NCBI RefSeq assembly: GCF_014651235.1
Contig: NZ_BMWM01000001.1
Span: 1-64,000 of the forward strand
DNA from: Leuconostoc lactis KCTC 3528 = DSM 20202
GTDB taxonomy: Bacteria > Bacillota > Bacilli > Lactobacillales > Lactobacillaceae
Direction of reading: 5' to 3'
Length of the DNA stretch: 64,000 nt
Part shown: in pieces, positions 1 through 64,000 of the stretch
How the letters are laid out: every line of letters begins with the position of its first letter
How positions within the stretch are numbered: the first letter of the stretch is position 1
Program-made: the position numbers and the translations under genes
Notes under the pieces: generated by a model
Database searches by the model: none
The model's input: the letters and a program-made list of their open reading frames with translations, nothing else
Told to the model about the DNA's origin: nothing

Positions 1-50
1 ACACCAATCGAGATCTTCTTACTTAATCTACGTCACTAAATTCGTTCAAG

Positions 51-227
51 TTATTTCTTGCAATCTGCCAAATTGAAAATATTTTCAACCGTCAGGTCAA
101 CATCTGGTAAGGCCAATTTAACGCCCGTTAAGGGATTTTCAACGCCTGTTTCAACACCACCATTTTCGCCTTCGTGCATTGAAATGGTCCCACCAGTATG
201 GAGGACTAATATTTTTTTAACGGTCAT
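51..227 (-). pseudogene. Truncated L-asparaginase (N-terminal fragment)
   Basis: The frame encodes 58 residues and opens like a cytoplasmic type I L-asparaginase: residues 4-16 carry the hydrophobic strand and the TGGTIS signature with the nucleophilic Thr. Similarity continues to about residue 53 (VENIFNL), then a short unrelated tail ends in TAA. Family members are usually over 300 residues, so about 80 percent is missing. The ATG overlaps the recO stop as ATGA, implying translational coupling. The remaining 50 bases to the window edge show no continuation in another frame that I can recognise. It could be a pseudogene, a deletion or insertion scar, or a sequence error. No catalytic activity is expected from this fragment. 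Confidence 0.6.
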
Positions 228-1015
228 GATGCACCTTCCTTATTCTTTCTGAAATTAACCAATGTATTTTGCCATGCATGCATTTGCTCGATAAACGTCT
301 TAGCACGTGGCTTTAATCCCACTTGCTTATCATAAATATGATCAATCACCCGCTGAAGCCCGCGTTTGGTAACGGGCGACAAATTGATTTGATTGATTTG
401 CCGCAAATCAATCACACTAAATTGCCGCAAATAAAAAATAGTTTTCTGATCTAACATCAATCGATGTTCATCTAAATCATAATGTTCTTCAGCTAAAATG
501 CCATTATATTTTTCCGAATAATCAAAACGTCCGGTCACTTGGCCGCTGATGGGGTCGGCGCGCCAATTAGGCGCGACCCCAAGCGGCACGAGTAATTGAA
601 TTTCAAAGATATTGGCAATCACTTGCGGATCAAGGCCCGCCTCTAATTTCTGTAAAGCCAGTTCAAACTGATGATACCAACGCGTCAGCGGTTCACCCTC
701 TTCAAAACTCTGATCAATCAGACTGGCAATTAAAGCCGCATAAGCATTGGCTTCAATATCATCGATCAATCGTGGATATAAGTTAGCTTGCTGCGCATCA
801 TTGATATAACCAAGTCCGGTGTTGCGCTTTGGTAATGCCCCTTCAAACGATAAAATCGTGAACGGCTGCACAGCGGCACTCAATGCCGACTTCGGCTTTT
901 TAGCACCACGTGCCAAAAAAGTTCGCAACCCATCGTTTTCGGTGAGCATACGAACTAATAAATCATGGTCTTTATATTGTCTGGTATATAGCACAATGCC
1001 ATTAATTACTGCCAT
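224..1015 (-). CDS. recO: DNA repair protein RecO
   Basis: RecO helps load RecA on SSB-coated DNA in the RecFOR recombination pathway. The 263 residues match the family length. An N-terminal OB-fold (about 1-80, starting AVINGIVLYTRQYKDHD) precedes a helical domain. The region that usually holds a Cys-type zinc finger (about 146-178) is recognisable by the FDYSEKYNGIL segment, but every cysteine is absent, and the whole protein has none. It follows era by 44 bp in the same direction and overlaps the asparaginase fragment by 4 bp. The order era-recO is typical of Firmicutes. Confidence 0.93.
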   Translation of the reverse strand: MAVINGIVLYTRQYKDHDLLVRMLTENDGLRTFLARGAKKPKSALSAAVQPFTILSFEGALPKRNTGLGYINDAQQANLYPRLIDDIEANAYAALIASLIDQSFEEGEPLTRWYHQFELALQKLEAGLDPQVIANIFEIQLLVPLGVAPNWRADPISGQVTGRFDYSEKYNGILAEEHYDLDEHRLMLDQKTIFYLRQFSVIDLRQINQINLSPVTKRGLQRVIDHIYDKQVGLKPRAKTFIEQMHAWQNTLVNFRKNKEGAS

Positions 1016-1059
1016 TTATCACATTACCAACTACATTAACTGGCAGGTCATCGTCAAGC

Positions 1060-1971
1060 TTAATAATCTTCTTTACGGTAACCTAGTGTTTGCAAAGCTT
1101 GTGGTCGGTCACGCCAGCGTGGTTCAACCTTAACCCATGTTTCCAAGAAAACTTTGTCGCCCATCAAACGTTCAATATCTTTACGGGCACGAGTGCCGAT
1201 TTCTTTAATCATCGCCCCTTGCTTACCAATAATAATATTCTTTTGCGTTGGGCGTTCGACAATAATTGACGCTTGAATATGAATTTTATCTTCACTTTCA
1301 CGCGCGATCTTATCAATCACCACGGCCACTGAATGCGGAATCTCCTGGCGTGTCAATTGTAAGACTTTTTCACGAATCAATTCACCAATGACGAAGCGTT
1401 CCGGATGGTCTGTTAGTTGGTCAGAATCAAAGTATTGTGGCCCTTCTTCAAGTGTTTCGACAATGTTCCCCAATAATTCTGGCACATTGTCCCCTTCAGT
1501 GGCAGAAATTGGGAAAACTTCCGCCCAAGTTGGGGCGTCTTCTTGATAACTCTGAATCACATCAAGAAGTTCATCTGACGTGACCAAATCAACTTTATTA
1601 ATCAACAGATAGATTGGTGTGTCTTTTACTTCTTTAAGTCGGCTAATAATAAAATCATCACCGCGACCACGTGGCATTGAGGCATCCACCACAAACCAAA
1701 TGGCATCTGCTTCATGCAATGCTGAGAAGGCTGACTTCACCATGAAGTCGCCCAATGAATTTTGTGGCTTATGCACACCAGGTGTGTCAATGAAGACCAC
1801 TTGTGCATTATCAGTGGTATAAATCCCTTGGATTTTATTCCGTGTTGTTTGTGCTTTATCTGACATGATGGCGATCTTTTCACCAACGATGCGATTAAGC
1901 AATGTTGACTTACCAACATTTGGTCGGCCAATAATGGCCACGAATCCTGATTTAAATGGTGTTTCTGTCAT
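1060..1971 (-). CDS. era: GTPase Era
   Basis: Era is a ribosome-assembly GTPase that binds 16S rRNA near its 3' end. The 303-residue protein shows G1 GRPNVGKST (15-23), G3 DTPG (62-65) and G4 NKVD (125-128), then a C-terminal KH RNA-binding domain with the [13 protein letters not shown] core around 247-260. The start ATG is followed directly by the usual short Era N-terminus. The nearest purine-rich ribosome site (AGGGGAG) lies more than 20 bases upstream, so initiation may be weak or assisted. It lies between dgkA and recO on the minus strand, 113 bp after dgkA. Confidence 0.96.
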
Positions 1972-2084
1972 AATATTTTGCGACGCCTAGGTCGACTTTC
2001 TCCCCTATTGATAGTGATAGCTCGATTACCACTGGCAATCCAAGCACAGTAGGTACCTTATCGATACCACATATTAATGTTACC

Positions 2085-2558
2085 TTATTTAAAATTATGT
2101 AGCAAATCAGAAAAATTAGTCACAATGCCGAATTGACGCCAAACATAAGGCTGAAAAATCAGCAATAAAATGATAATTTCAACGCCGACTGCCACTAAGA
2201 CTGCCCCCGCAGCGACATCCTTGGCCAGTTTTGCCAACGGATGATACTTTTTTTCCACGACGAGGTCCACAACGGCTTCAATAATCGTGTTCAAAAATTC
2301 ACTGAAAATCACAATAAACACGGCCATTGTGACCCAAAGCCAGTCTGATCGATACAAGCCATAATGCAAGCCAGCAACTAAAATCAGAAAAGCTAACAAA
2401 ATATGGATACGCATGTTGCGTTCGCGCACCAAGATCAACCAAATCCCGTTCAGCGAGTTACGCATTGCTCGGAAGAAATTGCGATTACGCGTTGTTTGCC
2501 GCTTTTCTGATGCTGGTTCACCGATTAATTTTGTCTGTTTATTATCTCTTGAGGCCAT
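2085..2558 (-). CDS. dgkA: Undecaprenol/diacylglycerol kinase
   Basis: This is a small integral membrane kinase of the DgkA family, which in Gram-positives mainly phosphorylates undecaprenol to recycle the cell-wall lipid carrier. I chose the ATG giving MASRDNKQT (157 residues); a longer reading would sit inside ybeY. Family hallmarks are the EFLNTIIE segment (87-94) and KLAKDVAAGAV (110-120), with three hydrophobic helices at about 52-68, 74-88 and 114-134. The N-terminal ~30 residues are a polar extension. The start overlaps the 3' end of ybeY by 17 bp, so the genes are probably coupled. The gene order phoH-ybeY-dgkA-era is conserved in Firmicutes. Confidence 0.9.
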   Translation of the reverse strand: MASRDNKQTKLIGEPASEKRQTTRNRNFFRAMRNSLNGIWLILVRERNMRIHILLAFLILVAGLHYGLYRSDWLWVTMAVFIVIFSEFLNTIIEAVVDLVVEKKYHPLAKLAKDVAAGAVLVAVGVEIIILLLIFQPYVWRQFGIVTNFSDLLHNFK

Positions 2559-3015
2559 AATCGTCCAAAATCTTCCGCTGCAAATCAAACATTTCCTTTT
2601 CTTCTGCATCGCCTAACATATGGTCATAACCATTTAGATGCAAAAAGCCATGCACGACCAAGAAGCCAAGCTCACGTTCATAGCTGTGACCCAGGTACTC
2701 TGCTTGCGTAGCGATGACATCCACAGAGACAATGATATCCCCAATGTTTTTAGCAATGTCATCCACCGCAGCAATTTGTTCAAACACGTCATCGCCTTCT
2801 TCGATGGCAAAACTAATGACATCAGTGGATTTGTCTACGCCACGATATTCGCGATTATAACGTTGAATGTCCTCATTATTGACAAATGTAATCGACATTT
2901 CTGTATCATCTGGTAAAGCTAATGCTTGGCCAGCAAAATCAATCACCGACGTCACGAGGTCGTGGTGATAACGACTAATACCAGCTTGTGTTTGATCAAT
3001 GATCGCTAAATCCAT
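2542..3015 (-). CDS. ybeY: rRNA maturation endoribonuclease YbeY
   Basis: YbeY is a zinc-dependent factor in 16S rRNA maturation and ribosome quality control. The metal motif HGFLHLNGYDH is at residues 122-132 and the conserved STDVISF strand at 63-69. I chose the ATG giving MDLAIIDQ (157 residues), preceded by an AGGAG ribosome site; the frame stays open 63 bases further upstream, inside phoH, with atypical sequence. The gene overlaps phoH by 20 bp and dgkA by 17 bp, so the three form a tightly packed unit. Confidence 0.94.
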   Translation of the reverse strand: MDLAIIDQTQAGISRYHHDLVTSVIDFAGQALALPDDTEMSITFVNNEDIQRYNREYRGVDKSTDVISFAIEEGDDVFEQIAAVDDIAKNIGDIIVSVDVIATQAEYLGHSYERELGFLVVHGFLHLNGYDHMLGDAEEKEMFDLQRKILDDYGLKR

Positions 3016-4006
3016 GTGAGGATGGCTCCTTTTCATTCGTGTGTTGTGCGGCTTCTGCGGCCTCGTAGGCATTAACAATCAATCCAACGACTGGATGTCG
3101 CACCACATCTGCGCTACTAAAGTTAATAAAAGCAATCCGATTCACTGATTGCAAAATCTTTTGCGCCGTAATCAAACCAGACTTAGCCCCACGTGGTAAA
3201 TCAATTTGTGAAATATCACCGTTGACAATCATTTTTGAGCCAAAGCCCAAACGTGTCAAAAACATTTTCATCTGTTGATTAGTGGTGTTTTGTGCTTCAT
3301 CCAAGATGATGAAGGCATCGTCTAATGTTCGGCCACGCATATAAGCCAGTGGCGCAATTTCGATGACCCCACGATCCATCAAGCGCTGCGTCTGTTCAGC
3401 CCCAATAATGGCATGCATCGCATCATAGATTGGTCGCAAATACGGATCAACCTTCTCTTTCAAATCACCTGGCAAAAAGCCTAGTGACTCACCCGCTTCA
3501 ACAGCTGGTCGCGTAATAATAATACGCTCAACTTCTCCACGCTTCAGCGCAGAAATCGCCATCACGACGGCAAGATAGGTCTTTCCCGTACCGGCTGGTC
3601 CAATTCCAAAAGTCACATCATGCTTGCGAATGGCTTGAATATACTGCCGTTGCCCGAAGTTCTTCACACGAACGGCACGGCCTTTATTATCACGAATCAA
3701 TGTTTCTGAATATAAATCACCAAAATATTCAATTGTGCCACGTTGTGCCATCGTGACAGCACTCACGACATCTGCCGGTGAAACGGTAATTTGATGTTTA
3801 ATCAGTTGCGTTAGTTCATGTAAGACAGCTTGCGCAAGTGCCACCCGATCGGCTTCACCCGCAATCGTCATCTGGTCGCCGCGTGCATGCAACGTGACAT
3901 CTAATCCTTCCTCAATGAGACGGATAAGACTATCATTTACCCCAATTAATTTCGTCTGCTGCTCGGCATTTTCGAATTTAAAAATTTGCTGTATTTGTGC
4001 TGACAA
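2996..4006 (-). CDS. phoH: PhoH family ATPase
   Basis: The protein has 336 residues. Walker A GPAGTGKT is at 136-143 and Walker B IILDEAQN at 233-240, typical of PhoH/YbeZ proteins, which are P-loop ATPases linked to RNA metabolism and encoded beside YbeY. An N-terminal KH-like region (about 20-85) is usual for the family. The start is a TTG codon with an AAGGGG ribosome site 8 bases upstream; the next candidates lie well inside the conserved part. It heads the phoH-ybeY-dgkA-era-recO run. The amt terminator lies directly upstream, so its promoter must be in the short space at about 4010-4045. Confidence 0.93.
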   Translation of the reverse strand: MSAQIQQIFKFENAEQQTKLIGVNDSLIRLIEEGLDVTLHARGDQMTIAGEADRVALAQAVLHELTQLIKHQITVSPADVVSAVTMAQRGTIEYFGDLYSETLIRDNKGRAVRVKNFGQRQYIQAIRKHDVTFGIGPAGTGKTYLAVVMAISALKRGEVERIIITRPAVEAGESLGFLPGDLKEKVDPYLRPIYDAMHAIIGAEQTQRLMDRGVIEIAPLAYMRGRTLDDAFIILDEAQNTTNQQMKMFLTRLGFGSKMIVNGDISQIDLPRGAKSGLITAQKILQSVNRIAFINFSSADVVRHPVVGLIVNAYEAAEAAQHTNEKEPSSHGFSDH

Positions 4007-4048
4007 ATTGCAAATCCCCTTTTATATTGTTTCTTTTAATTTTAACAC

Positions 4049-4071
4049 AAAAAACGGGTATTTGCCCGTTA
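4049..4071 (-). terminator. Intrinsic terminator of amt
   Basis: On the minus strand a 6-bp stem (AACGGG/CCCGTT) with a 6-base loop is followed by a T run. The hairpin begins within the amt stop codon. Confidence 0.8.
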
Positions 4072-5265
4072 TTCCACCGTTAAATCATGCATAATATTGT
4101 CATAACCCTGCGCTTCTTCTTCAGGTGTTAGGCGTAATGGCGCGGCGATCACTGCAGTGCTTTTTGCCAAAATATAGGTGCCAATCGCCGCAAAGGCCAC
4201 GGTGAACAAAATGGCAACCAACTGCTTCCAAACGAGTGACCAGTCACCGTTCACAGCACCAGCAATGCCACCGATCGTTTTATCAGCAAACACACCAGTT
4301 AAAATAGCCCCAACTGCACCCCCAATGCCATGAATCCCAAAGGCATCTAGCGTATCATCATAACCAAAACTATTCTTAACAAAAGTAATACCACCAAAAC
4401 CAATGACACCAGCCAACAAGCCCATCACAACTGCAGCCCAAGGGGCAACGAAACCTGCAGCTGGCGTAATGGCAACTAAACCAGCAACCCCACCACTAGT
4501 AATGCCCGACAAGGTAGCGCGGCCATGCATTTTATATTCGGCAAGTCCCCAAGTCAATACACCAGCAGCTGAAGCCAACCACGTGTTAACCAAGGCCAAA
4601 ACAGCAATACCGTTGGCAGCTAATGCAGAACCTGAGTTAAAGCCGAACCAACCAACCCAAAGCAATGCCCCACCAATTAGGACGTATGAAGGACGAACTG
4701 GTACGTGTTTGTCATTATGACGATGACCAATCATCAAAGCCAATACCAAGCCCGTCACACCACTTGAAATATGAACCACTGTCCCACCAGCAAAGTCAAT
4801 CGCACCTAGCTTAGCCAACAAACCACCGCCCCACACCATGTGTGCCAATGGGGTATAAATAAAAATCAACCATAGCGTTATAAACACAATCATGGCTTTA
4901 ATGCGGACACGGCCAATCACCGAACCGGTAATGATGGCAGCTGTGATAATTGGGAACATGCCCTGGAATAAGGCAAACGCACCATCTGGAATCGTTAAAC
5001 TCTTGGTTGAATGGGTAAATGACACCCCTGATAAGAACAAGTGCTTAAAGTTCCCAATGATATCACCCGCGCCACCAAAGGCTAACGAGTAACCAACAGT
5101 GAACCAGACCATTGTCGCAATACCAATAATTAAAATTGGCACAAACATCGTGTGCAATAAATTGCGTCGTTCACCCAAGCCACCATAGAAAAGGGCCAAA
5201 CCTGGCGTCATTAACCAAACCAATGCCGCTGAAATTAACACCCAAGCCAAATCACCTGTATTCAT
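4069..5265 (-). CDS. amt: Ammonium transporter, Amt family
   Basis: This is an integral membrane NH4+/NH3 channel of 398 residues with about 11 hydrophobic segments. The beginning GDLAWVLISAALVWLMTPGLALFYGG is a family hallmark, as are the DFAGGTVVHISSG segment and DDTLDAFGIHGIGG near residue 300, which includes a pore histidine. I chose the ATG at MNTGDLAW because an AGAGGAG ribosome site lies 8 bases upstream; the frame stays open 36 bases further up without a better site. No PII (glnK) gene lies next to it, unlike many Amt loci, so local post-translational control is not visible here. Confidence 0.93.
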   Translation of the reverse strand: MNTGDLAWVLISAALVWLMTPGLALFYGGLGERRNLLHTMFVPILIIGIATMVWFTVGYSLAFGGAGDIIGNFKHLFLSGVSFTHSTKSLTIPDGAFALFQGMFPIITAAIITGSVIGRVRIKAMIVFITLWLIFIYTPLAHMVWGGGLLAKLGAIDFAGGTVVHISSGVTGLVLALMIGHRHNDKHVPVRPSYVLIGGALLWVGWFGFNSGSALAANGIAVLALVNTWLASAAGVLTWGLAEYKMHGRATLSGITSGGVAGLVAITPAAGFVAPWAAVVMGLLAGVIGFGGITFVKNSFGYDDTLDAFGIHGIGGAVGAILTGVFADKTIGGIAGAVNGDWSLVWKQLVAILFTVAFAAIGTYILAKSTAVIAAPLRLTPEEEAQGYDNIMHDLTVE

Positions 5266-5369
5266 AAAACCGTACTCCTCTTTTAACGTTGCTCTAATCA
5301 TATCAGCTAGACCAATTGATCGTTTTAATTGTGGTAGGTTTTATGACATTGCTAATTTTTAACCCAAAG

Positions 5370-5398
5370 CAAAAAAAATAGCCGCTAGCGGCTATTTC
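5370..5398 (-). terminator. Intrinsic terminator of pyk
   Basis: A 10-bp perfect stem (AATAGCCGC with its complement) is followed on the minus strand by eight T residues, about 20 bases after the pyk stop. Confidence 0.88.
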
Positions 5399-5418
5399 AC
5401 TTAAAGCAATTAATTTGA

Positions 5419-6840
5419 TTAAACTGTTTGTACAGTAATCATGTTTGTTGTACCAGATTGTGACATTGGTACACCGGCTGCGATAACAATTGTGTCACCT
5501 GAGTTAGCCAAACCTTGTTCCTTAACAGCTGTCTTAGCCAATGCAATCATTTCATCTATTGTTGCAGGGGCTTCGTAAACAACTGGCAAGACACCGTAGT
5601 TCAAAGTCAAACCACGTTGTACACGTTCTGAATAAGTCACGGCCAAAATGTTAACTTCTGGACGGTACTTTGATACCATACGTGCTGTGTAACCTGAGTT
5701 TGTTGACACAACGATTGCCTTAGCGTTTACGCTGTGGGCAATACGTGATACAGCTGAAGCAACAGCTTCAGTTGAATCAGTTTCATCAAAGTGAAGATCT
5801 TGATGACGACCGTAGTAAGGCAATGATGATTCAGCCTTTTCATCGATAGCAGCCATTGTTGCAACGGCTTCAACTGGGTATTCACCGTTAGCTGATTCAC
5901 CTGACAACATTGTGGCATCAGTACCATCGAAGACAGCGTTGGCAACGTCGGAAGCTTCGGCACGTGTTGGACGTGGGTTTTCTTCCATTGAGTCAAGCAT
6001 TTGTGTCGCAGTGATAACTGGCAAACCAGCCAAGTTCATCTTGCGGATCATTTCCTTTTGTACCAAAGGCACGTTTTCGGCTGGAATTTCAACACCCATG
6101 TCACCACGTGGCACCATCAAACCATCAGAAACGGCAATAATGGCATCAAGGTTGTCGATACCTTCTTGTGATTCGATCTTAGGCACGATTTGCACGTGTT
6201 CCATGTTCTTTTCCTTCAACAGCTCACGAATTTCGAGCACGTCTTCAGGCTTACGAACAAATGATGCGGCAATATAGTTGATACCGTGGTCCAAACCAAA
6301 GCGGATGTCATCAGCATCCTTTTCAGTGATACCAGGCAAGTTGATTGAAACACCAGGTGCGTTAACACCCTTACGTGATCCCAAGATACCATCATTGTCA
6401 ACACGAACAACAAGTTCACGGTTGGCAACGTCCTTTTCAAGAACAGTTGTGCCAAGCAAACCATCATCAAATAAGACTTGTCCACCCACTTGCACGTCAT
6501 CAAACAAACCTGCGTAGGTTACGGCAATCTTTTCCTTTGTACCTTCAAGGTTTTCGTCCATTGAGATACGCAAAACGTCGCCTGTTTGGAATTCAATCTT
6601 ACCATCGACTTGCTTTGTTGTACGGATTTCAGCACCCTTTGTGTCCAACAAGATACCAACTGTCTTACCTGTGATCTTTTCAGCTTCATGAACAGCATTC
6701 ATGCGGCCCAAGTGTTCTTCGTGATCACCGTGTGAGAAGTTGAAGCGGAATACGTTGGCACCCGCTTGAATCAACTTGACGATTGTTTCGACATCAGATG
6801 ATGACGGACCAAGTGTTGAGACGATTTTCGTCTTTTTCAT
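5419..6840 (-). CDS. pyk: Pyruvate kinase
   Basis: The enzyme converts PEP and ADP to pyruvate and ATP at the end of glycolysis or the phosphoketolase pathway. The 473 residues cover the full catalytic TIM barrel (KIVSTLGPSS at the start, NFSHGDH, the MVPRGDMGVEIP signature near 245, and TATQML) and the C-terminal allosteric domain. The extra C-terminal PEP-utiliser-like domain of the ~585-residue bacillar and many lactobacillar enzymes is absent. It stands alone without pfkA. It has its own promoter (TTGTAT, 17-bp spacer, TAAAAT) and terminator, and an AAGGAG ribosome site. Confidence 0.97.
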   Translation of the reverse strand: MKKTKIVSTLGPSSSDVETIVKLIQAGANVFRFNFSHGDHEEHLGRMNAVHEAEKITGKTVGILLDTKGAEIRTTKQVDGKIEFQTGDVLRISMDENLEGTKEKIAVTYAGLFDDVQVGGQVLFDDGLLGTTVLEKDVANRELVVRVDNDGILGSRKGVNAPGVSINLPGITEKDADDIRFGLDHGINYIAASFVRKPEDVLEIRELLKEKNMEHVQIVPKIESQEGIDNLDAIIAVSDGLMVPRGDMGVEIPAENVPLVQKEMIRKMNLAGLPVITATQMLDSMEENPRPTRAEASDVANAVFDGTDATMLSGESANGEYPVEAVATMAAIDEKAESSLPYYGRHQDLHFDETDSTEAVASAVSRIAHSVNAKAIVVSTNSGYTARMVSKYRPEVNILAVTYSERVQRGLTLNYGVLPVVYEAPATIDEMIALAKTAVKEQGLANSGDTIVIAAGVPMSQSGTTNMITVQTV

Positions 6841-6898
6841 GGTTAAATATGCTCCTTAGTTATCTTGGTTGTTGCTTGTGCAACACTACCCAAGCTCT

Positions 6899-6927
6899 AT
6901 TTTATACATTCTTAGGTGTTTATACAA
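6899..6927 (-). promoter_or_regulatory. Promoter of pyk
   Basis: The -35 TTGTAT (complement of 6922-6927) and -10 TAAAAT (complement of 6899-6904) are 17 bp apart, about 60 bases before the pyk start. The 5' untranslated region contains a small GTTGC/GCAAC hairpin. Confidence 0.65.
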
Positions 6928-6936
6928 GCCATAATA

Positions 6937-9900
6937 TTAATGACTTCGTCGAAAGACCACATTGTCATTTCCCAGCAATGGCGCCAGTTCACGCATGATA
7001 GCGGTTTCATCACTTAACCAAAATGCCGGTGCTAATTGTTGATTTTTTTGGTCATTTTGCCAATGAATCACGACGGGATTATTACCATGATACTTTTTCA
7101 AAACTGCAATAACGTCACGGCGATTTTCTTGCGTATCATGTGCGGTATCAAACTGCAAAAACCACGTCCCTTTTTGTTGTGATTGGGTTAAATCCGGGGC
7201 CAAACTCAAGTGATTGGCCACCACTGAAATTTTCCCATTATAGTAATCCACACGGCCCGTGAATTGGATAATGGCGCCAACCTTTAGGTCAGCTTTCACT
7301 TTGTCATAAAGTTGATGGAAAACGGTCACACTAGTTGTACCCGTCGCATCTGATACTGTGACAAAAGCCATTTCTTCACCCTTTTTGGTACGGGTTGTGC
7401 GCACTTGGTCAATGAGGGCAATAACGGTCACCGGTTGCTTTTTATCAGTCTTTTCAGTCAAATCAGCAATCTCTTGGTAATTGTGATCAGCAATTAAGCT
7501 GGCATACCCATCCAGTGGATAGCCCGATAAATTCACCCCGATGGCCTCTTTTTCATAGGCTAACTTCTCCGTCAAATCCCAATCCGGCATTTTCTTAATT
7601 TTGGTTTCGTTTAAAATTAAGTCGCCAAAGCTAGCCGCTTCAATCAAATCATCTAAAGCGGTAACAAGTTCCATCCGATTGTAGCCGAATGTATCTAAAG
7701 CCCCCGCATAAACTAGCTGACGCAGCGTGTCCCGTTTTCTAAACTTTTCTGGTAGACGCCGAACAAAGGATTGAATCGATTGGAACGGGCCATTAGCTGT
7801 CCGTTCAGCCAAGACAGCAGCCACAAAATCAGTTCGCAAACCTCGGATATTATTAAGTCCCATTTGCAAGACGCCTTGATTAACTGTCCAAAAACGTTGT
7901 GACTGATTGATGTGCGGTGCTGCTACTTGCAATTGACGCGCCTTAGCTTCCGCAACATACATCCGCACCTTTTCCGGTGACCCTAAATTGGCATTTAACA
8001 CAGCAGTAAAAAATGCCGCTGGATAATGGGCTTTCATATAAGCCAATTGGAAAGACAACTTACTATACGCCACCGCATGCGAGCGATTAAAGCCATAGTT
8101 TGCAAATTCATCAATATAAGCAAAAATTTGGGCCGCTTCTTGGCGATCATGTCCCAAGGCTACTGCCCCATTAATAAACTTCTCTTGCATCGCCGCCATT
8201 TGCGTCAGCTTCTTTTTTGACATGGCACTACGCAACACGTCCGCTTCCCCAAGCGTCAAACCAGCATAGGCTTCAGCAACCAACATGACTTGCTCTTGAT
8301 ACACAATAATGCCAAATGTTGGCGCTAGAATAGTTTTCAAGCTGGCGTCAGGCACCGTCACGGGTTCAAGACCATGCCGCCGTTTGATAAAGCTTTCAAT
8401 GTTACGGCTGGGCCCTGGCCGGTAAAGTGAATTAACCGCCACAATATGTTCAAAGGTGGCCGGTTGCAATTGACGCAAGACATGTTTAATGCCTGCCGAT
8501 TCAAATTGAAAGATCCCATTGGTATCGCCTTTAGCATACAAAGCAAGTGTTGCCGCATCATCCAATGGCACACGGCTAATATCAAAGTGCTCTGGCAATT
8601 GCTGCCGTGCTTCATATAAAGTTTGTGCCAAAATGGATAAGTTTGATAACCCTAGGACATCAATTTTTAGCAGTCCTAACGCCTCAACCGTATCCTTTTC
8701 AAACTGCGTCAATAAGCGTTCGTCAGTCCCTGACTGCACCGGCAATGTGTGCACCAGTGTATCGGCACTTAACACGACACCCGCTGCGTGCGTTGAATAG
8801 TTTCGTGGCAACCCTTCGATTTGTTGGGCAACCTTTAGCAGTAATTGCCCGTCATCAAGTTCTGACAAGACCTTTTGGAGCCCATCACCTGCTTGGAGCG
8901 CATCTTGAATTGAGACTTTTCGCCCTTGTTTACCTGTTGGTACGGCATTACTAATCCGGCTCATCATTTGCTGCGAGACACCAAACACGCGTGCCGTATC
9001 GCGCAGTGCTTGCTTAGCGGCTAACGTGCCAAACGTTAGAATCTGAGCAAAATTACGCTGACCATACTTGTCATGTAGATATTTCAAGACAACGTCTCGT
9101 TTATTATCCGGCCAGTCAATATCAATATCTGGCATTTGGACACGTTCCGCATTCAAAAAACGTTCAAAGAGTAAGCCAAACTGCAGTGGATCCACATCCG
9201 TGATACGCAAGGCATATGCGACCAGTGACCCAGCAGCCGATCCACGCCCTGCCCCGAGTTGGATATGGTTTTGATAAGCAAAATTTACAATATCCCAAAC
9301 AATTAAGAAATAATCATTAAAGCCCAACTGATCAATCACTGCCAGCTCATGTGCTAAACGCGCTTGATAACGGGACTGATCGACATGCAAGCCTTGTAAT
9401 CGCGCCGCCAAGCCTTTCTCGGCCAACGTTTTTAAATACGTGCCGGCATCCGGCATACCAGCTGGCAACTGAAACGCCGGTAAAGCAGCTGTCTGACTAA
9501 AAGTCAACGTGACTTGGCTTCTGGCTACCAAGGCTTCATTGGCCAAAAAGGCCGCCTTTAAGAAATCACTCGTCTGATAGGCGGCCTTGACCTGGTTGTA
9601 ATCTTGTAAAATTTGGGTGCCTGATTGCTGGGCCAACGCTTTAATACCCTCTAGTTTGACATTGGCATCAATTGACTTTAACACCTGGGTCGTGAACGCA
9701 TCATCTGCATTCAGATACGCAACGTCATCTAGTGCAATCAATTGTGCTTGGGTTGCCGCTTGGAACTCAGCGAGACGGGTTTGGATTTGTGGCGCCATCT
9801 GGGGGTTAATCCCCAAATATAAATGTGCTGGCGCAATATAAGTCGTGAGGATTTGCCAATATTGCGCCACATCATCGTAGGCCGACGCAATGAACTGTGA

Positions 9901-10290
9901 TAATTCACTATCGCCTGGCACAATCACGTTAATCCCTTCTAAATGCTCTGACAATGCCGCCAACGTTAAATCAGGCGTTTTGGCCGTCATTTTCGCTGAT
10001 GATAACCACATCAAGTTTTGATAACCGACTTGCGTTTCCGCGATTAAAATCATGGGAAACGTTGTCGCCGTGTTCACTAATCCATTAACTTCCAAAGTTA
10101 CGCCAAATAACGGCTTAAGATTATTTTCCAAAGCCGTTCGGTAAAACTCGACTGCCCCATACATCACATTGAGATCGGTTAAGGCAATCGCCTCATAGTG
10201 CCGTGCTTTCGCTGTTGCAATAATTTGAGGAATCGTATTAGGATTTTTTAGTAAGCTATAGGCGCTTAAAATTTGTAACGGTGCGTACAT
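6937..10290 (-). CDS. dnaE: DNA polymerase III alpha subunit, DnaE type
   Basis: This is a C-family replicative polymerase; Firmicute DnaE extends primers, chiefly on the lagging strand, alongside PolC. The predicted 1117 residues begin at MYAPLQILSAYSLL, chosen because this is the usual start of the PHP domain and GGAGG lies just upstream. The upstream in-frame extension is not family-like. The catalytic PDIDIDW acidic motif is at 387-393, followed by the SHAVAYS finger region. A helix-hairpin-helix part and a C-terminal OB fold (about 950-1040) follow. The PHP metal residues look degenerate, so proofreading is doubtful. It is divergent from the DUF2929-type gene. Confidence 0.95.
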   Translation of the reverse strand: MYAPLQILSAYSLLKNPNTIPQIIATAKARHYEAIALTDLNVMYGAVEFYRTALENNLKPLFGVTLEVNGLVNTATTFPMILIAETQVGYQNLMWLSSAKMTAKTPDLTLAALSEHLEGINVIVPGDSELSQFIASAYDDVAQYWQILTTYIAPAHLYLGINPQMAPQIQTRLAEFQAATQAQLIALDDVAYLNADDAFTTQVLKSIDANVKLEGIKALAQQSGTQILQDYNQVKAAYQTSDFLKAAFLANEALVARSQVTLTFSQTAALPAFQLPAGMPDAGTYLKTLAEKGLAARLQGLHVDQSRYQARLAHELAVIDQLGFNDYFLIVWDIVNFAYQNHIQLGAGRGSAAGSLVAYALRITDVDPLQFGLLFERFLNAERVQMPDIDIDWPDNKRDVVLKYLHDKYGQRNFAQILTFGTLAAKQALRDTARVFGVSQQMMSRISNAVPTGKQGRKVSIQDALQAGDGLQKVLSELDDGQLLLKVAQQIEGLPRNYSTHAAGVVLSADTLVHTLPVQSGTDERLLTQFEKDTVEALGLLKIDVLGLSNLSILAQTLYEARQQLPEHFDISRVPLDDAATLALYAKGDTNGIFQFESAGIKHVLRQLQPATFEHIVAVNSLYRPGPSRNIESFIKRRHGLEPVTVPDASLKTILAPTFGIIVYQEQVMLVAEAYAGLTLGEADVLRSAMSKKKLTQMAAMQEKFINGAVALGHDRQEAAQIFAYIDEFANYGFNRSHAVAYSKLSFQLAYMKAHYPAAFFTAVLNANLGSPEKVRMYVAEAKARQLQVAAPHINQSQRFWTVNQGVLQMGLNNIRGLRTDFVAAVLAERTANGPFQSIQSFVRRLPEKFRKRDTLRQLVYAGALDTFGYNRMELVTALDDLIEAASFGDLILNETKIKKMPDWDLTEKLAYEKEAIGVNLSGYPLDGYASLIADHNYQEIADLTEKTDKKQPVTVIALIDQVRTTRTKKGEEMAFVTVSDATGTTSVTVFHQLYDKVKADLKVGAIIQFTGRVDYYNGKISVVANHLSLAPDLTQSQQKGTWFLQFDTAHDTQENRRDVIAVLKKYHGNNPVVIHWQNDQKNQQLAPAFWLSDETAIMRELAPLLGNDNVVFRRSH

Positions 10291-10339
10291 TAGCCCTCCG
10301 CATAATTTCGCTTCATGATACGAAACTTTGTTCCCTTTA

Positions 10340-10345
10340 ATTATA
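10340..10345 (-). promoter_or_regulatory. Candidate -10 element of dnaE
   Basis: A perfect TATAAT lies about 50 bases upstream of the dnaE start, but no good -35 is found at 16-18 bp. A short palindrome (CACGA-TTT-TCGTG) directly upstream might bind a regulator or be chance. Confidence 0.35.
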
Positions 10346-10366
10346 CACGAAAATCGTGAAAAAAGG

Positions 10367-10394
10367 TTGCGCTTTTCAGGAATAAGCGTATGAT
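10367..10394 (+). promoter_or_regulatory. Promoter of the DUF2929-type gene
   Basis: The -35 TTGCGC (10367-10372) and -10 TATGAT (10389-10394) are 16 bp apart and stand just before an AGAGGTG ribosome site. Confidence 0.55.
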
Positions 10395-10417
10395 AGTTCT
10401 GTAAAGAGGTGAAAAGT

Positions 10418-10615
10418 ATGAAATTCATTACTGTTGCTTTTTGGTCTGCTGTATTTGGCGAAATTTTGGGTTACATTGTGTCTCAATTAACTGGTGGTAC
10501 TTATTCATTTGTTGGTGCTGCCGTTTTGGCCATTATTGTTGGCGAAATTGCGATCATTGCAATCCCTGCAATTTCAGGCTCAGCCGTATCAAAAGCAGTC
10601 ATTCATAAAAAATAA
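10418..10615 (+). CDS. Small membrane protein, DUF2929-like
   Basis: The 65-residue protein has two hydrophobic helices (about 4-22 and 32-54) and a basic tail ending in HKK. Size, the FxEILGYI pattern and its position beside dnaE resemble the DUF2929 family of lactic acid bacteria, whose function is unknown. I chose the ATG because AGAGGTG is 6 bases upstream; an in-frame GTG nine bases earlier overlaps that ribosome site. It is divergent from dnaE, has its own promoter, and ends in a terminator shared with aroD. Confidence 0.7.
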   Translation: MKFITVAFWSAVFGEILGYIVSQLTGGTYSFVGAAVLAIIVGEIAIIAIPAISGSAVSKAVIHKK

Positions 10616-10646
10616 AAAATCGCGCAAATTATTGCGCGATTTTTTA
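10614..10646. terminator. Bidirectional terminator between the DUF2929-type gene and aroD
   Basis: A long perfect stem (AAAAATCGCGCAA with its complement) is flanked by A and T runs on both sides, so it can end transcription from both directions, including the aro operon. Confidence 0.88.
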
Positions 10647-11531
10647 TTTGGCTTGCCAAGCTGCTCTTAATTCACTTATTGTGAGTTGTCCTGGTGCACT
10701 TACAGGTTGGCCATCTAAGACCGCAAAGGTCATTTCTGAGCCATATTGATACCCTTCAATCCGTGACCGCTGTCCCAATAGCCCCATGCTAATGGTGATG
10801 AGCGGCTGTGCAATTTGTGCGGCTTGTGTGGCCAGCAATAAGCGCTCAACATCCGCTTCATCATGTGGTGTCACCGCAAGTTTCACAATATCAGCACCCG
10901 TTGCCGCCAAATCAGCTAAATAAACCGGCACATCTGGTGTCTCATTTAAGTCATGATACGACATGATGACGGGCACACCAACTGCACGCGCGGCCGCCAT
11001 GATTTTATCACGGAATTCGGCAGCTAACGTATATTCCACATCAACAGCGGCAAAATGATAGCCCGATTTTAACGCATTGACCATGAACAACGTATATTCA
11101 AGTGGTGACATTTCGCCCCGACCACCTTGTGCTTGCGTGCGATACGTCAAAATAATAGGAAAGTCGCCAATCGTCTCAAACACTGACCCCGTCAGTTCTT
11201 TAATGATTTGTTGGTTCATAATCGGCCAATTCGCCTTAAATTCCTGCTGGGCTTGGTCGATTTCTGCTAACATTTTAGCTTCCGTCATCGCGGAAACATC
11301 TTTTTGCGCTAACGCTGCTTGTGCGCCTGCTTTGACTTGTTGCCACATCACCGCTTCAGTAAAATCATCCGCAATATAGTCGGCGCGCCATTCCACCACG
11401 TCTGGCTTTCGGGCTTGGAGTTGCTGGGCAAACGGTGTCAATTTATCAGTTGGGCCAAGCATTAATGGCACAGCGATAACTGGCTTACCAGTTGGACTTT
11501 CAGGAAGGTGTAATTGTTCTCGTATTGTCAT
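10644..11531 (-). CDS. aroD: 3-Dehydroquinate dehydratase, type I
   Basis: The enzyme removes water from 3-dehydroquinate to give 3-dehydroshikimate through a Schiff-base lysine. The protein of 295 residues shows the type I features VVEWRADY (about 44-51), ILTYRT, SYHD, the DIVKLAVTP strand with the active lysine near residue 217, and the SMGLLGQRSRI loop. It is somewhat longer than the usual ~250 residues because of an insert at about 72-105. It is the last gene of the aro operon and overlaps the dehydratase-like gene by 4 bp. Confidence 0.93.
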   Translation of the reverse strand: MTIREQLHLPESPTGKPVIAVPLMLGPTDKLTPFAQQLQARKPDVVEWRADYIADDFTEAVMWQQVKAGAQAALAQKDVSAMTEAKMLAEIDQAQQEFKANWPIMNQQIIKELTGSVFETIGDFPIILTYRTQAQGGRGEMSPLEYTLFMVNALKSGYHFAAVDVEYTLAAEFRDKIMAAARAVGVPVIMSYHDLNETPDVPVYLADLAATGADIVKLAVTPHDEADVERLLLATQAAQIAQPLITISMGLLGQRSRIEGYQYGSEMTFAVLDGQPVSAPGQLTISELRAAWQAK

Positions 11532-12081
11532 TTGATTTGATAGACAACCCAGACCATTTGTGGACTTAATCGTTGTCGCACTTGGTACTTTGGGTCTTCG
11601 CTTTCTGGTAATTTTAAGAATTGTGCTTCTGATATAATTGTAAACCGATTTTGGTCATTTATAAAGGCTGACATGGCGACAGGCTTACTGGGGGCAAAAA
11701 TCACCGAGGGTCCCCAGGCATTATCTAAGCTATTAGCGCGTAAATATTGGGCCAATAATCCCTCAGTTGGGCATGGATGACAGCCACATTTCGTGCATAA
11801 GCGGTATTTTCAACCACAACAAGCGTCATCAAAGGCCGAGCAAACGTGACCACAATGGTTGCCTTTTCCCAAGCCAAATAGTTAAAATTTGCCCAATCCA
11901 ACGCTGGCAATTGATGCGATTTAAACGCTGCTGGCACGAGAATTTGATCGCCGGCATAATCGTCTAAATGCGTTAAAATACTTTCAAAATCTTGATGTAA
12001 AACCAACGTCTGGTCGGTAATGTAATCTTTTGCTGCCTGTTCTGAGTCGGTTCCGACAGGCCCTAACGTGTGTAGTTTCAT
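11528..12081 (-). pseudogene. Prephenate dehydratase-like protein, frameshifted
   Basis: Two overlapping frames make one protein of about 190 residues. The first (12081 to 11725, 118 aa) begins MKLHTLGPVGTDSEQAAK, like the substrate-binding start of prephenate dehydratases. The second (ending at 11528) continues after a one-base shift near 11764. Restoring one G in the CTGAGGG stretch gives a continuous reading across the join (QLEGLLAQYLRANSLD). There is no C-terminal ACT domain, and the length and LGPxGTxSExAAK start resemble BacA-type prephenate decarboxylases, so product specificity is uncertain. It overlaps aroK by 4 bp and aroD by 4 bp. It could be a real mutation, a sequence error or programmed slippage. 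Confidence 0.65.
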
Positions 12082-12878
12082 CGCTTTAACTGCTTATTTT
12101 CTTTATTAATCGCTGAATTTGTCAGGATGGTCATAATTTGATCAATCATGTCATCTGAGATATCAGCCGATTGCGCAAAATCATATTTCAATAAATCACG
12201 CATCTGTTGTATGCGCGCTGTTTGTACGGTAGCCATGCCAAATTTTTCCTTGTACTCGGCTACGGCCCCAACAATTTGCATACGTTTTTCAATCATTTGA
12301 AAAATTTGACGATCAAGCGCATCAATTTCCGAGCGTAATTGTAACAAATCTAATTCATCTTCCGGCGTACTAAATAACGCGGTAATTTCTGCTGCCAGTC
12401 GTTCAGGCGTTTTACCAACCGTTTCCACTGTGACATGTGCCACACTACGATATAACGGATCCCGTAATTGCCATAGCTGAAAAAATGCTGCGGTTGATTT
12501 TTCTTGCAACAACGGCCGTTGACCTTCGTTCAGCAAACGACTAATCGTACTTTCCAAGTTCCCATGCAGATAAATAATCGTGGCCGATGAGGCTTGCAAT
12601 ATCGCCCGATTCTCCGGCCGCTCAATCACCCCACCACCGGTCGCCACGACACCTTTAAACGTCTGCAAATCTGCTAAAACTTGGGTCTCCAGCGCACGAA
12701 AACCCGCCTCGCCTTGACTGGCAAAAATTTCTGGAATCGTTTGGCCAGCGCGGCGTTCAATTTCTGAATCACAATCGATAAAATTGGCTTGGTGTTGGCG
12801 GGCAATTTCCTGACCAATCGTCGTTTTGCCGGCGCCCATAAATCCAACCAATAGCAATGTTTCTGGTGCTGTCAACAT
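12078..12878 (-). CDS. aroK: Shikimate kinase fused to chorismate mutase
   Basis: The 266 residues hold two domains. Residues 5-170 are a shikimate kinase: Walker A GFMGAGKTT (12-20), the DCDSEIE shikimate-binding motif (35-41), GFRALE (59-64), the VATGGG loop (78-83) and a lid region with RPLL. Residues 178-262 match an AroQ-type chorismate mutase: LRSEIDALDRQI, KRMQIV and VAEYKEKFG, with the arginine, lysine and glutamate positions of the fold. One protein would thus catalyse steps on both sides of EPSP synthase and chorismate synthase. It starts 13 bp after tyrA and runs into the dehydratase-like gene with a 4-bp overlap. Confidence 0.9.
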   Translation of the reverse strand: MLTAPETLLLVGFMGAGKTTIGQEIARQHQANFIDCDSEIERRAGQTIPEIFASQGEAGFRALETQVLADLQTFKGVVATGGGVIERPENRAILQASSATIIYLHGNLESTISRLLNEGQRPLLQEKSTAAFFQLWQLRDPLYRSVAHVTVETVGKTPERLAAEITALFSTPEDELDLLQLRSEIDALDRQIFQMIEKRMQIVGAVAEYKEKFGMATVQTARIQQMRDLLKYDFAQSADISDDMIDQIMTILTNSAINKENKQLKR

Positions 12879-12891
12879 GATTGTCGCTACC

Positions 12892-13731
12892 TCATAAATG
12901 TTGTCGTGCCTTTTGCGCAGATTGAATCAATCGTAACAATTGGTCAGTATCTTGTGCGGCCAATGCCTGATTAAATGCAGTCAGTTCCGCCATCAGTTGT
13001 TGCGTACTGGCAAGTACCGCTGCTTGATTGCTCATTAAAACGTCCGTCCAAAGTTTGGGATCGCTGGCTGCAATGCGCGTGGTATCCTTAAAGCCACCGG
13101 CTACATATTGCCCAAAATCGGCCACATCCCCAAGTTGCTTAACCGCTGCATTCATCAACGCAAACGCCGCAATATGTGGCGCATCACTAATCATCGCCAT
13201 CAAGTGGTCATGGGTGGTTGTGTCAATCGTTTTAAAGTTCGCCTGTAAGGGCGCCAACAACGTTTGCAATGTCGATAAAGCAGCCTGCCCTTTTTGATTT
13301 GGGATGAGAAAATAGGGTGCTTGCTGGTATAACTGTGGGTTGGCGGCAGTCACCCCACTTAAATGCGTCCCTGCCATCGCATGTCCACCAATGAAGGCCA
13401 CATGAGCGAGTTGCGTGGCTGCTACAGCCATAATGTCTCGTTTTGTCGAGCCAGTATCTGTGATGATGACATCCGATTTCAAAGGCAGCGACGCGAGTGT
13501 CTGTAATGCTTGGATAATCCCTGTCACGGGTGTTGCTAAAATAATGACGTCAGCTTGCGTGGCGACTAGCGCTAATTGTGATGCCGTTTCGGCAACAATT
13601 CCTTGGGCTAACGCTAGTGTTAACGTGTTTGGGTCTTGATCAACACCAATCACGTGATGCGCCGGTTGGGCGTTCAAACAAACCGCCAATGACGCCCCCA
13701 TTTCTCCTAACCCTTGCACAACAATGTTCAT
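12892..13731 (-). CDS. tyrA: Prephenate dehydrogenase
   Basis: The enzyme oxidatively decarboxylates prephenate to 4-hydroxyphenylpyruvate using NAD(P), the first committed step to tyrosine. The 279-residue protein has an N-terminal Rossmann fold (MNIVVQGLGEMGASLA, GxGxxG at 7-12). It continues with the conserved TDTGSTK (about 91-97), FIGGHAMAGT (114-123) with its catalytic histidine, and the helical dimerisation domain. There is no ACT regulatory domain. It overlaps aroA by 4 bp and precedes the kinase-mutase fusion, so the tyrosine branch enzymes are adjacent. Confidence 0.92.
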   Translation of the reverse strand: MNIVVQGLGEMGASLAVCLNAQPAHHVIGVDQDPNTLTLALAQGIVAETASQLALVATQADVIILATPVTGIIQALQTLASLPLKSDVIITDTGSTKRDIMAVAATQLAHVAFIGGHAMAGTHLSGVTAANPQLYQQAPYFLIPNQKGQAALSTLQTLLAPLQANFKTIDTTTHDHLMAMISDAPHIAAFALMNAAVKQLGDVADFGQYVAGGFKDTTRIAASDPKLWTDVLMSNQAAVLASTQQLMAELTAFNQALAAQDTDQLLRLIQSAQKARQHL

Positions 13732-15023
13732 CGCATCACCTGCATCAAATCGGCCAAAAATCCAGGATAAGAGACACTCATCGCATCTTCGCCGGTCATC
13801 ACAACATCTTGATGAGCAATCAAAGCGGCCACCGCATTCATCATACCAATCCGATGGTCCCCATGCGTCTCTAACAACGTGGACTCATTGCTACCATGGA
13901 GTGGTGTGCCACCGTGAATAATCATGCCATCCGGTAAGGCCTCAATATCTGCGCCCAACTTTGTTAATTCAGCAACCACCGTGGCAATACGATCTGTTTC
14001 TTTCACCCGCAGTTCAGCCGCACCCGAAATGACAGTATCCCCTTGTGCTTGCGTGGCAGCTAAGGCCAAAATTGGGATTTCGTCTACAGCACTAGGAATA
14101 TCTGCAGCGGTGATTTGTATCCCATGTAACGGTTGGGCGCGCACTGTAATATCTGCAGTCGGTTCATAGCCGTCATTCACATGAGTCAGCGTTAAGTCAG
14201 CGCCCATCTGCCGTAGCAGACGCAAAACCCCATCGCGCGTTGGATTAATGCCCACATTTTTCAAAGTAATCTCAGAATTTGGGGTAATCAAGGCAGCCAC
14301 AATGAAAAAGGCAGCACTGGAAATATCAGCTGGTACTACGACATGTTGGCCCATCAATGTTGGCTGCTGTGACAAGGTAATGACGCCATGATCTGCCTGG
14401 ATTTGACCGCCAAATTGGCGCAGCATCCGTTCCGTATGGTCACGTGAAGGTAATTTTTCAATAATTGTCGTCTGTCCCGCGGCTTGCATCCCAGCTAAAA
14501 TAATGGCACTTTTAACTTGCGCCGACGCCACCGGCATCTCATAGGTGATACCGGTTAACGCTTGATTCGCATGAATCACACCTGGTAATTTATCACCATC
14601 GGTCAACGTAATTTGCGCCCCCATTTGTGATAACGGTGCTAACACACGTTGCATCGGCCGCTGACTTAATGAGCCATCCCCAAAAATTGTCATGTCAAAG
14701 GGCTGTTTACTCAACAACCCCATTAACAAGCGTGTGGAAGTCCCTGAATTTCCCATGTCTAATGGCGCGTTAGGCGCCTGAAAATGTTCAAGTCCTTGTC
14801 CTTGAATGCGGACATGTGTGCCGGTTTGTGTGATCTGAACCCCCAAGTCCTGAAAAATGCGCATGGTGTGTAACACATCATCAGAATCTAAGAAATTTTC
14901 AATTTCAGTCATGCCTTGGGCAATCGCCCCAAACATCAAGGCGCGGTGTGAAATAGATTTGTCCCCAGGGACAGTTAGTTGCCCGTGTAGGCCCGTTGTC
15001 GGGGCGGGCGTTAATCGAATCAT
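13728..15023 (-). CDS. aroA: 3-Phosphoshikimate 1-carboxyvinyltransferase (EPSP synthase)
   Basis: The enzyme transfers enolpyruvyl from PEP to shikimate-3-phosphate. The 431 residues show the family start LTVPGDKSISHRALM (about 15-29), the LDMGNSGTSTRLLMG PEP-loop near 90, SRDHTERML, and the catalytic DEIPILALAA region near 315. I chose the ATG giving MIRLTPAP, with GGAGAGG just upstream; the in-frame extension above it is not family-like. It sits 37 bp after aroC and overlaps tyrA by 4 bp. Confidence 0.96.
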   Translation of the reverse strand: MIRLTPAPTTGLHGQLTVPGDKSISHRALMFGAIAQGMTEIENFLDSDDVLHTMRIFQDLGVQITQTGTHVRIQGQGLEHFQAPNAPLDMGNSGTSTRLLMGLLSKQPFDMTIFGDGSLSQRPMQRVLAPLSQMGAQITLTDGDKLPGVIHANQALTGITYEMPVASAQVKSAIILAGMQAAGQTTIIEKLPSRDHTERMLRQFGGQIQADHGVITLSQQPTLMGQHVVVPADISSAAFFIVAALITPNSEITLKNVGINPTRDGVLRLLRQMGADLTLTHVNDGYEPTADITVRAQPLHGIQITAADIPSAVDEIPILALAATQAQGDTVISGAAELRVKETDRIATVVAELTKLGADIEALPDGMIIHGGTPLHGSNESTLLETHGDHRIGMMNAVAALIAHQDVVMTGEDAMSVSYPGFLADLMQVMR

Positions 15024-15060
15024 AGCCTCTCCTTTTTTCCTGTTATCTGAAAATATCTTG

Positions 15061-16239
15061 TTAGAAACGACGAACTTCTTCACGGTAGGCCGCGACCTGT
15101 TCTTTCATCCGGTCAATATTGTCGGCATCAAACTTATCCAAAACGGCCTTAGCCAACTCAATGGCCACCATCGCTTCGGCAATCACCGCAGCTGCCGTCA
15201 CCGCCGTCGTATCGGAACGTTCAATGGACGCTTTGTGATCTTGGTGGGTATCAATATCAACCGACTGCATTGGCCGATAAAGTGTTGGAATCGGCTTGAC
15301 CACACCGCGCACCACAATCGCTTCCCCAGTTGTCATGCCACCTTCAAAGCCGCCTAAATTGTCTGAGCCACGATAGAAACCCTTTTCCGCATCCCAGAAA
15401 ATTTCGTCCATCACTTGGTCGCCGTATTTTTCAGCATTGTCAAAACCACCGCCAAATTGCACACCTTTAAACGCATTAATCCCAACAATGGCCCGCGCGA
15501 TTTTACCATCCAATTTTTCATCGGCTGAAACATAAGACCCCAAACCAACTGGCATACCAGTTGCAATGACTTGGACCTGCCCGCCGACCGTGTTGGCATC
15601 GCGTTTTGTTTTATCAATCACGTCACGAATCGCCGCATCAGCTGCAGCGTCAAGGGCGCGGGTTTCAAAGCTTTCCGTGACCTCACGTAAAGCTTGTAAG
15701 TCATGATACTGGGTTAACTGGCTCAAATCAGATTTAGCTGGCCCAACATTGACCACAAAACCATGGACATCCACGCCTATTTCAGCCAAAAGCTTCTTGG
15801 CTACGGCACCGACCGCCACGCGCATCGTCGTTTCTCGGGCAGAAGAACGTTCCAATACGTTGCGCAAATCATCATGGTGGCGGTATTTGATCCCCCCCAC
15901 CAAATCAGCATGTCCTGGTCGTGGGCGCAATACTTTCCGGAGCGTATTTTCCGGTGTAGCCGGCGTGTTAGGCGCCATAATTTTTGACCAATTATTGTGA
16001 TCATCATTATGCACATTTAAAGTGATTGGTGAACCAAGCGTGTACTGATGCCGCACCCCTGTTAAAAAAGTGACCGTGTCTGTTTCAATTTTTTGGCGCT
16101 CACCCCGACCATACCCGCGTTGGCGCCGTGCAAGTTGTTCGTTAATGTCTTCTTGGGTAAGATGTAAGCCGGCAGGAATCCCTTCAATCACAGCAATTTC
16201 TTCTGGGCCATGGCTTTCGCCAGCAGTTGTATATCTCAT
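15061..16239 (-). CDS. aroC: Chorismate synthase
   Basis: The enzyme uses reduced FMN to convert EPSP to chorismate. It begins exactly at the family start MRYTTAGESHGP (392 residues), with the three FMN signatures: GESHG (7-11), RRQRGYGRGERQKIE (about 39-53) and RPGHADLVGGIKY near 105. Unusually, no ribosome site lies immediately before the ATG. The only AAAGG is 33 bases upstream, on the far side of a 7-bp hairpin in the gap after aroB. Re-initiation by ribosomes leaving aroB or hairpin-aided spacing may be needed. Confidence 0.95.
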   Translation of the reverse strand: MRYTTAGESHGPEEIAVIEGIPAGLHLTQEDINEQLARRQRGYGRGERQKIETDTVTFLTGVRHQYTLGSPITLNVHNDDHNNWSKIMAPNTPATPENTLRKVLRPRPGHADLVGGIKYRHHDDLRNVLERSSARETTMRVAVGAVAKKLLAEIGVDVHGFVVNVGPAKSDLSQLTQYHDLQALREVTESFETRALDAAADAAIRDVIDKTKRDANTVGGQVQVIATGMPVGLGSYVSADEKLDGKIARAIVGINAFKGVQFGGGFDNAEKYGDQVMDEIFWDAEKGFYRGSDNLGGFEGGMTTGEAIVVRGVVKPIPTLYRPMQSVDIDTHQDHKASIERSDTTAVTAAAVIAEAMVAIELAKAVLDKFDADNIDRMKEQVAAYREEVRRF

Positions 16240-16253
16240 CGTCTTATTATATG

Positions 16254-16271
16254 TTGCGCCCACAGGCGCAA
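16254..16271 (-). other. Intercistronic hairpin between aroB and aroC
   Basis: A 7-bp perfect stem (TTGCGCC/GGCGCAA) with a 4-base loop and no T run lies between an AAAGGA site and the aroC start. It could bring the ribosome site closer to the ATG, stabilise a processed end or slow translation. The role is inferred only. Confidence 0.5.
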
Positions 16272-16282
16272 TTCCTTTCAAA

Positions 16283-17350
16283 TCAAATTGATGCCATAAA
16301 TTCCGGCATGGCGGATAACGCTTTGGGCACAATAACGGGTTGCCCAACCTCAGCAAGCGCAACCAGGTTCAAAGTACCGGCGTGATTTTTCTTATCATTA
16401 ACTAATCGGTCAAAGAAGGCTGGTGTGCCTAGCAAATCAGAGGTAATTGGCAGACCAACTGCCGTTAATCGAGATTGTAATGCTGGGACAAGATCAACTG
16501 GCGAAACGCCGTCGCGCGCCATGCGTTCAGTCAACGCCATCATACCAATCGCCACTGCTTCACCATGTCGCAGATCCCCATGTGCCAGTAATTCAATCGC
16601 ATGACCTAACGTGTGGCCAAAGTTGAGGAACTGCCGCTGCCCGGCTTCTTTTTCATCCGCCATCACGACCGCTGCTTTGTAAGCAATGGCGCGGGCTGAT
16701 AATGCTTGCGCATGGGTGCGAATATCTGGGATGCTCCGAATCTTACCCGTCAAATCAAAAAATTCAGCTCCGGCTAACGCAGCCGTTTTCACCACTTCCG
16801 CATAGCCTTCCACTAAATCACGATCCGACAAAGTAGCCAAGTAAGTCTGATCAACTAAGACCAAGTCAGGTTGATAAAAAGTGCCAGCAATATTTTTGGT
16901 TGCGCCTAAATTGACAGCAGTTTTACCACCAACTGATGAATCCACTTGCGCCGTCAACGAGGTTGCAATTTGAATATAGGCAATGCCACGCATATACAGT
17001 GATGCAACCACGCCAGCTAAATCACCAATCACGCCACCACCTAACGCCACCACCCCATCACTGCGGGTAAATCCATGCTCGGCCAGGGCGCTTATTAGAT
17101 CACCGGCAACTTGGAGCGATTTTGATTGTTCGCCAGCCGGCACTTCGAGTGGTAAAACATGAAAGCCGGCCGCTTCGAGTTGGCGTGTCGTATCGGCTAA
17201 ATAAAGTGGCCCAACATGACTATCAGTAATTAGAGCGATTTGCCGTGATGACCAAACGGCTGCGACTTCGTCGCCAATGCGCGTGTGGTTATTATCATCA
17301 ATTTTAACGTCATAAGCCTGTTGGCCAACATTGACAGTTACAGTCGTCAT
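16283..17350 (-). CDS. aroB: 3-Dehydroquinate synthase
   Basis: The NAD-dependent, zinc-binding enzyme cyclises DAHP to 3-dehydroquinate. The 355-residue protein contains the family segments GGGVIGDLAGVVASLYMRGI (NAD loop), QIATSLTAQVDSSVGGKTAVN, KNIAGTFYQP, and the zinc ligands in NFGHTLGHAIE and LRHGEAVAIGM. I chose the ATG at MTTVTVNVG, with an AAAGGAAAG ribosome site; the in-frame codons above it are not conserved. It follows the DAHP synthase gene by 25 bp. Confidence 0.96.
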   Translation of the reverse strand: MTTVTVNVGQQAYDVKIDDNNHTRIGDEVAAVWSSRQIALITDSHVGPLYLADTTRQLEAAGFHVLPLEVPAGEQSKSLQVAGDLISALAEHGFTRSDGVVALGGGVIGDLAGVVASLYMRGIAYIQIATSLTAQVDSSVGGKTAVNLGATKNIAGTFYQPDLVLVDQTYLATLSDRDLVEGYAEVVKTAALAGAEFFDLTGKIRSIPDIRTHAQALSARAIAYKAAVVMADEKEAGQRQFLNFGHTLGHAIELLAHGDLRHGEAVAIGMMALTERMARDGVSPVDLVPALQSRLTAVGLPITSDLLGTPAFFDRLVNDKKNHAGTLNLVALAEVGQPVIVPKALSAMPEFMASI

Positions 17351-17375
17351 GATCTTTCCTTTCTCACATGCCATA

Positions 17376-18386
17376 TCATTGCGCCACTAAATCAGCTTGC
17401 ACAACCTCACGCACCCGACGCGCTTTGTCCGCTAATGCGCTAAATTCTGCTGGGGTCAGTGCTTGCGCCCCGTCAACAAAAGCATGCGCTGGATCATCAT
17501 GAATCTCCGTCATCAAGCCCTGAGCCCCCGCTGCAATCGCTGCCAAAGCCAACGGTGCCACAAATTTTGCAACCCCAGCAGCATGTGAGGCATCAGCAAT
17601 CACTGGAAAATGAGTCAAGCTCTGCAATACTGGAATCGCTGACACATCAATGGTGTTGCGCGTGTACTTATTATCGTAAGTGCGAATACCGCGTTCCATT
17701 AAAATAATTTGCGTATTCCCACCAGCCACAATGTATTCGGCGGCATTTAACAAGTCATCAATCGTAGCAGACATCCCGCGTTTCAAGACAACAGGCTTCC
17801 GCTTTTGTCCAAGAGCTTTCAACAAGGCAAAATTCTGCATATTGCGTGTGCCAACTTGGAAAATATCCGTGTACTGATCCACGAGCTCAACGTCACGGGT
17901 ATCCAAAATCTCGGTGACCATATCCATCCCCAAAGCATCAGCAGCGGCACGATGCGCTTGAAGACCAGCTTCACCATTCCCTTGGTATGAGTAAGGTGAT
18001 GTGCGTGGTTTAAAGGCCCCACCACGTAAAATCGTTGCCCCAGCCTTTTTAACGGCCTCACCCATGGTCATCACATGGTCCGGACTTTCAATGGCATCTG
18101 GCCCAGCCATAAAGACAAAATTATCGCCGCCAATGACAGAATGCTTGGTCGTAATCACCGTGTCTTCTGGATGGAAGTCACGTGATGACGCAATGGCGGT
18201 ATGGTGGTTGGTAATAACATCAATAATGTCATTTTTAAAAGGTGCCAGTAGCTCATCTGATAATGTTTTAACGCCGGCTAATGCCACACGGTTGTTGTGG
18301 ACAAATACCGGTTTAAGTGGATCACCTGTGCTCAGGTTATCGGCCAAATGTTGGGCAGTGGTATTGTTATTTGCAATAATAATCAT
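17376..18386 (-). CDS. 3-Deoxy-7-phosphoheptulonate (DAHP) synthase, type I beta
   Basis: The enzyme condenses erythrose-4-phosphate with PEP, the entry reaction of the pathway. The 336 residues comprise a small N-terminal domain (1-85), as in the ferredoxin-like regulatory domain of the Bacillus/Thermotoga-type enzymes, and a TIM barrel with RGGAFKPRTSPYSYQG, the QVGTRNMQN segment, LKRGMSAT and the DASHAAG metal-binding histidine. The motif normally written GPCxxES, whose Cys binds the metal, here reads GPDAIES with Asp97. Asp could still bind a metal, but this should be checked against close relatives. No chorismate mutase domain is attached. It overlaps aroE by 4 bp. Confidence 0.92.
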   Translation of the reverse strand: MIIIANNNTTAQHLADNLSTGDPLKPVFVHNNRVALAGVKTLSDELLAPFKNDIIDVITNHHTAIASSRDFHPEDTVITTKHSVIGGDNFVFMAGPDAIESPDHVMTMGEAVKKAGATILRGGAFKPRTSPYSYQGNGEAGLQAHRAAADALGMDMVTEILDTRDVELVDQYTDIFQVGTRNMQNFALLKALGQKRKPVVLKRGMSATIDDLLNAAEYIVAGGNTQIILMERGIRTYDNKYTRNTIDVSAIPVLQSLTHFPVIADASHAAGVAKFVAPLALAAIAAGAQGLMTEIHDDPAHAFVDGAQALTPAEFSALADKARRVREVVQADLVAQ

Positions 18387-19216
18387 ATTGTTATTCCTCG
18401 AATTGTTTCTGCCATCAACTGGCGATCAGCTGGTTGGTTAAACCAGTATTCAAAACTTAATGCGCCCTGATTCACTAGCATCGCCAACCCATTTTGCGTA
18501 GGTAATTGGCGACTAGCAGCGGCACGTAATAAGCCTGTTTGTTGGTTACGATAAATCATATCTACCACTAACGTATGTTGTGGCAAGAGGCCAATTTGGT
18601 AATCCGTTAATAAGGTGCGGGCATCATTCATCCCTACCGTTGTGGCATTAATTAACAAATCGGCTTGTTGTAAGGCTGCTGAGAGTGTTTGATTATCAGC
18701 CAAATCAGCCAATTGCCCAATCCCTTGGCTGAGATATGCCACGGTTGTTTCCCGTTGTGACCAATCCAGATGCGCACGGTTGAACACGGTTAATTGTCGC
18801 ACCCCATATTGTAGTGCCGTTGCCATAACGGCACGCGCAGCGCCACCAGTGCCAAGTAACACCACCCGTTCATGTGGTTGGTTACGCGGGATACTTTGCC
18901 AAAAACCATCGCCATCTGTGCTCGTTCCAATCAAGCGCCCTTTTACATTTTTGACCGTATTCACCGCTTGCAGACGTTGCGCCAGTGGTGTGAGTTCATC
19001 TAAATACGGGATAATGGTTGATTTATGGGGGGTCGACACATTGAACCCACCAACTGATAGGACCCGTAATCCTGCAACCGCAGCACCCAATTGTTCGGGT
19101 GCAACATCAAATGCTTGATAATACGCATCGATTTGCCGTGCGGCGATCATCCTATTTTGCATCACTGGCGATAGCGAATGCATAGCCGGTTGGGCAATCA
19201 AACCATATATTGTCAT
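18383..19216 (-). CDS. aroE: Shikimate dehydrogenase
   Basis: The NADPH-dependent enzyme reduces 3-dehydroshikimate to shikimate. The 277 residues show the substrate-site SLSPVMQN (14-21), NVSTPHKSTI (NVTxPxK type) with the catalytic lysine near 64, the GTGGAARAV nucleotide loop around 127-135, and NATTVGM followed by the C-terminal helix with NQGALSFEYW. It starts 1 bp after tkt ends and overlaps the DAHP synthase gene. Confidence 0.95.
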   Translation of the reverse strand: MTIYGLIAQPAMHSLSPVMQNRMIAARQIDAYYQAFDVAPEQLGAAVAGLRVLSVGGFNVSTPHKSTIIPYLDELTPLAQRLQAVNTVKNVKGRLIGTSTDGDGFWQSIPRNQPHERVVLLGTGGAARAVMATALQYGVRQLTVFNRAHLDWSQRETTVAYLSQGIGQLADLADNQTLSAALQQADLLINATTVGMNDARTLLTDYQIGLLPQHTLVVDMIYRNQQTGLLRAAASRQLPTQNGLAMLVNQGALSFEYWFNQPADRQLMAETIRGITI

Positions 19217-19217
19217 A

Positions 19218-21158
19218 CTAACTCCCTAAATATTGCGTAATTTTTTCAGTCAACACATCCACGGCCAAACCAACGTCTTCAAGAACGGTTTGCGGTGCAG
19301 CGCTCATGCCGAAATGATCAAGGCCAAATATCAAGCCATCATCGCCGGCAACAGCCTGCCAACCAAGCGTTGTGCCTGCTTCTATTATCACATTTTTAGC
19401 CTGGTCTTTGGGGATGATTGCAGCTTTTTTTGACTGATCAAGCGATAGAAAACGTTGTAAGTCTGGCATTGAAATGACCCGACTAGGCTGTGGGAGCTGT
19501 TGGCTAACAGCCAGTGCTAACTGCACTTCTGACCCTGTGGCAATCAAATTAACGACGGCCGCTGGTGCCGCGACAATTTGCGCTGCCCCAGCAATCATGG
19601 CCTGATGCGCTTGTACTGGTGTGCCCTGTATACCTAGACTGCCACGACTTAGGACTAAAACCGTGGGTGTATCTGTTGATAATAGGGCTTGGTGCCAGGC
19701 GGCCGCCACCTCTTCAGCTGTCCCTGGTCGTAAGACGTTCACCCCAGGAATCAGGCGCAACCCCATTAACTGTTCAACTGGTTGATGCGTCGGCCCATCT
19801 TCACCAACTGTGACACTATCATGGGTAAAGACATAAATGACAGGGACGTGCTGCAAGGCACTCAAACGAATAGCGGCCTTCATATAGTCGGAGAATGCCA
19901 GAAATGTACTACCAAACACTTTGGTGCCACCGTGTAACCCAATCCCATTCATGACTGCGCCCATACCAAACTCTCTTACGCCAAATCCAATGTTACGACC
20001 CGTACGATTGTTTGGCGCAAACAAGGATGAATCAGTAATCGTCGTTTGCGTGGAACTGGCTAAATCCGCAGCCCCACCCCACAACTGTGGCCAAGTTTGA
20101 GCGACTGTTTGTAACGTGATTTTTCCAATTGTACGCGCTGCTTGGTGTTGCGCGGTAGCATTCAGGGTTGGTATTTGTGGACTCTGACATTGCGCAAATT
20201 CAAGATAAGCTTGTAACTCGGCAGCACTCGGCTTTGTTTGTTGTGCGAGACGCTGCATTATTTTGTTACGCATATGGGTAACGGGTGGCTCATCGAGGCT
20301 AAAGTTCGTCGTTAATGTGGTGCCTAAATTATCCGCTAACGCGTTGAGTTGGGCCGGTGTTAGCGGCGTCCCGTGGGCTTGATGCGTCCCAGCATATGGT
20401 CCTGAATCACCAATGGTTGTCCGCACCGCAATCAACGTGGGTTCTGGTGACAATTTGGCATTTTCAATCGCATCATGAATGGCCGCTAAATCATTACCAT
20501 CAGTAATGCGTCGTACATCCCAACCATAGCTAGCAAATCGGGCGACATTATCCGCCGTATCGGCCCGCGCCCGCTGGCCATCTAAGCTCACCTGATTATC
20601 ATCGTATAACACAATCAGTTTTGCCAGCGCCTGTTGGCCAGCCAGCGTCGCGACTTCATGACTGATGCCTTCCATTAAGTCACCATCCCCAACTAGCGCA
20701 TAGGTGAAGTGATCAATGACCGTTGGAAATTGGGCATGAAGTTTAGCTTCTGCCATCGCCATACCAACTGCCATGCCTAATCCTTGTCCCAGTGGCCCAG
20801 TGGTCGCATCCACGCCTAGTGTCACCCCCACTTCAGGATGCCCAGGTGTTTTTGAATGTGGTTGACGAAACGCGGCTAAATCAGCAGCCGATAGTGCAAA
20901 ACCTGCGGCATGCAAAGTGGCATACAGTAATGCTGCCCCATGACCTGCTGATAGCACAAACCGATCGCGATTAAGCGCCTCGGGTTGCGCCGGATCCACG
21001 ACCAATTGGTTCGCATACAATTCATAGAGCATTGGCGCCGCTCCCAAAGCAATCCCTGGATGACCCGAGCCTGCTTTGGTAATCATTTGGTTAGCGAGTA
21101 ATCGTAATTGATTAATCGTCTGCGTGGCAATATCAGGTTTTACTAATGTTTCGCTCAT
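19218..21158 (-). CDS. tkt: Transketolase
   Basis: This thiamine-diphosphate enzyme of 646 residues shows AGSGHPGIALG (31-41), the HGAALLYATLH segment, the ThDP signature from GDGDLMEG to LYDDNQVSLDG, and the pyrimidine domain DSVTVGEDGPTHQPVEQL. Its position as first gene of the aro operon suggests a role in making erythrose-4-phosphate for DAHP synthase. That matters in heterofermenters, where the phosphoketolase route yields little of this intermediate (inference). An AGGAAG ribosome site precedes the ATG, just after the second leader terminator. Confidence 0.95.
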   Translation of the reverse strand: MSETLVKPDIATQTINQLRLLANQMITKAGSGHPGIALGAAPMLYELYANQLVVDPAQPEALNRDRFVLSAGHGAALLYATLHAAGFALSAADLAAFRQPHSKTPGHPEVGVTLGVDATTGPLGQGLGMAVGMAMAEAKLHAQFPTVIDHFTYALVGDGDLMEGISHEVATLAGQQALAKLIVLYDDNQVSLDGQRARADTADNVARFASYGWDVRRITDGNDLAAIHDAIENAKLSPEPTLIAVRTTIGDSGPYAGTHQAHGTPLTPAQLNALADNLGTTLTTNFSLDEPPVTHMRNKIMQRLAQQTKPSAAELQAYLEFAQCQSPQIPTLNATAQHQAARTIGKITLQTVAQTWPQLWGGAADLASSTQTTITDSSLFAPNNRTGRNIGFGVREFGMGAVMNGIGLHGGTKVFGSTFLAFSDYMKAAIRLSALQHVPVIYVFTHDSVTVGEDGPTHQPVEQLMGLRLIPGVNVLRPGTAEEVAAAWHQALLSTDTPTVLVLSRGSLGIQGTPVQAHQAMIAGAAQIVAAPAAVVNLIATGSEVQLALAVSQQLPQPSRVISMPDLQRFLSLDQSKKAAIIPKDQAKNVIIEAGTTLGWQAVAGDDGLIFGLDHFGMSAAPQTVLEDVGLAVDVLTEKITQYLGS

Positions 21159-21170
21159 TATTCTTCCTCA

Positions 21171-21209
21171 TAAAAAAATCGTGCAGGGTGTAACCCCCCA
21201 GCACGATTT
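21171..21209 (-). terminator. Aro leader terminator 2, directly before tkt
   Basis: A 9-bp stem (AAATCGTGC/GCACGATTT), extended inside by GGG/CCC pairing, is followed by seven T residues and then the tkt ribosome site. It is a strong intrinsic terminator inside the operon leader, so transcription must read through it to reach the aro genes. Confidence 0.88.
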
Positions 21210-21231
21210 ACCACAACAGTTCACCTGTTAA

Positions 21232-21268
21232 AATAAAAAGCCACTAAGTGTTACACTCCACTTAGTGA
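21232..21268 (-). terminator. Aro leader terminator 1 (strands 3:4)
   Basis: A 9-bp stem (CACTAAGTG/CACTTAGTG) followed by GGCTTTTTATTTT. Its 5' arm shares CTAAGTG with strand 1 and can instead pair with CACTTAG in strand 2, giving a possible antiterminator. Confidence 0.8.
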
Positions 21269-21294
21269 CCCAACCTTGAAAAACCTCTGGCCGC

Positions 21295-21321
21295 TAAGTG
21301 CGTCGTTGACCGACGCACTTA
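21295..21321 (-). promoter_or_regulatory. Aro leader hairpin (strands 1:2)
   Basis: An 11-bp perfect GC-rich stem (TAAGTGCGTCG with its complement, loop of 5) directly follows the leader peptide stop. Strand 2 (21295-21305) carries CACTTA, able to pair with terminator strand 3. Confidence 0.8.
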
Positions 21322-21334
21322 ACATGCGACGGTA

Positions 21335-21388
21335 CTACATAAACCAGAAGTAATAATAGCTATTGTTTTTCAAGATTGTATTGTTCAT
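21335..21388 (-). CDS. Aromatic operon leader peptide (attenuator)
   Basis: A 17-residue frame, MNNTILKNNSYYYFWFM, starts at an ATG about 22 bases after the predicted transcription start and ends in TAG. Six consecutive aromatic codons (Tyr Tyr Tyr Phe Trp Phe, residues 11-16) read all three end products of the downstream pathway. An AGGAA ribosome site of moderate quality lies 12 bases upstream. The codons for residues 5-9 are complementary over 10 bases to 21275-21284, and the Tyr/Phe/Trp codons to CCAGAGG at 21285-21291, so the coding region itself takes part in the leader fold. The composition is very unlikely by chance and is characteristic of ribosome-mediated attenuation. The peptide itself probably has no other function. 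Confidence 0.88.
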   Translation of the reverse strand: MNNTILKNNSYYYFWFM

Positions 21389-21417
21389 GATTTTTCTCGT
21401 TCCTATTTGATGCTCTT

Positions 21418-21446
21418 ACTATAACGTTAAAAATGATAGTTGTCAA
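21418..21446 (-). promoter_or_regulatory. Promoter of the aro operon
   Basis: A perfect -35 TTGACA (complement of 21441-21446), 17-bp spacer and -10 TATAGT (complement of 21418-21423) predict a start near 21410, placing the leader peptide in the transcript. Confidence 0.88.
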
Positions 21447-21470
21447 CAATAAATTAAAAATAAGTGATAA

Positions 21471-22016
21471 TTATTTAATATAGCGATGAATGACGGGATA
21501 AACAATCGCTACCACATAAACACCGATCAAGCGATCAAGGTAATCTGTCCCCACTTGAACCAAAAAGACTGCGACGACTTCATTAATGCCCATGCCATGC
21601 AGCACTTGGACAATCATACTTGGCCCTGATGACGTGATGCCATGAAAGAGCATGACGGTAATTATCGTGCTGACAATCGTTGCTGGCAACGAAATAACCA
21701 AAGCCAGCCACCAAATATTTTTGATATCGGTTGGCTTGAACTTTTTATAGACCAGACCAGCCATTAAGGCCACGGTAATTTGACTCGGCATGTAATAAAT
21801 CGAGAATAAGTCGCCAGTTGCGCCGTTAATCAAGGCTGTTAAGACACCTGTAATCACACCACCAATTGGTCCAAAGAACGCACTGCCTAACAAGGTCCCA
21901 ATTGTATCTAAATAAACTGGTAGCCGTGTATAAAGGGCCAAATGGCCACCCACAATGTTAATCACAGTAAAAAGCGCAATGAGGGCAATTTTTTGTGCTG
22001 AAAACTGTTTTGTCAT
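21471..22016 (-). CDS. ECF transporter S component (substrate unknown)
   Basis: The 181-residue protein has about six hydrophobic helices and the YLDTIGTLLGSAFFGPIGG and TGVLTALINGATGD patterns. These are seen in the COG4720-type S components of energy-coupling-factor transporters, which bind vitamins or related small molecules and use a shared EcfAAT module encoded elsewhere. It overlaps the nucleoside hydrolase gene by 4 bp, so the pair probably imports and cleaves a nucleoside-like compound. Queuosine-type salvage and a thiamin- or pyridoxine-type precursor are both conceivable. The sequence alone does not decide this. Confidence 0.72.
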   Translation of the reverse strand: MTKQFSAQKIALIALFTVINIVGGHLALYTRLPVYLDTIGTLLGSAFFGPIGGVITGVLTALINGATGDLFSIYYMPSQITVALMAGLVYKKFKPTDIKNIWWLALVISLPATIVSTIITVMLFHGITSSGPSMIVQVLHGMGINEVVAVFLVQVGTDYLDRLIGVYVVAIVYPVIHRYIK

Positions 22017-23008
22017 GATAATCGCTCCAAATCTGTGGCGATGTTATCAAGCTCTTTTTCAATTGTTGTTACATCGCGTGTTAATAAGCCACCCACAATA
22101 TAGGCCATCGCCCGTTTAGCGTCAATTTGTTGTAAAATTTTCGCATTTGCTGGTCGCTGCCAAAAGTCGGCCCCGTCCACAATACTTTGCCCCAAGGCGA
22201 CGCCTGAGATTACCACCGTCACATATTTTTCGATGGCTGTTGCCAGTTCAGGATGTAAGGCGTAAACAATGACCAACGGATCGTTAATCACCGCCCCCAA
22301 CACATGTTCTTGCGCCCAATGAAAATCAAAGTAAAATGGCAAAATTTGTTCAACAAAGGCTGATTTATCAGCATCCAAATAATGCATCATTTGCAAAATA
22401 TTGGGCGTCATCACAATTTTACGGGTCACGTCTAGCGGCACCAATTCAATCATCAGCGGACTATTTTGGAAAACATAATCGGCCGCATCGGGATCCACCC
22501 AAAAATTGTATTCAGCAACTGGGGAGGTATTCCCATTGGTTTGATAGGCCCCACCCATCACAATGAAACGTGAAACATGGGACCAAAGTTCTGGTTGCGT
22601 TTTCAGCGACTGCGCGACGTTGGTTAACGGCCCTAACGCCATGAACCAAACGTCATCGTGTGCTTGTAACAAGGTTTTGTACCCTGCTTGCGCATCTAAT
22701 GGTGAAGCGCTCACGTCGGTAACTGGTGGCATTTGGCTATCGCCCATGCCATCCATTCCGTGAGTATCTTGGGCACTCACATATTCATGGGTCCAAGGGG
22801 TCGTGGCCCCAGCAAAGACTGGGATATCTAACCGATCGACTTCACGCAAGACTTTTAGCGCATTGGCGACGCCAATATCAGTTGGGACGTTACCAGCGAC
22901 AATTGAAATCCCAATGACTTCAATCATTGGTGATTGCAATGCCACCAGTAACGCGAGGCTATCATCAATGCCAGGATCAGCATCGATAATCACATGATGT
23001 TTTTGCAT
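22013..23008 (-). CDS. Nucleoside hydrolase (inosine/uridine-preferring superfamily)
   Basis: The enzyme hydrolyses the N-glycosidic bond of a ribonucleoside to base and ribose. The 331 residues begin with the calcium-binding DADPGIDDSLAL motif (9-20). They continue with the GNVPTDIGVANALKVL region, FMALGPLTNVA, FIVMGGAYQ, EYNFWVDPDAA and the C-terminal INDPLVI with a metal-binding Asp. The sequence does not give the exact base specificity. Overlap with the ECF S gene and a structured leader upstream point to a ligand-controlled salvage unit. A GGTAGGAG ribosome site lies 5 bases before the ATG. Confidence 0.88.
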   Translation of the reverse strand: MQKHHVIIDADPGIDDSLALLVALQSPMIEVIGISIVAGNVPTDIGVANALKVLREVDRLDIPVFAGATTPWTHEYVSAQDTHGMDGMGDSQMPPVTDVSASPLDAQAGYKTLLQAHDDVWFMALGPLTNVAQSLKTQPELWSHVSRFIVMGGAYQTNGNTSPVAEYNFWVDPDAADYVFQNSPLMIELVPLDVTRKIVMTPNILQMMHYLDADKSAFVEQILPFYFDFHWAQEHVLGAVINDPLVIVYALHPELATAIEKYVTVVISGVALGQSIVDGADFWQRPANAKILQQIDAKRAMAYIVGGLLTRDVTTIEKELDNIATDLERLS

Positions 23009-23027
23009 TATCTCTCCTACCTTTCAA

Positions 23028-23139
23028 GGGTTCTTGGTTTTTTATCCTGGGCAGCATTTCGAACCAGTCCAACGGGAAGCCGTTGATTTTTGATAAATGC
23101 TTATTAAGTGTATCAAAAATCACGTCACAAAAGAACCCC
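23028..23139 (-). promoter_or_regulatory. Structured leader, candidate riboswitch
   Basis: The leader can close an 8-bp outer stem (GGGTTCTT at 23131-23138 with AAGAACCC at 23028-23035). This encloses a perfect 12-bp hairpin (23084-23095 with 23111-23122), a small AACGG/CCGTT hairpin (23071-23084) and a CTGG/CCAG hairpin (23047-23067). The closing strand GAACC could alternatively pair with GGTTC inside the last hairpin, which looks switch-like. It lies just upstream of the ribosome site. I cannot match it to a known class. The tail ATAAAAAAC recalls preQ1-I, but the required pseudoknot is not evident. Confidence 0.5.
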
Positions 23140-23188
23140 TAGCCTCAGATATCCTACCTTCCCAACATGCAAACGTTTAGCAATTCGC

Positions 23189-23216
23189 TTGATAAAACCG
23201 ATAAATATGATACAAT
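23189..23216 (+). promoter_or_regulatory. Promoter of the tandem membrane-protein genes
   Basis: The -35 TTGATA (23189-23194) and -10 TACAAT (23211-23216) are 16 bp apart, upstream of the gene at 23359 and divergent from the nucleoside hydrolase. Confidence 0.55.
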
Positions 23217-23358
23217 TCGGTTGACTGACACCTAAAACTCATTTAATATATTTTATGGAAAAAAATCACTTTGCCCGTTGCAAATTTGCAACATCATGCG
23301 GTAGATCAACACAACATGTGCTAAACAATCGCAGTAAAAGGTTTTTGGGGGAGAAAAA

Positions 23359-23589
23359 ATGGCTGAAATTTTATGCATTCTTTGGCTGATAACAACATTA
23401 ATCTTTATGTTGTTATTAGTTGTTTTTTTCGTTGATAAAATCAACAAACGACCAAGTGCGATTAATCTACGGATACTTATTATTGCTTTCTTTGTCGTTT
23501 TTGTCTTTTTTGCTGGGATTATTGGGGCAGCCATTATGGATGCTGCTGAAACACAGCCAACAGCCTCCCAAACAAAGCAAACACAATAA
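23359..23589 (+). CDS. Small two-helix membrane protein (shortened paralogue)
   Basis: The 76-residue protein has two hydrophobic helices (about 5-24 and 38-60) around a basic DKINKRP linker, then a Thr/Gln-rich tail. I recognise no family. It matches the first ~65 residues of the next gene closely (DKI-KR, a second helix beginning MIAF/IIAF), so it looks like a duplicate that lost the C-terminal soluble domain. A GGGGGAG ribosome site precedes the ATG. The upstream nucleotides are also similar to those before the next gene. Confidence 0.65.
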   Translation: MAEILCILWLITTLIFMLLLVVFFVDKINKRPSAINLRILIIAFFVVFVFFAGIIGAAIMDAAETQPTASQTKQTQ

Positions 23590-23700
23590 CCCGACGTTTG
23601 CGTCATGCCCAAGTGGGCGTACATATTGGACCATGCAGTCGCTCAAATAAGCGCAACATGTGCTGAGCATCCACATAAAAAGGCTTTAGGGAGTCATGAG

Positions 23701-24267
23701 ATGACAGAAATTTTTTCCATACTATCTCTAATTGCGGCAATCGCATTTATCGTTTTGTTGGTAATTTACGTCATTGATAAAATTCGCAAGCGTCAAGGGT
23801 CGATCCGTTTACGCACGGTTATGATTGCTTTTGTCGTCGCACTCGCCTTCTTGAGTGCGTTAGTCGTAACAATGATTGCACAATCAAAACGTGATGCACA
23901 CGACCAAGATCCTAAAGCGTACCAATCAAAGAACACTTACAACCAAGTTGCGCGTAATCCTGAGCAATTCGATGACAAGAAGTTAAAATTCACTGGTCGC
24001 GTTTTGCAAGTGATCAATGTCGAAGATGATGAAATTGAAGTGCCAATTGCCGTTGATAATAATGAGGATCACGTGATGCTCGTTGAAATCGATCGCCACT
24101 TACTTAAAAACGCAAGTATTTTAGAAGACAATCTCATCACTGTATCAGGGATTGGTGATGGAACCAAGTCTTACAATGACCCCAACCATGTTCATGTGAC
24201 TGTCCCATACATGGAAGCCAAAATCGTCAACAATCGTGGTGATGCAAACGATATTTACGAAGAATAA
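23701..24267 (+). CDS. Membrane-anchored protein with OB-like extracellular domain
   Basis: The 188-residue protein has two N-terminal helices (about 4-24 and 38-60) joined by DKIRKRQ. A soluble domain (75-188) contains YNQVARNPEQFDDKKLKFTGRVLQV and a strand pattern like that seen in small surface proteins of Gram-positives that carry an OB-type tcdA/E-like fold. No function can be assigned. I chose the ATG at MTEIFSIL because TTAGGGAG is close upstream; the frame stays open further up. It follows its shortened paralogue and ends in a very long hairpin terminator. Confidence 0.65.
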   Translation: MTEIFSILSLIAAIAFIVLLVIYVIDKIRKRQGSIRLRTVMIAFVVALAFLSALVVTMIAQSKRDAHDQDPKAYQSKNTYNQVARNPEQFDDKKLKFTGRVLQVINVEDDEIEVPIAVDNNEDHVMLVEIDRHLLKNASILEDNLITVSGIGDGTKSYNDPNHVHVTVPYMEAKIVNNRGDANDIYEE

Positions 24268-24314
24268 TTGTCACTTGTTGGTGTGAAGAGACACAACGTC
24301 AAAATTTGATTAAT

Positions 24315-24372
24315 AAAATACGCACATAAAAACCGCTAAACGTTTGTTTAGCGGTTTTTATGTGCGTATTTT
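24315..24372. terminator. Long inverted-repeat terminator
   Basis: Two perfect 27-base arms with a 4-base loop, ending in T runs on both strands. It can end transcription from both directions, but the stem is far longer than needed for that. Confidence 0.85.
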
Positions 24373-24685
24373 TTCAAAATAAAAAGCCTAACAGGCTTCT
24401 TGATAAAACGGATATACATTACAAAACTAGATTTAATTGATTAATTAAACTCACTTAATATATGTGATGTTAACGGGCTCTCTGTCCCATTCAACATCTA
24501 TTAAATATCATATTAAAACAAATAACTTATGATTTGACAAGTATTCTGCTAGACTGCTGAAAACACTCTCTGTTGCATTCAATAACACTAAGTGTATCAC
24601 ATATTTTAATCCCCTGCAAGGTTTTACTTTTTAATTCCCCAACACAGCAACGATTATTTGCGTATCAGGTCCCCAAATGTCCCCA
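24373..24685. other. AT-rich stretch without recognisable gene
   Basis: I see no supported coding frame. The segment has several poly-T and poly-A stretches. CCTGCAAGG at 24615-24623 is matched in inverted form by CCTTGCAGG near 24742-24751, beyond the next terminator. Two short GTCCCCAAA-type repeats lie around 24670-24687. It may be the scar of a lost element near trmB; nothing more can be supported. Confidence 0.4.
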
Positions 24686-24728
24686 AACAATAAAAACACC
24701 ACTCAATTTGAGTCGTGTTTTTATTGTT
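24686..24728. terminator. Intrinsic terminator downstream of trmB
   Basis: An almost perfect 20-base-arm hairpin (AACAATAAAAACAC with its complement at the base) with a T-rich side on the minus strand, 26 bases after the trmB stop. Confidence 0.8.
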
Positions 24729-24754
24729 AAAAGCAGGCTGTAACCCTTGCAGGA

Positions 24755-25414
24755 CTAGAAGTGTGCCTTAATTTTATAGATTGGTTGTCCTTTAGCTAAG
24801 AACTTTTGTTCATACTCGGTTTCAATGTTGCCAGCGACCTTGTCTTCGTCTGCATGCAAATCCAATGTGTAATCATCGGCTGTCCAACGCATACCGTAGT
24901 CCATGAAACTGACCATTGAGTATTCAAACAAGTGACGATTATCGGTCTTAAATTCAACTTCACCATGATCAGGCAAAATTGCTTCATACGACTTCAAAAA
25001 TGTCTTGTAAGTCAAACGACGTGATTCATGGCGCTTTTTTGGCCAAGGATCAGAGAAATTCAAGTACAATTTGGCAACTTCGGCCTTTTCGAAATACGTT
25101 TCGACCCCGTTACCATTACCGTAAATGTAACGCAAGTTCGGTAACTTCCCAACTTGATCAAAACTTTTACGTGCCGCAATGGCAATCGCTGTTTCTTGAA
25201 TTTCCATCCCAATATAGTTGATTTCAGGGTGTGCTAAAGCCATCCCCAAAATAAATTGGCCTTTTCCTGAACCAATTTCAACATGAATAGGTTGTTCTTG
25301 ATCAAACAAGTCTTGCCACTTGCCAATTTGTGCCGTTGCCCGTTCTTGGTCAATCACAATATCTGAATGGGCAGCCAACCAATCGGCCGCCCATGGTTTT
25401 GCTCGTAAATGCAT
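24755..25414 (-). CDS. trmB: tRNA (guanine-N7)-methyltransferase
   Basis: The enzyme methylates G46 in the tRNA variable loop using S-adenosylmethionine. Family features are HVEIGSGKGQF (about residues 43-53), GMEIQE, the YGNGNGVETYF region, LYLNFSDPWPKKRHESRRL (the DPWPK signature), and the C-terminal FKTDN and TEYEQKF. The start is unclear: MHLRAKPW at 25414 fits the family best, but in-frame ATG 25420 and TTG 25432 exist. The only good ribosome site (AAAGG) is right after the ecsB stop, separated from the starts by a small hairpin. It follows ecsAB on the minus strand. Confidence 0.9.
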   Translation of the reverse strand: MHLRAKPWAADWLAAHSDIVIDQERATAQIGKWQDLFDQEQPIHVEIGSGKGQFILGMALAHPEINYIGMEIQETAIAIAARKSFDQVGKLPNLRYIYGNGNGVETYFEKAEVAKLYLNFSDPWPKKRHESRRLTYKTFLKSYEAILPDHGEVEFKTDNRHLFEYSMVSFMDYGMRWTADDYTLDLHADEDKVAGNIETEYEQKFLAKGQPIYKIKAHF

Positions 25415-25461
25415 ATGCATAACATCAACCAATGCGCATCACGCATTGATTGCCTTTCTTT

Positions 25462-26733
25462 TTAAAATCTTTTTTTATTTAACTGTTTGGGGAGATAAAC
25501 TCGGCTTAAAAATAGCCACATCACAACCACACTAATCAGCGTTGCCCCCATTGTTGCCCACCCGTGTGGCCAACTTGCCAACACCAGCAAACTGGCAACT
25601 AACCCATTGAGTTGTTGATTCAACGTGATAAAAGCCCGCTGCTGTATTGCAGGCGACACTGGCATTAAACGCGTCCATAACGTCTGTTGCGTGTTAGTAT
25701 ACAACGGTAGCAGTTGAAACGTGATTAAATACAGCACAGCTGCTGCAATAACAGCAACAAGCCAAATTGGCGCCTGTGCTAACGCCCAAACGAGTAGCAA
25801 CCCTAATACTGCTAATCGTATGGCTAATGGCAAACTGTCATTATCTCGCGCCAAACGTATCAAATATAAACGATACATGACCGACTGGCGTTTTGTCAAT
25901 GTTTTTATCACCCCGTCCAAATAACGCCGACGCTTAATGGTTCTTGGTTGGTTAGGGGTTTCTGAAAAGGTTGCATAAAAGCGATAGACGCGCTGCTCAT
26001 GTTGTTGTGCTTGCGCAATGGCTATCGGCCAATTGATGGCCAAGCTTTTGGCCCATGTTGCTGTTAACCAATAACGATAACCAGCTAGGCATAATATGAT
26101 GAGTAGCGTCAGGCCAAACAACCCCAGCCATTTTTGCGGTACAGTTAAGAGTAAAGTTAGCAGACCACCAGGTATCACAACGCGATATATGATTGCTTGC
26201 ACGCCCCGTCGCCAGGCGTGATCTGACTGTTGCAGCGTTAAAAATAAACGTTGCCGCGCGATCAAAAGCAGCTGCCCTTTGTAGGCCAAAACGATACACC
26301 AGAGCAACGCCAAACGCCAGCCTGACATGCCCCCGATTTGCCAAAGGATGGGCACAATAAGGCCGATAATCGCTGACTGCCACACCATCGCCACACCATA
26401 ACTCACTGCAAAAGCACGTGGCAGATAATGTTTGACAAGCTGTTGGTCACTGCCCATCAAAAACAGCGCATCAGCCGGCTTAAAATAAGTGATCAACGTC
26501 CCAAATTGCAGGCCCACGACCAACCACAAGACCACAGCGGCAATTAACCACGGCGATTGCCACAACTGCATGTATCGCGGGTCCGTTAACAGTTCGCGAT
26601 AGCCCAGTACCCCAGCGCCAAATGCTATCACGAGAAAAACTAGAAAATGGTCATTAAACAACCGCTTCAAGTAAGTAACCGTGATGTGATTAGCCTGGTG
26701 CCAACGCGCCGCAAAAATCTTAGTCATGGCCAT
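25462..26733 (-). CDS. ecsB: ABC transporter permease EcsB
   Basis: This is an integral membrane protein of 423 residues with about eight hydrophobic segments, encoded after and overlapping an EcsA-type ATPase. The N-terminal pattern (ARWHQANHITVTYLKRLFNDHFLVFL) is typical of EcsB. The Ecs transporter affects protein secretion, and regulated proteolysis in Bacillus; its cargo here is unknown. I chose the ATG giving MAMTKIF, with AGGAG 9 bases upstream; it overlaps ecsA by 14 bp. The frame stays open further upstream without a better ribosome site. Confidence 0.85.
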   Translation of the reverse strand: MAMTKIFAARWHQANHITVTYLKRLFNDHFLVFLVIAFGAGVLGYRELLTDPRYMQLWQSPWLIAAVVLWLVVGLQFGTLITYFKPADALFLMGSDQQLVKHYLPRAFAVSYGVAMVWQSAIIGLIVPILWQIGGMSGWRLALLWCIVLAYKGQLLLIARQRLFLTLQQSDHAWRRGVQAIIYRVVIPGGLLTLLLTVPQKWLGLFGLTLLIILCLAGYRYWLTATWAKSLAINWPIAIAQAQQHEQRVYRFYATFSETPNQPRTIKRRRYLDGVIKTLTKRQSVMYRLYLIRLARDNDSLPLAIRLAVLGLLLVWALAQAPIWLVAVIAAAVLYLITFQLLPLYTNTQQTLWTRLMPVSPAIQQRAFITLNQQLNGLVASLLVLASWPHGWATMGATLISVVVMWLFLSRVYLPKQLNKKRF

Positions 26734-27463
26734 GAGACACCGCTCCTTGTGCCAAATCAAAATAGTCATCAAGCGTCGCCAACGTGAGCTGATATTGATT
26801 CGCTAATGCTTGCGGGGACCCCACAAAGCGTACTTGTCCAGCTTCTAGCACGACAAAAGTGTCCACAAATTGGGCCGCCGAACTCAGCAAATGCGTCGTC
26901 AACAAAACACTGTTGCCAGCTGATGCTTGTGCTTGCATCAAGCGCACCACATCCCGATGGGCCAACGTATCGAGTCCCAAAAATGGCTCATCAACGAGTA
27001 ATAACGGTGCCTTTAACATAAATGCTGAGACCAGCATCACCTTTTGGCGCATCCCTTTGGAAAAATGGCTTGGTAACCAATGTAATTTGTCCGCTAACCG
27101 AAATAAGGTTAACAACGCCACCACATCTGGCCAGACCGCGGTTTTATCAAAACCATGCGCAGCTAACATCAAGTCGAGATGTTCTTCTAACGTTAATTCT
27201 TCATATAAAATCGGCTGTTCTGGAATATAAGCCAATTGTGCCTTGAAGTTTGACGGGTCTTGTGCCAAATCAAAGCCGTTCAAGGTAATTTTGCCAGATT
27301 TTGGTAACAACTCACCAATAATATGATTGATGGTGGTTGATTTACCTGCCCCATTTAACCCAATTAACGCCACAATTTGACCATCAGCTACTTCAAACGA
27401 CACGTTGTGCAAGACTTGATTCCCAGCATAACCGCCGGTTAAATTGTCAATTTTTAATCCCAT
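26720..27463 (-). CDS. ecsA: ABC transporter ATP-binding protein EcsA
   Basis: The 247-residue ATPase shows Walker A GLNGAGKST (about 36-44), Q-loop AYIPEQP, a divergent signature HFSKGMRQKV (LSxGxxxR type), Walker B LLLVDEPF and the switch histidine TTHLL. I chose the start at MGLKIDNLTGG, the usual EcsA N-terminus; upstream codons are not conserved. The divergent HIT-family gene 70 bp away is the standard ecs neighbourhood in Bacillales and Lactobacillales. Confidence 0.9.
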   Translation of the reverse strand: MGLKIDNLTGGYAGNQVLHNVSFEVADGQIVALIGLNGAGKSTTINHIIGELLPKSGKITLNGFDLAQDPSNFKAQLAYIPEQPILYEELTLEEHLDLMLAAHGFDKTAVWPDVVALLTLFRLADKLHWLPSHFSKGMRQKVMLVSAFMLKAPLLLVDEPFLGLDTLAHRDVVRLMQAQASAGNSVLLTTHLLSSAAQFVDTFVVLEAGQVRFVGSPQALANQYQLTLATLDDYFDLAQGAVSHGHD

Positions 27464-27533
27464 GATTCCATTATAACAGGGGCCATTGGTTATTTGGTAT
27501 AATAGCCATAACAAAACGAAATGGAGTTAAACA

Positions 27534-27965
27534 ATGGATATTTTTGATCAAATCATTGCTGGTGATATTCCCAGCTACAAAGTATATGAAGACGACGATG
27601 TGTTAGCATTCCTCGACATTTCTCAAGTAACCCCTGGTCATACGCTAGTCGTGCCCAAAAAACACGTCGATGATATCTTCGATTATGATGCCGCTGTGTC
27701 TGAAGCGGTGCTATTGAAACTCCCTATGCTTGCGCGGGCGATTAAAGCCAGTGATCCTAAGATTACGGGGATGAATATTTCATCTAACAATGGCGTATCC
27801 GCTGGTCAAACAGTCCGTCACTCTCACTGGCATTTGATTCCACGTTATGATGACGACAATTTGACTTCACGCTTGGCACCAACTATTGACAACAGCAGTC
27901 AATTCTCACCTGAACGTTACCAAGCGATTGCTACAGCGATTACTGAAGCCCTTGAAAAGGAGTAA
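27534..27965 (+). CDS. hit: HIT family hydrolase
   Basis: This is a histidine-triad nucleotide hydrolase of 143 residues. The active-site motif HSHWH is at residues 96-100, and the N-terminus MDIFDQIIAGDIPSYKVYEDD matches Hit proteins next to ecsA. Such proteins act on nucleoside phosphoramidates or similar dinucleotides; the physiological substrate is not defined. A TATAAT lies at 27498-27503 and GGAG just before the ATG. It is followed after 5 bp by a small coiled-coil gene. Confidence 0.92.
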   Translation: MDIFDQIIAGDIPSYKVYEDDDVLAFLDISQVTPGHTLVVPKKHVDDIFDYDAAVSEAVLLKLPMLARAIKASDPKITGMNISSNNGVSAGQTVRHSHWHLIPRYDDDNLTSRLAPTIDNSSQFSPERYQAIATAITEALEKE

Positions 27966-27970
27966 CTGCC

Positions 27971-28210
27971 ATGGTTTTCATTGATCAAATCAAACATGTG
28001 ATTGCCCAAATTCAAACCATCCTGTCTTTGAGCAAAAAACTTAAAAACCAAGAAGCCCAACTTAAGGTGCAATTAGCGCAACTAAAAGTCGTGCAAGATG
28101 ATCTCCAAGTTGACATTAATAAGATGAACTTCAAAAATAAGCCACATCTCGATCGCATCCAAGAGACCACTGCGCACCTGAAAGCTGAATTGTCAAAGTA
28201 TCAGGCGTAG
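27971..28210 (+). CDS. Small coiled-coil protein between hit and prsA
   Basis: The 79-residue protein is highly charged and helical, with heptad-like spacing of leucines (KKLKNQEAQLKVQLAQLKVVQ, then a second helix near 58-75). It has no signal peptide or catalytic motif, and I recognise no family. It begins 5 bp after hit, so the two are probably cotranscribed, and precedes prsA by 54 bp. A structural or chaperone-type role is only a guess. Confidence 0.7.
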   Translation: MVFIDQIKHVIAQIQTILSLSKKLKNQEAQLKVQLAQLKVVQDDLQVDINKMNFKNKPHLDRIQETTAHLKAELSKYQA

Positions 28211-28264
28211 TGACTGATTTTGTGTTAAAATAATCAAGATACTAATCAGAAAAGGAAGCATCTC

Positions 28265-29176
28265 ATGCGCAAATTTATTTGGGGGCTACTTGTTGTTATT
28301 TTTGCAGGTGGTCTAATCTATCTTGGTCTCAATTCATCAAAAACACTGATGACATCTGACGCAGGAAAAATTACGGAAAAATCATTCTTGGCTGACTTAA
28401 AAAAGTCACCAGCTGGTCAACAAGCGTTCGCCAACACCGTGGTCACAACCGTACTTGACAATAAATACGGAGGTGATGTCTCAAAGTCTGACGTGCAACA
28501 AGCATTTGATACGCAAAAGGCGAAATACGGCGATGCCTTCAAGACTGTCTTAGCTTCAAACAATATGACTGAAGCACAATTCAAGACGAACATCAAAAAC
28601 AATTTGATTATGACGGCAGCTGTGAAAGCCAACTACAAGGTGTCAAACAGCCAACTTGAACAAGCTTACAAAGACTATCATCAATCAACAACAATTTCGA
28701 TGATTAAAGCAAAAGATGAAGATTCTGCCAAAAAAGCCATTGAAGACTTAAAGTCGGGTAAAAGTTGGAACGATGTTTATAAGCAATATACAACAGATAA
28801 GACTTATGAAAAGTCAAATGGCCAACTCCCTGCCTTTGATTCTACTAGCACAAGTGTTGATTCAGCCATTCAAGACGCAGCCTTCAAGCTTGCAAAAACC
28901 GGTGACTATACCACCGACCCTGTAACTTCTAACGGTAGCTATTATGTGATCCGTTTGGACAAGACGACAAAGAAGCCGAGCTTGAACAGCGTGCGTACAC
29001 AACTCACGGACAAGCTTGTCACAAACTTCTTGAATGATCAAAAGAGCAGCGATAAAGTGCAAGCCATTATTGGTAAGATCCTACGTCAAGAAAACGTTGA
29101 CGTTAAGGACGCACAACTTAAAAATGCTTTGAATGCTTACTTGACAGCTGGTTTAACAGCTAACAAGTCAAAGTAA
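28265..29176 (+). CDS. prsA: Extracytoplasmic foldase PrsA-like protein
   Basis: PrsA proteins are parvulin-type peptidyl-prolyl isomerases that fold secreted proteins outside the membrane. The 303 residues start with a hydrophobic segment (3-23). The helical N-domain KSFLADLKKSPAGQQAF-NTV-VLDNKYG and the central parvulin-like region (about 130-245, with GQLPAFDS) match the family. The lipobox Cys found in most PrsA lipoproteins is absent, so the segment would serve as an uncleaved anchor or be handled differently. The parvulin part looks diverged. It is downstream of hit, as in many Lactobacillales. Confidence 0.85.
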   Translation: MRKFIWGLLVVIFAGGLIYLGLNSSKTLMTSDAGKITEKSFLADLKKSPAGQQAFANTVVTTVLDNKYGGDVSKSDVQQAFDTQKAKYGDAFKTVLASNNMTEAQFKTNIKNNLIMTAAVKANYKVSNSQLEQAYKDYHQSTTISMIKAKDEDSAKKAIEDLKSGKSWNDVYKQYTTDKTYEKSNGQLPAFDSTSTSVDSAIQDAAFKLAKTGDYTTDPVTSNGSYYVIRLDKTTKKPSLNSVRTQLTDKLVTNFLNDQKSSDKVQAIIGKILRQENVDVKDAQLKNALNAYLTAGLTANKSK

Positions 29177-29180
29177 ATTA

Positions 29181-29210
29181 AAAACACGTCACTGAAGTGA
29201 CGTGTTTTTT
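29181..29210. terminator. Bidirectional terminator between prsA and yhaM
   Basis: A 12-bp perfect stem (AAAACACGTCAC with its complement, loop TGAA) with T run on the plus strand and A run on the other side, between convergent genes. Confidence 0.85.
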
Positions 29211-30157
29211 TATGCCTGCGTATCGTGATAAAAACGACGATTATCTAACCCAAAGATACGATCAGAAAAAGCATGTTCAGGCGTTTTTTCTAAAGCAGCC
29301 GTCATCATCTGAATATTGGCATCAATCTCATCGAGTTGATGTAACACTTCGGCTGTCATCGTGGCTGGTCGTACTGGCGAGCCATATTCTAGTACCCCAT
29401 GATGCGCCAACACAACGTGCCGCAGCAACAGCATATCTTCAGATTGTAAGTCAAATTTTAATTCGTGAGCGGCCAATACAATTTGTTCATCCACCAACGT
29501 AATATGCCCAATCAAATTTCCAGCCAATGTATATTGCGCAGCAACTGGACCGGATAATTCAATGACTTTGCCCAAATCATGCAACAAAGCCCCAGCAATC
29601 AGTAAGGATTGATTGAGCTGTGGGTATTGCGCTGCGACACTTTTTGCTAAACGCGCAATCGATAATGAATGATACGCTAAGCCACCGGCAAAGGCATGAT
29701 GGTTCACCTTAGCTGCCGGAAAACGCAAAAATGCCTCATGATAGGTTGTAAATAACTTTCGGACCAATCGATTCCAAGTGGGGTTGGTAATCATCAAAAT
29801 AAGGTCATTTAATTCTTCTTGCATCGCCTCCGTCTTAATCGGCGCATGCGTCATAAAATCAGCCGGATCATCCGGTTCCCCAGTTTGTGATAAGCGTACA
29901 TGCGTAATTTGAACTTGTGGCTTATCCTGATAAGCACCGCGAACGCCCTGCAATTTGACGATTTGACCTGGCAGTAAAGTTTTTATCTGCTCATCCGTCG
30001 CATCCCACAAATTACCTGGCAAATCACCCGATCGATCTGAAAAAACCAGACTCAAATAAGGCTTACCTGTTTTTGTCAGTCGCATATCGGCACTCTTAAT
30101 TAGTGCAAAATTGTCAATCGGTTCTGTATCTTGATACGCTGTCAGTAATTTCACCAT
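29210..30157 (-). CDS. yhaM: 3'-5' exoribonuclease YhaM
   Basis: The 315-residue protein has an N-terminal OB-fold (about 10-95, KSADMRLTKTGKPYLSLVF) and a C-terminal HD domain. The HD domain has HHAFAGGLAYHSLSIARLA near 160 and the metal pair in LLHDLGKVIE near 195. It degrades RNA, and in some reports DNA, from the 3' end with a divalent metal. It is the last gene of the yhaO-yhaN-yhaM run, 15 bp after yhaN, with an AGAGGTGG ribosome site. In Bacillus this group is described as SOS-controlled; see the box at 33719. Confidence 0.93.
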   Translation of the reverse strand: MVKLLTAYQDTEPIDNFALIKSADMRLTKTGKPYLSLVFSDRSGDLPGNLWDATDEQIKTLLPGQIVKLQGVRGAYQDKPQVQITHVRLSQTGEPDDPADFMTHAPIKTEAMQEELNDLILMITNPTWNRLVRKLFTTYHEAFLRFPAAKVNHHAFAGGLAYHSLSIARLAKSVAAQYPQLNQSLLIAGALLHDLGKVIELSGPVAAQYTLAGNLIGHITLVDEQIVLAAHELKFDLQSEDMLLLRHVVLAHHGVLEYGSPVRPATMTAEVLHQLDEIDANIQMMTAALEKTPEHAFSDRIFGLDNRRFYHDTQA

Positions 30158-30172
30158 TTGCCACCTCTTTGA

Positions 30173-32536
30173 TTATAATTTTATCATACTCTCGGCCGCT
30201 TGATCGGGCCAAGCCGTTGTAAAATAGATGATTTGTTGCTGCTGGGCAATATCTTGTAACAGCGCGATCATTGTCTGTTTACGCTGCGGATCAAAATTAA
30301 CAAACCCATCATCAATCAAAATTGGGACTGATACAATATCTGCAATCACGCGACTTAAAGCTAACCTTAACGCAATATAAAGTTGTTCTTGTGTCCCAGT
30401 TGATAATTCAGTCACGGCAAATTGTTGCTGGTCCGCACGCGTGACCAATAGTTCCGACGCTGAAAATGTCATCTCATGATAGCGACCGTGCGTTAATCGC
30501 TTGAAATACTGCGTCGCCAATGCTTGCATTTTTGGAAAGCGGTTTTGCGAGGCGCGTTGTAAAGCGACTGTAATCCATTGACTAGTCAACTTTTCGGCAA
30601 TATAGACACCGAATTGTTCAATTAAGGCGGTCTCCTCGTCTGCAAGCGCCTGTTGCATGGCGATAAATTGGTCGTTACTGGTTAAATGTGCTTGTTGTGC
30701 TTGACGATCTGATAATGCCGCTTGGCAGGCAAAAAGACGCTGCTGGGCAGCTTGTAACTGCTGTTGTAAAGCAGAGAGTTGTCCCTGTAAAGTATCACGA
30801 TCCTTAATTTGTTCTAATTGCGTCAGCACGTCAGGCTGAATTTGACGCATCAAATCGTCATACCGTTGGCGCAGTCTGGTCTGTGATAACTCTTGTTGTT
30901 TTAAGGCCTCAATATCTGCCATGTCACTGACTTGATACTGGGCAAATAACTTCTGTTGCGATTCACGAGCTTGATCTAATTGCTGTTGATGAAAAGCGAT
31001 GGCTTCAACGCGCTGCTGTTGTTGCTGGCTCAACGCCAGAAAGTCGTGTTGCGCCGTTAATTTTTGCTGTTCATAGCGATGTTGCAATTCAACCACTGAT
31101 TGCGCTAAATCAGTCATGTGCAACGTCACGTTAAAATGCGTGGCAACTGGCTTCAATTGACGCATAATCGCAGTTTGTAAATCAGCAATTGCAATGTTTA
31201 AACCCGATAACTTTTGTTTTGTTGCCGGTTGTTGCTGCAAGGTTTTCTGTAGTGTTAACACCTCATCAACCGTTAAATGACCATAACTCGCTAAAATTGC
31301 GGCGACTTGGCGCTGATGTGACTTGTATTGCCAAAAGGCCAAGCCAGCCGGCACAACGGCCAACAAGACCGCTGGTTTGGCAACCAAAAAGCCTAAAACG
31401 CCCACAACCAAACTCGCCATTAACCAGACCATTTCAGAGCTGCGCCGTGTCAATTGCTGCTTTTCAGCAGGACTTAGCGGTTCGGGTAGCACCCCGTCTT
31501 CAAATTGTGCCTGTAATTGACGTTGCGCTGACAGGAGCTTTTCCCGTGCTGCTAGTTTCTCCTGTAATTGTGTCACTGCGTGTTGGGCTTGCGCCAAAGT
31601 TGTCTCGAATTCAAAGGCGTCTGGTGTGGCTGCCACTTGTTTGGGATCTTGTGCCTGTTGTAAAGTTTCTAAAGCCGATTGATGTAATTTGATGGCTGAC
31701 GTCTGCTCTTGTAAAGCCAACAAATCCGCATCTGAAACGTGCGGCCCAGCTTGCGTCATTTTTGTTTTTAACGCAACAGCTGTTGTATACACATCATATT
31801 GTTGTTGCAGTTGCTCATGCTGTTTAACTTGTGCTGTCAGCGATAAAACAGCTGCCTTAGCTTCAGCTACGCGTTGTTGATCAGCCATCACTGCCGCCTC
31901 GCCGGCAATAAAATCAGGTAAGGCGGTCGCTTTTTGCTGAACTTGCGCCAATGTATCAAAATAATGCTTGGTCGCTTGATTAAGCGGCCGTTTACCTGTT
32001 GGCCGTTGCGCAAATTGCTTATCTGCTTGTTTGTCTAGATCATCAGCAACAGTTAACCACTGTGCGCTGCCCACGGCCCCAATATTAAGCAAAAGCTTCT
32101 GTAAATCAACCGCTTTAAGCTGTGTAATTTCTGCTAAATCCTGTTGACTAAAATTAAAAATCGCGTCAAAGGCTTCACGATTTAGCGGGGCTAATTGATC
32201 AGCTAACCACTTTTCAGGTTCCGCGATACGCGTTTGGTCAGCCAAACGCGTGATCGTTAATTGCGATTGTGTACGACCTAAGCGGGAAATTTTCACCGTT
32301 TCGGACGCAAAACGCACCGTTAAGCTCCCACCATAGCGGCTCCCATCTCGTGGGTCATAAGTATTGGTCTTCCCTTTTTTACTGGGGAAACCAAATAAAA
32401 TTCCGACGATAAAGGCCCGCAAGGTTGACTTACCAGACTCATTTTGGCCAAGAATGACTTGGAGTCCTGATTGAAAGTCAAAATGTTGCTTTGACCAACG
32501 CCCAAAGCCACTGATATCGACTTGTTGGATATCCAT
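30173..32536 (-). CDS. SbcC-like ATPase YhaN
   Basis: This long coiled-coil ATPase of about 787 residues is of the Rad50/SbcC type. The Walker A GQNESGKST is at 30-38. Long Gln- and Leu-rich coiled coils cover about 190-290 and 430-620 with two hydrophobic segments between (around 355-395). The signature ELSTGTQEQLYIALRLAL and Walker B ILIDDGFVNFD lie in the last 100 residues. It presumably works with YhaO, as SbcC does with SbcD, on DNA ends. The start is either the ATG at 32536 or a GTG at 32545 that overlaps the yhaO stop. Confidence 0.85.
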   Translation of the reverse strand: MDIQQVDISGFGRWSKQHFDFQSGLQVILGQNESGKSTLRAFIVGILFGFPSKKGKTNTYDPRDGSRYGGSLTVRFASETVKISRLGRTQSQLTITRLADQTRIAEPEKWLADQLAPLNREAFDAIFNFSQQDLAEITQLKAVDLQKLLLNIGAVGSAQWLTVADDLDKQADKQFAQRPTGKRPLNQATKHYFDTLAQVQQKATALPDFIAGEAAVMADQQRVAEAKAAVLSLTAQVKQHEQLQQQYDVYTTAVALKTKMTQAGPHVSDADLLALQEQTSAIKLHQSALETLQQAQDPKQVAATPDAFEFETTLAQAQHAVTQLQEKLAAREKLLSAQRQLQAQFEDGVLPEPLSPAEKQQLTRRSSEMVWLMASLVVGVLGFLVAKPAVLLAVVPAGLAFWQYKSHQRQVAAILASYGHLTVDEVLTLQKTLQQQPATKQKLSGLNIAIADLQTAIMRQLKPVATHFNVTLHMTDLAQSVVELQHRYEQQKLTAQHDFLALSQQQQQRVEAIAFHQQQLDQARESQQKLFAQYQVSDMADIEALKQQELSQTRLRQRYDDLMRQIQPDVLTQLEQIKDRDTLQGQLSALQQQLQAAQQRLFACQAALSDRQAQQAHLTSNDQFIAMQQALADEETALIEQFGVYIAEKLTSQWITVALQRASQNRFPKMQALATQYFKRLTHGRYHEMTFSASELLVTRADQQQFAVTELSTGTQEQLYIALRLALSRVIADIVSVPILIDDGFVNFDPQRKQTMIALLQDIAQQQQIIYFTTAWPDQAAESMIKL

Positions 32537-32541
32537 GCGTC

Positions 32542-33705
32542 TCACATATTCCTTTCTAATAACAGTTGTTGCATTTTGTCACGTAAAGCTTGCTTACCAG
32601 CTGCACTAAGGTAATACTCACGGACAACATTAGGTACTTGTGCGGGTAAATGCGCCCCCATATCAAAATCATCGAGTACTTGCGCCATTGCGTCATGCCA
32701 AAATTGTTGATCAATTTGATCGGCTGCTAACATCGTTGTGGCTGCCTGTCGCCGTTCCAGTTTAACAACCCATTGGTTGGCTGGTAAATTTGCCCGAATT
32801 TTGGCTAACATCACGCCACTTGTTAAGCGTTCAACCACAGCTGGATCTAACTGTCCAGTGAATTGAATGGTTAAAAAAACAGGCGTCTGATCATCACGTT
32901 CCGCCAGTTGCGCTAACAACTCATCTTCGTTTAAACTGTCCGTAAAAACGAGTTCCTCCCAACGAATCACCGTTGATGGCTGAAATACTGGGACTAATTT
33001 ACCTTGCGTCGCTGTGACTAAATAGTAGCCCTTCTCGCCAGTTTCTTTCCGGTTTAACCCTTGTAAATTCCCCGAATACCCAATAAATGGTTGCTCATGT
33101 AGTGTTTGGCGCACATGAATGTGACCAAGTGCCCAATAATCATAGCGCTTGGTGAGCAGTCCTTGCAGGGTAAATGGCGCATAAGGATCGCCCGCCTTCC
33201 CCAGCGCGCCGTGATACAGACCAATATGATAGTCATCCGTCGTGCTTTTCACCGGAAAATCTGTTAAAACAGGCTGCATTTGTCGCGGCGTTTGGTAGCT
33301 AAAGCCAGTAAGCGCCACCCGTTCACCGGACGCAAGTGTGAACCGTTGTGTCGCCACATCTTGACTGAACACATGCACATTTGCTGGCCAAGGTAAGTGG
33401 GCATGTTGATCCGCTTCAAAATCATGATTCCCAAAACTCAGATAAACCGGAATATTTGCTTGATTTAAACGTTCAAACTGTTGATACACAAAAACTTGGA
33501 CTTTGGGACTGTTTTCTGTGGCACTATATAAATCCCCAGCAATCACTAAAAAATCAACCTGCACCGTCAGCGCCTGCGTTATCATTTTTTCAAATGCGTG
33601 CATAGTTGACGCTTGCACCAGCTGTTTGAGCGCTGCTGGTAACTCACGATCTAACCCTTTAAAGGGGTTCCCTAAGTGACTATCCGCTGCATGAATAAAT
33701 TTCAT
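32542..33705 (-). CDS. SbcD-like exonuclease YhaO
   Basis: This metallophosphoesterase of 387 residues shows the nuclease motifs MKFIHAADSHLGN (I), VIAGDLY (II), LSFGNHDFE (III, with the catalytic His) and GLYHGA and ALGHIHVR (IV/V). The C-terminal half contacts the partner ATPase in relatives. It is the first gene of the yhaO-yhaN-yhaM operon, with its own strong promoter and a LexA-type box between promoter and ribosome site, which suggests a role in the DNA damage response. Confidence 0.9.
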   Translation of the reverse strand: MKFIHAADSHLGNPFKGLDRELPAALKQLVQASTMHAFEKMITQALTVQVDFLVIAGDLYSATENSPKVQVFVYQQFERLNQANIPVYLSFGNHDFEADQHAHLPWPANVHVFSQDVATQRFTLASGERVALTGFSYQTPRQMQPVLTDFPVKSTTDDYHIGLYHGALGKAGDPYAPFTLQGLLTKRYDYWALGHIHVRQTLHEQPFIGYSGNLQGLNRKETGEKGYYLVTATQGKLVPVFQPSTVIRWEELVFTDSLNEDELLAQLAERDDQTPVFLTIQFTGQLDPAVVERLTSGVMLAKIRANLPANQWVVKLERRQAATTMLAADQIDQQFWHDAMAQVLDDFDMGAHLPAQVPNVVREYYLSAAGKQALRDKMQQLLLERNM

Positions 33706-33718
33706 AATCGACCTCTCT

Positions 33719-33730
33719 GAACAAATGTTC
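33719..33730. promoter_or_regulatory. LexA (DinR)-type SOS box before yhaO
   Basis: GAAC-AAAT-GTTC is the palindrome of the Gram-positive LexA consensus (CGAAC-N4-GTTCG); on the minus strand it is preceded by C, giving CGAACATTTGTTC. It sits a few bases downstream of the predicted yhaO transcription start, where a bound repressor would block transcription. Confidence 0.78.
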
Positions 33731-33739
33731 GCTTATTTT

Positions 33740-33768
33740 ATTATACTGAATTGCTTGCGCTTTCACAA
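33740..33768 (-). promoter_or_regulatory. Promoter of yhaO-yhaN-yhaM
   Basis: The -35 TTGTGA (complement of 33763-33768), 17-bp spacer and perfect -10 TATAAT (complement of 33740-33745). Its -35 forms an inverted repeat (TCACAA-C-TTGTGA) with the -35 of the divergent pgl promoter. Confidence 0.8.
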
Positions 33769-33769
33769 C

Positions 33770-33799
33770 TTGTGAAACCCCTTACATATATGCTATGAT
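33770..33799 (+). promoter_or_regulatory. Promoter of pgl
   Basis: The -35 TTGTGA (33770-33775), 18-bp spacer and extended -10 TGCTATGAT (TATGAT at 33794-33799), back to back with the yhaO promoter. Confidence 0.7.
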
Positions 33800-33827
33800 A
33801 GAGGCAATACATCAAGGAGAGTTTATT

Positions 33828-34859
33828 ATGACAATTCATAAAATTTTATTTGGTACTTATACAAAACGCATCTCAAAAGGCCTCTATGAAGCTGAACTCG
33901 ACACTGAAGCGCGTCAACTACAAAACCCCACTTTTGTGGCACCACTAACAAATCCGACTTACCTCGCCGTATCAAAGGCTGACAAAGTATATGCCGTTGA
34001 AAATCGCGACGGTCAAGGTGGCGTTGTCACATTGGATAACACTGTTCGCCCATTGGCTGAAATTGATGCCCAATTAAGTGAAGGCTCTGCGCCAGCTTAT
34101 ATTGGTATTGATGAAGCCCGTCAACTTGTCTTTACTGGTTACTACCATCGTGGTACCGTTGAATCATATCAAATCAAGCCTGATGGCAACTTGTCACTCG
34201 TGACAACATGGACTAATACAGGTTCTGGCCCACGCCCAGAACAAGGGAGCTCTCACATTCATTTTGCTAACTTGACGCCTGATAATCGCTTAGTTGCTGT
34301 CGACTTAGGAACAGATGAAGTGATTACTTTTGACGTACAAGATGATGGCCAATTTACTGAAGTGGCGCGTTTCCACACTGAAGAAGGCTTTGGTCCACGT
34401 CATATTCGTTTTTCACCAGATGGGCAATATGCTTATGTGCTCGGTGAACTTTCAAGCTTGCTAAGTGTCTTGAAATATAACGCTGAAGATGGCACATTTG
34501 AACACGTGATGACGGCCTCAACGATTCCAGCTGATTGGACAGCCCACAATGGTTCAGCTGCCCTCCGTATCAGCCATGACGGTCGCTTCATCTACGCGTC
34601 AAACCGTGGCCACAACTCAATTGCGGTCTTTAAGGTCATGAATGAAGGCGCTGAAATTGAACGTATCCAACTCATCAGTTCTGAAGGTGAATTCCCCCGT
34701 GACATGAACTGGGATGACAACCAAGATTTCCTGGTTGTTGCTAACCAAGACACGGATAACGTGACGCTTTTTGCCCGCGATCAAGCAACTGGCGAATTAA
34801 CGCTACTACAAAAAGACTTTGCCATTCCAGAAGGTGTGCGCGTTGCCTTTGAAAACTAA
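33828..34859 (+). CDS. pgl: 6-Phosphogluconolactonase (YbhE/lactonase family)
   Basis: This seven-bladed beta-propeller lactonase of 343 residues hydrolyses 6-phosphogluconolactone, an early step of the oxidative pentose phosphate and phosphoketolase routes. Features are the start KILFGTYTKRISKGLYEAELD, repeated Y-A-V blade strands, the EQGSSHIHFANLTPD segment, FGPRHIRFSPDG near 185 and HNGSAALRISHDGRFIYASNRGHNSIAVF near 240. I chose the ATG with AAGGAGAG upstream; an in-frame ATG 33 bases earlier lies in the promoter. Its presence fits heterofermentative metabolism. Confidence 0.9.
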   Translation: MTIHKILFGTYTKRISKGLYEAELDTEARQLQNPTFVAPLTNPTYLAVSKADKVYAVENRDGQGGVVTLDNTVRPLAEIDAQLSEGSAPAYIGIDEARQLVFTGYYHRGTVESYQIKPDGNLSLVTTWTNTGSGPRPEQGSSHIHFANLTPDNRLVAVDLGTDEVITFDVQDDGQFTEVARFHTEEGFGPRHIRFSPDGQYAYVLGELSSLLSVLKYNAEDGTFEHVMTASTIPADWTAHNGSAALRISHDGRFIYASNRGHNSIAVFKVMNEGAEIERIQLISSEGEFPRDMNWDDNQDFLVVANQDTDNVTLFARDQATGELTLLQKDFAIPEGVRVAFEN

Positions 34860-34861
34860 TC

Positions 34862-34896
34862 AAAAAAGTTCAAGTCGTTTGACTTGAACTTTTTTA
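34862..34896. terminator. Bidirectional terminator between pgl and the SGNH gene
   Basis: A 15-base-arm perfect stem (AAAAAAGTTCAAGTC with its complement, 4-base loop) between convergent genes. Confidence 0.88.
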
Positions 34897-35649
34897 TTTG
34901 GCCTTGATTATTTTGGTATACGTTTCAGCAATTAATCTGGCAATGCGGCGCTGACCCACGTCATTTGGATGTAACCCATCCGGCATTACTTGTGCCCGAA
35001 AGTCGGCCTGACTCGGATCAAAGCGTTTTTTTTGCATTAAGTTGATGACTGGTACGGCCAAATCCTGACAAGCCGCAAGCTGAGCAGCCACATAGGCATG
35101 CAAATCCAAGCCCAAGCCATTTAACGTCCGGTCAGTTCGTCGCACCTGTTGCCCACGGACAGGTGTTTGATATGTCGGCGTCAAGACGATGATTGTCGCC
35201 TGCGGCTGGCGTTGCCGTAAATAGACAATAATCTGATAGAACGCACCGATATAAGTCGTAGCGGTTAAATCAGTCGACCCACCAATGGGGACATCTCCCA
35301 ACCAATCATCATCCGTACCTTGAACGATATATAAGTCAGCTGGATTTAACCGTTGCGCCTGTTGAAATATACTGGTAAAACCATTATCAGCAAGATGCGC
35401 ACCGGAAACCGCCAGATTTTGGACCGTGGCCCCTGTGGCTTTTTGAATATACTGGCCATAATTATATTTGGCTTTTAAGCCAAACGACACACTATCGCCA
35501 ATAATGCCAATTTGGTGCACATTCTTAAGCGCCGAGTGCCGAATACGCGCTAAACTCACCATATCGGTGTCTTGCCATTGTGTCATTATCCGCCAAGTTT
35601 TAAACCGACCGATAAGTTGATGGCTGAAATGTTTCAATTGTCCCCACAT
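34894..35649 (-). CDS. SGNH/GDSL hydrolase family protein
   Basis: The 251-residue protein carries GDSVS (block I, nucleophile Ser), AVSGAHLADNG (block II Gly), GTDDDW at block III where the family normally has GxND, and DGLHPN (block V with catalytic Asp and His). It is probably an esterase or acetylhydrolase; the substrate is unknown. Asp replaces the block III Asn that helps form the oxyanion hole, though Asp is seen in some variants. The ATG giving MWGQLKHF fits, with only a modest purine stretch before it. The N-terminal 35 residues are basic, without a clear signal peptide. Confidence 0.75.
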   Translation of the reverse strand: MWGQLKHFSHQLIGRFKTWRIMTQWQDTDMVSLARIRHSALKNVHQIGIIGDSVSFGLKAKYNYGQYIQKATGATVQNLAVSGAHLADNGFTSIFQQAQRLNPADLYIVQGTDDDWLGDVPIGGSTDLTATTYIGAFYQIIVYLRQRQPQATIIVLTPTYQTPVRGQQVRRTDRTLNGLGLDLHAYVAAQLAACQDLAVPVINLMQKKRFDPSQADFRAQVMPDGLHPNDVGQRRIARLIAETYTKIIKAK

Positions 35650-35686
35650 TGCGGTTTCCCAATGTCCTTTCTTGACACAACGGTTA

Positions 35687-35718
35687 AAATAAAACCCCAA
35701 AAAATTTTGGGGTTTTAA
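35687..35718 (-). terminator. Terminator downstream of degV
   Basis: A palindromic hairpin (AAAACCCC-AAAATTTT-GGGGTTTT type) followed on the minus strand by a T-rich stretch, 10 bases after the degV stop. Confidence 0.75.
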
Positions 35719-35727
35719 TCACCTATT

Positions 35728-36579
35728 TTAATGTGCCTGATACAAAATAGCTAAAGCACCGATACCCGTATGGGTTGAGACAATCGGTGTTGTATTCGTC
35801 ACTTCAATCTTAATATCGGGCCAGATAGCGTTTAACCGGGCAGCCATTTTTTCGGCCACTTCTGGCACACCGGCATGAGAAATACCAATGGCAATCATTT
35901 CATTATAAGATTGCATTTTTTCAATCACACTGTCATTGAATTTGGCAATGGCTTTCATCCCACGTCCCTTAGCCAACACTTCAACTGAACCCGTGTTATC
36001 AACTGTTGCACCGACTTTAATATTTAACAAATTACCGATGATGCCAGATGTTTTACTCAAGCGACCACCAGCCACCATGTTATCTAATGACGTAAAGCTC
36101 AAAAATGTATGCGATTCTGAACGCACCTTTTCTGCTTCCGCCAAGATTTCTGCCATTGATGCCCCTGCTTGTGCCATTTTAGCTGCTGCTAAAACAGGGA
36201 AAGCTTCGGCACGGTCAGCATTTAACGTATCAAATGTTGTGATTTTGGCTGCTGATAGTGCGGCCGCTTGTTCGGCTGCATGCACTGTCCCAGACAAACC
36301 AGATGAGAGATGCATACTCAAAATTTCTGATTCAGGATATTGTTGATGAATCGCATCATAAGCTGCTTGAAACTTACCAATTGATGGTTGTGATGTTTGC
36401 GGTAAGGTAGCACTTTTTGACATCTTTTCAAGGAATTCATCACGCTGAAGCGTCACACCATCTTCATAAACGACCCCATCAATTTGCACCGTCAAAGGTA
36501 CTACCGTAATATCATATTGGGCGATTTCTTCTGGGGTTAAAGCAATCGCTGAATCTGTAACAATCTTTATATTCGACAT
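35728..36579 (-). CDS. DegV family fatty-acid-binding protein
   Basis: The 283-residue protein shows the DegV pattern: KIVTDSAIALTPEE at the start, VVPLTVQIDGVVYEDGV, MSKSATLPQTSQPS, the SSGLSGT loop near 90 and NMVAGGRLSK near 160. Members bind fatty acids and act in FakB-type fatty acid activation in Gram-positives; the cognate kinase is not in this window. I chose the ATG with TTGAGGA upstream, 7 bp after folA. Confidence 0.88.
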   Translation of the reverse strand: MSNIKIVTDSAIALTPEEIAQYDITVVPLTVQIDGVVYEDGVTLQRDEFLEKMSKSATLPQTSQPSIGKFQAAYDAIHQQYPESEILSMHLSSGLSGTVHAAEQAAALSAAKITTFDTLNADRAEAFPVLAAAKMAQAGASMAEILAEAEKVRSESHTFLSFTSLDNMVAGGRLSKTSGIIGNLLNIKVGATVDNTGSVEVLAKGRGMKAIAKFNDSVIEKMQSYNEMIAIGISHAGVPEVAEKMAARLNAIWPDIKIEVTNTTPIVSTHTGIGALAILYQAH

Positions 36580-36586
36580 TTTTTCC

Positions 36587-37087
36587 TCAATTCTTACGCT
36601 GATATCGTTCAACAACAAATGCGTAGTCATGTTTTTCATCTTTTGGGTGTGGTTGACTGGCAATCAGCTCAAATTGTGACAAATCCACCGTTGGAGCAAA
36701 CGTATCACCCGCCACATCACCAGCAACTTTTGTAATTATTAAATCCGTGGCATAAGGCATGAATGCTTGATACATGGTTGCCCCACCAGCAATTGTCACA
36801 TCACGATCTTCTGCCGTAATCTTTGCTAAAACTTCTGACATGCTATGCGCGACCAGTACGTCGTCGTAGCCAGGTTGCCAATCGGTTTGATGGGTTAAGA
36901 CCAGGGTTGTCCGGTTGGGCAATGGGCGCCCAATACTATCCCAAGTCGTCCTGCCCATAATCATTAACGTCCCCATTGTTTCTCGTTTAAATAGCTTAAG
37001 GTCATCAGGTAAATGCCATGGTAAGTCCCCATTCTTACCAATTGCGTGCTGTTTGTCTTCTGCCCATACCATTTTAATCTTAGTCAT
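36587..37087 (-). CDS. folA: Dihydrofolate reductase
   Basis: The NADPH-dependent enzyme reduces dihydrofolate to tetrahydrofolate and is the trimethoprim target. The 166 residues show MVWAEDKQHAIGKNGDLPWHLPDDL (active-site Asp in LPDDL near 27), MIMGRTTWDSIGRPLPNRTTLVL, and VTIAGGATMYQAF near 95. It overlaps the cca 3' end by 8 bp and has an AAGGAG ribosome site. No thyA lies next to it. Confidence 0.94.
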   Translation of the reverse strand: MTKIKMVWAEDKQHAIGKNGDLPWHLPDDLKLFKRETMGTLMIMGRTTWDSIGRPLPNRTTLVLTHQTDWQPGYDDVLVAHSMSEVLAKITAEDRDVTIAGGATMYQAFMPYATDLIITKVAGDVAGDTFAPTVDLSQFELIASQPHPKDEKHDYAFVVERYQRKN

Positions 37088-38285
37088 GTTGACTGAGCTC
37101 CTTTGCATAGGCTAACAATGCCGCTGGCTGATTAGCCACTTGGCCTGTAACAACTGCCCGTTCAATTTGCTTTAAAATACGTCCCATTTGTGGGCCTGGT
37201 TGTACAATTTGTTCGGCAATTAATTGGCCGCCAGCCACACGTAGTTCACGTGTATGATGAATCGGTAAGGCCGCAAACATCGCGTCCACATCGGCAATTA
37301 CCGCATCATCGGTTCCGATTAAACGTAAGACGTGCATTAAAACGTCACGGTAATCATAAATTTGATATAACGTCCATAAGTCACGCCGCGCAATGTGGCG
37401 TGCAACCGGCACAACCGCAGTGGCCATCTTAATCAAGTCCCGACTTGTTTTCCAAGTCCGCATAAATGTCGTCATCTCTGACTCATTTAATGTTGAACGG
37501 GTTAAAAGATGCGCCCAAACGACGGGAATTGTTGCGGGTTGCTGGGCTTCAAGGTCCGTCATGATCGCATCAAATTGCCACTGATCCAGTTGACCAGGTA
37601 AGTACGTCACAACGCCATCTTCAATTGCCATGGCCAGACTGGCGGCGGCTTGTTGCCCCATCAATAGTTTTTCAAATTCAACACGAATCCGTTCAACCGC
37701 AATTTTGGCCAAATTTGGCGCCAATCGTTGCAAAGCTGCGCGGGTATCCGGTGCGATTTGAAAGCCAAGCTGGGCACTAAAACGTAAAGCACGCATCATG
37801 CGCAACGCATCTTCGGTAAAGCGTACTTCAGCCTCACCGACGGCCCGAATGACACCAGCCGACAAATCCGCTAGCCCATCGAACAAATCAACAATTTCAC
37901 CATCATAGGTCATTGCTAAGGCGTTAATCGTAAAATCACGGCGTTGCAAATCTTCGGATAAACTCCGCACAAACGTAACCGTATCCGGTCGGCGAAAATC
38001 TGTATAGGTCGATTCCGTCCGAAACGTCGTAATTTCGTAGCCCAGCCCATGATCTAATACCATCACGGTCCCGTGCTGAATGCCAGTATCGACTGTTTTA
38101 TCAAATTGTTTTTTGACTTCTTCTGGAAATGCAGCACTCGCAATGTCAACATCATGAATCGGTTTTTGAAGTAACATGTCGCGTACGGAGCCACCAACAA
38201 AACAGGCCTCAAATCCGGCTGCTTCTAAACGTTGCAAAACTGGTTGCGCAGCCACAAATTCCGATGGTAACGTTTCAATTTTCAT
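37080..38285 (-). CDS. cca: CCA tRNA nucleotidyltransferase
   Basis: The enzyme adds or repairs the 3' CCA of tRNA. The 401 residues show GFEACFVGGSVRDMLL (about 24-39), the HDVDIASAAFPEEV catalytic acidic pair, GTVMV, the RRDFTINALAM motif near 112 and the neck domain EDALRMMRALRFSAQLGF near 155. The length fits class II bacillar enzymes. It forms an overlapping unit with folA and degV. A TATAAT lies close upstream (around 38302-38313 complement) with no clear -35. Confidence 0.93.
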   Translation of the reverse strand: MKIETLPSEFVAAQPVLQRLEAAGFEACFVGGSVRDMLLQKPIHDVDIASAAFPEEVKKQFDKTVDTGIQHGTVMVLDHGLGYEITTFRTESTYTDFRRPDTVTFVRSLSEDLQRRDFTINALAMTYDGEIVDLFDGLADLSAGVIRAVGEAEVRFTEDALRMMRALRFSAQLGFQIAPDTRAALQRLAPNLAKIAVERIRVEFEKLLMGQQAAASLAMAIEDGVVTYLPGQLDQWQFDAIMTDLEAQQPATIPVVWAHLLTRSTLNESEMTTFMRTWKTSRDLIKMATAVVPVARHIARRDLWTLYQIYDYRDVLMHVLRLIGTDDAVIADVDAMFAALPIHHTRELRVAGGQLIAEQIVQPGPQMGRILKQIERAVVTGQVANQPAALLAYAKELSQHD

Positions 38286-38380
38286 ACATAATATCCTTTT
38301 GTCTATTATATCAAAAACACCCTAATTAGAAACACTCCCTCACACCATTTATCAGGCTGATTCCGGTCTTTTTTCTCACC

Positions 38381-39646
38381 TTAGTAAGCTAAATCTTCCA
38401 GACGCATTTGCATGTCCAGATCATCAGGTGCCAAGAATAGATATTGCTTCAACGCAGTGATTTCTTCTTCAGGTTGCCCTTGTTCATGGTACCAATCAAT
38501 CAAATCGTGCAAGAAGGCGCTATTGTCTTGGAATAATGGCGCAGCAGTTGCCCAATTTTCAGCGGCCTTGTCTGTCTCCCCGATAGCCTGATAGGCACGG
38601 GCTAATGACCAATAGAACTGTGGATCTAAGACATCCTCTGCCATAGCGGTCGTTAAGCGCGCAATCACGTCGTCATAACGTTGTTGGGCAAGCCAAAGAT
38701 CCGTCAACGCAATTAACGTGGCCACATCGGACCCATCAACAGCGAGTCCCTTAAGATAATAAGCTTCGGCTGCCGCTGTATCCCCCAATTTTTCAGCCGC
38801 TTGGCCAGCAAGACGATATAACGCCACATTCGTTTCATCTTGGGCCAACCCCGCTTGGTACGTCCGATAAGCATCTTCTATCTGGTGAATTTGCGTATAG
38901 GCTTGTCCAAGTAGTGGATAAACTGATGTGTACTTTGGATCAACATCCAAAATGTCATTAAATAGCCGAATAGCTTCGTTTTCTCGATGCGTTTCTTGGT
39001 ACAAAATGGCTAGCTGGAACCGCGTGTCTAGCGTCATCAATTCCGGCTTGATTTGTTCCAAATAACCAATAGCATGGTCATATTGTCCGATTTGGGCATA
39101 TGCAACCCCGATCCGAGCCACCAAGTCCACCCGACTCATGTCGCGCTTGCCTTTCAAAAGTAAGGCGCGGTAGCGACTAATGGCCTTTTGGTAGGCTTGA
39201 TTTGCGAAATAAAATTCAGCTAAAGCAAACTGGATAATATCTTCATCTGGTGCTAATTTTTCAGCCTGTAACAAACTGTGTTCAGCTGCTTCATTTAAGC
39301 CTTCTGATTGATAAATATCGGCCTTAACCAATAATGCCCGCAAATAAGAATCAGAATCTGGTTGAATTTGCGCGAGGTAGTTTTGTGCGTCATCAATATC
39401 GCCATCTTCAATAGCAATGTCAGCTAACGCTGTGCGCAATTCATCTTCGTCCGGATACTTAGCCAATAATTGTTGATAAGCCCGTCGTGATTCTTCTAAA
39501 AAGCCCAAAGCATACAACTCTTCGGCTAAACTATATATCAACTCATCGCTATCTTGACGTAATGATTGATCAAAAAATTTTTGCGCCGGTTCTAACTGAC
39601 CACGCTCCAGTGCATCTAACATTTGTTCGGCATAACTTGTTGACAT
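38381..39646 (-). CDS. TPR repeat protein (YpiA-like)
   Basis: The 421-residue protein is made of tandem tetratricopeptide helices through nearly its whole length (for instance AEELYALGFLEESRRAYQQLLAKYPD near 40 and ILDVDPKYTSVYPLLGQAYTQ near 235). It has no signal peptide or catalytic motif. Similar proteins occur in Bacillales and Lactobacillales with unknown role, probably protein-protein scaffolding. An AGAGGAG ribosome site precedes the ATG. Confidence 0.82.
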   Translation of the reverse strand: MSTSYAEQMLDALERGQLEPAQKFFDQSLRQDSDELIYSLAEELYALGFLEESRRAYQQLLAKYPDEDELRTALADIAIEDGDIDDAQNYLAQIQPDSDSYLRALLVKADIYQSEGLNEAAEHSLLQAEKLAPDEDIIQFALAEFYFANQAYQKAISRYRALLLKGKRDMSRVDLVARIGVAYAQIGQYDHAIGYLEQIKPELMTLDTRFQLAILYQETHRENEAIRLFNDILDVDPKYTSVYPLLGQAYTQIHQIEDAYRTYQAGLAQDETNVALYRLAGQAAEKLGDTAAAEAYYLKGLAVDGSDVATLIALTDLWLAQQRYDDVIARLTTAMAEDVLDPQFYWSLARAYQAIGETDKAAENWATAAPLFQDNSAFLHDLIDWYHEQGQPEEEITALKQYLFLAPDDLDMQMRLEDLAY

Positions 39647-39803
39647 TCTGACTCCTCTAACTTTGACCCCTATTTTTTATTGGCCGACCACACTACTTTT
39701 TAGGGCAGTATGTCGCCATTAATATGATTTTATTTAACAGCCTATTTTACCATAAAACCGTTGGTAACAGCGACTTTATGGCTAACATATCAGCAATCTA
39801 TTC

Positions 39804-39834
39804 AAAATAAAAACGCCGCTCATTGAGCAGCGTT
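39804..39834 (-). terminator. Terminator of the CsbD-like gene
   Basis: An 11-bp stem with one mismatch (AACGCTGCTCA against TGAGCGGCGTT), followed by TTTTTATTTT on the minus strand. Confidence 0.8.
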
Positions 39835-39847
39835 ACTAACTAATATC

Positions 39848-40075
39848 TTACTTCTTGAGATGGTCGAAACCATCTTTCACTGCGTCAACGGCTTCTTCTG
39901 CCTTGTCCTTGACTGCTTCAGCAGCATCTGATAGCTTGTCCTTCACATCAGCAAATAGCCCTTGAGCCTTGCCTTCTGCTTCACGTGCCTTATCACCGGT
40001 AACCTTGCCTTCTACTTCTTTTGCCTTACCAGCAACCTTGTCCTTAGCGTTATCAAACTTTTCTTCAACTGACAT
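39848..40075 (-). CDS. CsbD-like stress protein
   Basis: The 75-residue protein is extremely rich in Lys, Ala, Asp and Glu, with [19 protein letters not shown] matching the CsbD family start. It then forms a long amphipathic helix ([19 protein letters not shown]). CsbD proteins are general-stress proteins of unclear function. An AAGGAGG ribosome site and a TAGAAT -10 upstream support expression. It has its own terminator. Confidence 0.85.
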
Positions 40076-40221
40076 AACCTGTCCTCCTTGAGTGGTGATC
40101 TGACGTTACAAGCATATTCTAACACAAAAAAGATAATATAGGGCGAATTTTGCACATTAATTTTTAAGTATTTTGTCCTTTATTGATTAATGCCTTTTAA
40201 AATTAATGGCGTCATCACACA

Positions 40222-40251
40222 GAAAAAGGCAAGCGCTGTTGCGCTTGCCTT
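40222..40251 (-). terminator. Terminator downstream of hup
   Basis: An 11-bp perfect stem (AAGGCAAGCGC with its complement, loop of 4) followed by TTTTTC on the minus strand, about 85 bases after the hup stop. Confidence 0.75.
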
Positions 40252-40336
40252 CGGTATGCTAGATTAGAAAATAAACACTTCTGTTGACTCATTTCACCCA
40301 GGATACCCTGTCAATCACGATTCAGTCAGAATCTGA

Positions 40337-40612
40337 TTACTTAACAGCTTCCTTCAATGCCTTACCAGGCTTGAATGCAGGTACCTTTGATGCAGGAATT
40401 TCGATTTCTGCGCCAGTTTGTGGGTTGCGACCCTTACGAGCTGCACGGTCACGAACTTCAAAGTTACCAAAACCGATCAATTGAACCTTTTCACCGTTCT
40501 TCAAAGCTTCTTCGATTGATGTAAAGACAGCATCAACTGCTGCAGTAGCATCCTTCTTTGTCAAACCAGTTGCCTTTGCAACTGAATCTACTAATTCTTG
40601 CTTGTTAGCCAT
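40337..40612 (-). CDS. hup: DNA-binding protein HU
   Basis: This nucleoid protein bends and compacts DNA as a dimer. The 91 residues match the family throughout: [20 protein letters not shown], the beta-arm [21 protein letters not shown] and the C-terminal [14 protein letters not shown]. An AGGAG ribosome site lies 8 bases before the ATG. It is followed by its own terminator and stands downstream of der, the usual lactobacillar arrangement. Confidence 0.97.
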
Positions 40613-40807
40613 TTTCGCTTCTCCTAAGAGTTTTTATTAACCGTCAACCGGTTTTGAAATCTGTCGAAACATTATTTCATGTAACTAGAATAACACAAGA
40701 ACGCCCGAATGTGTAGTGTCTATGCGGGTTTTCAGGTTTTCGTAATAATTTTGTCACAAGAAAATGACGTCATCACAACACGACTCACATGCGCCGTTGC
40801 TGATTTC

Positions 40808-42121
40808 TCATTTGCGGGCACGGACAATCAATTTGATTGGTGTACCCGTGAAATCAAAGGCTTCACGGATTTTATTTTCTAAGAAACGTTCGTATGAGAA
40901 GTGCATCAATTCAACATCGTTAACAAAGATAACAAAAGTTGGTGGTTGCACGGCAACTTGTGTCGCATAGTAAACACGTAAGCGACGGCCATTATCAGTT
41001 GGCGTTGGGTTCACGGCAATCGCATCCATAATGACATCATTCAACGTTGACGATGAGATACGCTTACGGTGGTTAGCATCAACGTCCTTAATCATCTGTG
41101 GCAAACGATCCAAACGTTGCCCCGTTTTTGCTGAGACAAAGACAATTGGGGCATAATCCAAGAACTTAAATTCTGCGCGAATCATATTCTCGAAATCCTT
41201 CATTGTGTGATCATCTTTTTCAATGGCATCCCACTTGTTGACCACAATAATCATGGCACGGCCGGCTTCATGTGCAGAACCTGCCACGTGCTTATCTTGT
41301 TCCCGAATGCCTGCTTCAGCATCCAGCACCATCAAGACCACATTACTATCATCAATGGCTTTCAAGGCGCGCATCACAGAATACTTTTCCGTATTCTCAT
41401 ACACCTTACCGCGCTTACGCATCCCAGCAGTATCCACCATGATGAATTCATCACCTTCAGGCGTGACAAAACGCGTATCGATGGCATCACGAGTTGTCCC
41501 TTCGATATCAGACACAATCACGCGTTCTTCACCCAAAATGGCATTCACAATTGATGACTTGCCAACATTAGGCCGACCAATGATACTAAAACGAATAGCG
41601 CCATCGTCTTCTTGTTCAGCTGCTTCGTCGGGGAAATTCTTGACAACTTCATCCAACAAATCACCTAAGCCCAAGCCGTGTGAACCAGAAACTGGATAAG
41701 GTTCACCAAGACCAAGTGAATAAAAGTCATAAATGTCTTGACGCATTTCTGGGTTATCGACCTTATTGACCGCAAGCACGACGGGCTTGTCCGTCTTATA
41801 AAGCATTTTTGCGACAACTTCATCAGCTGAAGTCACCCCTTCACGCCCAGATGTCACCATGACAATGACATCTGCTTCATCCAAAGCTAATTCAACTTGG
41901 GCTCGAATTTCGGCCAAAAATGGTTCGTCTCCGAGTTCAATCCCACCGGTATCAATCATCCGGAATTCATAATTCAACCATTCGGCTGGCGCGTACAAAC
42001 GATCGCGTGTTACCCCTGGTTGATCTTCAACAATTGCAATACGTTCTCCGGCCATCCGGTTAAAGATAGTCGATTTTCCGACGTTTGGTCGGCCAACAAT
42101 GGCTACTACTGGTGCTGCCAT
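40808..42121 (-). CDS. der: Ribosome-assembly GTPase Der (EngA)
   Basis: The protein of 437 residues has two tandem GTPase domains: GRPNVGKST at 10-18 with DTGG and NKVD, and a second GRPNVGKSS near 182 with DTAG and NKWD. A C-terminal KH-like domain (about 355-437) follows. Der functions in 50S subunit assembly. I chose the ATG at [10 protein letters not shown] with AGGAGGTG upstream; the 15 codons above it are not conserved. It is between rpsA and hup. Confidence 0.96.
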
Positions 42122-42185
42122 AATCGCACCTCCTTTTTCATACCGTGAGCGCCCACTAATGCCCACTCAATTTTTCTTCAAAAAT

Positions 42186-42211
42186 AAAAGAACTGGCGAA
42201 CCAGCTCTTTT
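42186..42211 (-). terminator. Terminator of rpsA
   Basis: A 10- to 11-bp stem with one G-U pair (AAAGAGCTGG/CCAGTTCTTT, loop TTCG) followed by T residues, 14 bases after the rpsA stop. Confidence 0.8.
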
Positions 42212-42224
42212 ATGTTGATGCCTC

Positions 42225-43415
42225 TTACAACTTATCACCAAAGATGTCACCCAATGTTGCGGCTGAGTCATCTTGTTGCTTGTAAGCAGCGATATCAGCA
42301 CGTGAAGCTGAACCATCGTTACCACGACGATCTTCACGTTCTGGCTTTTCTTCCAAAGCCTTCATTGACAATGAAATACGTTCTTCGGCTGGCTTAATGT
42401 CCAATACCTTCACTTGTACCTTGTCACCAGACTTCAAAACTTCTGATGGGTTTTCAATACGCTTGTTTGAAATTTGTGACACGTGCACAAGACCTTCGAT
42501 ACCAGGCAAAATTTCAACAAAGGCACCAAAGTCCTTCACACGCTTAACAGTACCTTCAAGCACTGAACCTGCAGCGATTTGATCTGCAGCTTCGTCCCAA
42601 GGTCCACGTTGTGTTGCTTTGATTGACAATGAGATACGACCCTTTTCAGTGTCCAATGCCAAGATCTTAACATCAACCTTGTCACCCTTTGTCAATACAT
42701 CGGCCGGCTTCTTCACACGATCGTGTGAGATTTCTGATACGTGAACCAAACCATCAACACCACCCAAGTCAACGAATGCGCCGAAGTCTGTCAAACGGGC
42801 AACAGTTCCTTCAACAACTTCACCAACTGACAACTTGCTAAATACTTCAGCCAACTGTGCAGCGCGTTCTTGTGCAGCAACAGCCTTACGTGACAAAATC
42901 AAACGTGCATTAGCAGGGTCAATTTCGATAACTTGTGCTTTAATATCCTTATTCTTGAATTGGTTCAAATCAGAAACGAAACGTTCTGCAACCATTGATG
43001 CTGGTACGAAACCACGTACGCCGTTAACATCAACAATCAAACCACCACGAACAGCGTTGATAACCTTGGCATCAACTGTGTCACCTTCAGCAAAGCTCAA
43101 ATTTTCCCATGCCTTGCGCGCATCCAAACGCTTCTTTGACAACAAGTAAGCTACGCCTTCCTTGTCGCTTGTTACGTTAGAAATGACAACTGCTTCAATG
43201 GTATCACCAATTTTTAATTCGTCTGCCAGGTTGATGTTACGATCGTCTGAGTACTCACGTGCTGGCACAACTCCTTCTTCACCGGTAGACAAACCAACAA
43301 CTGCTTGGTTATCATTATCAATAGCTAAAAGCTCACCGGTAACGACATCTCCCACCTTAATTTGATCTGCTGCGCTTTCGAGAGCTGCTAAGAACTCGTT
43401 GTTTGTTTCACTCAT
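42225..43415 (-). CDS. rpsA: 30S ribosomal protein S1 homologue
   Basis: The 396-residue protein contains four S1 RNA-binding repeats (about 14-85, 100-165, 185-255 and 270-340), the last two with GAFVDLGGVDGLVHVSEIS and GAFVEILPGIEGLVHVSQIS. A charged tail (EEKPEREDRRGNDGS) follows. The four-repeat form is usual for Firmicutes. I chose the ATG giving MSETNNEF; AGGAGG lies 12 bases upstream. It follows cmk, a common pairing. Confidence 0.95.
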   Translation of the reverse strand: MSETNNEFLAALESAADQIKVGDVVTGELLAIDNDNQAVVGLSTGEEGVVPAREYSDDRNINLADELKIGDTIEAVVISNVTSDKEGVAYLLSKKRLDARKAWENLSFAEGDTVDAKVINAVRGGLIVDVNGVRGFVPASMVAERFVSDLNQFKNKDIKAQVIEIDPANARLILSRKAVAAQERAAQLAEVFSKLSVGEVVEGTVARLTDFGAFVDLGGVDGLVHVSEISHDRVKKPADVLTKGDKVDVKILALDTEKGRISLSIKATQRGPWDEAADQIAAGSVLEGTVKRVKDFGAFVEILPGIEGLVHVSQISNKRIENPSEVLKSGDKVQVKVLDIKPAEERISLSMKALEEKPEREDRRGNDGSASRADIAAYKQQDDSAATLGDIFGDKL

Positions 43416-43483
43416 GACGTCTAACGTCCTCCTACAATTTACACTATGTGTATAGTTTACCAGAATATTTTTATCTTGTATAG

Positions 43484-43508
43484 TAAAAAACAGCGTTTTC
43501 ACGCTGTA
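43484..43508 (-). terminator. Terminator between cmk and rpsA
   Basis: A 6-bp stem (ACAGCG/CGCTGT) followed by TTTTTTA on the minus strand, within 30 bases of the cmk stop. Confidence 0.75.
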
Positions 43509-43510
43509 AG

Positions 43511-44188
43511 TTAATCTTGCTGTTTATCTAGAATGATTTTTGTAATCATTGCCACAACTTCATCGATACTGTGACCCGTTGTGTCGACCAAAACGGCATC
43601 GTCGGCTTTGACTAACGGACTAATCTGACGATGTGAATCCTTATAATCACGCGCCTCAATTTCAGCCTTTAAAGTTTGCAGGTCAACAGTCATCCCCTTA
43701 GCTAAATTCTCTTGATAACGGCGTTGTGCGCGTTCGTCAACACTGGCCACAAGGAAGATTTTCACTTGCGCATCTGGTAACACTGTTGTCCCAATATCAC
43801 GCCCATCCATAATCACATTATGACTGTTAGCAATGTCTCGTTGACGGGCCACAAGATCAGCTCGCACTGCGGCATATGATGAAACCAATGACACGTTGTT
43901 CGTGATTTCCGTTGAGCGAATCACTTCTGTTACTTCTTGATCATTTAAGAAAACACGTTGCACTGGTGTCCCTGGTTCAAAGCGCACCTGCGTATGCGGC
44001 AGTAAAGCTACAACCCGTGCTTCGTCATCATAGGCGACGCCAGCTAATTTGGCCGCTAAGGTGATGGCACGATACATTGCACCTGTATCTACGTAAACAT
44101 ATTGTAATTGGGTAGCTAAAATTTTAGCAATCGTTGACTTACCAGCTGATGCTGGGCCATCAATTGCCACCTGAAAATTATTTGTCAT
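43511..44188 (-). CDS. cmk: (d)CMP kinase
   Basis: The enzyme phosphorylates CMP and dCMP. The 225 residues show the P-loop [13 protein letters not shown] (9-21), [12 protein letters not shown] (about 32-43), the [14 protein letters not shown] segment near 125 and the lid RRYQEN. It starts 13 bp after the LysM protein gene and is followed by a terminator, then rpsA. Confidence 0.96.
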
Positions 44189-44201
44189 AGTCTCCTCTAA
44201 C

Positions 44202-44774
44202 TTAGCGAATATTCAAATCGCGACCAGCATATTGGGTGTAATTTGACACCGTCAGGCCTGGGTTTAACGCAATCACTTGATCCGTTGTCATCCCATGGGT
44301 CACGGCAAAATTATAAAGTGTTTGGCTGGCACCTAGCACGGCTGTATTGTTGGCAACACTTGATGATGATACTTCAGGTGCCGCACTACTACTGCTTTCG
44401 ACCGCACTTGATGAAACGCTCTCATCAACTGAACTTGTGTCATCACTACTATTTACAGCAGATTCAGATACAGCCGTATCGTCTGAAGAAGCGACTGATG
44501 ACGATGATGAATCAACAGATGATGCTTTTTTCGACGACGCCGTTTTCTTATGACTCACTGATGACGCCACTTGTTGCTGGGGTGCTTTATGATTCACCCA
44601 AAAGCCATAGACTGGGACACTCGATAAAATCAGTAATCCAAGAATAATCAAGAATACCCGAAGGCGCTTGTGTTCGCTGTTTTGTTGGCTTGATTTACGC
44701 GAAAACTGCGGTTCAACTTTTTGTTGCTTTGATCGGGCTGACCGACTCATCTTATTTGGGTCAAAATCGTTCAT
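44202..44774 (-). CDS. Membrane-anchored LysM protein
   Basis: The 190-residue protein has a cytoplasmic basic N-terminus, one transmembrane helix (about 40-60, [21 protein letters not shown]), a Ser-rich low-complexity linker (75-145) and a C-terminal LysM-like module (about 148-190, [25 protein letters not shown]). LysM binds peptidoglycan, so it probably tethers the membrane to the wall. A similar gene (ypbE type) precedes cmk in Bacillales. GGAGG lies 10 bases before the chosen ATG. Confidence 0.82.
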
Positions 44775-44850
44775 AATAAAACGACCTCCATCATAATAGT
44801 TCACTTAAAAGTTTACCACATAGGAGGTCGTTGATGTCGATAACGTTTGC

Positions 44851-45435
44851 TTAAGATAAAATTTGACGTTGCATGGGCTGCAAAATAGAAAGCACCGCAA
44901 AACTGACAATGCCCCATATCAAACCTTGCGCAATATTAAATGGGATCACCATCGCGATAAAATATTGGCCTAACCCAATCATTTTAGCGATGTCAAAATG
45001 GGCAAACTTCGCATAGAGCGGCACCGCAATCAACCAGTTCATCACGACACCTGCCAATGTTAAGCCCACTGTTGCCGCACCGACTGCCAACAAGGCGCGG
45101 CCAATTTTTTTGGCGTCAAACTGCGGCATTACCCAAAATAAGATAAGCGCAAAGATCACAATCGCCCACAAGTTAACGGGTAAGCCAAGATAGGTATTGA
45201 CCCCTTCGTTAGCCAAGATTAACTTTAAGAGCGTCCGTAAGATAACGGTCCACAGTGCCGCTGTCAGATCTAACCAATACCCTGCGATCAGTACCGGCAC
45301 AATTGAAAAGTCTAATTTCAAAAAATCAGCCCCTGGTATCAACGGCAATTGTGGAAACAACATTAAGCCAAATGACAAGGCACTTAAAATCGCGATCAGC
45401 GTTAAGCGTTGCGTTCGTGTGTGTGAGATAGACAT
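44851..45435 (-). CDS. ribU: Riboflavin ECF transporter S component RibU
   Basis: This membrane protein of 194 residues has about six helices and the RibU pattern LIPGADFLKLDFSIVPVLIAGYWL (about 38-61). It binds riboflavin outside the cell and partners with the shared EcfAAT module. Its identity is supported by the FMN riboswitch directly upstream. I chose the ATG at MSISHTRTQR because TTGAGG lies 8 bases upstream and is part of the riboswitch expression platform. Confidence 0.93.
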   Translation of the reverse strand: MSISHTRTQRLTLIAILSALSFGLMLFPQLPLIPGADFLKLDFSIVPVLIAGYWLDLTAALWTVILRTLLKLILANEGVNTYLGLPVNLWAIVIFALILFWVMPQFDAKKIGRALLAVGAATVGLTLAGVVMNWLIAVPLYAKFAHFDIAKMIGLGQYFIAMVIPFNIAQGLIWGIVSFAVLSILQPMQRQILS

Positions 45436-45446
45436 ATTTTTTGCCT

Positions 45447-45492
45447 CAAAAAAACTGCACAATTTGTCAGGGTAGCACAAAAAGGCAGTTTT
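45447..45492 (-). terminator. Riboswitch-controlled terminator before ribU
   Basis: The stem AAAACTGC/GCAGTTTT is followed by seven T residues just upstream of the ribU ribosome site, the expected output hairpin of the FMN element. Confidence 0.65.
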
Positions 45493-45506
45493 ACTTTCTT
45501 TTTTAA

Positions 45507-45634
45507 ACTTCTTTATACCCGACTTTACGGTCGGCTCTGGATTTTGACCAGATCAGCTGCTTACGCAGGTCGCGGGCTTACCATGTCTTGCATGTCTCAC
45601 CGCCGGTTGGGATTTACACCCGACCCTGAAGTAT
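45507..45634 (-). promoter_or_regulatory. FMN riboswitch (RFN element)
   Basis: The minus strand carries the RFN conserved blocks in order: CTTCAGGGTCGGGTG, AAATCCCAACCGGCGGTGA, AGCCCGCGA, CTGATCTGG, AAATCCAGAGCCGAC and a closing GAAG. It precedes ribU and a terminator hairpin, so high FMN would stop transcription. Confidence 0.95.
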
Positions 45635-45689
45635 ATTCAATTAAGATTACTTACTAATTGTAACAAAGTAATCATCACAAAGCAATGTT

Positions 45690-46439
45690 TTAGCGACGAC
45701 GATACATTTTGTAGTCTTGATTCTTGAGGCGCTTAACTTCTGCACTCGTTAATTTACGATATTCACCCGATTGTAGACCCGTCAAAGCAAAAAAGGCATA
45801 CTGTTCACGAGTCAGCTTAGCGACTGGCAGCCCCACTTTTTGGAGCATGTTTTTCACTTGGTGATTACGCCCTTCATGAATAATAACGCGTACCATACTG
45901 GTCTTTTTGTCTTTATCCACGCGCTCAACACTCACCCGCGCAGGGGCCGTCTTCCGACCTTGAATGACCACACCACGCTTTAGCGGTGCTAGCTTTTCGT
46001 CAGTCGCAATCCCTTCAACTTTAGCCATATAGACCTTGTCAACACGTGACTTAGGGTGCATCAATTGATTAGCAATCACCCCATCATTGGTCAATAATAA
46101 AACACCAGTTGTATCATAATCTAAACGACCAACAGGGTAAACACGTTGTGGCACGTCTTCAAGCACATCAAGCACCGTTTGGCGGCCCTTGTCGTCACTA
46201 TTTGTCGTGACGACCCCACGTGGCTTGTTCATCAAATAATACACCAGCTTTTCGCGGCCTTCAATCGGTGCGCCATCAACCTGAACGGTATCCTGTGGCA
46301 TCACTTTGATGCCAAGGGTTTTGACCGTCTCACCATTGACTTGGACCCGACCTTGTGTGATTAATTCTTCTGCCCCACGACGAGAAGCAAGTCCTGCTTG
46401 CGCAATGACTTTTTGTAAACGTTGTGCTTCTTCAGACAT
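45690..46439 (-). CDS. rluB: 23S rRNA pseudouridine synthase RluB
   Basis: The 249 residues have an N-terminal S4 domain (RLQKVIAQAGLASRRGAEELI, about 6-26) and the RsuA-type catalytic domain with YLMNKPRGVVTT near 68 and PVGRLDYDTTGVLLLTNDG near 100, including the catalytic Asp. The family modifies a uridine near the peptidyl-transferase centre. It overlaps scpB by 8 bp; two adjacent ATGs (46439 and 46442) are possible starts. The C-terminal ~15 residues are very basic. Confidence 0.92.
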   Translation of the reverse strand: MSEEAQRLQKVIAQAGLASRRGAEELITQGRVQVNGETVKTLGIKVMPQDTVQVDGAPIEGREKLVYYLMNKPRGVVTTNSDDKGRQTVLDVLEDVPQRVYPVGRLDYDTTGVLLLTNDGVIANQLMHPKSRVDKVYMAKVEGIATDEKLAPLKRGVVIQGRKTAPARVSVERVDKDKKTSMVRVIIHEGRNHQVKNMLQKVGLPVAKLTREQYAFFALTGLQSGEYRKLTSAEVKRLKNQDYKMYRRR

Positions 46440-47031
46440 CATTTTTTTCTTCCATTTCTGTTGTCTGCGCATCAAATGCGCTGGTAAATAATTCGCCACC
46501 ACCATCTGCGACGTCAAGGGATTCAAAATCTGGTAGTGGTGGGAGTTCATCAAGTGATTTTAAGCCAAAATAATCTAAAAATTCGGCTGATGTCCCATAC
46601 ATAATGGGACGACCTGGTTCATCTTTTCGCCCCGCTTCAACCACAAGCTGACGCAACATCAACTTCTGAATAGTCCCCGCTGATTGCACGCCCCGAATTT
46701 GATCAATTTCAATGCGCGTAATCGGTTGCTTATAGGCAATGATGACCAAAGATTCTAGTTGTGCTTGTGATAAAGTGGCCTGGGCTGGCGCTTCAAAATA
46801 GCCCTTAACAACCGCGCCAAGTGCTGGCTTGGTGACCAAACGATACATACCATCCGTTTCCCGAATCTCTAACGCACTGTTGGGATCATCAGCATATTTA
46901 TTGGCTAGCGCTTCAATCAAGTTCAACACTGCTGGCTTATCAAATTGGGTAATACTACAAAGCGTTGATAGCGCCATCCCTTCATCACCAGCGACAAAGA
47001 GCAGTGCTTCAATTTGACTCAAATTATTCAT
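46432..47031 (-). CDS. scpB: Segregation and condensation protein B
   Basis: The 199 residues match the kite-type winged-helix subunit of the SMC-ScpAB condensin: IEALLFVAGDEGMALSTL at the start, then LSQAQLESLVIIAYKQPITRIEIDQIRGV near 85 and the second winged helix with GRKDEPGRPIMYGTSAEFLDYFGL. It overlaps scpA by 8 bp and rluB by 8 bp, a conserved cluster. Confidence 0.95.
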   Translation of the reverse strand: MNNLSQIEALLFVAGDEGMALSTLCSITQFDKPAVLNLIEALANKYADDPNSALEIRETDGMYRLVTKPALGAVVKGYFEAPAQATLSQAQLESLVIIAYKQPITRIEIDQIRGVQSAGTIQKLMLRQLVVEAGRKDEPGRPIMYGTSAEFLDYFGLKSLDELPPLPDFESLDVADGGGELFTSAFDAQTTEMEEKNDV

Positions 47032-47800
47032 GCCCGTCTATGTTCTCAATTTCTACAAATATTTCTGCTTGTGCATCCGTTTGATGCAAAATAACCTGAT
47101 CTTCCTTTGCCATTTCCAGCAAAGCAATAAACGTCATGACCATCGATTCGCGATCATGTAACTGGTCAAATAACGACTCAAAGGGCAGCATATCCCCAAC
47201 TTGGTGGGCTGCAAAATGCTGACGAATATTCGCCACTGCGTGCGCCATCGTCATTTTTTCACGGACAACCCGACGACTAATGGGTTCATGTTGTCGCTTT
47301 TTGCGCAATAACTTAGCAAACGCTACCTGTAAATCCACTAACCCCAGCCCTGGTGCCAGTGCCATATCAGGCTCAAAATCTGCTGGGACTGCCATCGGTA
47401 ACCGTGCAAATGATTGGTGATCAGCGCACTCTCGTTCTCGTAATTGCGCACTGGCCGCTTGAAACTGCTTATAGGTTAACAGTTGCCGCATTAATTCATC
47501 ACGCGGATCATTCAATTCCTCAACCAGCATATCATCGTCATAGGTTTCTTGTGGCAACAAATCCGCTGATTTAATTTGAACTAACGTAGCTGCCATCACC
47601 AAATATTCAGATGCCACATCCAACTGCATATCTTGCTGCGCCTGAATGAAGGCCAAATACTGGGCCGTGATTGTGGCAATTGGCAAATCAAAAATATCCA
47701 GTTCTGATTTTTTAATTAAATGCAGTAATAGATCTAACGGGCCTTCAAAATCGCTTAATTTGATTGTTAAACGCTGCGCTACGATGTTGCTTTTCTCCAT
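47024..47800 (-). CDS. scpA: Segregation and condensation protein A
   Basis: This kleisin subunit bridges the SMC heads. The 258 residues show the N-terminal helix FEGPLDLLLHLIKKSELDIFDLPIATITAQYL (about 18-49), EYLVMAATLVQIKSADLLP near 65, a low-conservation linker and a C-terminal winged helix (EISRRVVREKMTMAH and MVMTFIALLEMAKEDQVILHQ). It overlaps the RibT-like gene by 22 bp and scpB by 8 bp. Confidence 0.95.
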   Translation of the reverse strand: MEKSNIVAQRLTIKLSDFEGPLDLLLHLIKKSELDIFDLPIATITAQYLAFIQAQQDMQLDVASEYLVMAATLVQIKSADLLPQETYDDDMLVEELNDPRDELMRQLLTYKQFQAASAQLRERECADHQSFARLPMAVPADFEPDMALAPGLGLVDLQVAFAKLLRKKRQHEPISRRVVREKMTMAHAVANIRQHFAAHQVGDMLPFESLFDQLHDRESMVMTFIALLEMAKEDQVILHQTDAQAEIFVEIENIDGHE

Positions 47801-48135
47801 TTATTAATTAATTTTTGATTATCTAAGGTTCCCATCAAAAAAGCCGTTGGATTTTGCGTTTGAAAATTAGACAACAATTCAAAATAATTTTCCACCGTGC
47901 GGGCTTCTGGGGTAAACGCCACATGACGCACCAACACGATATCATGGTCTAAAAATTCAACGCCTAAAACACCCTGCACCCAATTACTACGCTGCCAAAC
48001 ATAGAGACAACGTGTCTCACGATCGTTATACCAAGCCATTTCAGCTTTCAAAAACGGTAACTCACGTAACCCAGGCAACAACGATAAAATACCCATCACG
48101 GTTTTTTGATTATCACTTCTAGCCAATGCTAACAT
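47779..48135 (-). CDS. ribT: RibT-like acetyltransferase fold protein
   Basis: The 118-residue protein resembles RibT (GNAT-type), encoded between xerD and scpA in many Firmicutes. The central strands VWQRSNWVQGVLGVEFLDHDIVLVRHVAFTPEAR carry the conserved VRHVAFTPEAR. The substrate is unknown; despite the name, a role in riboflavin synthesis is not established. GAGGAAG lies just before the ATG and it overlaps scpA. Confidence 0.78.
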   Translation of the reverse strand: MLALARSDNQKTVMGILSLLPGLRELPFLKAEMAWYNDRETRCLYVWQRSNWVQGVLGVEFLDHDIVLVRHVAFTPEARTVENYFELLSNFQTQNPTAFLMGTLDNQKLINKWRKATS

Positions 48136-48173
48136 TTTTCTTCCTCATTGATGGTAGGTCTGACGCCAGTCAA

Positions 48174-49070
48174 TTATGCCCGTGGATGATACTGATCATA
48201 CACTTCACTCAAACGCTTTTTTGAAATATGCGTATAAATCTGAGTGGTTGAAATATCGGCATGTCCGAGTAATTCTTGCACAATCCGTAGATCCGCCCCA
48301 TTTTCTAAAATATGCGTGGCAAACGAGTGGCGCAACGTATGAGGCGAGACATCTTTTGTAATGCCTGCTTCAGCAACCAACTTCTTAATGATTTTCCAAA
48401 CACCCTGCCGTGTGAGTTGTCCCCCACGATCATTTAAGAAAACATAGGGTGATGCTTTACCCTTTAGTAAGGCTAAGCGACTGCTGGCAAAATAACGTAT
48501 TAACCAGTCCGCCGCCACTTCGCCAATCGGAATAATGCGTTCCTTATCGCCTTTTCCAACGGTTTGAATCAACCCCAATTGCAAATGTAAATCACTTAAC
48601 TTAAGGTTGACCAGCTCGCTGACACGCAAGCCAGTGGCATACATCACTTCAATTAACGTGCGATTCCGGATATCAAGTGGGGTCGTGTCTGTTGGCACAG
48701 CCAGCAAGGCATCAATTTCCGCCACACTCAAAACGGCCGGTAAATGCGTGGCTTTCTTCGGTGGTTTAATATCGCGCATCGGATTTGGCAAAACAATTTT
48801 TTCTTGAGCCAAGTAGCCAAAAAACTTCCGAAGTGACGTGACCATGCGGATCACAGAATTATTAGATTTACCAGCTAACCGTAGTTGATTCAACCATGCC
48901 AAAACCACGACATGATCGACTGCTTCCAGCGGCAATTTTTCTGCTGTCAAATAGGCGCCAAATTGCGTTAAATCCTGTCGGTAACTGTTAATTGTATTGT
49001 CAGACAAGCCACGTTCTATCCGAATATAGTGCAAATAGTCGGCAATGGCGAGGTTAATTGTTTGTGTCAT
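48174..49070 (-). CDS. xerD: Tyrosine recombinase XerD
   Basis: The enzyme resolves chromosome dimers at dif with XerC. The 298 residues include an N-terminal SAM-like domain (YLHYIRIERGLSDNTINSYRQDL) and a catalytic domain with the Arg in GLRVSELVNL, KGDKERIIP, the HTLRH segment and HADISTTQIYTH with the nucleophilic Tyr near 281. Gene order with ribT and scpAB supports XerD over a phage integrase. I chose the ATG at MTQTINL; it overlaps cvfB by 17 bp. Confidence 0.92.
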   Translation of the reverse strand: MTQTINLAIADYLHYIRIERGLSDNTINSYRQDLTQFGAYLTAEKLPLEAVDHVVVLAWLNQLRLAGKSNNSVIRMVTSLRKFFGYLAQEKIVLPNPMRDIKPPKKATHLPAVLSVAEIDALLAVPTDTTPLDIRNRTLIEVMYATGLRVSELVNLKLSDLHLQLGLIQTVGKGDKERIIPIGEVAADWLIRYFASSRLALLKGKASPYVFLNDRGGQLTRQGVWKIIKKLVAEAGITKDVSPHTLRHSFATHILENGADLRIVQELLGHADISTTQIYTHISKKRLSEVYDQYHPRA

Positions 49071-49935
49071 TTTCGGCAATCAGTTGAATACCACCGTCAA
49101 CTTGTTCAATCAAGCGGGCTTTATACAGATGACCTAACGCACGCTTGAACTGACTCTTACTAAAGCCAAATTGACGCTTGATGGCTTCGGGATTACTTTT
49201 ATCATTGAACGGCAAAAAATGATCCGTCCGACGTTGTAACTGGAGTAACAAGAATTGGGCATCTTCATCCATTGTCTTATAAGCTAATGGCTTGAGCGAC
49301 AAATTTAACGTCCCATCTTCACGGACGCCAATGACACGCGCCTTAAGGACTTCCCCTAATCTTGGCTCATCGTGACGTTGTGATGGGTGAATAAAGCCTA
49401 GATGATAATCTTCAGTAATCACAAGTGTCCCTGCAATTTTATTACGGTACACTGTGGCTTTAACTGTTTTAGACTTCATTTCTTGTGGCGCACGGCGGGC
49501 AACCGCACCAATAATGTGCTGCTGAGCAATCTCGCCCCACAACCGGCCTTTATTATCTTCTTTCATCGCTAGCATCAAGCGGTCACCTTTTTGTGGCCAC
49601 AATGTTGTGATGGTTGGCAGATCATCTAAAGAAACGACCAGGTCTTTGTTAGGTAGCCCGATAGCGACAAACACCCCTAAGTCGTGCCGGTTGGCCACAA
49701 CCGTCCCCCAGCCATAAACATCTTTTTGAGCTGTTGGTAGTGTTTTAGTAATTTGTAGCTTATGATTTTCATTTTCATAAGCAAAACCTGTTACAAAGCC
49801 CCCAACCTTAAGGGGCTTTTCAAGTTCTGATTTGTCAATTTCGTACGTAAAGCCATCAACTTGCGCAAAAAAATACTGGGTATTTTCATCCGTTACTGAT
49901 GCTTTTACAATTGTACCAACTGTTGGATTCGTCAT
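49054..49935 (-). CDS. cvfB: S1-domain RNA-binding protein CvfB
   Basis: The 293 residues hold three S1-like modules (about 5-60, 65-130 and 145-215, the last with LGFIHPSQRHDEPRLGEVLKARVIGVREDGTLNLSL). They end in a winged-helix domain (KRQFGFSKSQFKRALGHLYKARLIEQV). CvfB-type proteins bind RNA and influence virulence or gene expression in Firmicutes; the detailed role here is unknown. AGAGGA precedes the ATG. It is cotranscribed with xerD. Confidence 0.85.
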   Translation of the reverse strand: MTNPTVGTIVKASVTDENTQYFFAQVDGFTYEIDKSELEKPLKVGGFVTGFAYENENHKLQITKTLPTAQKDVYGWGTVVANRHDLGVFVAIGLPNKDLVVSLDDLPTITTLWPQKGDRLMLAMKEDNKGRLWGEIAQQHIIGAVARRAPQEMKSKTVKATVYRNKIAGTLVITEDYHLGFIHPSQRHDEPRLGEVLKARVIGVREDGTLNLSLKPLAYKTMDEDAQFLLLQLQRRTDHFLPFNDKSNPEAIKRQFGFSKSQFKRALGHLYKARLIEQVDGGIQLIAENDTNN

Positions 49936-50013
49936 GATTTTTCCTCTGATGCGCAACTTCACGCATTTTTCTTTAATACCCTAGTTTAACACGGATAGAC
50001 AACGATAAGCCAA

Positions 50014-50038
50014 CAAAAAAATCGGCCGTAGCCGATTA
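50014..50038 (-). terminator. Terminator of yqeY
   Basis: A 7-bp stem (AATCGGC/GCCGATT) followed by seven T residues on the minus strand, 10 bases after the yqeY stop. Confidence 0.82.
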
Positions 50039-50047
50039 TCCTTGTCT

Positions 50048-50494
50048 TTATTGTGCCAAGGTTGCCTTAACTAAGTCAGCGACAACCTTACCATCGGCTT
50101 TACCTTTAATTTGCGGCGTCACCACGCCCATAACCTTGCCCATGTCTTTAGGACCGGTTGCGCCAGTTTGTTCGATAGCTGCCGCAACAATGGCAACGAT
50201 TTCTTCTTCGGTCAATTGTGCTGGCAAATACTTGGCCAAGATCGTTAATTCTGATCGAATGCCTGCCGCTAAGTCTTCACGGCCACCCTTTTCAAATTCC
50301 GCTAGAGAATCTTGACGTTGCTTCACTTCACGTGATAACACCGTCAATTCTTCTTCCGGTGTCAAGTCATGACCCAAACTAATTTGTTCGTTCATCACTG
50401 TTGACTTCACCATCCGAATAACCGATAGCGCTTCCTTATTCTTATCTTTCATTGCTTGCTTCATATCAGCGTTCAATGTCTCTAACAGGCTCAT
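50048..50494 (-). CDS. yqeY: GatB/YqeY-domain protein
   Basis: The 148 residues match the YqeY family (MKQAMKDKNKEALSVIRMVKSTVMNEQI, then ELTILAKYLPAQLTEEEI and DMGKVMGVVTPQIKGKADGKVV). This shares its helical domain with the tail of GatB and can bind tRNA; its cellular role is unsettled. It follows rpsU with a terminator between, the normal Firmicute order. Confidence 0.93.
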   Translation of the reverse strand: MSLLETLNADMKQAMKDKNKEALSVIRMVKSTVMNEQISLGHDLTPEEELTVLSREVKQRQDSLAEFEKGGREDLAAGIRSELTILAKYLPAQLTEEEIVAIVAAAIEQTGATGPKDMGKVMGVVTPQIKGKADGKVVADLVKATLAQ

Positions 50495-50546
50495 GTGTCT
50501 TCTTCTTTCTTGTTTAGTCTATTGCTATTTTAACATAAAATGCAAA

Positions 50547-50573
50547 AGAAAAACGCCACCAAAGTGACGTTTA
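50547..50573 (-). terminator. Terminator between rpsU and yqeY
   Basis: A 9-bp stem with one mismatch (AAACGTCAC/GTGGCGTTT) followed by TTC-rich sequence on the minus strand; it may be only partly efficient. Confidence 0.6.
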
Positions 50574-50580
50574 GAACCGA

Positions 50581-50766
50581 TTAACGGCCCTTCTTCTTGT
50601 TACGCTTTTGTGCTGCTTCAGACTTCAATTTACGAGCAACTGAAGGCTTAACATAGAATTCGCGCTTACGGTATTCTTGGAGAGTACCGTCCTTTGAAAC
50701 ACCGCGCTTAAAGCGACGCAATGCATCATCCAAAGATTCGTTCTTACGTACGATGACCTTTGCCAT
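50581..50766 (-). CDS. rpsU: 30S ribosomal protein S21
   Basis: The 61-residue, very basic protein matches S21 from [26 protein letters not shown] through the [16 protein letters not shown] region. It sits at the mRNA exit side of the 30S subunit near the anti-Shine-Dalgarno sequence. It has a strong AAGGAGGG ribosome site and a near-consensus promoter. Confidence 0.96.
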
Positions 50767-50827
50767 GTGATAACCCTCCTTTCTCGCATTTTATTTCGAT
50801 TAAACGACATGCTGTAAATACTTATTT

Positions 50828-50856
50828 ATTCTATCAAAATCCAGTGTTGCTGTCAA
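50828..50856 (-). promoter_or_regulatory. Promoter of rpsU
   Basis: A perfect -35 TTGACA (complement of 50851-50856), 17-bp spacer and -10 TAGAAT (complement of 50828-50833). Confidence 0.85.
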
Positions 50857-50901
50857 CAACAGACCCCAAAGCGTGCCTTTATTTTTTGCCGGATTGGGGT
50901 A

Positions 50902-52404
50902 TTATTTTGGTAACTGGTAGGCCGTAGCATATAAATCATTCATCACGGTTAACCAATATTGTGGATTCAACCCTTCACCAGTCGCCGCCATTAAGATGTC
51001 GCCTGGATCAACTGCCCCACCGTGTTGCCAAATATGTTGTTTGCGCCACTCAAAAATTGGTGTGTAATCACCTGAAGCATAAATCTGCTCGAAATCCAAT
51101 GTTTTTTGCATCGTAGCCATAAACTGCGCCGCATATAAATGACCCAAAGCGTAACTCGGGAAGTAACCAAATGATCCACCAGCCCAGTGAATATCTTGTA
51201 AAATACCAGTCAAATCATCCGGCACCGTCAAACCTAAGTATTCTTGATATTTATCACGCCAAAGCTGAGGCAACTCTGCTACTGGCACATTGTCATTAAA
51301 GATGGCTTTTTCAATTTCATAGCGAATAATAATGTGCAACGGATACGTCAATGGATCCGCTTCAGTCCGAATCAACGTCGCCTTGGTTTTAATCCAACCA
51401 TTATAAAAGGTTTCAAATGAAATGTCATCAAACGTTGGGGCAAACACCGCTTGCATTTTTGGATATTCTGCCTGCCAAAACGCCTTTGAGCGACCAACCA
51501 TGACTTCATTAAAGAGTGATTGTGACTCATGAACACTCATACTAATCGGCATCACGGCACGTACGGCATCATACTTAGCGGCCACATTCTGTTCAAACAA
51601 TCCATGCCCTGCCTCGTGGAAAATGCCCAACACCGCCATTTGGAAATTATGTTCGTCCCAGCGCGTGGTAATACGCGCATCATCACGATTTAACGCTTCC
51701 ATAAAGGGATGAATGGTGTCATCCAGACGGCCTTTATTCATATCATAGCCTAATCGCTGTGAAGCAGCTAAAGCATACTCACGTTGCTTGTCTTTAGATA
51801 CTTGCCGTGATAAAAACGTGCCATCAGGCTCGGTCCCAAGCGTTTCTAGGCGATGACGTAAGGCCATGATCCCTGTTTTCAGTTCATCAAACACCGCGTC
51901 TAATTTAGCCACGGACAAGCCTGGTTCATATTGATTCAGCAACACATCATACGGCGTTGCTTCATCAGTTTGCCACAAGGGAATAAATTGCTTCAAGTAA
52001 GCAATAATTTTTTCAACATAAGGCTGGAAAATTGTGTAATCATTAGCCTCACGCGCCTGGGCCCAGTAATCTTGGGCCTCAGATAACGTCCGTTGAAAAT
52101 CAATATAGTCCTTTTCAGGGATCTTCCCCGTCACGTCAAAATCTTTCTGCGCTTTGGCTAAGACTAATTGACCAAAGTCGTCTAGAACGCTTTTATCCGC
52201 CGACAACGCCTCGAGTAACTGTTGTCGTTGTGGGCCCGTGGCGACCTGAAAGGTCTTTTCAGCCAAATAAGCATCCACATCGGCCCGAAAATGCCCTGCA
52301 TCTTTTGGCATACCAGTCAGTGCATCCCAGCCAGATAATGCCGAAATTTCTGACAAAATGGTCTGTTCTTTAATTGAATCTAAAAGTGCTTGTTGTGTCG
52401 CCAT
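50902..52404 (-). CDS. Carboxypeptidase, M32 family (Taq type)
   Basis: This cytoplasmic zinc carboxypeptidase of 500 residues releases C-terminal amino acids from peptides. The metal-binding HEAGH is at 263-267, with the third ligand Glu expected in the SMSVHESQSLFNE segment about 25-30 residues later, and GGSFGYFPSYALGHLYAAQ further on. The length fits the family. AAGGAGG precedes the ATG. It is likely involved in peptide use; it lies 33 bp after an MHS-type transporter on the same strand. Confidence 0.92.
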   Translation of the reverse strand: MATQQALLDSIKEQTILSEISALSGWDALTGMPKDAGHFRADVDAYLAEKTFQVATGPQRQQLLEALSADKSVLDDFGQLVLAKAQKDFDVTGKIPEKDYIDFQRTLSEAQDYWAQAREANDYTIFQPYVEKIIAYLKQFIPLWQTDEATPYDVLLNQYEPGLSVAKLDAVFDELKTGIMALRHRLETLGTEPDGTFLSRQVSKDKQREYALAASQRLGYDMNKGRLDDTIHPFMEALNRDDARITTRWDEHNFQMAVLGIFHEAGHGLFEQNVAAKYDAVRAVMPISMSVHESQSLFNEVMVGRSKAFWQAEYPKMQAVFAPTFDDISFETFYNGWIKTKATLIRTEADPLTYPLHIIIRYEIEKAIFNDNVPVAELPQLWRDKYQEYLGLTVPDDLTGILQDIHWAGGSFGYFPSYALGHLYAAQFMATMQKTLDFEQIYASGDYTPIFEWRKQHIWQHGGAVDPGDILMAATGEGLNPQYWLTVMNDLYATAYQLPK

Positions 52405-52437
52405 GAAACCCTCCTTGTATTATCATTATTTTATCAT

Positions 52438-53703
52438 TTATTGATCTAGTTTAGAAGTGGCCTTTGTATCAGCCATCCGCCAATAAACGAGTAAACTAAT
52501 AAAAATAACAGCGGCGACATAAACAAAGAAGACCGATTCATGATGCGCATTCTTGAGATAGAGGGCCACATATTCCGCCGTCCCACCAAAAACGGCAACC
52601 GTCAGACCATAGGGCAACCCGACACCCAATGCCCGAATTTCTGTTGGGAACATTTCTGCTTTCACAATAGCGTTAATGGCTGTATAACCTGTCACAATCA
52701 CCAAGCCCGCCAACATCAAGAAGAAGGCCACCCAGGCACTCTTTGTTTGTGCCAAAGCTAAGAAAATCGGAACGGTGAACACTGTCCCTAACCCACCAAA
52801 CCAAAACAGCAACGGCTTACGCCCAATTTTATCCGACAAAGCGCCAGCAAACGGTTGTAATACCATGAAAATAAACAAAGCGGCAAAGTTAATCCAGGTC
52901 ACTGTTTGTTTTGGCAAACCCGTGGTATTAATCATAAACTTTTGGAGATATGTGGTATAGGTGTAAAAGGCAATCGTCCCACCTAACGTCAAACCCATCA
53001 CCGTCAGCACTGCCTTAGGATAACGTAACAATTCACGCAATTGCCCCTTCTCTTTTTTGGCTTGTGCCAAGAATTGATCGGATTCTTCCATACTCAGTCG
53101 CAAAACAAGGACGACTAACGCCCCAAGCGCACCAATGACAAAGGGAATCCGCCATCCCCAGACTGCAATCGCATGCTCAGACAACGTGATTTGCAAGATA
53201 ATTTGTACCCCTAAAGCCAGCAATTGACCACTAATCAACGTCACATATTGAAAGGATGAGTAAAAGCCGCGGTGCCCCGCACTTGCCATTTCTGACAAAT
53301 AAGTAGCTGACGTACCGTACTCACCACCCAAAGATAGGCCCTGGAAAAGTCGCGCAATGACTAAGATCGCTGGTGCCAATATCCCAATTTGATCATACCC
53401 TGGTGTTACCGCAATCACCAATGACCCAGCCGCCATAATCAGCACTGACAATGTCAACGCGGCTCGGCGTCCATGTTGGTCGGCATATTTACCCAGTAAC
53501 AAGCTCCCCAAAGGACGCATCAAGAAACCAATCGCAAAAACGGCTGCCGTACTTAATAACTCGGCTGTTTTATCATGTGATGGAAAAAATACCGGTGCAA
53601 AATAAATGGCAAACGCGGCATACACATACCAATCAAACCACTCCACCAAATTCCCTAAAGAACCTTTTAAGACGTTACTAATAATTGCTTTTTCTGTTCG
53701 CAT
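52438..53703 (-). CDS. MFS transporter, metabolite:H+ symporter (MHS) family
   Basis: The 421-residue protein has twelve hydrophobic segments. The start GSLGNLVEWFDWYVYAAFAIYFAPVFFP and the loop GKYADQHGRRAAL are typical of MHS members that import proline, betaine, citrate or alpha-ketoglutarate with protons; the substrate cannot be read from sequence. It is divergent from the PucR-type regulator, which could control it. The 170-bp space contains a direct repeat described separately. Confidence 0.87.
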   Translation of the reverse strand: MRTEKAIISNVLKGSLGNLVEWFDWYVYAAFAIYFAPVFFPSHDKTAELLSTAAVFAIGFLMRPLGSLLLGKYADQHGRRAALTLSVLIMAAGSLVIAVTPGYDQIGILAPAILVIARLFQGLSLGGEYGTSATYLSEMASAGHRGFYSSFQYVTLISGQLLALGVQIILQITLSEHAIAVWGWRIPFVIGALGALVVLVLRLSMEESDQFLAQAKKEKGQLRELLRYPKAVLTVMGLTLGGTIAFYTYTTYLQKFMINTTGLPKQTVTWINFAALFIFMVLQPFAGALSDKIGRKPLLFWFGGLGTVFTVPIFLALAQTKSAWVAFFLMLAGLVIVTGYTAINAIVKAEMFPTEIRALGVGLPYGLTVAVFGGTAEYVALYLKNAHHESVFFVYVAAVIFISLLVYWRMADTKATSKLDQ

Positions 53704-53733
53704 AATTATCCCTTCATACCCTACCCAACGTTA

Positions 53734-53766
53734 AATATATCATTCCTACATATCGTAATATATCAT
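53734..53766. repeat. Direct repeat between the MHS and PucR-type genes
   Basis: AATATATCAT occurs at 53734-53743 and again at 53757-53766, a period of 23 bp, roughly two helix turns, in the divergent promoter region. It may be an operator, but is AT-rich and could be chance. Confidence 0.4.
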
Positions 53767-53815
53767 GCCGTCCGATACGGGTATTCGTGCGACTTGCACA
53801 ACGTTCAAAATTCGC

Positions 53816-53844
53816 TTGTGCACTATCACTAACTACGATACAAT
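53816..53844 (+). promoter_or_regulatory. Promoter of the pucR-type gene
   Basis: The -35 TTGTGC (53816-53821), 17-bp spacer and -10 TACAAT (53839-53844). Confidence 0.65.
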
Positions 53845-53872
53845 GAAAAAAATACTTTGAGGCTGACACGAC

Positions 53873-55420
53873 ATGCAATTATCTGAGATTTTACAACACC
53901 CATCCTTACGCAACATTCAAGTTGCGGCTGGCGCCGATGGGTTATCACGCGAAGTATCCCAAGTCGGTATGATTGATGCACCGGATATCACGGACTTCTT
54001 ATTTGATGGCCAACTTCTGGTCACGTCAGGTTATCATTTTTCCCAAAATCATCATTTATTACGTGATTTGATTATTGGCATGCATGAGACGAATGCCAGT
54101 GGGATTGCGATTAAGGCTGGTCGTTACGTTACCACCCTGCCCAAAACGATCATTGAGCTGGCCGATCATCTTAAAGTGCCTGTTTTATGGACACCAACGG
54201 ATGATTTTTTATCATTAACCGTTAAACGGCTGACGGCTGTTATTTTAGAAACTCAGAATACTGAATTAAAACAAATTATTGCCATCAACCAGCAATTGTC
54301 GGAATTGAATGCACAAAATATTACCTATCAACACCTACTCGATCAAAGTGCCAAAGTATTGGAAACACCATTAGCACTACTCGATGCCCACTTTACAGCC
54401 ATTTATGCGAGCAGCGAATGGGTGGCGCAACGTGAATTCTTAACCCATTACTTACGCCACGAGTCTGGTATTGACTACTTGAATTTGACCGTCCCAGTTC
54501 GGGTTGAATTTAATCACCAACTCATTGACATTTTGCCGATTTTTTCCGCTTTAAATGAAAACAAGGCATTTGCTGCCTTTGTTGTTAATCAAGATGAACC
54601 GTCAAGCTTTCAAATTTTAAAGCGCCAACAGGTAATGAATACACTCGGTCTTGCTAATTCGCGCACTGATTTATTGAACGAAACGGAGTTTCGGAACCGT
54701 TCTGGTTTCTTCTTAAACGTGATGCAACGCGGGTTAAGCCACGAGGCGATTGATAATTATCTCTATAATGCCAATATTGACAATAAACGCCGCTATCGGG
54801 TGGCCATTCTTGATTTCAGCGAAAAAAACAAGGTCATCGAATCGCGTCAATTTGAAATTCGCCAACAACTCACCCGCTGGTTTATTTTTGAACATGATTG
54901 GCAAGTCTTGACCTTTTCTCATCGCCAGCAACTCGTCTTGTTGATTGACGAACAGATTGATACTCGACAATTCCTCAAGCGTCTCTATGATTTTTTAATG
55001 CAACAGCCCGGTTTACATTATGCCTTTACGATTGGCTTTTCAAGAATTGCCGAATCGATTCATATGCTGTCTGACTTATATGATCAGGCCAATAACGCGC
55101 TGAAATTAACCTCTCAGCAGCATCCCATTATGCGATTCCGGCCTAAAAACGCCCAAGAACTACTACATCTCTTACCAAAACAAGAAGCCCGTGTTTTCGT
55201 TGAAAAAACATTGGGTCCAATTTTAGAGAATGCCGAACTACTGGAAACCTTAGAAACTTATGTTTTCTTGCATCAAAATGTGACGGCCGTAGCTAATGCT
55301 TTATTCGTCCATCGCAACACGATTACTTACCGCTTAAAACGGATTAGCGAGTTGCTCGGCGTTGATTTAGAAATGCCTGACGTGTTAGTTGATATTCAAT
55401 TAGCACTCTTACTCATTTAG
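53873..55420 (+). CDS. PucR family transcriptional regulator
   Basis: The 515-residue protein has an N-terminal PucR domain (about 1-125, with GIAIKAGRYVTTLPKTIIELADHLKVPVLWTP), a central GGDEF-like sensor region (about 290-420) and a C-terminal HTH domain of the PucR type (LETYVFLHQNVTAVANALFVHRNTITYRLKRISELLG, last 60 residues). Relatives control purine, GABA or amino-acid use. Its neighbours are a divergent MHS transporter and an amino-acid permease 133 bp downstream, both likely targets. The effector is unknown. Confidence 0.87.
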   Translation: MQLSEILQHPSLRNIQVAAGADGLSREVSQVGMIDAPDITDFLFDGQLLVTSGYHFSQNHHLLRDLIIGMHETNASGIAIKAGRYVTTLPKTIIELADHLKVPVLWTPTDDFLSLTVKRLTAVILETQNTELKQIIAINQQLSELNAQNITYQHLLDQSAKVLETPLALLDAHFTAIYASSEWVAQREFLTHYLRHESGIDYLNLTVPVRVEFNHQLIDILPIFSALNENKAFAAFVVNQDEPSSFQILKRQQVMNTLGLANSRTDLLNETEFRNRSGFFLNVMQRGLSHEAIDNYLYNANIDNKRRYRVAILDFSEKNKVIESRQFEIRQQLTRWFIFEHDWQVLTFSHRQQLVLLIDEQIDTRQFLKRLYDFLMQQPGLHYAFTIGFSRIAESIHMLSDLYDQANNALKLTSQQHPIMRFRPKNAQELLHLLPKQEARVFVEKTLGPILENAELLETLETYVFLHQNVTAVANALFVHRNTITYRLKRISELLGVDLEMPDVLVDIQLALLLI

Positions 55421-55553
55421 GCACATACTTTTTATTGATTGTGCACAAAATATTCTTTATTTTTTGTCATCCTTCCCGATATGCTCAACCGTAAAACTGC
55501 TAATATGTTTATATTGGCTCTTTTTTTTGGCCACGATAACCGGAGGTACAAAT

Positions 55554-56951
55554 ATGATTGAATATACAGACTTAGCAACTAACCCTGACGGCACAGTACG
55601 TGGCCTCAAAAAGAAGCATGTCCAAATGATTGCCATCGGTGGCACAATTGGTACCGGCTTGTTTTTAGGGGCTGGTAATTCGATAGCCAAAACCGGCCCA
55701 TCAATTTTGGTTGTCTATGCCATTCTTGGCGCATTTTTCTTCTTAATGATGCGTGGGATTGGTGAAATGCTCTACGCCGATCCAACCCAACACACATTTG
55801 TGTCATTTATTAGTCGCTACGTCGGCGCCGGTGCCGGCTATTTTGCCGGCTGGTCCTACTGGATTGGGTTGACCTTCGTCGCCATGGCTGAATTAACCGC
55901 TGTCTCGACTTATGTGAAGTTCTGGTTTCCAGGTTGGCACACGTGGTTGATCCAAATTGTCTTCTTAGCTATTTTGACTTTGGTTAATCTGGTGGCCGTC
56001 AAAATTTTTGGTGAAACAGAATACTGGTTTGCCATGATTAAAATTATCGCCATTCTGGCCATGATTGCGACTGGTTTGTTCTTGATTTTCACCGGTTTTG
56101 AAGCGCCCGCAGCTGGCGGTCATACCATTGCGTCATTTGCTAATATCACCCATAATTTTGAGCTATTCCCCAACGGACCAGCCATGTTCTTTGCCGCCTT
56201 TCCCATGGTTTTCTTTGCCTTTCAAGGTATGGAATTTGTCGGCATCACCACAGCCGAAACACAAAATCCGCGTCAAGTCTTACCACGCGCAATTAACACC
56301 ATTATCTTCCGTATTTTAATTTTCTATCTAGGTGCCATGATCATTATCATGTCCATTATTAACTGGCACGTCATCGCCAAAACACCTGGTCAAAGTCCCT
56401 TCGTGATGGTGTTTGAATTAGCGGGCTTCAAGGCAGCAGCGACGGTGATTAACTTCGTCGTCTTAACGTCGGCTGCCTCAGCATTGAACTCTGCGCTTTA
56501 TTCGGCAGGACGTCACTTCTATCAATTAGCAAAAGAATCAAATACCACGATCATGGCGCCATTTGGCAAGATTTCTAAACTTGGCATCCCAGCCAATGCC
56601 ATTATTTTCACCGCCGCCTTGGTACTCTTTTCACCCATTATCAGTGCGTTGCCACAAATTACATCAGCCTTTAGTTTCATCACGGCCATTTCATCAAATA
56701 TGTATATCATTGTTTATGGGTTAACGATGTATGCCCATCGCAAATTCCGTGAATCAGCTGATTTTTTGCCTGACGGGTTCAAAATGCCAGGTTACAAAGT
56801 CACTAGTCCATTAACCTTACTCTTCTTTGTTGCCATTTACTTCAGCCTGTTCTTCCAGTCTGATACGCGTATGTCAGCCATTGGTGCCATTATTTTCACC
56901 GTTGTCTTTGGTACCCTTGTGCATCAACGTTTTAAAAACACCAAAAATTAA
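55554..56951 (+). CDS. Amino-acid permease (APC superfamily)
   Basis: The 465-residue protein has twelve hydrophobic segments and the amino acid transporter signature near the N-terminus (KKKHVQMIAIGGTIGTGLFLGAG), similar to GabP, RocE and LysP-type carriers. The AETQNPRQVLPRAI loop near 225 is also typical. The amino acid carried is uncertain. I chose the ATG with CGGAGG just upstream; the frame stays open 90 bases further up without a good ribosome site. Its last codons and terminator are duplicated at 62989. Confidence 0.88.
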   Translation: MIEYTDLATNPDGTVRGLKKKHVQMIAIGGTIGTGLFLGAGNSIAKTGPSILVVYAILGAFFFLMMRGIGEMLYADPTQHTFVSFISRYVGAGAGYFAGWSYWIGLTFVAMAELTAVSTYVKFWFPGWHTWLIQIVFLAILTLVNLVAVKIFGETEYWFAMIKIIAILAMIATGLFLIFTGFEAPAAGGHTIASFANITHNFELFPNGPAMFFAAFPMVFFAFQGMEFVGITTAETQNPRQVLPRAINTIIFRILIFYLGAMIIIMSIINWHVIAKTPGQSPFVMVFELAGFKAAATVINFVVLTSAASALNSALYSAGRHFYQLAKESNTTIMAPFGKISKLGIPANAIIFTAALVLFSPIISALPQITSAFSFITAISSNMYIIVYGLTMYAHRKFRESADFLPDGFKMPGYKVTSPLTLLFFVAIYFSLFFQSDTRMSAIGAIIFTVVFGTLVHQRFKNTKN

Positions 56952-56988
56952 CCATCAAAAAAGCGAATCTGACGATTCGCTTTTTTTT
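56932..56988. repeat. Terminator repeat, copy 1 (end of the permease gene)
   Basis: The permease end (TTAAAAACACCAAAAATTAA) is followed by CCATCAAAAAAGCGAATC and a hairpin closing with GATTCGC and a T run. It acts as the permease terminator. A near-identical copy starts at 62989. Confidence 0.85.
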
Positions 56989-57091
56989 GATGCCCGTTCG
57001 ATTATACCGGCAATACTGGCTATCTCTGCCGGAATAGCCAAGCTAATTGCCAGTGTGTTGCCTTTTTGTTATCCCTTATGCACTAATCAAA

Positions 57092-58099
57092 TCAATCATT
57101 TGGTATCATTCGATTCAACGATTCGCCCCCAAATTCAGGTAAACGATACGGCACAATCACGCTTGTTGCCTTTGTTTGCTCCAGCACAGAACGCTGATCA
57201 TTAAACAATAATCGGACCGCTTCACTGCCCAAACTACGTGGTAACACATCAACTGAATAGAAGTCCTCACCACCGAGTCGTGCATATTCAGAATGATTAA
57301 ATGCAATCGTTGGTAATTTGGGGTGTGTGGGCAAATGTGCTTGGGCTTGATGACGTGCCAGATAACCGATTTTGTCATCACTCGCAACAATGCCATCAAT
57401 TTCGGGATGTAATTCGAAATAATGTTTCAATACCTGTTTTTGCGCTTGAAAATCAATCGGTAATGATAAAATTTGGCCCTCTGGTTGGGCAATATGAAAC
57501 CCAATTTCACGATTTCGCTCATAACGCCAATCAGCTACAGTGCGAACAAAGAGCGGTGCTTTTAGATTAAACTGGTCAACTAACTGCCTAGTCGCCTCTT
57601 CTCCAGCGCGTCGGTTATCATTAAAAACATGATGCGCTTGCTCTGGTTCGCCAGTAACAACCACACGCGCGTTGTTTTCTCGTAACAATTCAGAAATTGG
57701 ATCATTTTCAACCGTGTAAAGCAGTATAAAACGACGAACTTGTCCGGCTTCCACCATCATTTTAACGGCATTGTAGACTTCAGACCAATTGCTGCCCGTC
57801 GCAGTAGTCAATAAATATTGACGCGCAACGAGTTGAGAATTAATACCAAATAGTAATTGCATGGCAAAATCATTTTCAGCACTACCGACGGCTTGTGGTT
57901 GAAAAACAACCCCGACCGTGTTACTTTCACGCTGTGTTAAATTCCGTGCAGCAAAATTTGGCGTATAGCCCATATCTTGTGCCATTTTTTTAATCCGTTC
58001 CTTGGTTTTAACACTAAATTTGGGTGAATCAGCCAACGCGCGCGAAACCGTTGACATCGCAACGCCGGATTTATTTGCAATATCTTGTATTGTTACCAT
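57092..58099 (-). CDS. LacI family regulator (MalR-like)
   Basis: The 335-residue repressor has an N-terminal helix-turn-helix (TIQDIANKSGVAMSTVSRALADSPKFSVKTKERI, about 3-37) and hinge NFAARNLTQ. A sugar-binding core follows, with SNTVGVVFQP, NDNRRAGEEATRQL, DGIVASDDKIGYLA and a C-terminal dimer part. It probably controls the adjacent maltose genes by sensing maltose or a related sugar. A terminator separates it from malG upstream. The 140 bp beyond its stop contain no intact gene. Confidence 0.88.
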   Translation of the reverse strand: MVTIQDIANKSGVAMSTVSRALADSPKFSVKTKERIKKMAQDMGYTPNFAARNLTQRESNTVGVVFQPQAVGSAENDFAMQLLFGINSQLVARQYLLTTATGSNWSEVYNAVKMMVEAGQVRRFILLYTVENDPISELLRENNARVVVTGEPEQAHHVFNDNRRAGEEATRQLVDQFNLKAPLFVRTVADWRYERNREIGFHIAQPEGQILSLPIDFQAQKQVLKHYFELHPEIDGIVASDDKIGYLARHQAQAHLPTHPKLPTIAFNHSEYARLGGEDFYSVDVLPRSLGSEAVRLLFNDQRSVLEQTKATSVIVPYRLPEFGGESLNRMIPND

Positions 58100-58131
58100 A
58101 GCCCCCTCCTGTACCCGTTATTGTAACATGA

Positions 58132-58163
58132 AAAAGATTGGGACTGACGTCCCAATCTTTTTA
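58132..58163 (-). terminator. Terminator between malG and malR
   Basis: A 14-base-arm perfect hairpin (AAAAAGATTGGGAC with its complement, loop of 4) overlapping the malG stop, with T residues on the minus strand. Confidence 0.85.
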
Positions 58164-59009
58164 ACCTTTGACCGAACCACTTGTCACACCAGAAACGTAG
58201 AATCGTTGCAACACAATAAACAAAATTGTAATTGGAATGGCAATAATCACTGCCCCCGCAGCGAAACTCATGAATAATGAATTCGCCGTTTCTTTCGTCA
58301 TCATCGAATATAATCCAATCGCAACGGTATAGTTTTTAACATTGTCCCCCATAATCACCTGAGCAAAAATGAAATCCATCCAAGGCCCCGTAAATGCTGT
58401 CAATGCCGTAAAGACAATGATTGGTTTAGATAATGGCAATGTGATTTTGGTAAAAATTTGCCATTTCGTTGCCCCATCTAACATGGCACTTTCATCCAAT
58501 GAATACGGAATCGTATCGAAAAAGCCTTTTTGGATGTAAAATACCAAACCAGCGCCCGACACATACACTAATATTAAGGCGAACAAACTTTGCGTCAAAC
58601 CAGCTGCTTTCAAAATATAATAGATCGCAAACATTGCCATAAAGCCCGGAAACATGTTCAAAACTAAGGCAACTTTCAAAAAAGGACCCTTTAACTTAAA
58701 TCGTAAGCGACTCAATGAGTATGCCATTGCTAACACTAAAGCTGTGGAAATAAAACCGCTCACAATCGACACAAATAATGTATTCAAGAACCAGCGACCA
58801 AAAGGATACTGTGAGTTGGTAAACAGTTGGACGTAGTTATGAAGGGTATAGGTTTTTGGCCAAAAATAGTTAACAAACGCACCACCCTCCCCACGGAAAC
58901 TCGTCAATATAATCCAGAGAATAGGCACGACCCAAACAATTGCCATGACAGTCAATAATAGATACAAAATCATTGTATTACGGCGTTTTACGCCTTTTAA
59001 ACTATGCAT
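58161..59009 (-). CDS. malG: Maltose/maltodextrin ABC permease MalG-like
   Basis: The 282 residues form an inner-membrane permease with about six helices. The EAA-type coupling loop YSLDESAMLDGATKWQIFTKITLP is centred on 173-179, and the C-terminus SGVTSGSVKG is MalG-like. It starts 2 bp after malF. The gene looks intact, but upstream malE is truncated and no ATPase is present here, so import would depend on MsmK-type ATPases and a binding protein encoded elsewhere. Confidence 0.9.
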   Translation of the reverse strand: MHSLKGVKRRNTMILYLLLTVMAIVWVVPILWIILTSFRGEGGAFVNYFWPKTYTLHNYVQLFTNSQYPFGRWFLNTLFVSIVSGFISTALVLAMAYSLSRLRFKLKGPFLKVALVLNMFPGFMAMFAIYYILKAAGLTQSLFALILVYVSGAGLVFYIQKGFFDTIPYSLDESAMLDGATKWQIFTKITLPLSKPIIVFTALTAFTGPWMDFIFAQVIMGDNVKNYTVAIGLYSMMTKETANSLFMSFAAGAVIIAIPITILFIVLQRFYVSGVTSGSVKG

Positions 59010-59011
59010 TG

Positions 59012-60373
59012 TTATGCCTCTATCCCAGAATTTGATATTTTCTTATAAGCAAGCAACGAGAATGTGGCAGACAAAATGAAGATTAAGATACCAATGACTG
59101 AAGCTAAGTTATAATCAGCGGTATTCAAAGTTAAATTGTATAACCAAGTAATCAGCAAATCTGTTGAGCCAGCGCCGTAATAATTGGAGTTAGCCGGGCC
59201 ACCACCAGTTAACAAATAAATCACATTGAAATTGTTCACATTACCAATGAACTGTTGAATCAAACTCGGTGCCATCACAAACACAATTTGCGGAAATGTG
59301 ATTGACTTGAAAATTTGAAATTTATTCGCGCCATCAATTTCTGCTGCTTCAATTTGTTCTTCAGATTGATTTTGTAAAATCCCCGTTGTCACCAACATTG
59401 TCGCTGGAATCCCAATCCATAAGTTAACAACAATAATTGTTAACTTAGCAAACAATGGATTTGTGAAAAATGGTAACGATGTTTTAGTCAGACCAGCGTT
59501 AATCAGCAATGTGTTCACTAAGCCGCCATCAGCAAACATATTGTTCATAATTAACAAACTAATGAAGGCTGGAATCGCCATCGTTAAAATGAAGAGTGTT
59601 CGAAAAACTTTTTTGCCTTTGATCCCCTTAGCATTGATCATCATTGCCAAGATAACACCAAAGAAAAATGATGTTACAGTGGCGGCAACGGCCCAAATCA
59701 ATGTCCAGGCCAGGACAGGAAAGAAGGTACTAGCCATTTGCCCTGAGATCACATTACCAAAATTCGCAAAGCCAACCCAACTAAATAAATTTTTGGGTGG
59801 CAAGTGATTGTGATCGTATGAGGTAAAAGCAATCGCAATCATATAAATCAGCGGCAAAATAGTAAAGAATAAAACGCCTGTCATTGGAATGGCCATCAAT
59901 GTCACATGCATTTTTTCGTCAAGCAAGGACGCTAAGTCTTGCTTCAAAGTTGGCAGTGGTTCACCGGCTTGATTTAATTCCCATATTTTCCGCGCCGATG
60001 CCAAATTAGCACGGTATAAGAGTATAAACAGTACCGTAATAATGACCGCTAGCATGCCCCACAGTAGCAAAAGCATTGAATTATCACCCGCTTTTAAGAC
60101 AGAAATACCTAATTTTTTGTCATAAACCAAACCTTGTGCATTTGTGCCCAACGTGATCATGTTGTGATAACCTTTTAATCCTGTCGTGAACAACCACGTC
60201 ACCCAAGATATTTCTAGTGCTAAAAAGATGAAGCCTTTGAGATATTGTTTATTGGCAATGTTGGCAGCACCCATAATTAAATAAGAGGCCTTGGTCGCAC
60301 CATCTGCTTTTTTAAATAACTGTGTTAGGGGTATATGTGCTTCAAAAGTCGCATGCTTTTTTCTTTTAAACAT
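59012..60373 (-). CDS. malF: Maltose/maltodextrin ABC permease MalF-like
   Basis: The permease of 453 residues has a cytoplasmic N-terminal extension, about eight helices and the EAA loop EQIEAAEIDGANKFQIFKSITFPQI near 340-365. The N-terminal ~120 residues (two helices with a loop) are typical of lactobacillar MalF. I chose the ATG at MFKRKK with AAGGATGG upstream. It is intact but lies behind the truncated malE, and I see no promoter left upstream. Confidence 0.88.
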   Translation of the reverse strand: MFKRKKHATFEAHIPLTQLFKKADGATKASYLIMGAANIANKQYLKGFIFLALEISWVTWLFTTGLKGYHNMITLGTNAQGLVYDKKLGISVLKAGDNSMLLLLWGMLAVIITVLFILLYRANLASARKIWELNQAGEPLPTLKQDLASLLDEKMHVTLMAIPMTGVLFFTILPLIYMIAIAFTSYDHNHLPPKNLFSWVGFANFGNVISGQMASTFFPVLAWTLIWAVAATVTSFFFGVILAMMINAKGIKGKKVFRTLFILTMAIPAFISLLIMNNMFADGGLVNTLLINAGLTKTSLPFFTNPLFAKLTIIVVNLWIGIPATMLVTTGILQNQSEEQIEAAEIDGANKFQIFKSITFPQIVFVMAPSLIQQFIGNVNNFNVIYLLTGGGPANSNYYGAGSTDLLITWLYNLTLNTADYNLASVIGILIFILSATFSLLAYKKISNSGIEA

Positions 60374-60430
60374 CTTTCCATCCTTCATAAGTATGTACAC
60401 AGTGACTGCTAGCCACTCACTGTTTTACTT

Positions 60431-60763
60431 CTATTTAACTGATTTTGAGGCATTTTTAACCAAAGTGGTCAACTTTGGTAACATCTGACTGTCTGAAATC
60501 TTGCCCTTGTATGTGTCGTTAAACAAGGCATCAGATGCTGTCCAGAAGTTAGCCATCGCTGGTGATTTAGGCATTGGTGTTGAATAACCCTTTTGCGACA
60601 TGTCAACAACCGCCTTAGCAAGCGCATCATTTTGAATATTTTGAGAGGCTTGCACCTTCTTAGATGATGGAATGTAATGTGAATCTTTGAATCCAAGCTC
60701 TTGTACCTTATCACTTGATAAGTACTTTGCTAATTTCATCGCTGCCAAAGATATTTCAGCTTT
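60431..60763 (-). pseudogene. MalE C-terminal remnant
   Basis: The last ~110 residues of a maltose-binding protein are readable (AAMKLAKYLSSDKVQELGF, ending TTLVKNASKSVK). The signal peptide and the first two-thirds are missing. At about 60762 the sequence passes directly into the C-terminal half of a glucosidase gene on the opposite strand. It is therefore a deletion remnant, and the operon promoter that lay beyond the malE start is gone. An internal ATG could allow translation of a fragment without transport function. Confidence 0.8.
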
Positions 60764-61322
60764 ACGCGATATTGAATCATTAAACTATTACCATGATGCA
60801 CGCAAAGATGGCAATCTTTCTGATGATGCGATACTTGATCAAATTAATCATAAAGGTCGTGATAATGCGATACTTGATCAAATTAATCATAAAGGTCGTG
60901 ATAATGCGAGACGCCCTATCCCTTGGCGTAATAGCCTGAATGGTGGTTTCTCTGATGTTGACCCATGGCTTGCTGTCAATAGCCATTACCCTGAGATTAA
61001 TGTTGAAGCCGCTTTAAATGATCCCAACAGTGTTTTCTACACGTATCAAAAATTAATTACACTGAGACATCAAAATGACATCGTGGTCTATGGTGATTTC
61101 GAACTTATTGATACAGCTGATCAAGTCTTTGCTTATTACCGACATTATTACGATCACACTTGGCTGGTTGTGACTAATTTCAGTCACCAAACCAATACGT
61201 TCACAAGTACAGATCACATCGAAGCCGTCATCATTGCAAATTATGACGCACCAACCACTTTGCAGCATAAAACGTTGCAACCTTACGAAGCGTTTGTGGT
61301 GCAAGTCACAACAAATATGTGA
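60764..61322 (+). pseudogene. GH13 glucosidase C-terminal remnant
   Basis: The plus strand encodes the C-terminal third of an oligo-1,6-glucosidase or trehalose-6-phosphate hydrolase type enzyme: RDIESLNYYHDARKDG, GRDNARRPIPW, PWLAVNSHYPEINVEAALNDPNSVFYTYQKLITLR and the C-terminal beta domain to VVQVTTNM. The catalytic barrel is absent. The sequence starts abruptly at the malE junction and contains a 39-bp tandem duplication. No start codon or ribosome site fits, so it is not expected to make an active enzyme. Confidence 0.82.
60831..60908 (+). repeat. 39-bp perfect tandem duplication
   Basis: Two identical 39-bp units (60831-60869 and 60870-60908) in the glucosidase remnant repeat 13 residues (ILDQINHKGRDNA) in frame. 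The single-copy form is expected in intact homologues. Confidence 0.95.
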
Positions 61323-61340
61323 TTTTAGAGGTCGTTAATA

Positions 61341-62984
61341 ATGACAAAACAGACGCCACCATGGTGGCAATCAGCGATTGGCTATCAAATATATCCACGT
61401 TCATTTCAGGATACCAATCATGATGGTATCGGCGATTTGCAAGGTATTATTAAGCGCCTACCCTATCTTAAATGGCTTGGTATTGATTTTATTTGGCTCA
61501 ATCCAATTTATACCTCACCCAATGTCGACAATGGTTATGACATTGCTGATTTTCAAAACATTGCGCCAGAGTATGGGACATTATCTGATTTCAAAATGCT
61601 GATTGCAGCAGCGCACAAACAAGATATTCGTGTCATTATGGATTTAGTTGTCAACCATACATCAAATCAGCATGCTTGGTTCGAAGCAGCCAAAACGAGT
61701 CGTACTAACCCTTACCACGATTTTTATATTTGGCAACCAAACCATCATCACCAGCCACCAAATAATTGGACTAATTTTACTGGCGATAGTGTTTGGACCT
61801 ATAATGAGGCAACCGATGAATGGTATTTCCACTTGTTTGCGCCAGAACAGCCTGATTTAAATTGGGAAAATCCATCTGTACAAACCGAAATGATCAATAT
61901 GATAACTTGGTGGTCTGAACAAAATATTGATGGTTTTCGTCTGGATGCGCTCAGTCATCTTAAAAAAGTTTCATTTGAGACACCACAACCCACCGGTGAA
62001 CATCAATTTGATATTTTTGCTAATAATCCAGGTATCGAAAAATTTTTAAAACGGTTGCATGATACTTTTCAATCACTGCATTTGATGACTGTTGGTGAAG
62101 CTGGTGGTGTGCATGCTGACACTGCGAAAAATTGGACGGGCCCACAGGGTTTCATTGACATGATTTTTGAATTAGAACATCAATCTCGTCAATCAGAAGT
62201 CCCACCACGCGCCGACATCAATCATTTATTGTCTAGTTTGACAACGTGGCAGACACAACTCAATTCCCAAGGCTGGCTAGGGTTATATCTTGAAAATCAT
62301 GATCAGCCTAGATCATTAACTGTTTATGGCGATAACAAGCCTTTAGCAGCGAAAAGTTTGGCCACTTTGTTACTCACACTGTGCGGTACACCATTTATTT
62401 ATCAAGGTGAGGAATTAGGCATGACCAACATGCCCTTTACTTCGCCAGATCAAATTGATGATCCACCAACTTATCATGATTTTCAACGCTTTAAGTCAAC
62501 TGGGATGACAACAGATTTAGCTTTAAAAAAAGCAACAAGTTGGTCACGCGACAATGCTCGAACCCCAATGCAGTGGACCAAATTTGGCTTTTCCGACAAT
62601 GCATCAGATGCTAAAAAAACCTGGTTGGTCACTAATCCTAACACGACAACGCATAATTATCAGGAGAGTCGAGAAAATCCTGATGCCATATTGAATTATT
62701 ATCGTCGCTTAATTCATCTCCGTCGACATGATGACACCTTAAAATCAGGTGATTTTCAGTTAATCACTATGGCAAATACTAAAATTTTAGTGTTTACACG
62801 ACATACCACCGATAGCCAACGCTTAATTATCATCAACTTGTCAGATACGGCTCAAACAATTTCCCTACCCAAACAACTACTCAAGAAAGACTGGCAGCCA
62901 TTGCTAGCCACTATTAATCCTATACCAGAAATATCACCAACCCTGAACCTGCAACCATTTCAATCTACTATCTGGTATCACTAA
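61341..62984 (+). CDS. Alpha-glucosidase, GH13 family
   Basis: The intact 547-residue enzyme has all GH13 regions: DLVVNH (101-106), DGFRLDAL with nucleophile Asp202, VGEAGG with acid/base Glu253, ENHDQPR with Asp321, and a C-terminal beta domain. The residue after the nucleophile is Ala (DALSHL), as in alpha-1,4-acting members, whereas oligo-1,6-glucosidases usually have Val there; maltose or malto-oligosaccharides are thus likely substrates. No signal peptide is seen, so it is cytoplasmic. It starts 18 bp after the remnant with an AGAGG ribosome site. Whether it is still transcribed after loss of the shared promoter is unclear. Confidence 0.88.
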   Translation: MTKQTPPWWQSAIGYQIYPRSFQDTNHDGIGDLQGIIKRLPYLKWLGIDFIWLNPIYTSPNVDNGYDIADFQNIAPEYGTLSDFKMLIAAAHKQDIRVIMDLVVNHTSNQHAWFEAAKTSRTNPYHDFYIWQPNHHHQPPNNWTNFTGDSVWTYNEATDEWYFHLFAPEQPDLNWENPSVQTEMINMITWWSEQNIDGFRLDALSHLKKVSFETPQPTGEHQFDIFANNPGIEKFLKRLHDTFQSLHLMTVGEAGGVHADTAKNWTGPQGFIDMIFELEHQSRQSEVPPRADINHLLSSLTTWQTQLNSQGWLGLYLENHDQPRSLTVYGDNKPLAAKSLATLLLTLCGTPFIYQGEELGMTNMPFTSPDQIDDPPTYHDFQRFKSTGMTTDLALKKATSWSRDNARTPMQWTKFGFSDNASDAKKTWLVTNPNTTTHNYQESRENPDAILNYYRRLIHLRRHDDTLKSGDFQLITMANTKILVFTRHTTDSQRLIIINLSDTAQTISLPKQLLKKDWQPLLATINPIPEISPTLNLQPFQSTIWYH

Positions 62985-62988
62985 CCCG

Positions 62989-63046
62989 TTAAAAACACCA
63001 AAAATTAACCATCAAAAAAAGCGAATCGTTAGATTCGCTTTTTTAT
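62989..63046. repeat. Terminator repeat, copy 2 (end of the maltose block)
   Basis: TTAAAAACACCAAAAATTAA followed by CCATC, a run of A and GCGAATC with a GATTCGC hairpin repeats the end of the permease gene at 56932 apart from one extra A and the loop. Here the coding part is not translated. It serves as terminator for the glucosidase and for the convergent yitT-type gene. Confidence 0.85.
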
Positions 63047-63909
63047 AGTTCTGGTTCGTAGAAACGGCCCACGGTATGTTCAATCTTCCACGTTGACGAA
63101 AAGGCATGTTCATCAACCGCCTTCATCGCTTCCCGTAACTCATACCGTTCTTGCTCGGTAATCACCGTCAATAATACGGAACGGCCTTCACCGGTATAGC
63201 CACCACGTGCACCATTAATAATGGTCACACCACGGCGCATTTTATCATAAATGCCTTGCACCATTTCATCTGGTTTGGTCGTAATGATCATGACCTGCAT
63301 TTGCTGCTGACGGGTATAAAAGGCATCAATCATGCGTGAACTGACAATCACACCAACAATTGAGTACAGGGCGTATTTCCAACCGTAAGTCAAACCCGCC
63401 CCAATCATAATCAGTGCGTTAAAGCCAAGATTGACCGGTCCCATCTTAAAGCCAAACTTCTTTTTGACCAAGATACCAATCACATCAAGGCCACCCGTGC
63501 CAACTCCATAACGCAATGCCGTGCCAACCGCCATGCCATTAAGGGCGCCACCAAACAATGCGTTAATCAACGGATCAGGCGTTAACACCCGATGCGTATC
63601 AAAGAGCGGGATGAAGGCCGCACTGAGTAAAACAGCCAAAGTGGTAAAAATCGCAAATCGCCACGATAACCGCCACCAAGCAATCATCAACATAGGCAAA
63701 TTAACAAAGGCCAACGCCAAGCCAACTGGAATCTGCCCGCCAGATAACGTTGACACTAATTGGGCAAAACCGGTAAAACCAGAAGAGTAAATATGCCCTG
63801 GCCGCCAGAAATAATCCATGGCGACCGCGACAATAACGGCATAAAAGACCGCCCCGCCGATACGTCCGGCAACACGATGTTTCATAAAGTTGTGGAAAAA
63901 TTTTCGCAT
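63043..63909 (-). CDS. YitT family membrane protein (DUF161/DUF2179)
   Basis: The 288-residue protein has five or six hydrophobic helices (GFTGFAQLVSTLSGGQIPVGLALAFVNLPMLMIAW, GLDVIGILVKKKFGFKMG) and a C-terminal DUF2179 domain (QVMIITTKPDEMVQGIYDKMRRGVTIINGARGGYTGEGRSVL, about 205-245). The function is unknown. The nearest ribosome site (AAGGA) lies 22 bases before the ATG with a small palindrome GCGTTAACGC between, so initiation may be unusual; an internal Met at residue 9 is an alternative. Confidence 0.88.
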   Translation of the reverse strand: MRKFFHNFMKHRVAGRIGGAVFYAVIVAVAMDYFWRPGHIYSSGFTGFAQLVSTLSGGQIPVGLALAFVNLPMLMIAWWRLSWRFAIFTTLAVLLSAAFIPLFDTHRVLTPDPLINALFGGALNGMAVGTALRYGVGTGGLDVIGILVKKKFGFKMGPVNLGFNALIMIGAGLTYGWKYALYSIVGVIVSSRMIDAFYTRQQQMQVMIITTKPDEMVQGIYDKMRRGVTIINGARGGYTGEGRSVLLTVITEQERYELREAMKAVDEHAFSSTWKIEHTVGRFYEPEL

Positions 63910-63949
63910 GATGAATGTGCGTTAACGCTTGTCCTTTTTGAATTAGAGT

Positions 63950-63977
63950 ATGATAAATATAGCATGAATGCCCGCAA
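63950..63977 (-). promoter_or_regulatory. Promoter of the yitT-type gene
   Basis: The -35 TTGCGG (complement of 63972-63977) and -10 TATCAT (complement of 63950-63955) are 16 bp apart; an overlapping TGCTATATT could be an extended -10. Confidence 0.5.
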
Positions 63978-64000
63978 AAATATACCTCTAATCAAGATAA

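Follow-up and report, generated by a model that had tools for sequence, protein, structure and literature searches.

The aromatic operon of Leuconostoc lactis is preceded by a short coding frame rich in aromatic codons, which appears to control the operon as a leader peptide. In the stretch of 64,000 nucleotides that was analysed (the window), this frame and the RNA behind it have the form of a ribosome-mediated transcription attenuator for the whole aromatic operon, in which one stalled ribosome would disarm two terminators. We put the probability of this reading at roughly 0.87. It is grounded here in the frame itself, in its conservation, in the helices of the termination state, which are seen by covariation, and in alternative helices that are co-adapted across lineages.

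The leader frame and its conservation in Leuconostoc

The leader peptide gene (21335–21388, on the minus strand, as are all features of the leader and the operon given below) has 17 codons, is translated as MNNTILKNNSYYYFWFM followed by a stop codon, and ends in Tyr-Tyr-Tyr-Phe-Trp-Phe-Met. The six aromatic codons TAT TAT TAC TTC TGG TTT (21341–21358) open with Tyr and hold Tyr three times, Phe twice and Trp once. Both the frame with six aromatic codons in a row and the near-consensus promoter upstream of it, which the preliminary description had read from the letters, are real. The promoter, TTGACA-17-TATAGT (21418–21446), scores 11/12 and ranks best among eight promoter-like sites in 20800–22200 (shuffles: mean 2.9). 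Its -35 and -10 columns are largely kept in the alignment of relatives, with deviations in L003, L100 and L124. Transcription is predicted to start near 21411, about 20 bases upstream of the leader, which itself lies 29 bases downstream of the promoter and 176 bases upstream of the tkt start codon. As in attenuators, a short frame with clustered codons for the end products of the pathway is thus found between promoter and operon. The leader RNA folds with -93.2 kcal/mol (z = -7.9), a value that none of 200 shuffles equalled. The same strand carries two terminator-like hairpins, a count not above that of shuffles (mean 1.3, sd 1.3). In Leuconostoc the leader seems, as read by eye, to have a weak Shine-Dalgarno sequence.

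The operon is opened by a transketolase gene (tkt, 19218–21158; Pfam PF00456) and continues at 10644–19216 with aroE, DAHP synthase, aroB, aroC, aroA, tyrA, aroK-chorismate mutase, a 118-aa frame and aroD, as assigned by Pfam. The 118-aa frame (11725–12081), which has no Pfam or NCBIfam match, lies between aroK-chorismate mutase and aroD, where pheA might be expected. Its start resembles prephenate dehydratase by eye, and it is possibly a shortened enzyme.

The codon pattern TAYTWYTAYTTYTGGTTY was present in 18 of the 19 genomes of the genus and its reversed-pattern control gave no match there, so that the leader frame is not a product of chance. A DNA search also recovers the leader region within the genus. 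In the nineteenth genome (G013), aroE sits 1.55 kb from the start of a contig that begins within tkt and holds no leader pattern, and the leader should therefore lie off the contig. A parallel case is L006, in which the transketolase is interrupted by the contig start. An alignment of 22 rows was made from the window and 21 other sequences, giving 18 rows of the genus together with L099, L100, L124 and L003 from three other genera; two of the rows are identical. The six-codon run is aromatic in 132 of 132 cells, synonymous TAT/TAC changes included. The second codon of the run is TAT, TAC or TTT, with Phe in the place of Tyr in five of the 22 rows, and the Trp codon is invariant (22/22). The stop is preceded by M, I or T, and the N-terminal part drifts in sequence and length. 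The codons expected to be regulatory are thus conserved while the rest of the peptide drifts, again as in attenuators. The heptamer CCGTCGC after the stop is invariant in all 22 rows, at a distance of 2 nt in 21 of them and 1 nt in the other. Two loci without tkt between leader and aroE, L098 and L100, still retain the leader before the operon. The comparison with relatives that had been proposed with the preliminary description therefore came out in favour of its suggestion of ribosome-mediated attenuation: frame, aromatic codons, stop and competing hairpins are kept, the N-terminus varies, and the leader stays in place where the intervening tkt is missing.

These observations also bear on the idea that attenuation is brought about by an RNA-binding protein or by the speed of RNA polymerase alone, the peptide being irrelevant. 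A protein is compatible with the present data and hairpins alone can terminate, yet such a scheme leaves unexplained why all 132 cells stay aromatic through synonymous and Tyr/Phe changes, and why the spacing from the stop to the heptamer (segment 0 below) is fixed; we find it hardly credible.

The row L003 comes from a metagenome-assembled genome that is labelled as another genus (g18) than the window. Nevertheless it has a Leuconostoc-like leader together with aro genes (aroE identity 64%), and transfer of the operon is possible. In g18 the codon pattern has just one other match (genome G325, locus L142), a frame of 10 residues that has no leader.

Competing pairings in the leader RNA

The RNA behind the frame can be divided into segments 0 to 6. 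Segment 0 (CCGTCGC, 21326–21332) begins 2 nt past the stop codon. Segment 1 (AAGTGCGTCGG, 21310–21320) is a partner of segment 0 or of segment 2, and segment 2 (CGACGCACTTAGCGGCC, 21289–21305) is a partner of segment 1, of segment 3 or, with its 3' end, of the leader codons. Segment 3 (GGGTCACTAAGTG, 21259–21271) is the 5' arm of the terminator T1 and the alternative partner of segment 2. Segment 4 (21238–21250) is the 3' arm of T1, is followed by a U-rich tract and also pairs with segment 5 (21195–21209), which contains the 5' arm and part of the loop of the terminator T2. Segment 6 (21172–21184), the 3' arm and U tract of T2, lies just before the tkt ribosome-binding site. A small hairpin between T1 and T2 (21215–21229), found by folding, recurs with altered sequence in several relatives. 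The segments form a mutually exclusive chain, with 0:1, 2:3 and 4:5 in the read-through state and 1:2, 3:4 (T1) and 5:6 (T2) in the termination state. Two more helices involve the frame itself. In P0, 21365–21374 within the leader codons pair with 21284–21274. In the extra helix PA, the strand CTTCTGGTT (21342–21350), made up mostly of the Phe-Trp-Phe codons, pairs with 21292–21284, which overlaps the end of segment 2.

A ribosome with its A site on a stop codon covers about 13 nt counted from the stop. Here this footprint would be TAG-TA-CCGTCGC-A, which holds the whole of segment 0. With ample charged tRNA, the ribosome would run on to the stop and cover segment 0, so that 1:2 would form, followed by T1 (3:4) and T2 (5:6), and the operon would be off. 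In an untranslated leader, the end of segment 2 and its surroundings would be taken up by pairing with the aromatic codons and by P0; 3:4 and 5:6 would remain, and the operon would again be off. A ribosome stalled on the aromatic codons would instead hold the codon strand of PA and leave segment 0 free, which would allow 0:1, 2:3 and 4:5 to form. T1 and T2 would then both be disarmed and the operon would be on. In this scheme, that the frame is translated, that ribosomes stall, which amino acid is limiting and that transcription terminates are all inferred.

Among the 22 rows, the termination state (P0, PA, 1:2, T1 and T2) is paired in 98.2% of cells, with changes on both sides in 15 of 48 pairs. 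On each of the five measures all 500 shuffles fell short, though related sequences can exceed such shuffles. The double changes are found in 3/8 counted pairs of P0, 0/8 of PA, 1/10 of 1:2, 3/12 of T1 and 8/10 of T2; PA is paired in 99.4% of cells with no pair changed on both sides. The competing hairpins and terminators reported earlier behind the frame are thus borne out as mutually exclusive pairings whose termination-state helices covary. The alternative state (0:1, 2:3 and 4:5) is paired in 97.3% of cells, against 27–40% when slid, and among close relatives most of this reflects identical sequence. With so little variation in these rows, its covariation score is not above that of shuffles (205/500 reach it), and one of 23 pairs has a double change. 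Alignment column 182 has an invariant G within the loop of 1:2, whose other positions vary; this G is required only by 0:1 and may be a hint of that helix.

As in an attenuator, terminator and antiterminator exclude each other, the termination state being supported by covariation and the alternative state by the exchange of segments between lineages. For the exchange, 43 leaders were chosen by hand (26, and 17 loci of the FSYFR type described below), and 40 were used, L190, L208 and L212 having been dropped at the automatic choice of hairpins. Segments paired better with their own partners than with those of other lineages in 4:5 (-11.4 versus -5.5 kcal/mol), in 2:3 (-12.8 versus -7.3 kcal/mol) and between codons and segment 2, the pairing of PA (-15.9 versus -7.8 kcal/mol; n = 40 for all three). 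The same holds for 0:1 (-12.7 versus -5.7 kcal/mol), for which three rows of genus g13 were left out (n = 37). In each of the four cases, 0/10000 permutations did as well. Since these permutations test assignment and not phylogenetic independence, the analysis was repeated with one random representative per lineage, in eight lineages, or six for 0:1, grouped by hand with L003, L099 and L124 of other genera placed with Leuconostoc. The median share of permutations as good as the true assignment was 0.00005 for 4:5, 0.0015 for 2:3, 0.00004 for codons with segment 2 and 0.0014 for 0:1, the last being the smallest possible share with six lineages. The pairing 2:3 was the weakest in this repeat, with a largest share of 0.035. 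Single leaders failed the exchange, namely L209 (20/20 foreign segments as good), the copy in the window (L001), L007 and L146 for 4:5; L112, L114, L183 and L146 for 2:3; and L146, L148 and L150, where 0:1 is absent, for 0:1. In g13, segments 0 and 1 were not found and the frame ends in an overlap with segment 2; read by eye, the chain nevertheless keeps its parity. Of the three g13 rows in which 2:3 was tested by exchange, L111 alone supported it. The hairpin assigned as T1 is often without a U tract outside the Leuconostoc-type rows. An example of the co-adaptation is L011, which has TAC (Tyr) before Trp where Leuconostoc has TTC (Phe), and whose downstream partner reads ACCAGTAA versus ACCAGAAG, so that the codon and its RNA partner differ together.

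In a simpler attenuator, regulation would be confined to T1, T2 would damp transcription constitutively, and 4:5 would be a by-product of similar hairpins. The 5' arms of several T1 and T2 do look alike, and 4:5 is weak in the window copy. Against this stand the co-adaptation of 4:5 across lineages, seen in the full permutations (0/10000) and again when each lineage was represented once (median share 0.00005), and the consideration that a constitutive T2 would blunt any response. We consider such a design unlikely.

The scheme of ribosome positions was also examined by folding 34 leaders, those of g13 and g30 left out, with the ribosome footprint masked. The mean number of 2:3 pairs was 2.5 in the untranslated leader and 3.4 with the ribosome at the stop, and rose to 7.1 when the A site was placed five codons upstream of the stop. 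In this last position 24 of the 34 leaders formed at least five pairs of 2:3, compared with seven when untranslated and 11 with the ribosome at the stop. These 11 leaders are contrary to the model, which would have few 2:3 pairs there; L236 and L240 are among the leaders with 2:3 in that position. L151, L245 and L196 hardly respond, and L229 goes the opposite way. Stalling thus favours the antiterminator in the model on average over the 34 leaders, and weakly for the copy in the window. That copy reaches at most 1.4 expected pairs of 2:3 under any stall, and L091, L003, L098 and L124 are about as low. The low value at equilibrium in the window is due to the great stability of 1:2. The duplex energies of 0:1 (-8.5) and 2:3 (-14.3) together are close to that of 1:2 (-19.1) before loop costs, so that the order of folding may matter. 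The pairing 4:5 of the window has -6.1 by its arms alone (119/200 shuffles as good) and -11.7 when the T1 loop is included, a modest result equalled by 62/1000 shuffles. In the modelling, 2:3 and 4:5 would be the weakest points for this particular copy, and kinetics would have to decide its switching.

Related leaders in other Lactobacillales

The pattern TAYTWYTAYTTYTGGTTY was found in 47 of 397 genomes of the family and its reversed control gave 26 matches (tables counted by hand); with so many control matches, those of the pattern outside the genus were checked singly. Matches at L115–L123, L126, L142–L145, L147, L149, L152 and L153 were rejected by eye as lying in other frames or having no convincing leader. 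Leaders with RFYYYWFI[KQ] precede tkt-aroE-DAHP synthase in Liquorilactobacillus sucicola and tkt in L. sicerae. Other leaders lie ahead of aroE in genomes of g3, g2 and g32 and, in G258, ahead of tkt and aroE. In the genera g13 and g30 the gene that follows the leader is a class I/II aminotransferase, as assigned by Pfam for L111 and L146.

A second group of leaders ends in [YF]FSYFR, has no Trp in the run and occurs mostly in other families of the order. Its codon pattern was found in 133 of 395 genomes of the order, versus eight for the reversed control (hand count). By eye, 41 of 50 inspected loci look like leaders, L231 and L251 being one place counted twice; the other nine (L204, L205, L207, L220–L222, L227, L243 and L244) do not. 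The genes behind FSYFR leaders include aroE, aroC and those for DHQ synthase, DAHP synthase and prephenate dehydratase, as well as genes for TrpX-like ABC binding proteins, a label resting on NCBIfam scores under the curated threshold. In L212, L213 and L214 (leader at 1500), FSYFR leaders precede closely similar genes, which encode a CitMHS-type transporter by Pfam on L212; this position suggests a role in the uptake of aromatic compounds or their precursors. The Rfam trpB ncRNA motif (RF04312) was seen at 762–863 of L187 and 3267–3374 of L190, upstream of FSYFR-led aroE.

The leader is missing from many aroE and tkt loci. Upstream of aroE, a credible leader was found in 10 of 36 regions (L172, L174, L183, L187–L191, L196 and L201) and none in 26, in a scan that required five aromatic residues of seven; L201 was included because its leader was already known. 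In several of the 26 leaderless regions aroE has other neighbours, but in L169 a transketolase frame lies upstream and the scan still gave no leader. Among 80 tkt-like loci (L002–L081), convincing leaders are confined to L002–L005, L007 and L011; the others may include tkt loci outside aro operons. The view that a leader reading several aromatic amino acids would be uncommon in these bacteria has not stood up, as such leaders recur in many genomes of the Lactobacillales, though not in all. We find it rather probable that attenuators of this aromatic kind form one large class shared across the order. Each would work like a row of dominoes with at most seven segments, and a single ribosome at a single stop codon would fix the parity of all pairings and with it the state of two terminators. 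Pairing of the codons with segment 2 would keep untranslated messages off, the codon run and its partner would co-evolve, and the class would take in an established 'sRNA' family and a 'riboswitch' that has been proposed.

The sRNA family is RF02863 (Enterococcus sRNA 2410), which matches four of 16 related loci over the leader region (L230, L187, L190 and L224), that is, four of seven loci of the FSYFR type, L233, L208 and L209 being without a match. It has no match in the window, is filed as an sRNA gene and differs from the Leuconostoc leader in its peptide run, YFSYFR without Trp. In Enterococcus faecium, ten sRNAs have been validated by Northern blot, with two transcripts for sRNA_2410, according to the available part of the report (PMC5593968). 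Two transcripts fit premature termination, an interpretation that does not appear in that part of the source. The element gbs2033 of Streptococcus agalactiae, one of two elements with stated lengths of 195 and 270 nt, has been proposed as a riboswitch before an ABC-transporter operon and is conserved in Lactobacillales; it also precedes an E. faecium aro operon, and short and long transcripts are given for the group of eleven new elements to which it belongs (PMC4448216, available part). The FSYFR-type leader is probably this putative riboswitch.

A metabolite-binding riboswitch, or a tRNA-binding element for aromatic amino acids, with the short frame incidental, would agree with a long structured leader that contains terminators and with the proposal of Rosinski-Chupin et al. 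for gbs2033 (PMC4448216, available part), an element that is upstream of an E. faecium aro operon as well. A whole-window Rfam search, however, gave no T-box (RF00230), aptamer or other family at gathering score at the leader, and at E<=5 in 21100–21500 just two matches, to a snoRNA and a microRNA family, both far below their gathering scores and neither relevant. What is conserved in the leader is the aromatic codons, the stop position and the pairings, not an aptamer-like core, and codon run, codon order and RNA sequence change together between lineages. Such an element is therefore very improbable. The only known RNA element that the window yields is an FMN riboswitch at 45502–45637 (minus strand, 100.6 bits, Rfam), so that none could be assigned to the leader.

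Amino acids sensed and comparison with known attenuators

The trp, his and phe leaders of enteric bacteria encode short peptides with regulatory codons, and the position of the ribosome picks the terminator or the antiterminator, as would be the case here; the enteric his leader also forms a chain of alternating pairings. The Leuconostoc leader differs from them in having two serial terminators in one chain, in that the ribosome at the stop would mask segment 0, outside the frame, and in that the regulatory codons pair with segment 2. T-box leaders share with it the sensing of amino acid starvation; here a coding frame would take the place of tRNA binding, and the window holds no T-box. The genome from which the window comes (G000) has 17 T-box matches at E<=0.001, two of them over the cut-off, and T-boxes and a leader-peptide attenuator thus seem to coexist in it. 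Aromatic regulation in low-GC Gram-positive bacteria has reportedly been treated by Panina et al. in 2003. For his genes, leader attenuators have been predicted in some other Firmicutes, T-boxes being commonest in Lactobacillales (PMC9413887, available part). In the open-access literature, as far as its texts were available, no description of an aromatic leader peptide in Lactobacillales was found, subscription journals being mostly outside this scope.

Neshat is said to have described in 2014 the AroR leader before aroF in Corynebacterium glutamicum. Like the present leader, AroR stands before an operon with DAHP synthase; it differs in being actinobacterial and in that no Trp is named, and the likeness considered here is one of peptide and operon. 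According to a review of 2025, limitation of Phe was effective at AroR (Phe-Tyr-Phe) and availability of Tyr had no effect (PMC11802643). This insensitivity makes a claim of three inputs more doubtful. Joint sensing of Tyr, Phe and Trp by the Leuconostoc leader is putative, with Trp the least certain. The Trp codon is also half of the helix PA and may be kept for it. That the leader senses Tyr and Phe only, with TGG retained for its helix with segment 2, is given somewhat less than an even chance. The sister FSYFR leaders have no Trp codon in their run, and in masked folding the best A-site stalls in the responding Leuconostoc-type rows L090, L092 and L099 were at codons -4 to -6 (Phe, Tyr and Tyr), not at Trp (-3). 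On the other side, Trp is invariant in the 22 Leuconostoc-type rows and is also found, in different contexts, in the leaders of Liquorilactobacillus, g13 (Agrilactobacillus), g3, g30 and g33.

Overall, the comparison of sequences supports the attenuation reading well, and the leaders would represent a new and widespread variant of this kind of control. If this is true, many families of lactic acid bacteria and related organisms would use leader-peptide attenuation, beside T-boxes, to govern both aromatic biosynthesis and aromatic uptake; one sRNA family of Rfam would have to be reinterpreted, and so, probably, would a riboswitch proposal. The chain of pairings by which one ribosome would set two terminators is a design that can be tested. 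The leaders would also link uncharacterised genes, such as those for the CitMHS-type transporter and the aminotransferases, to aromatic metabolism.
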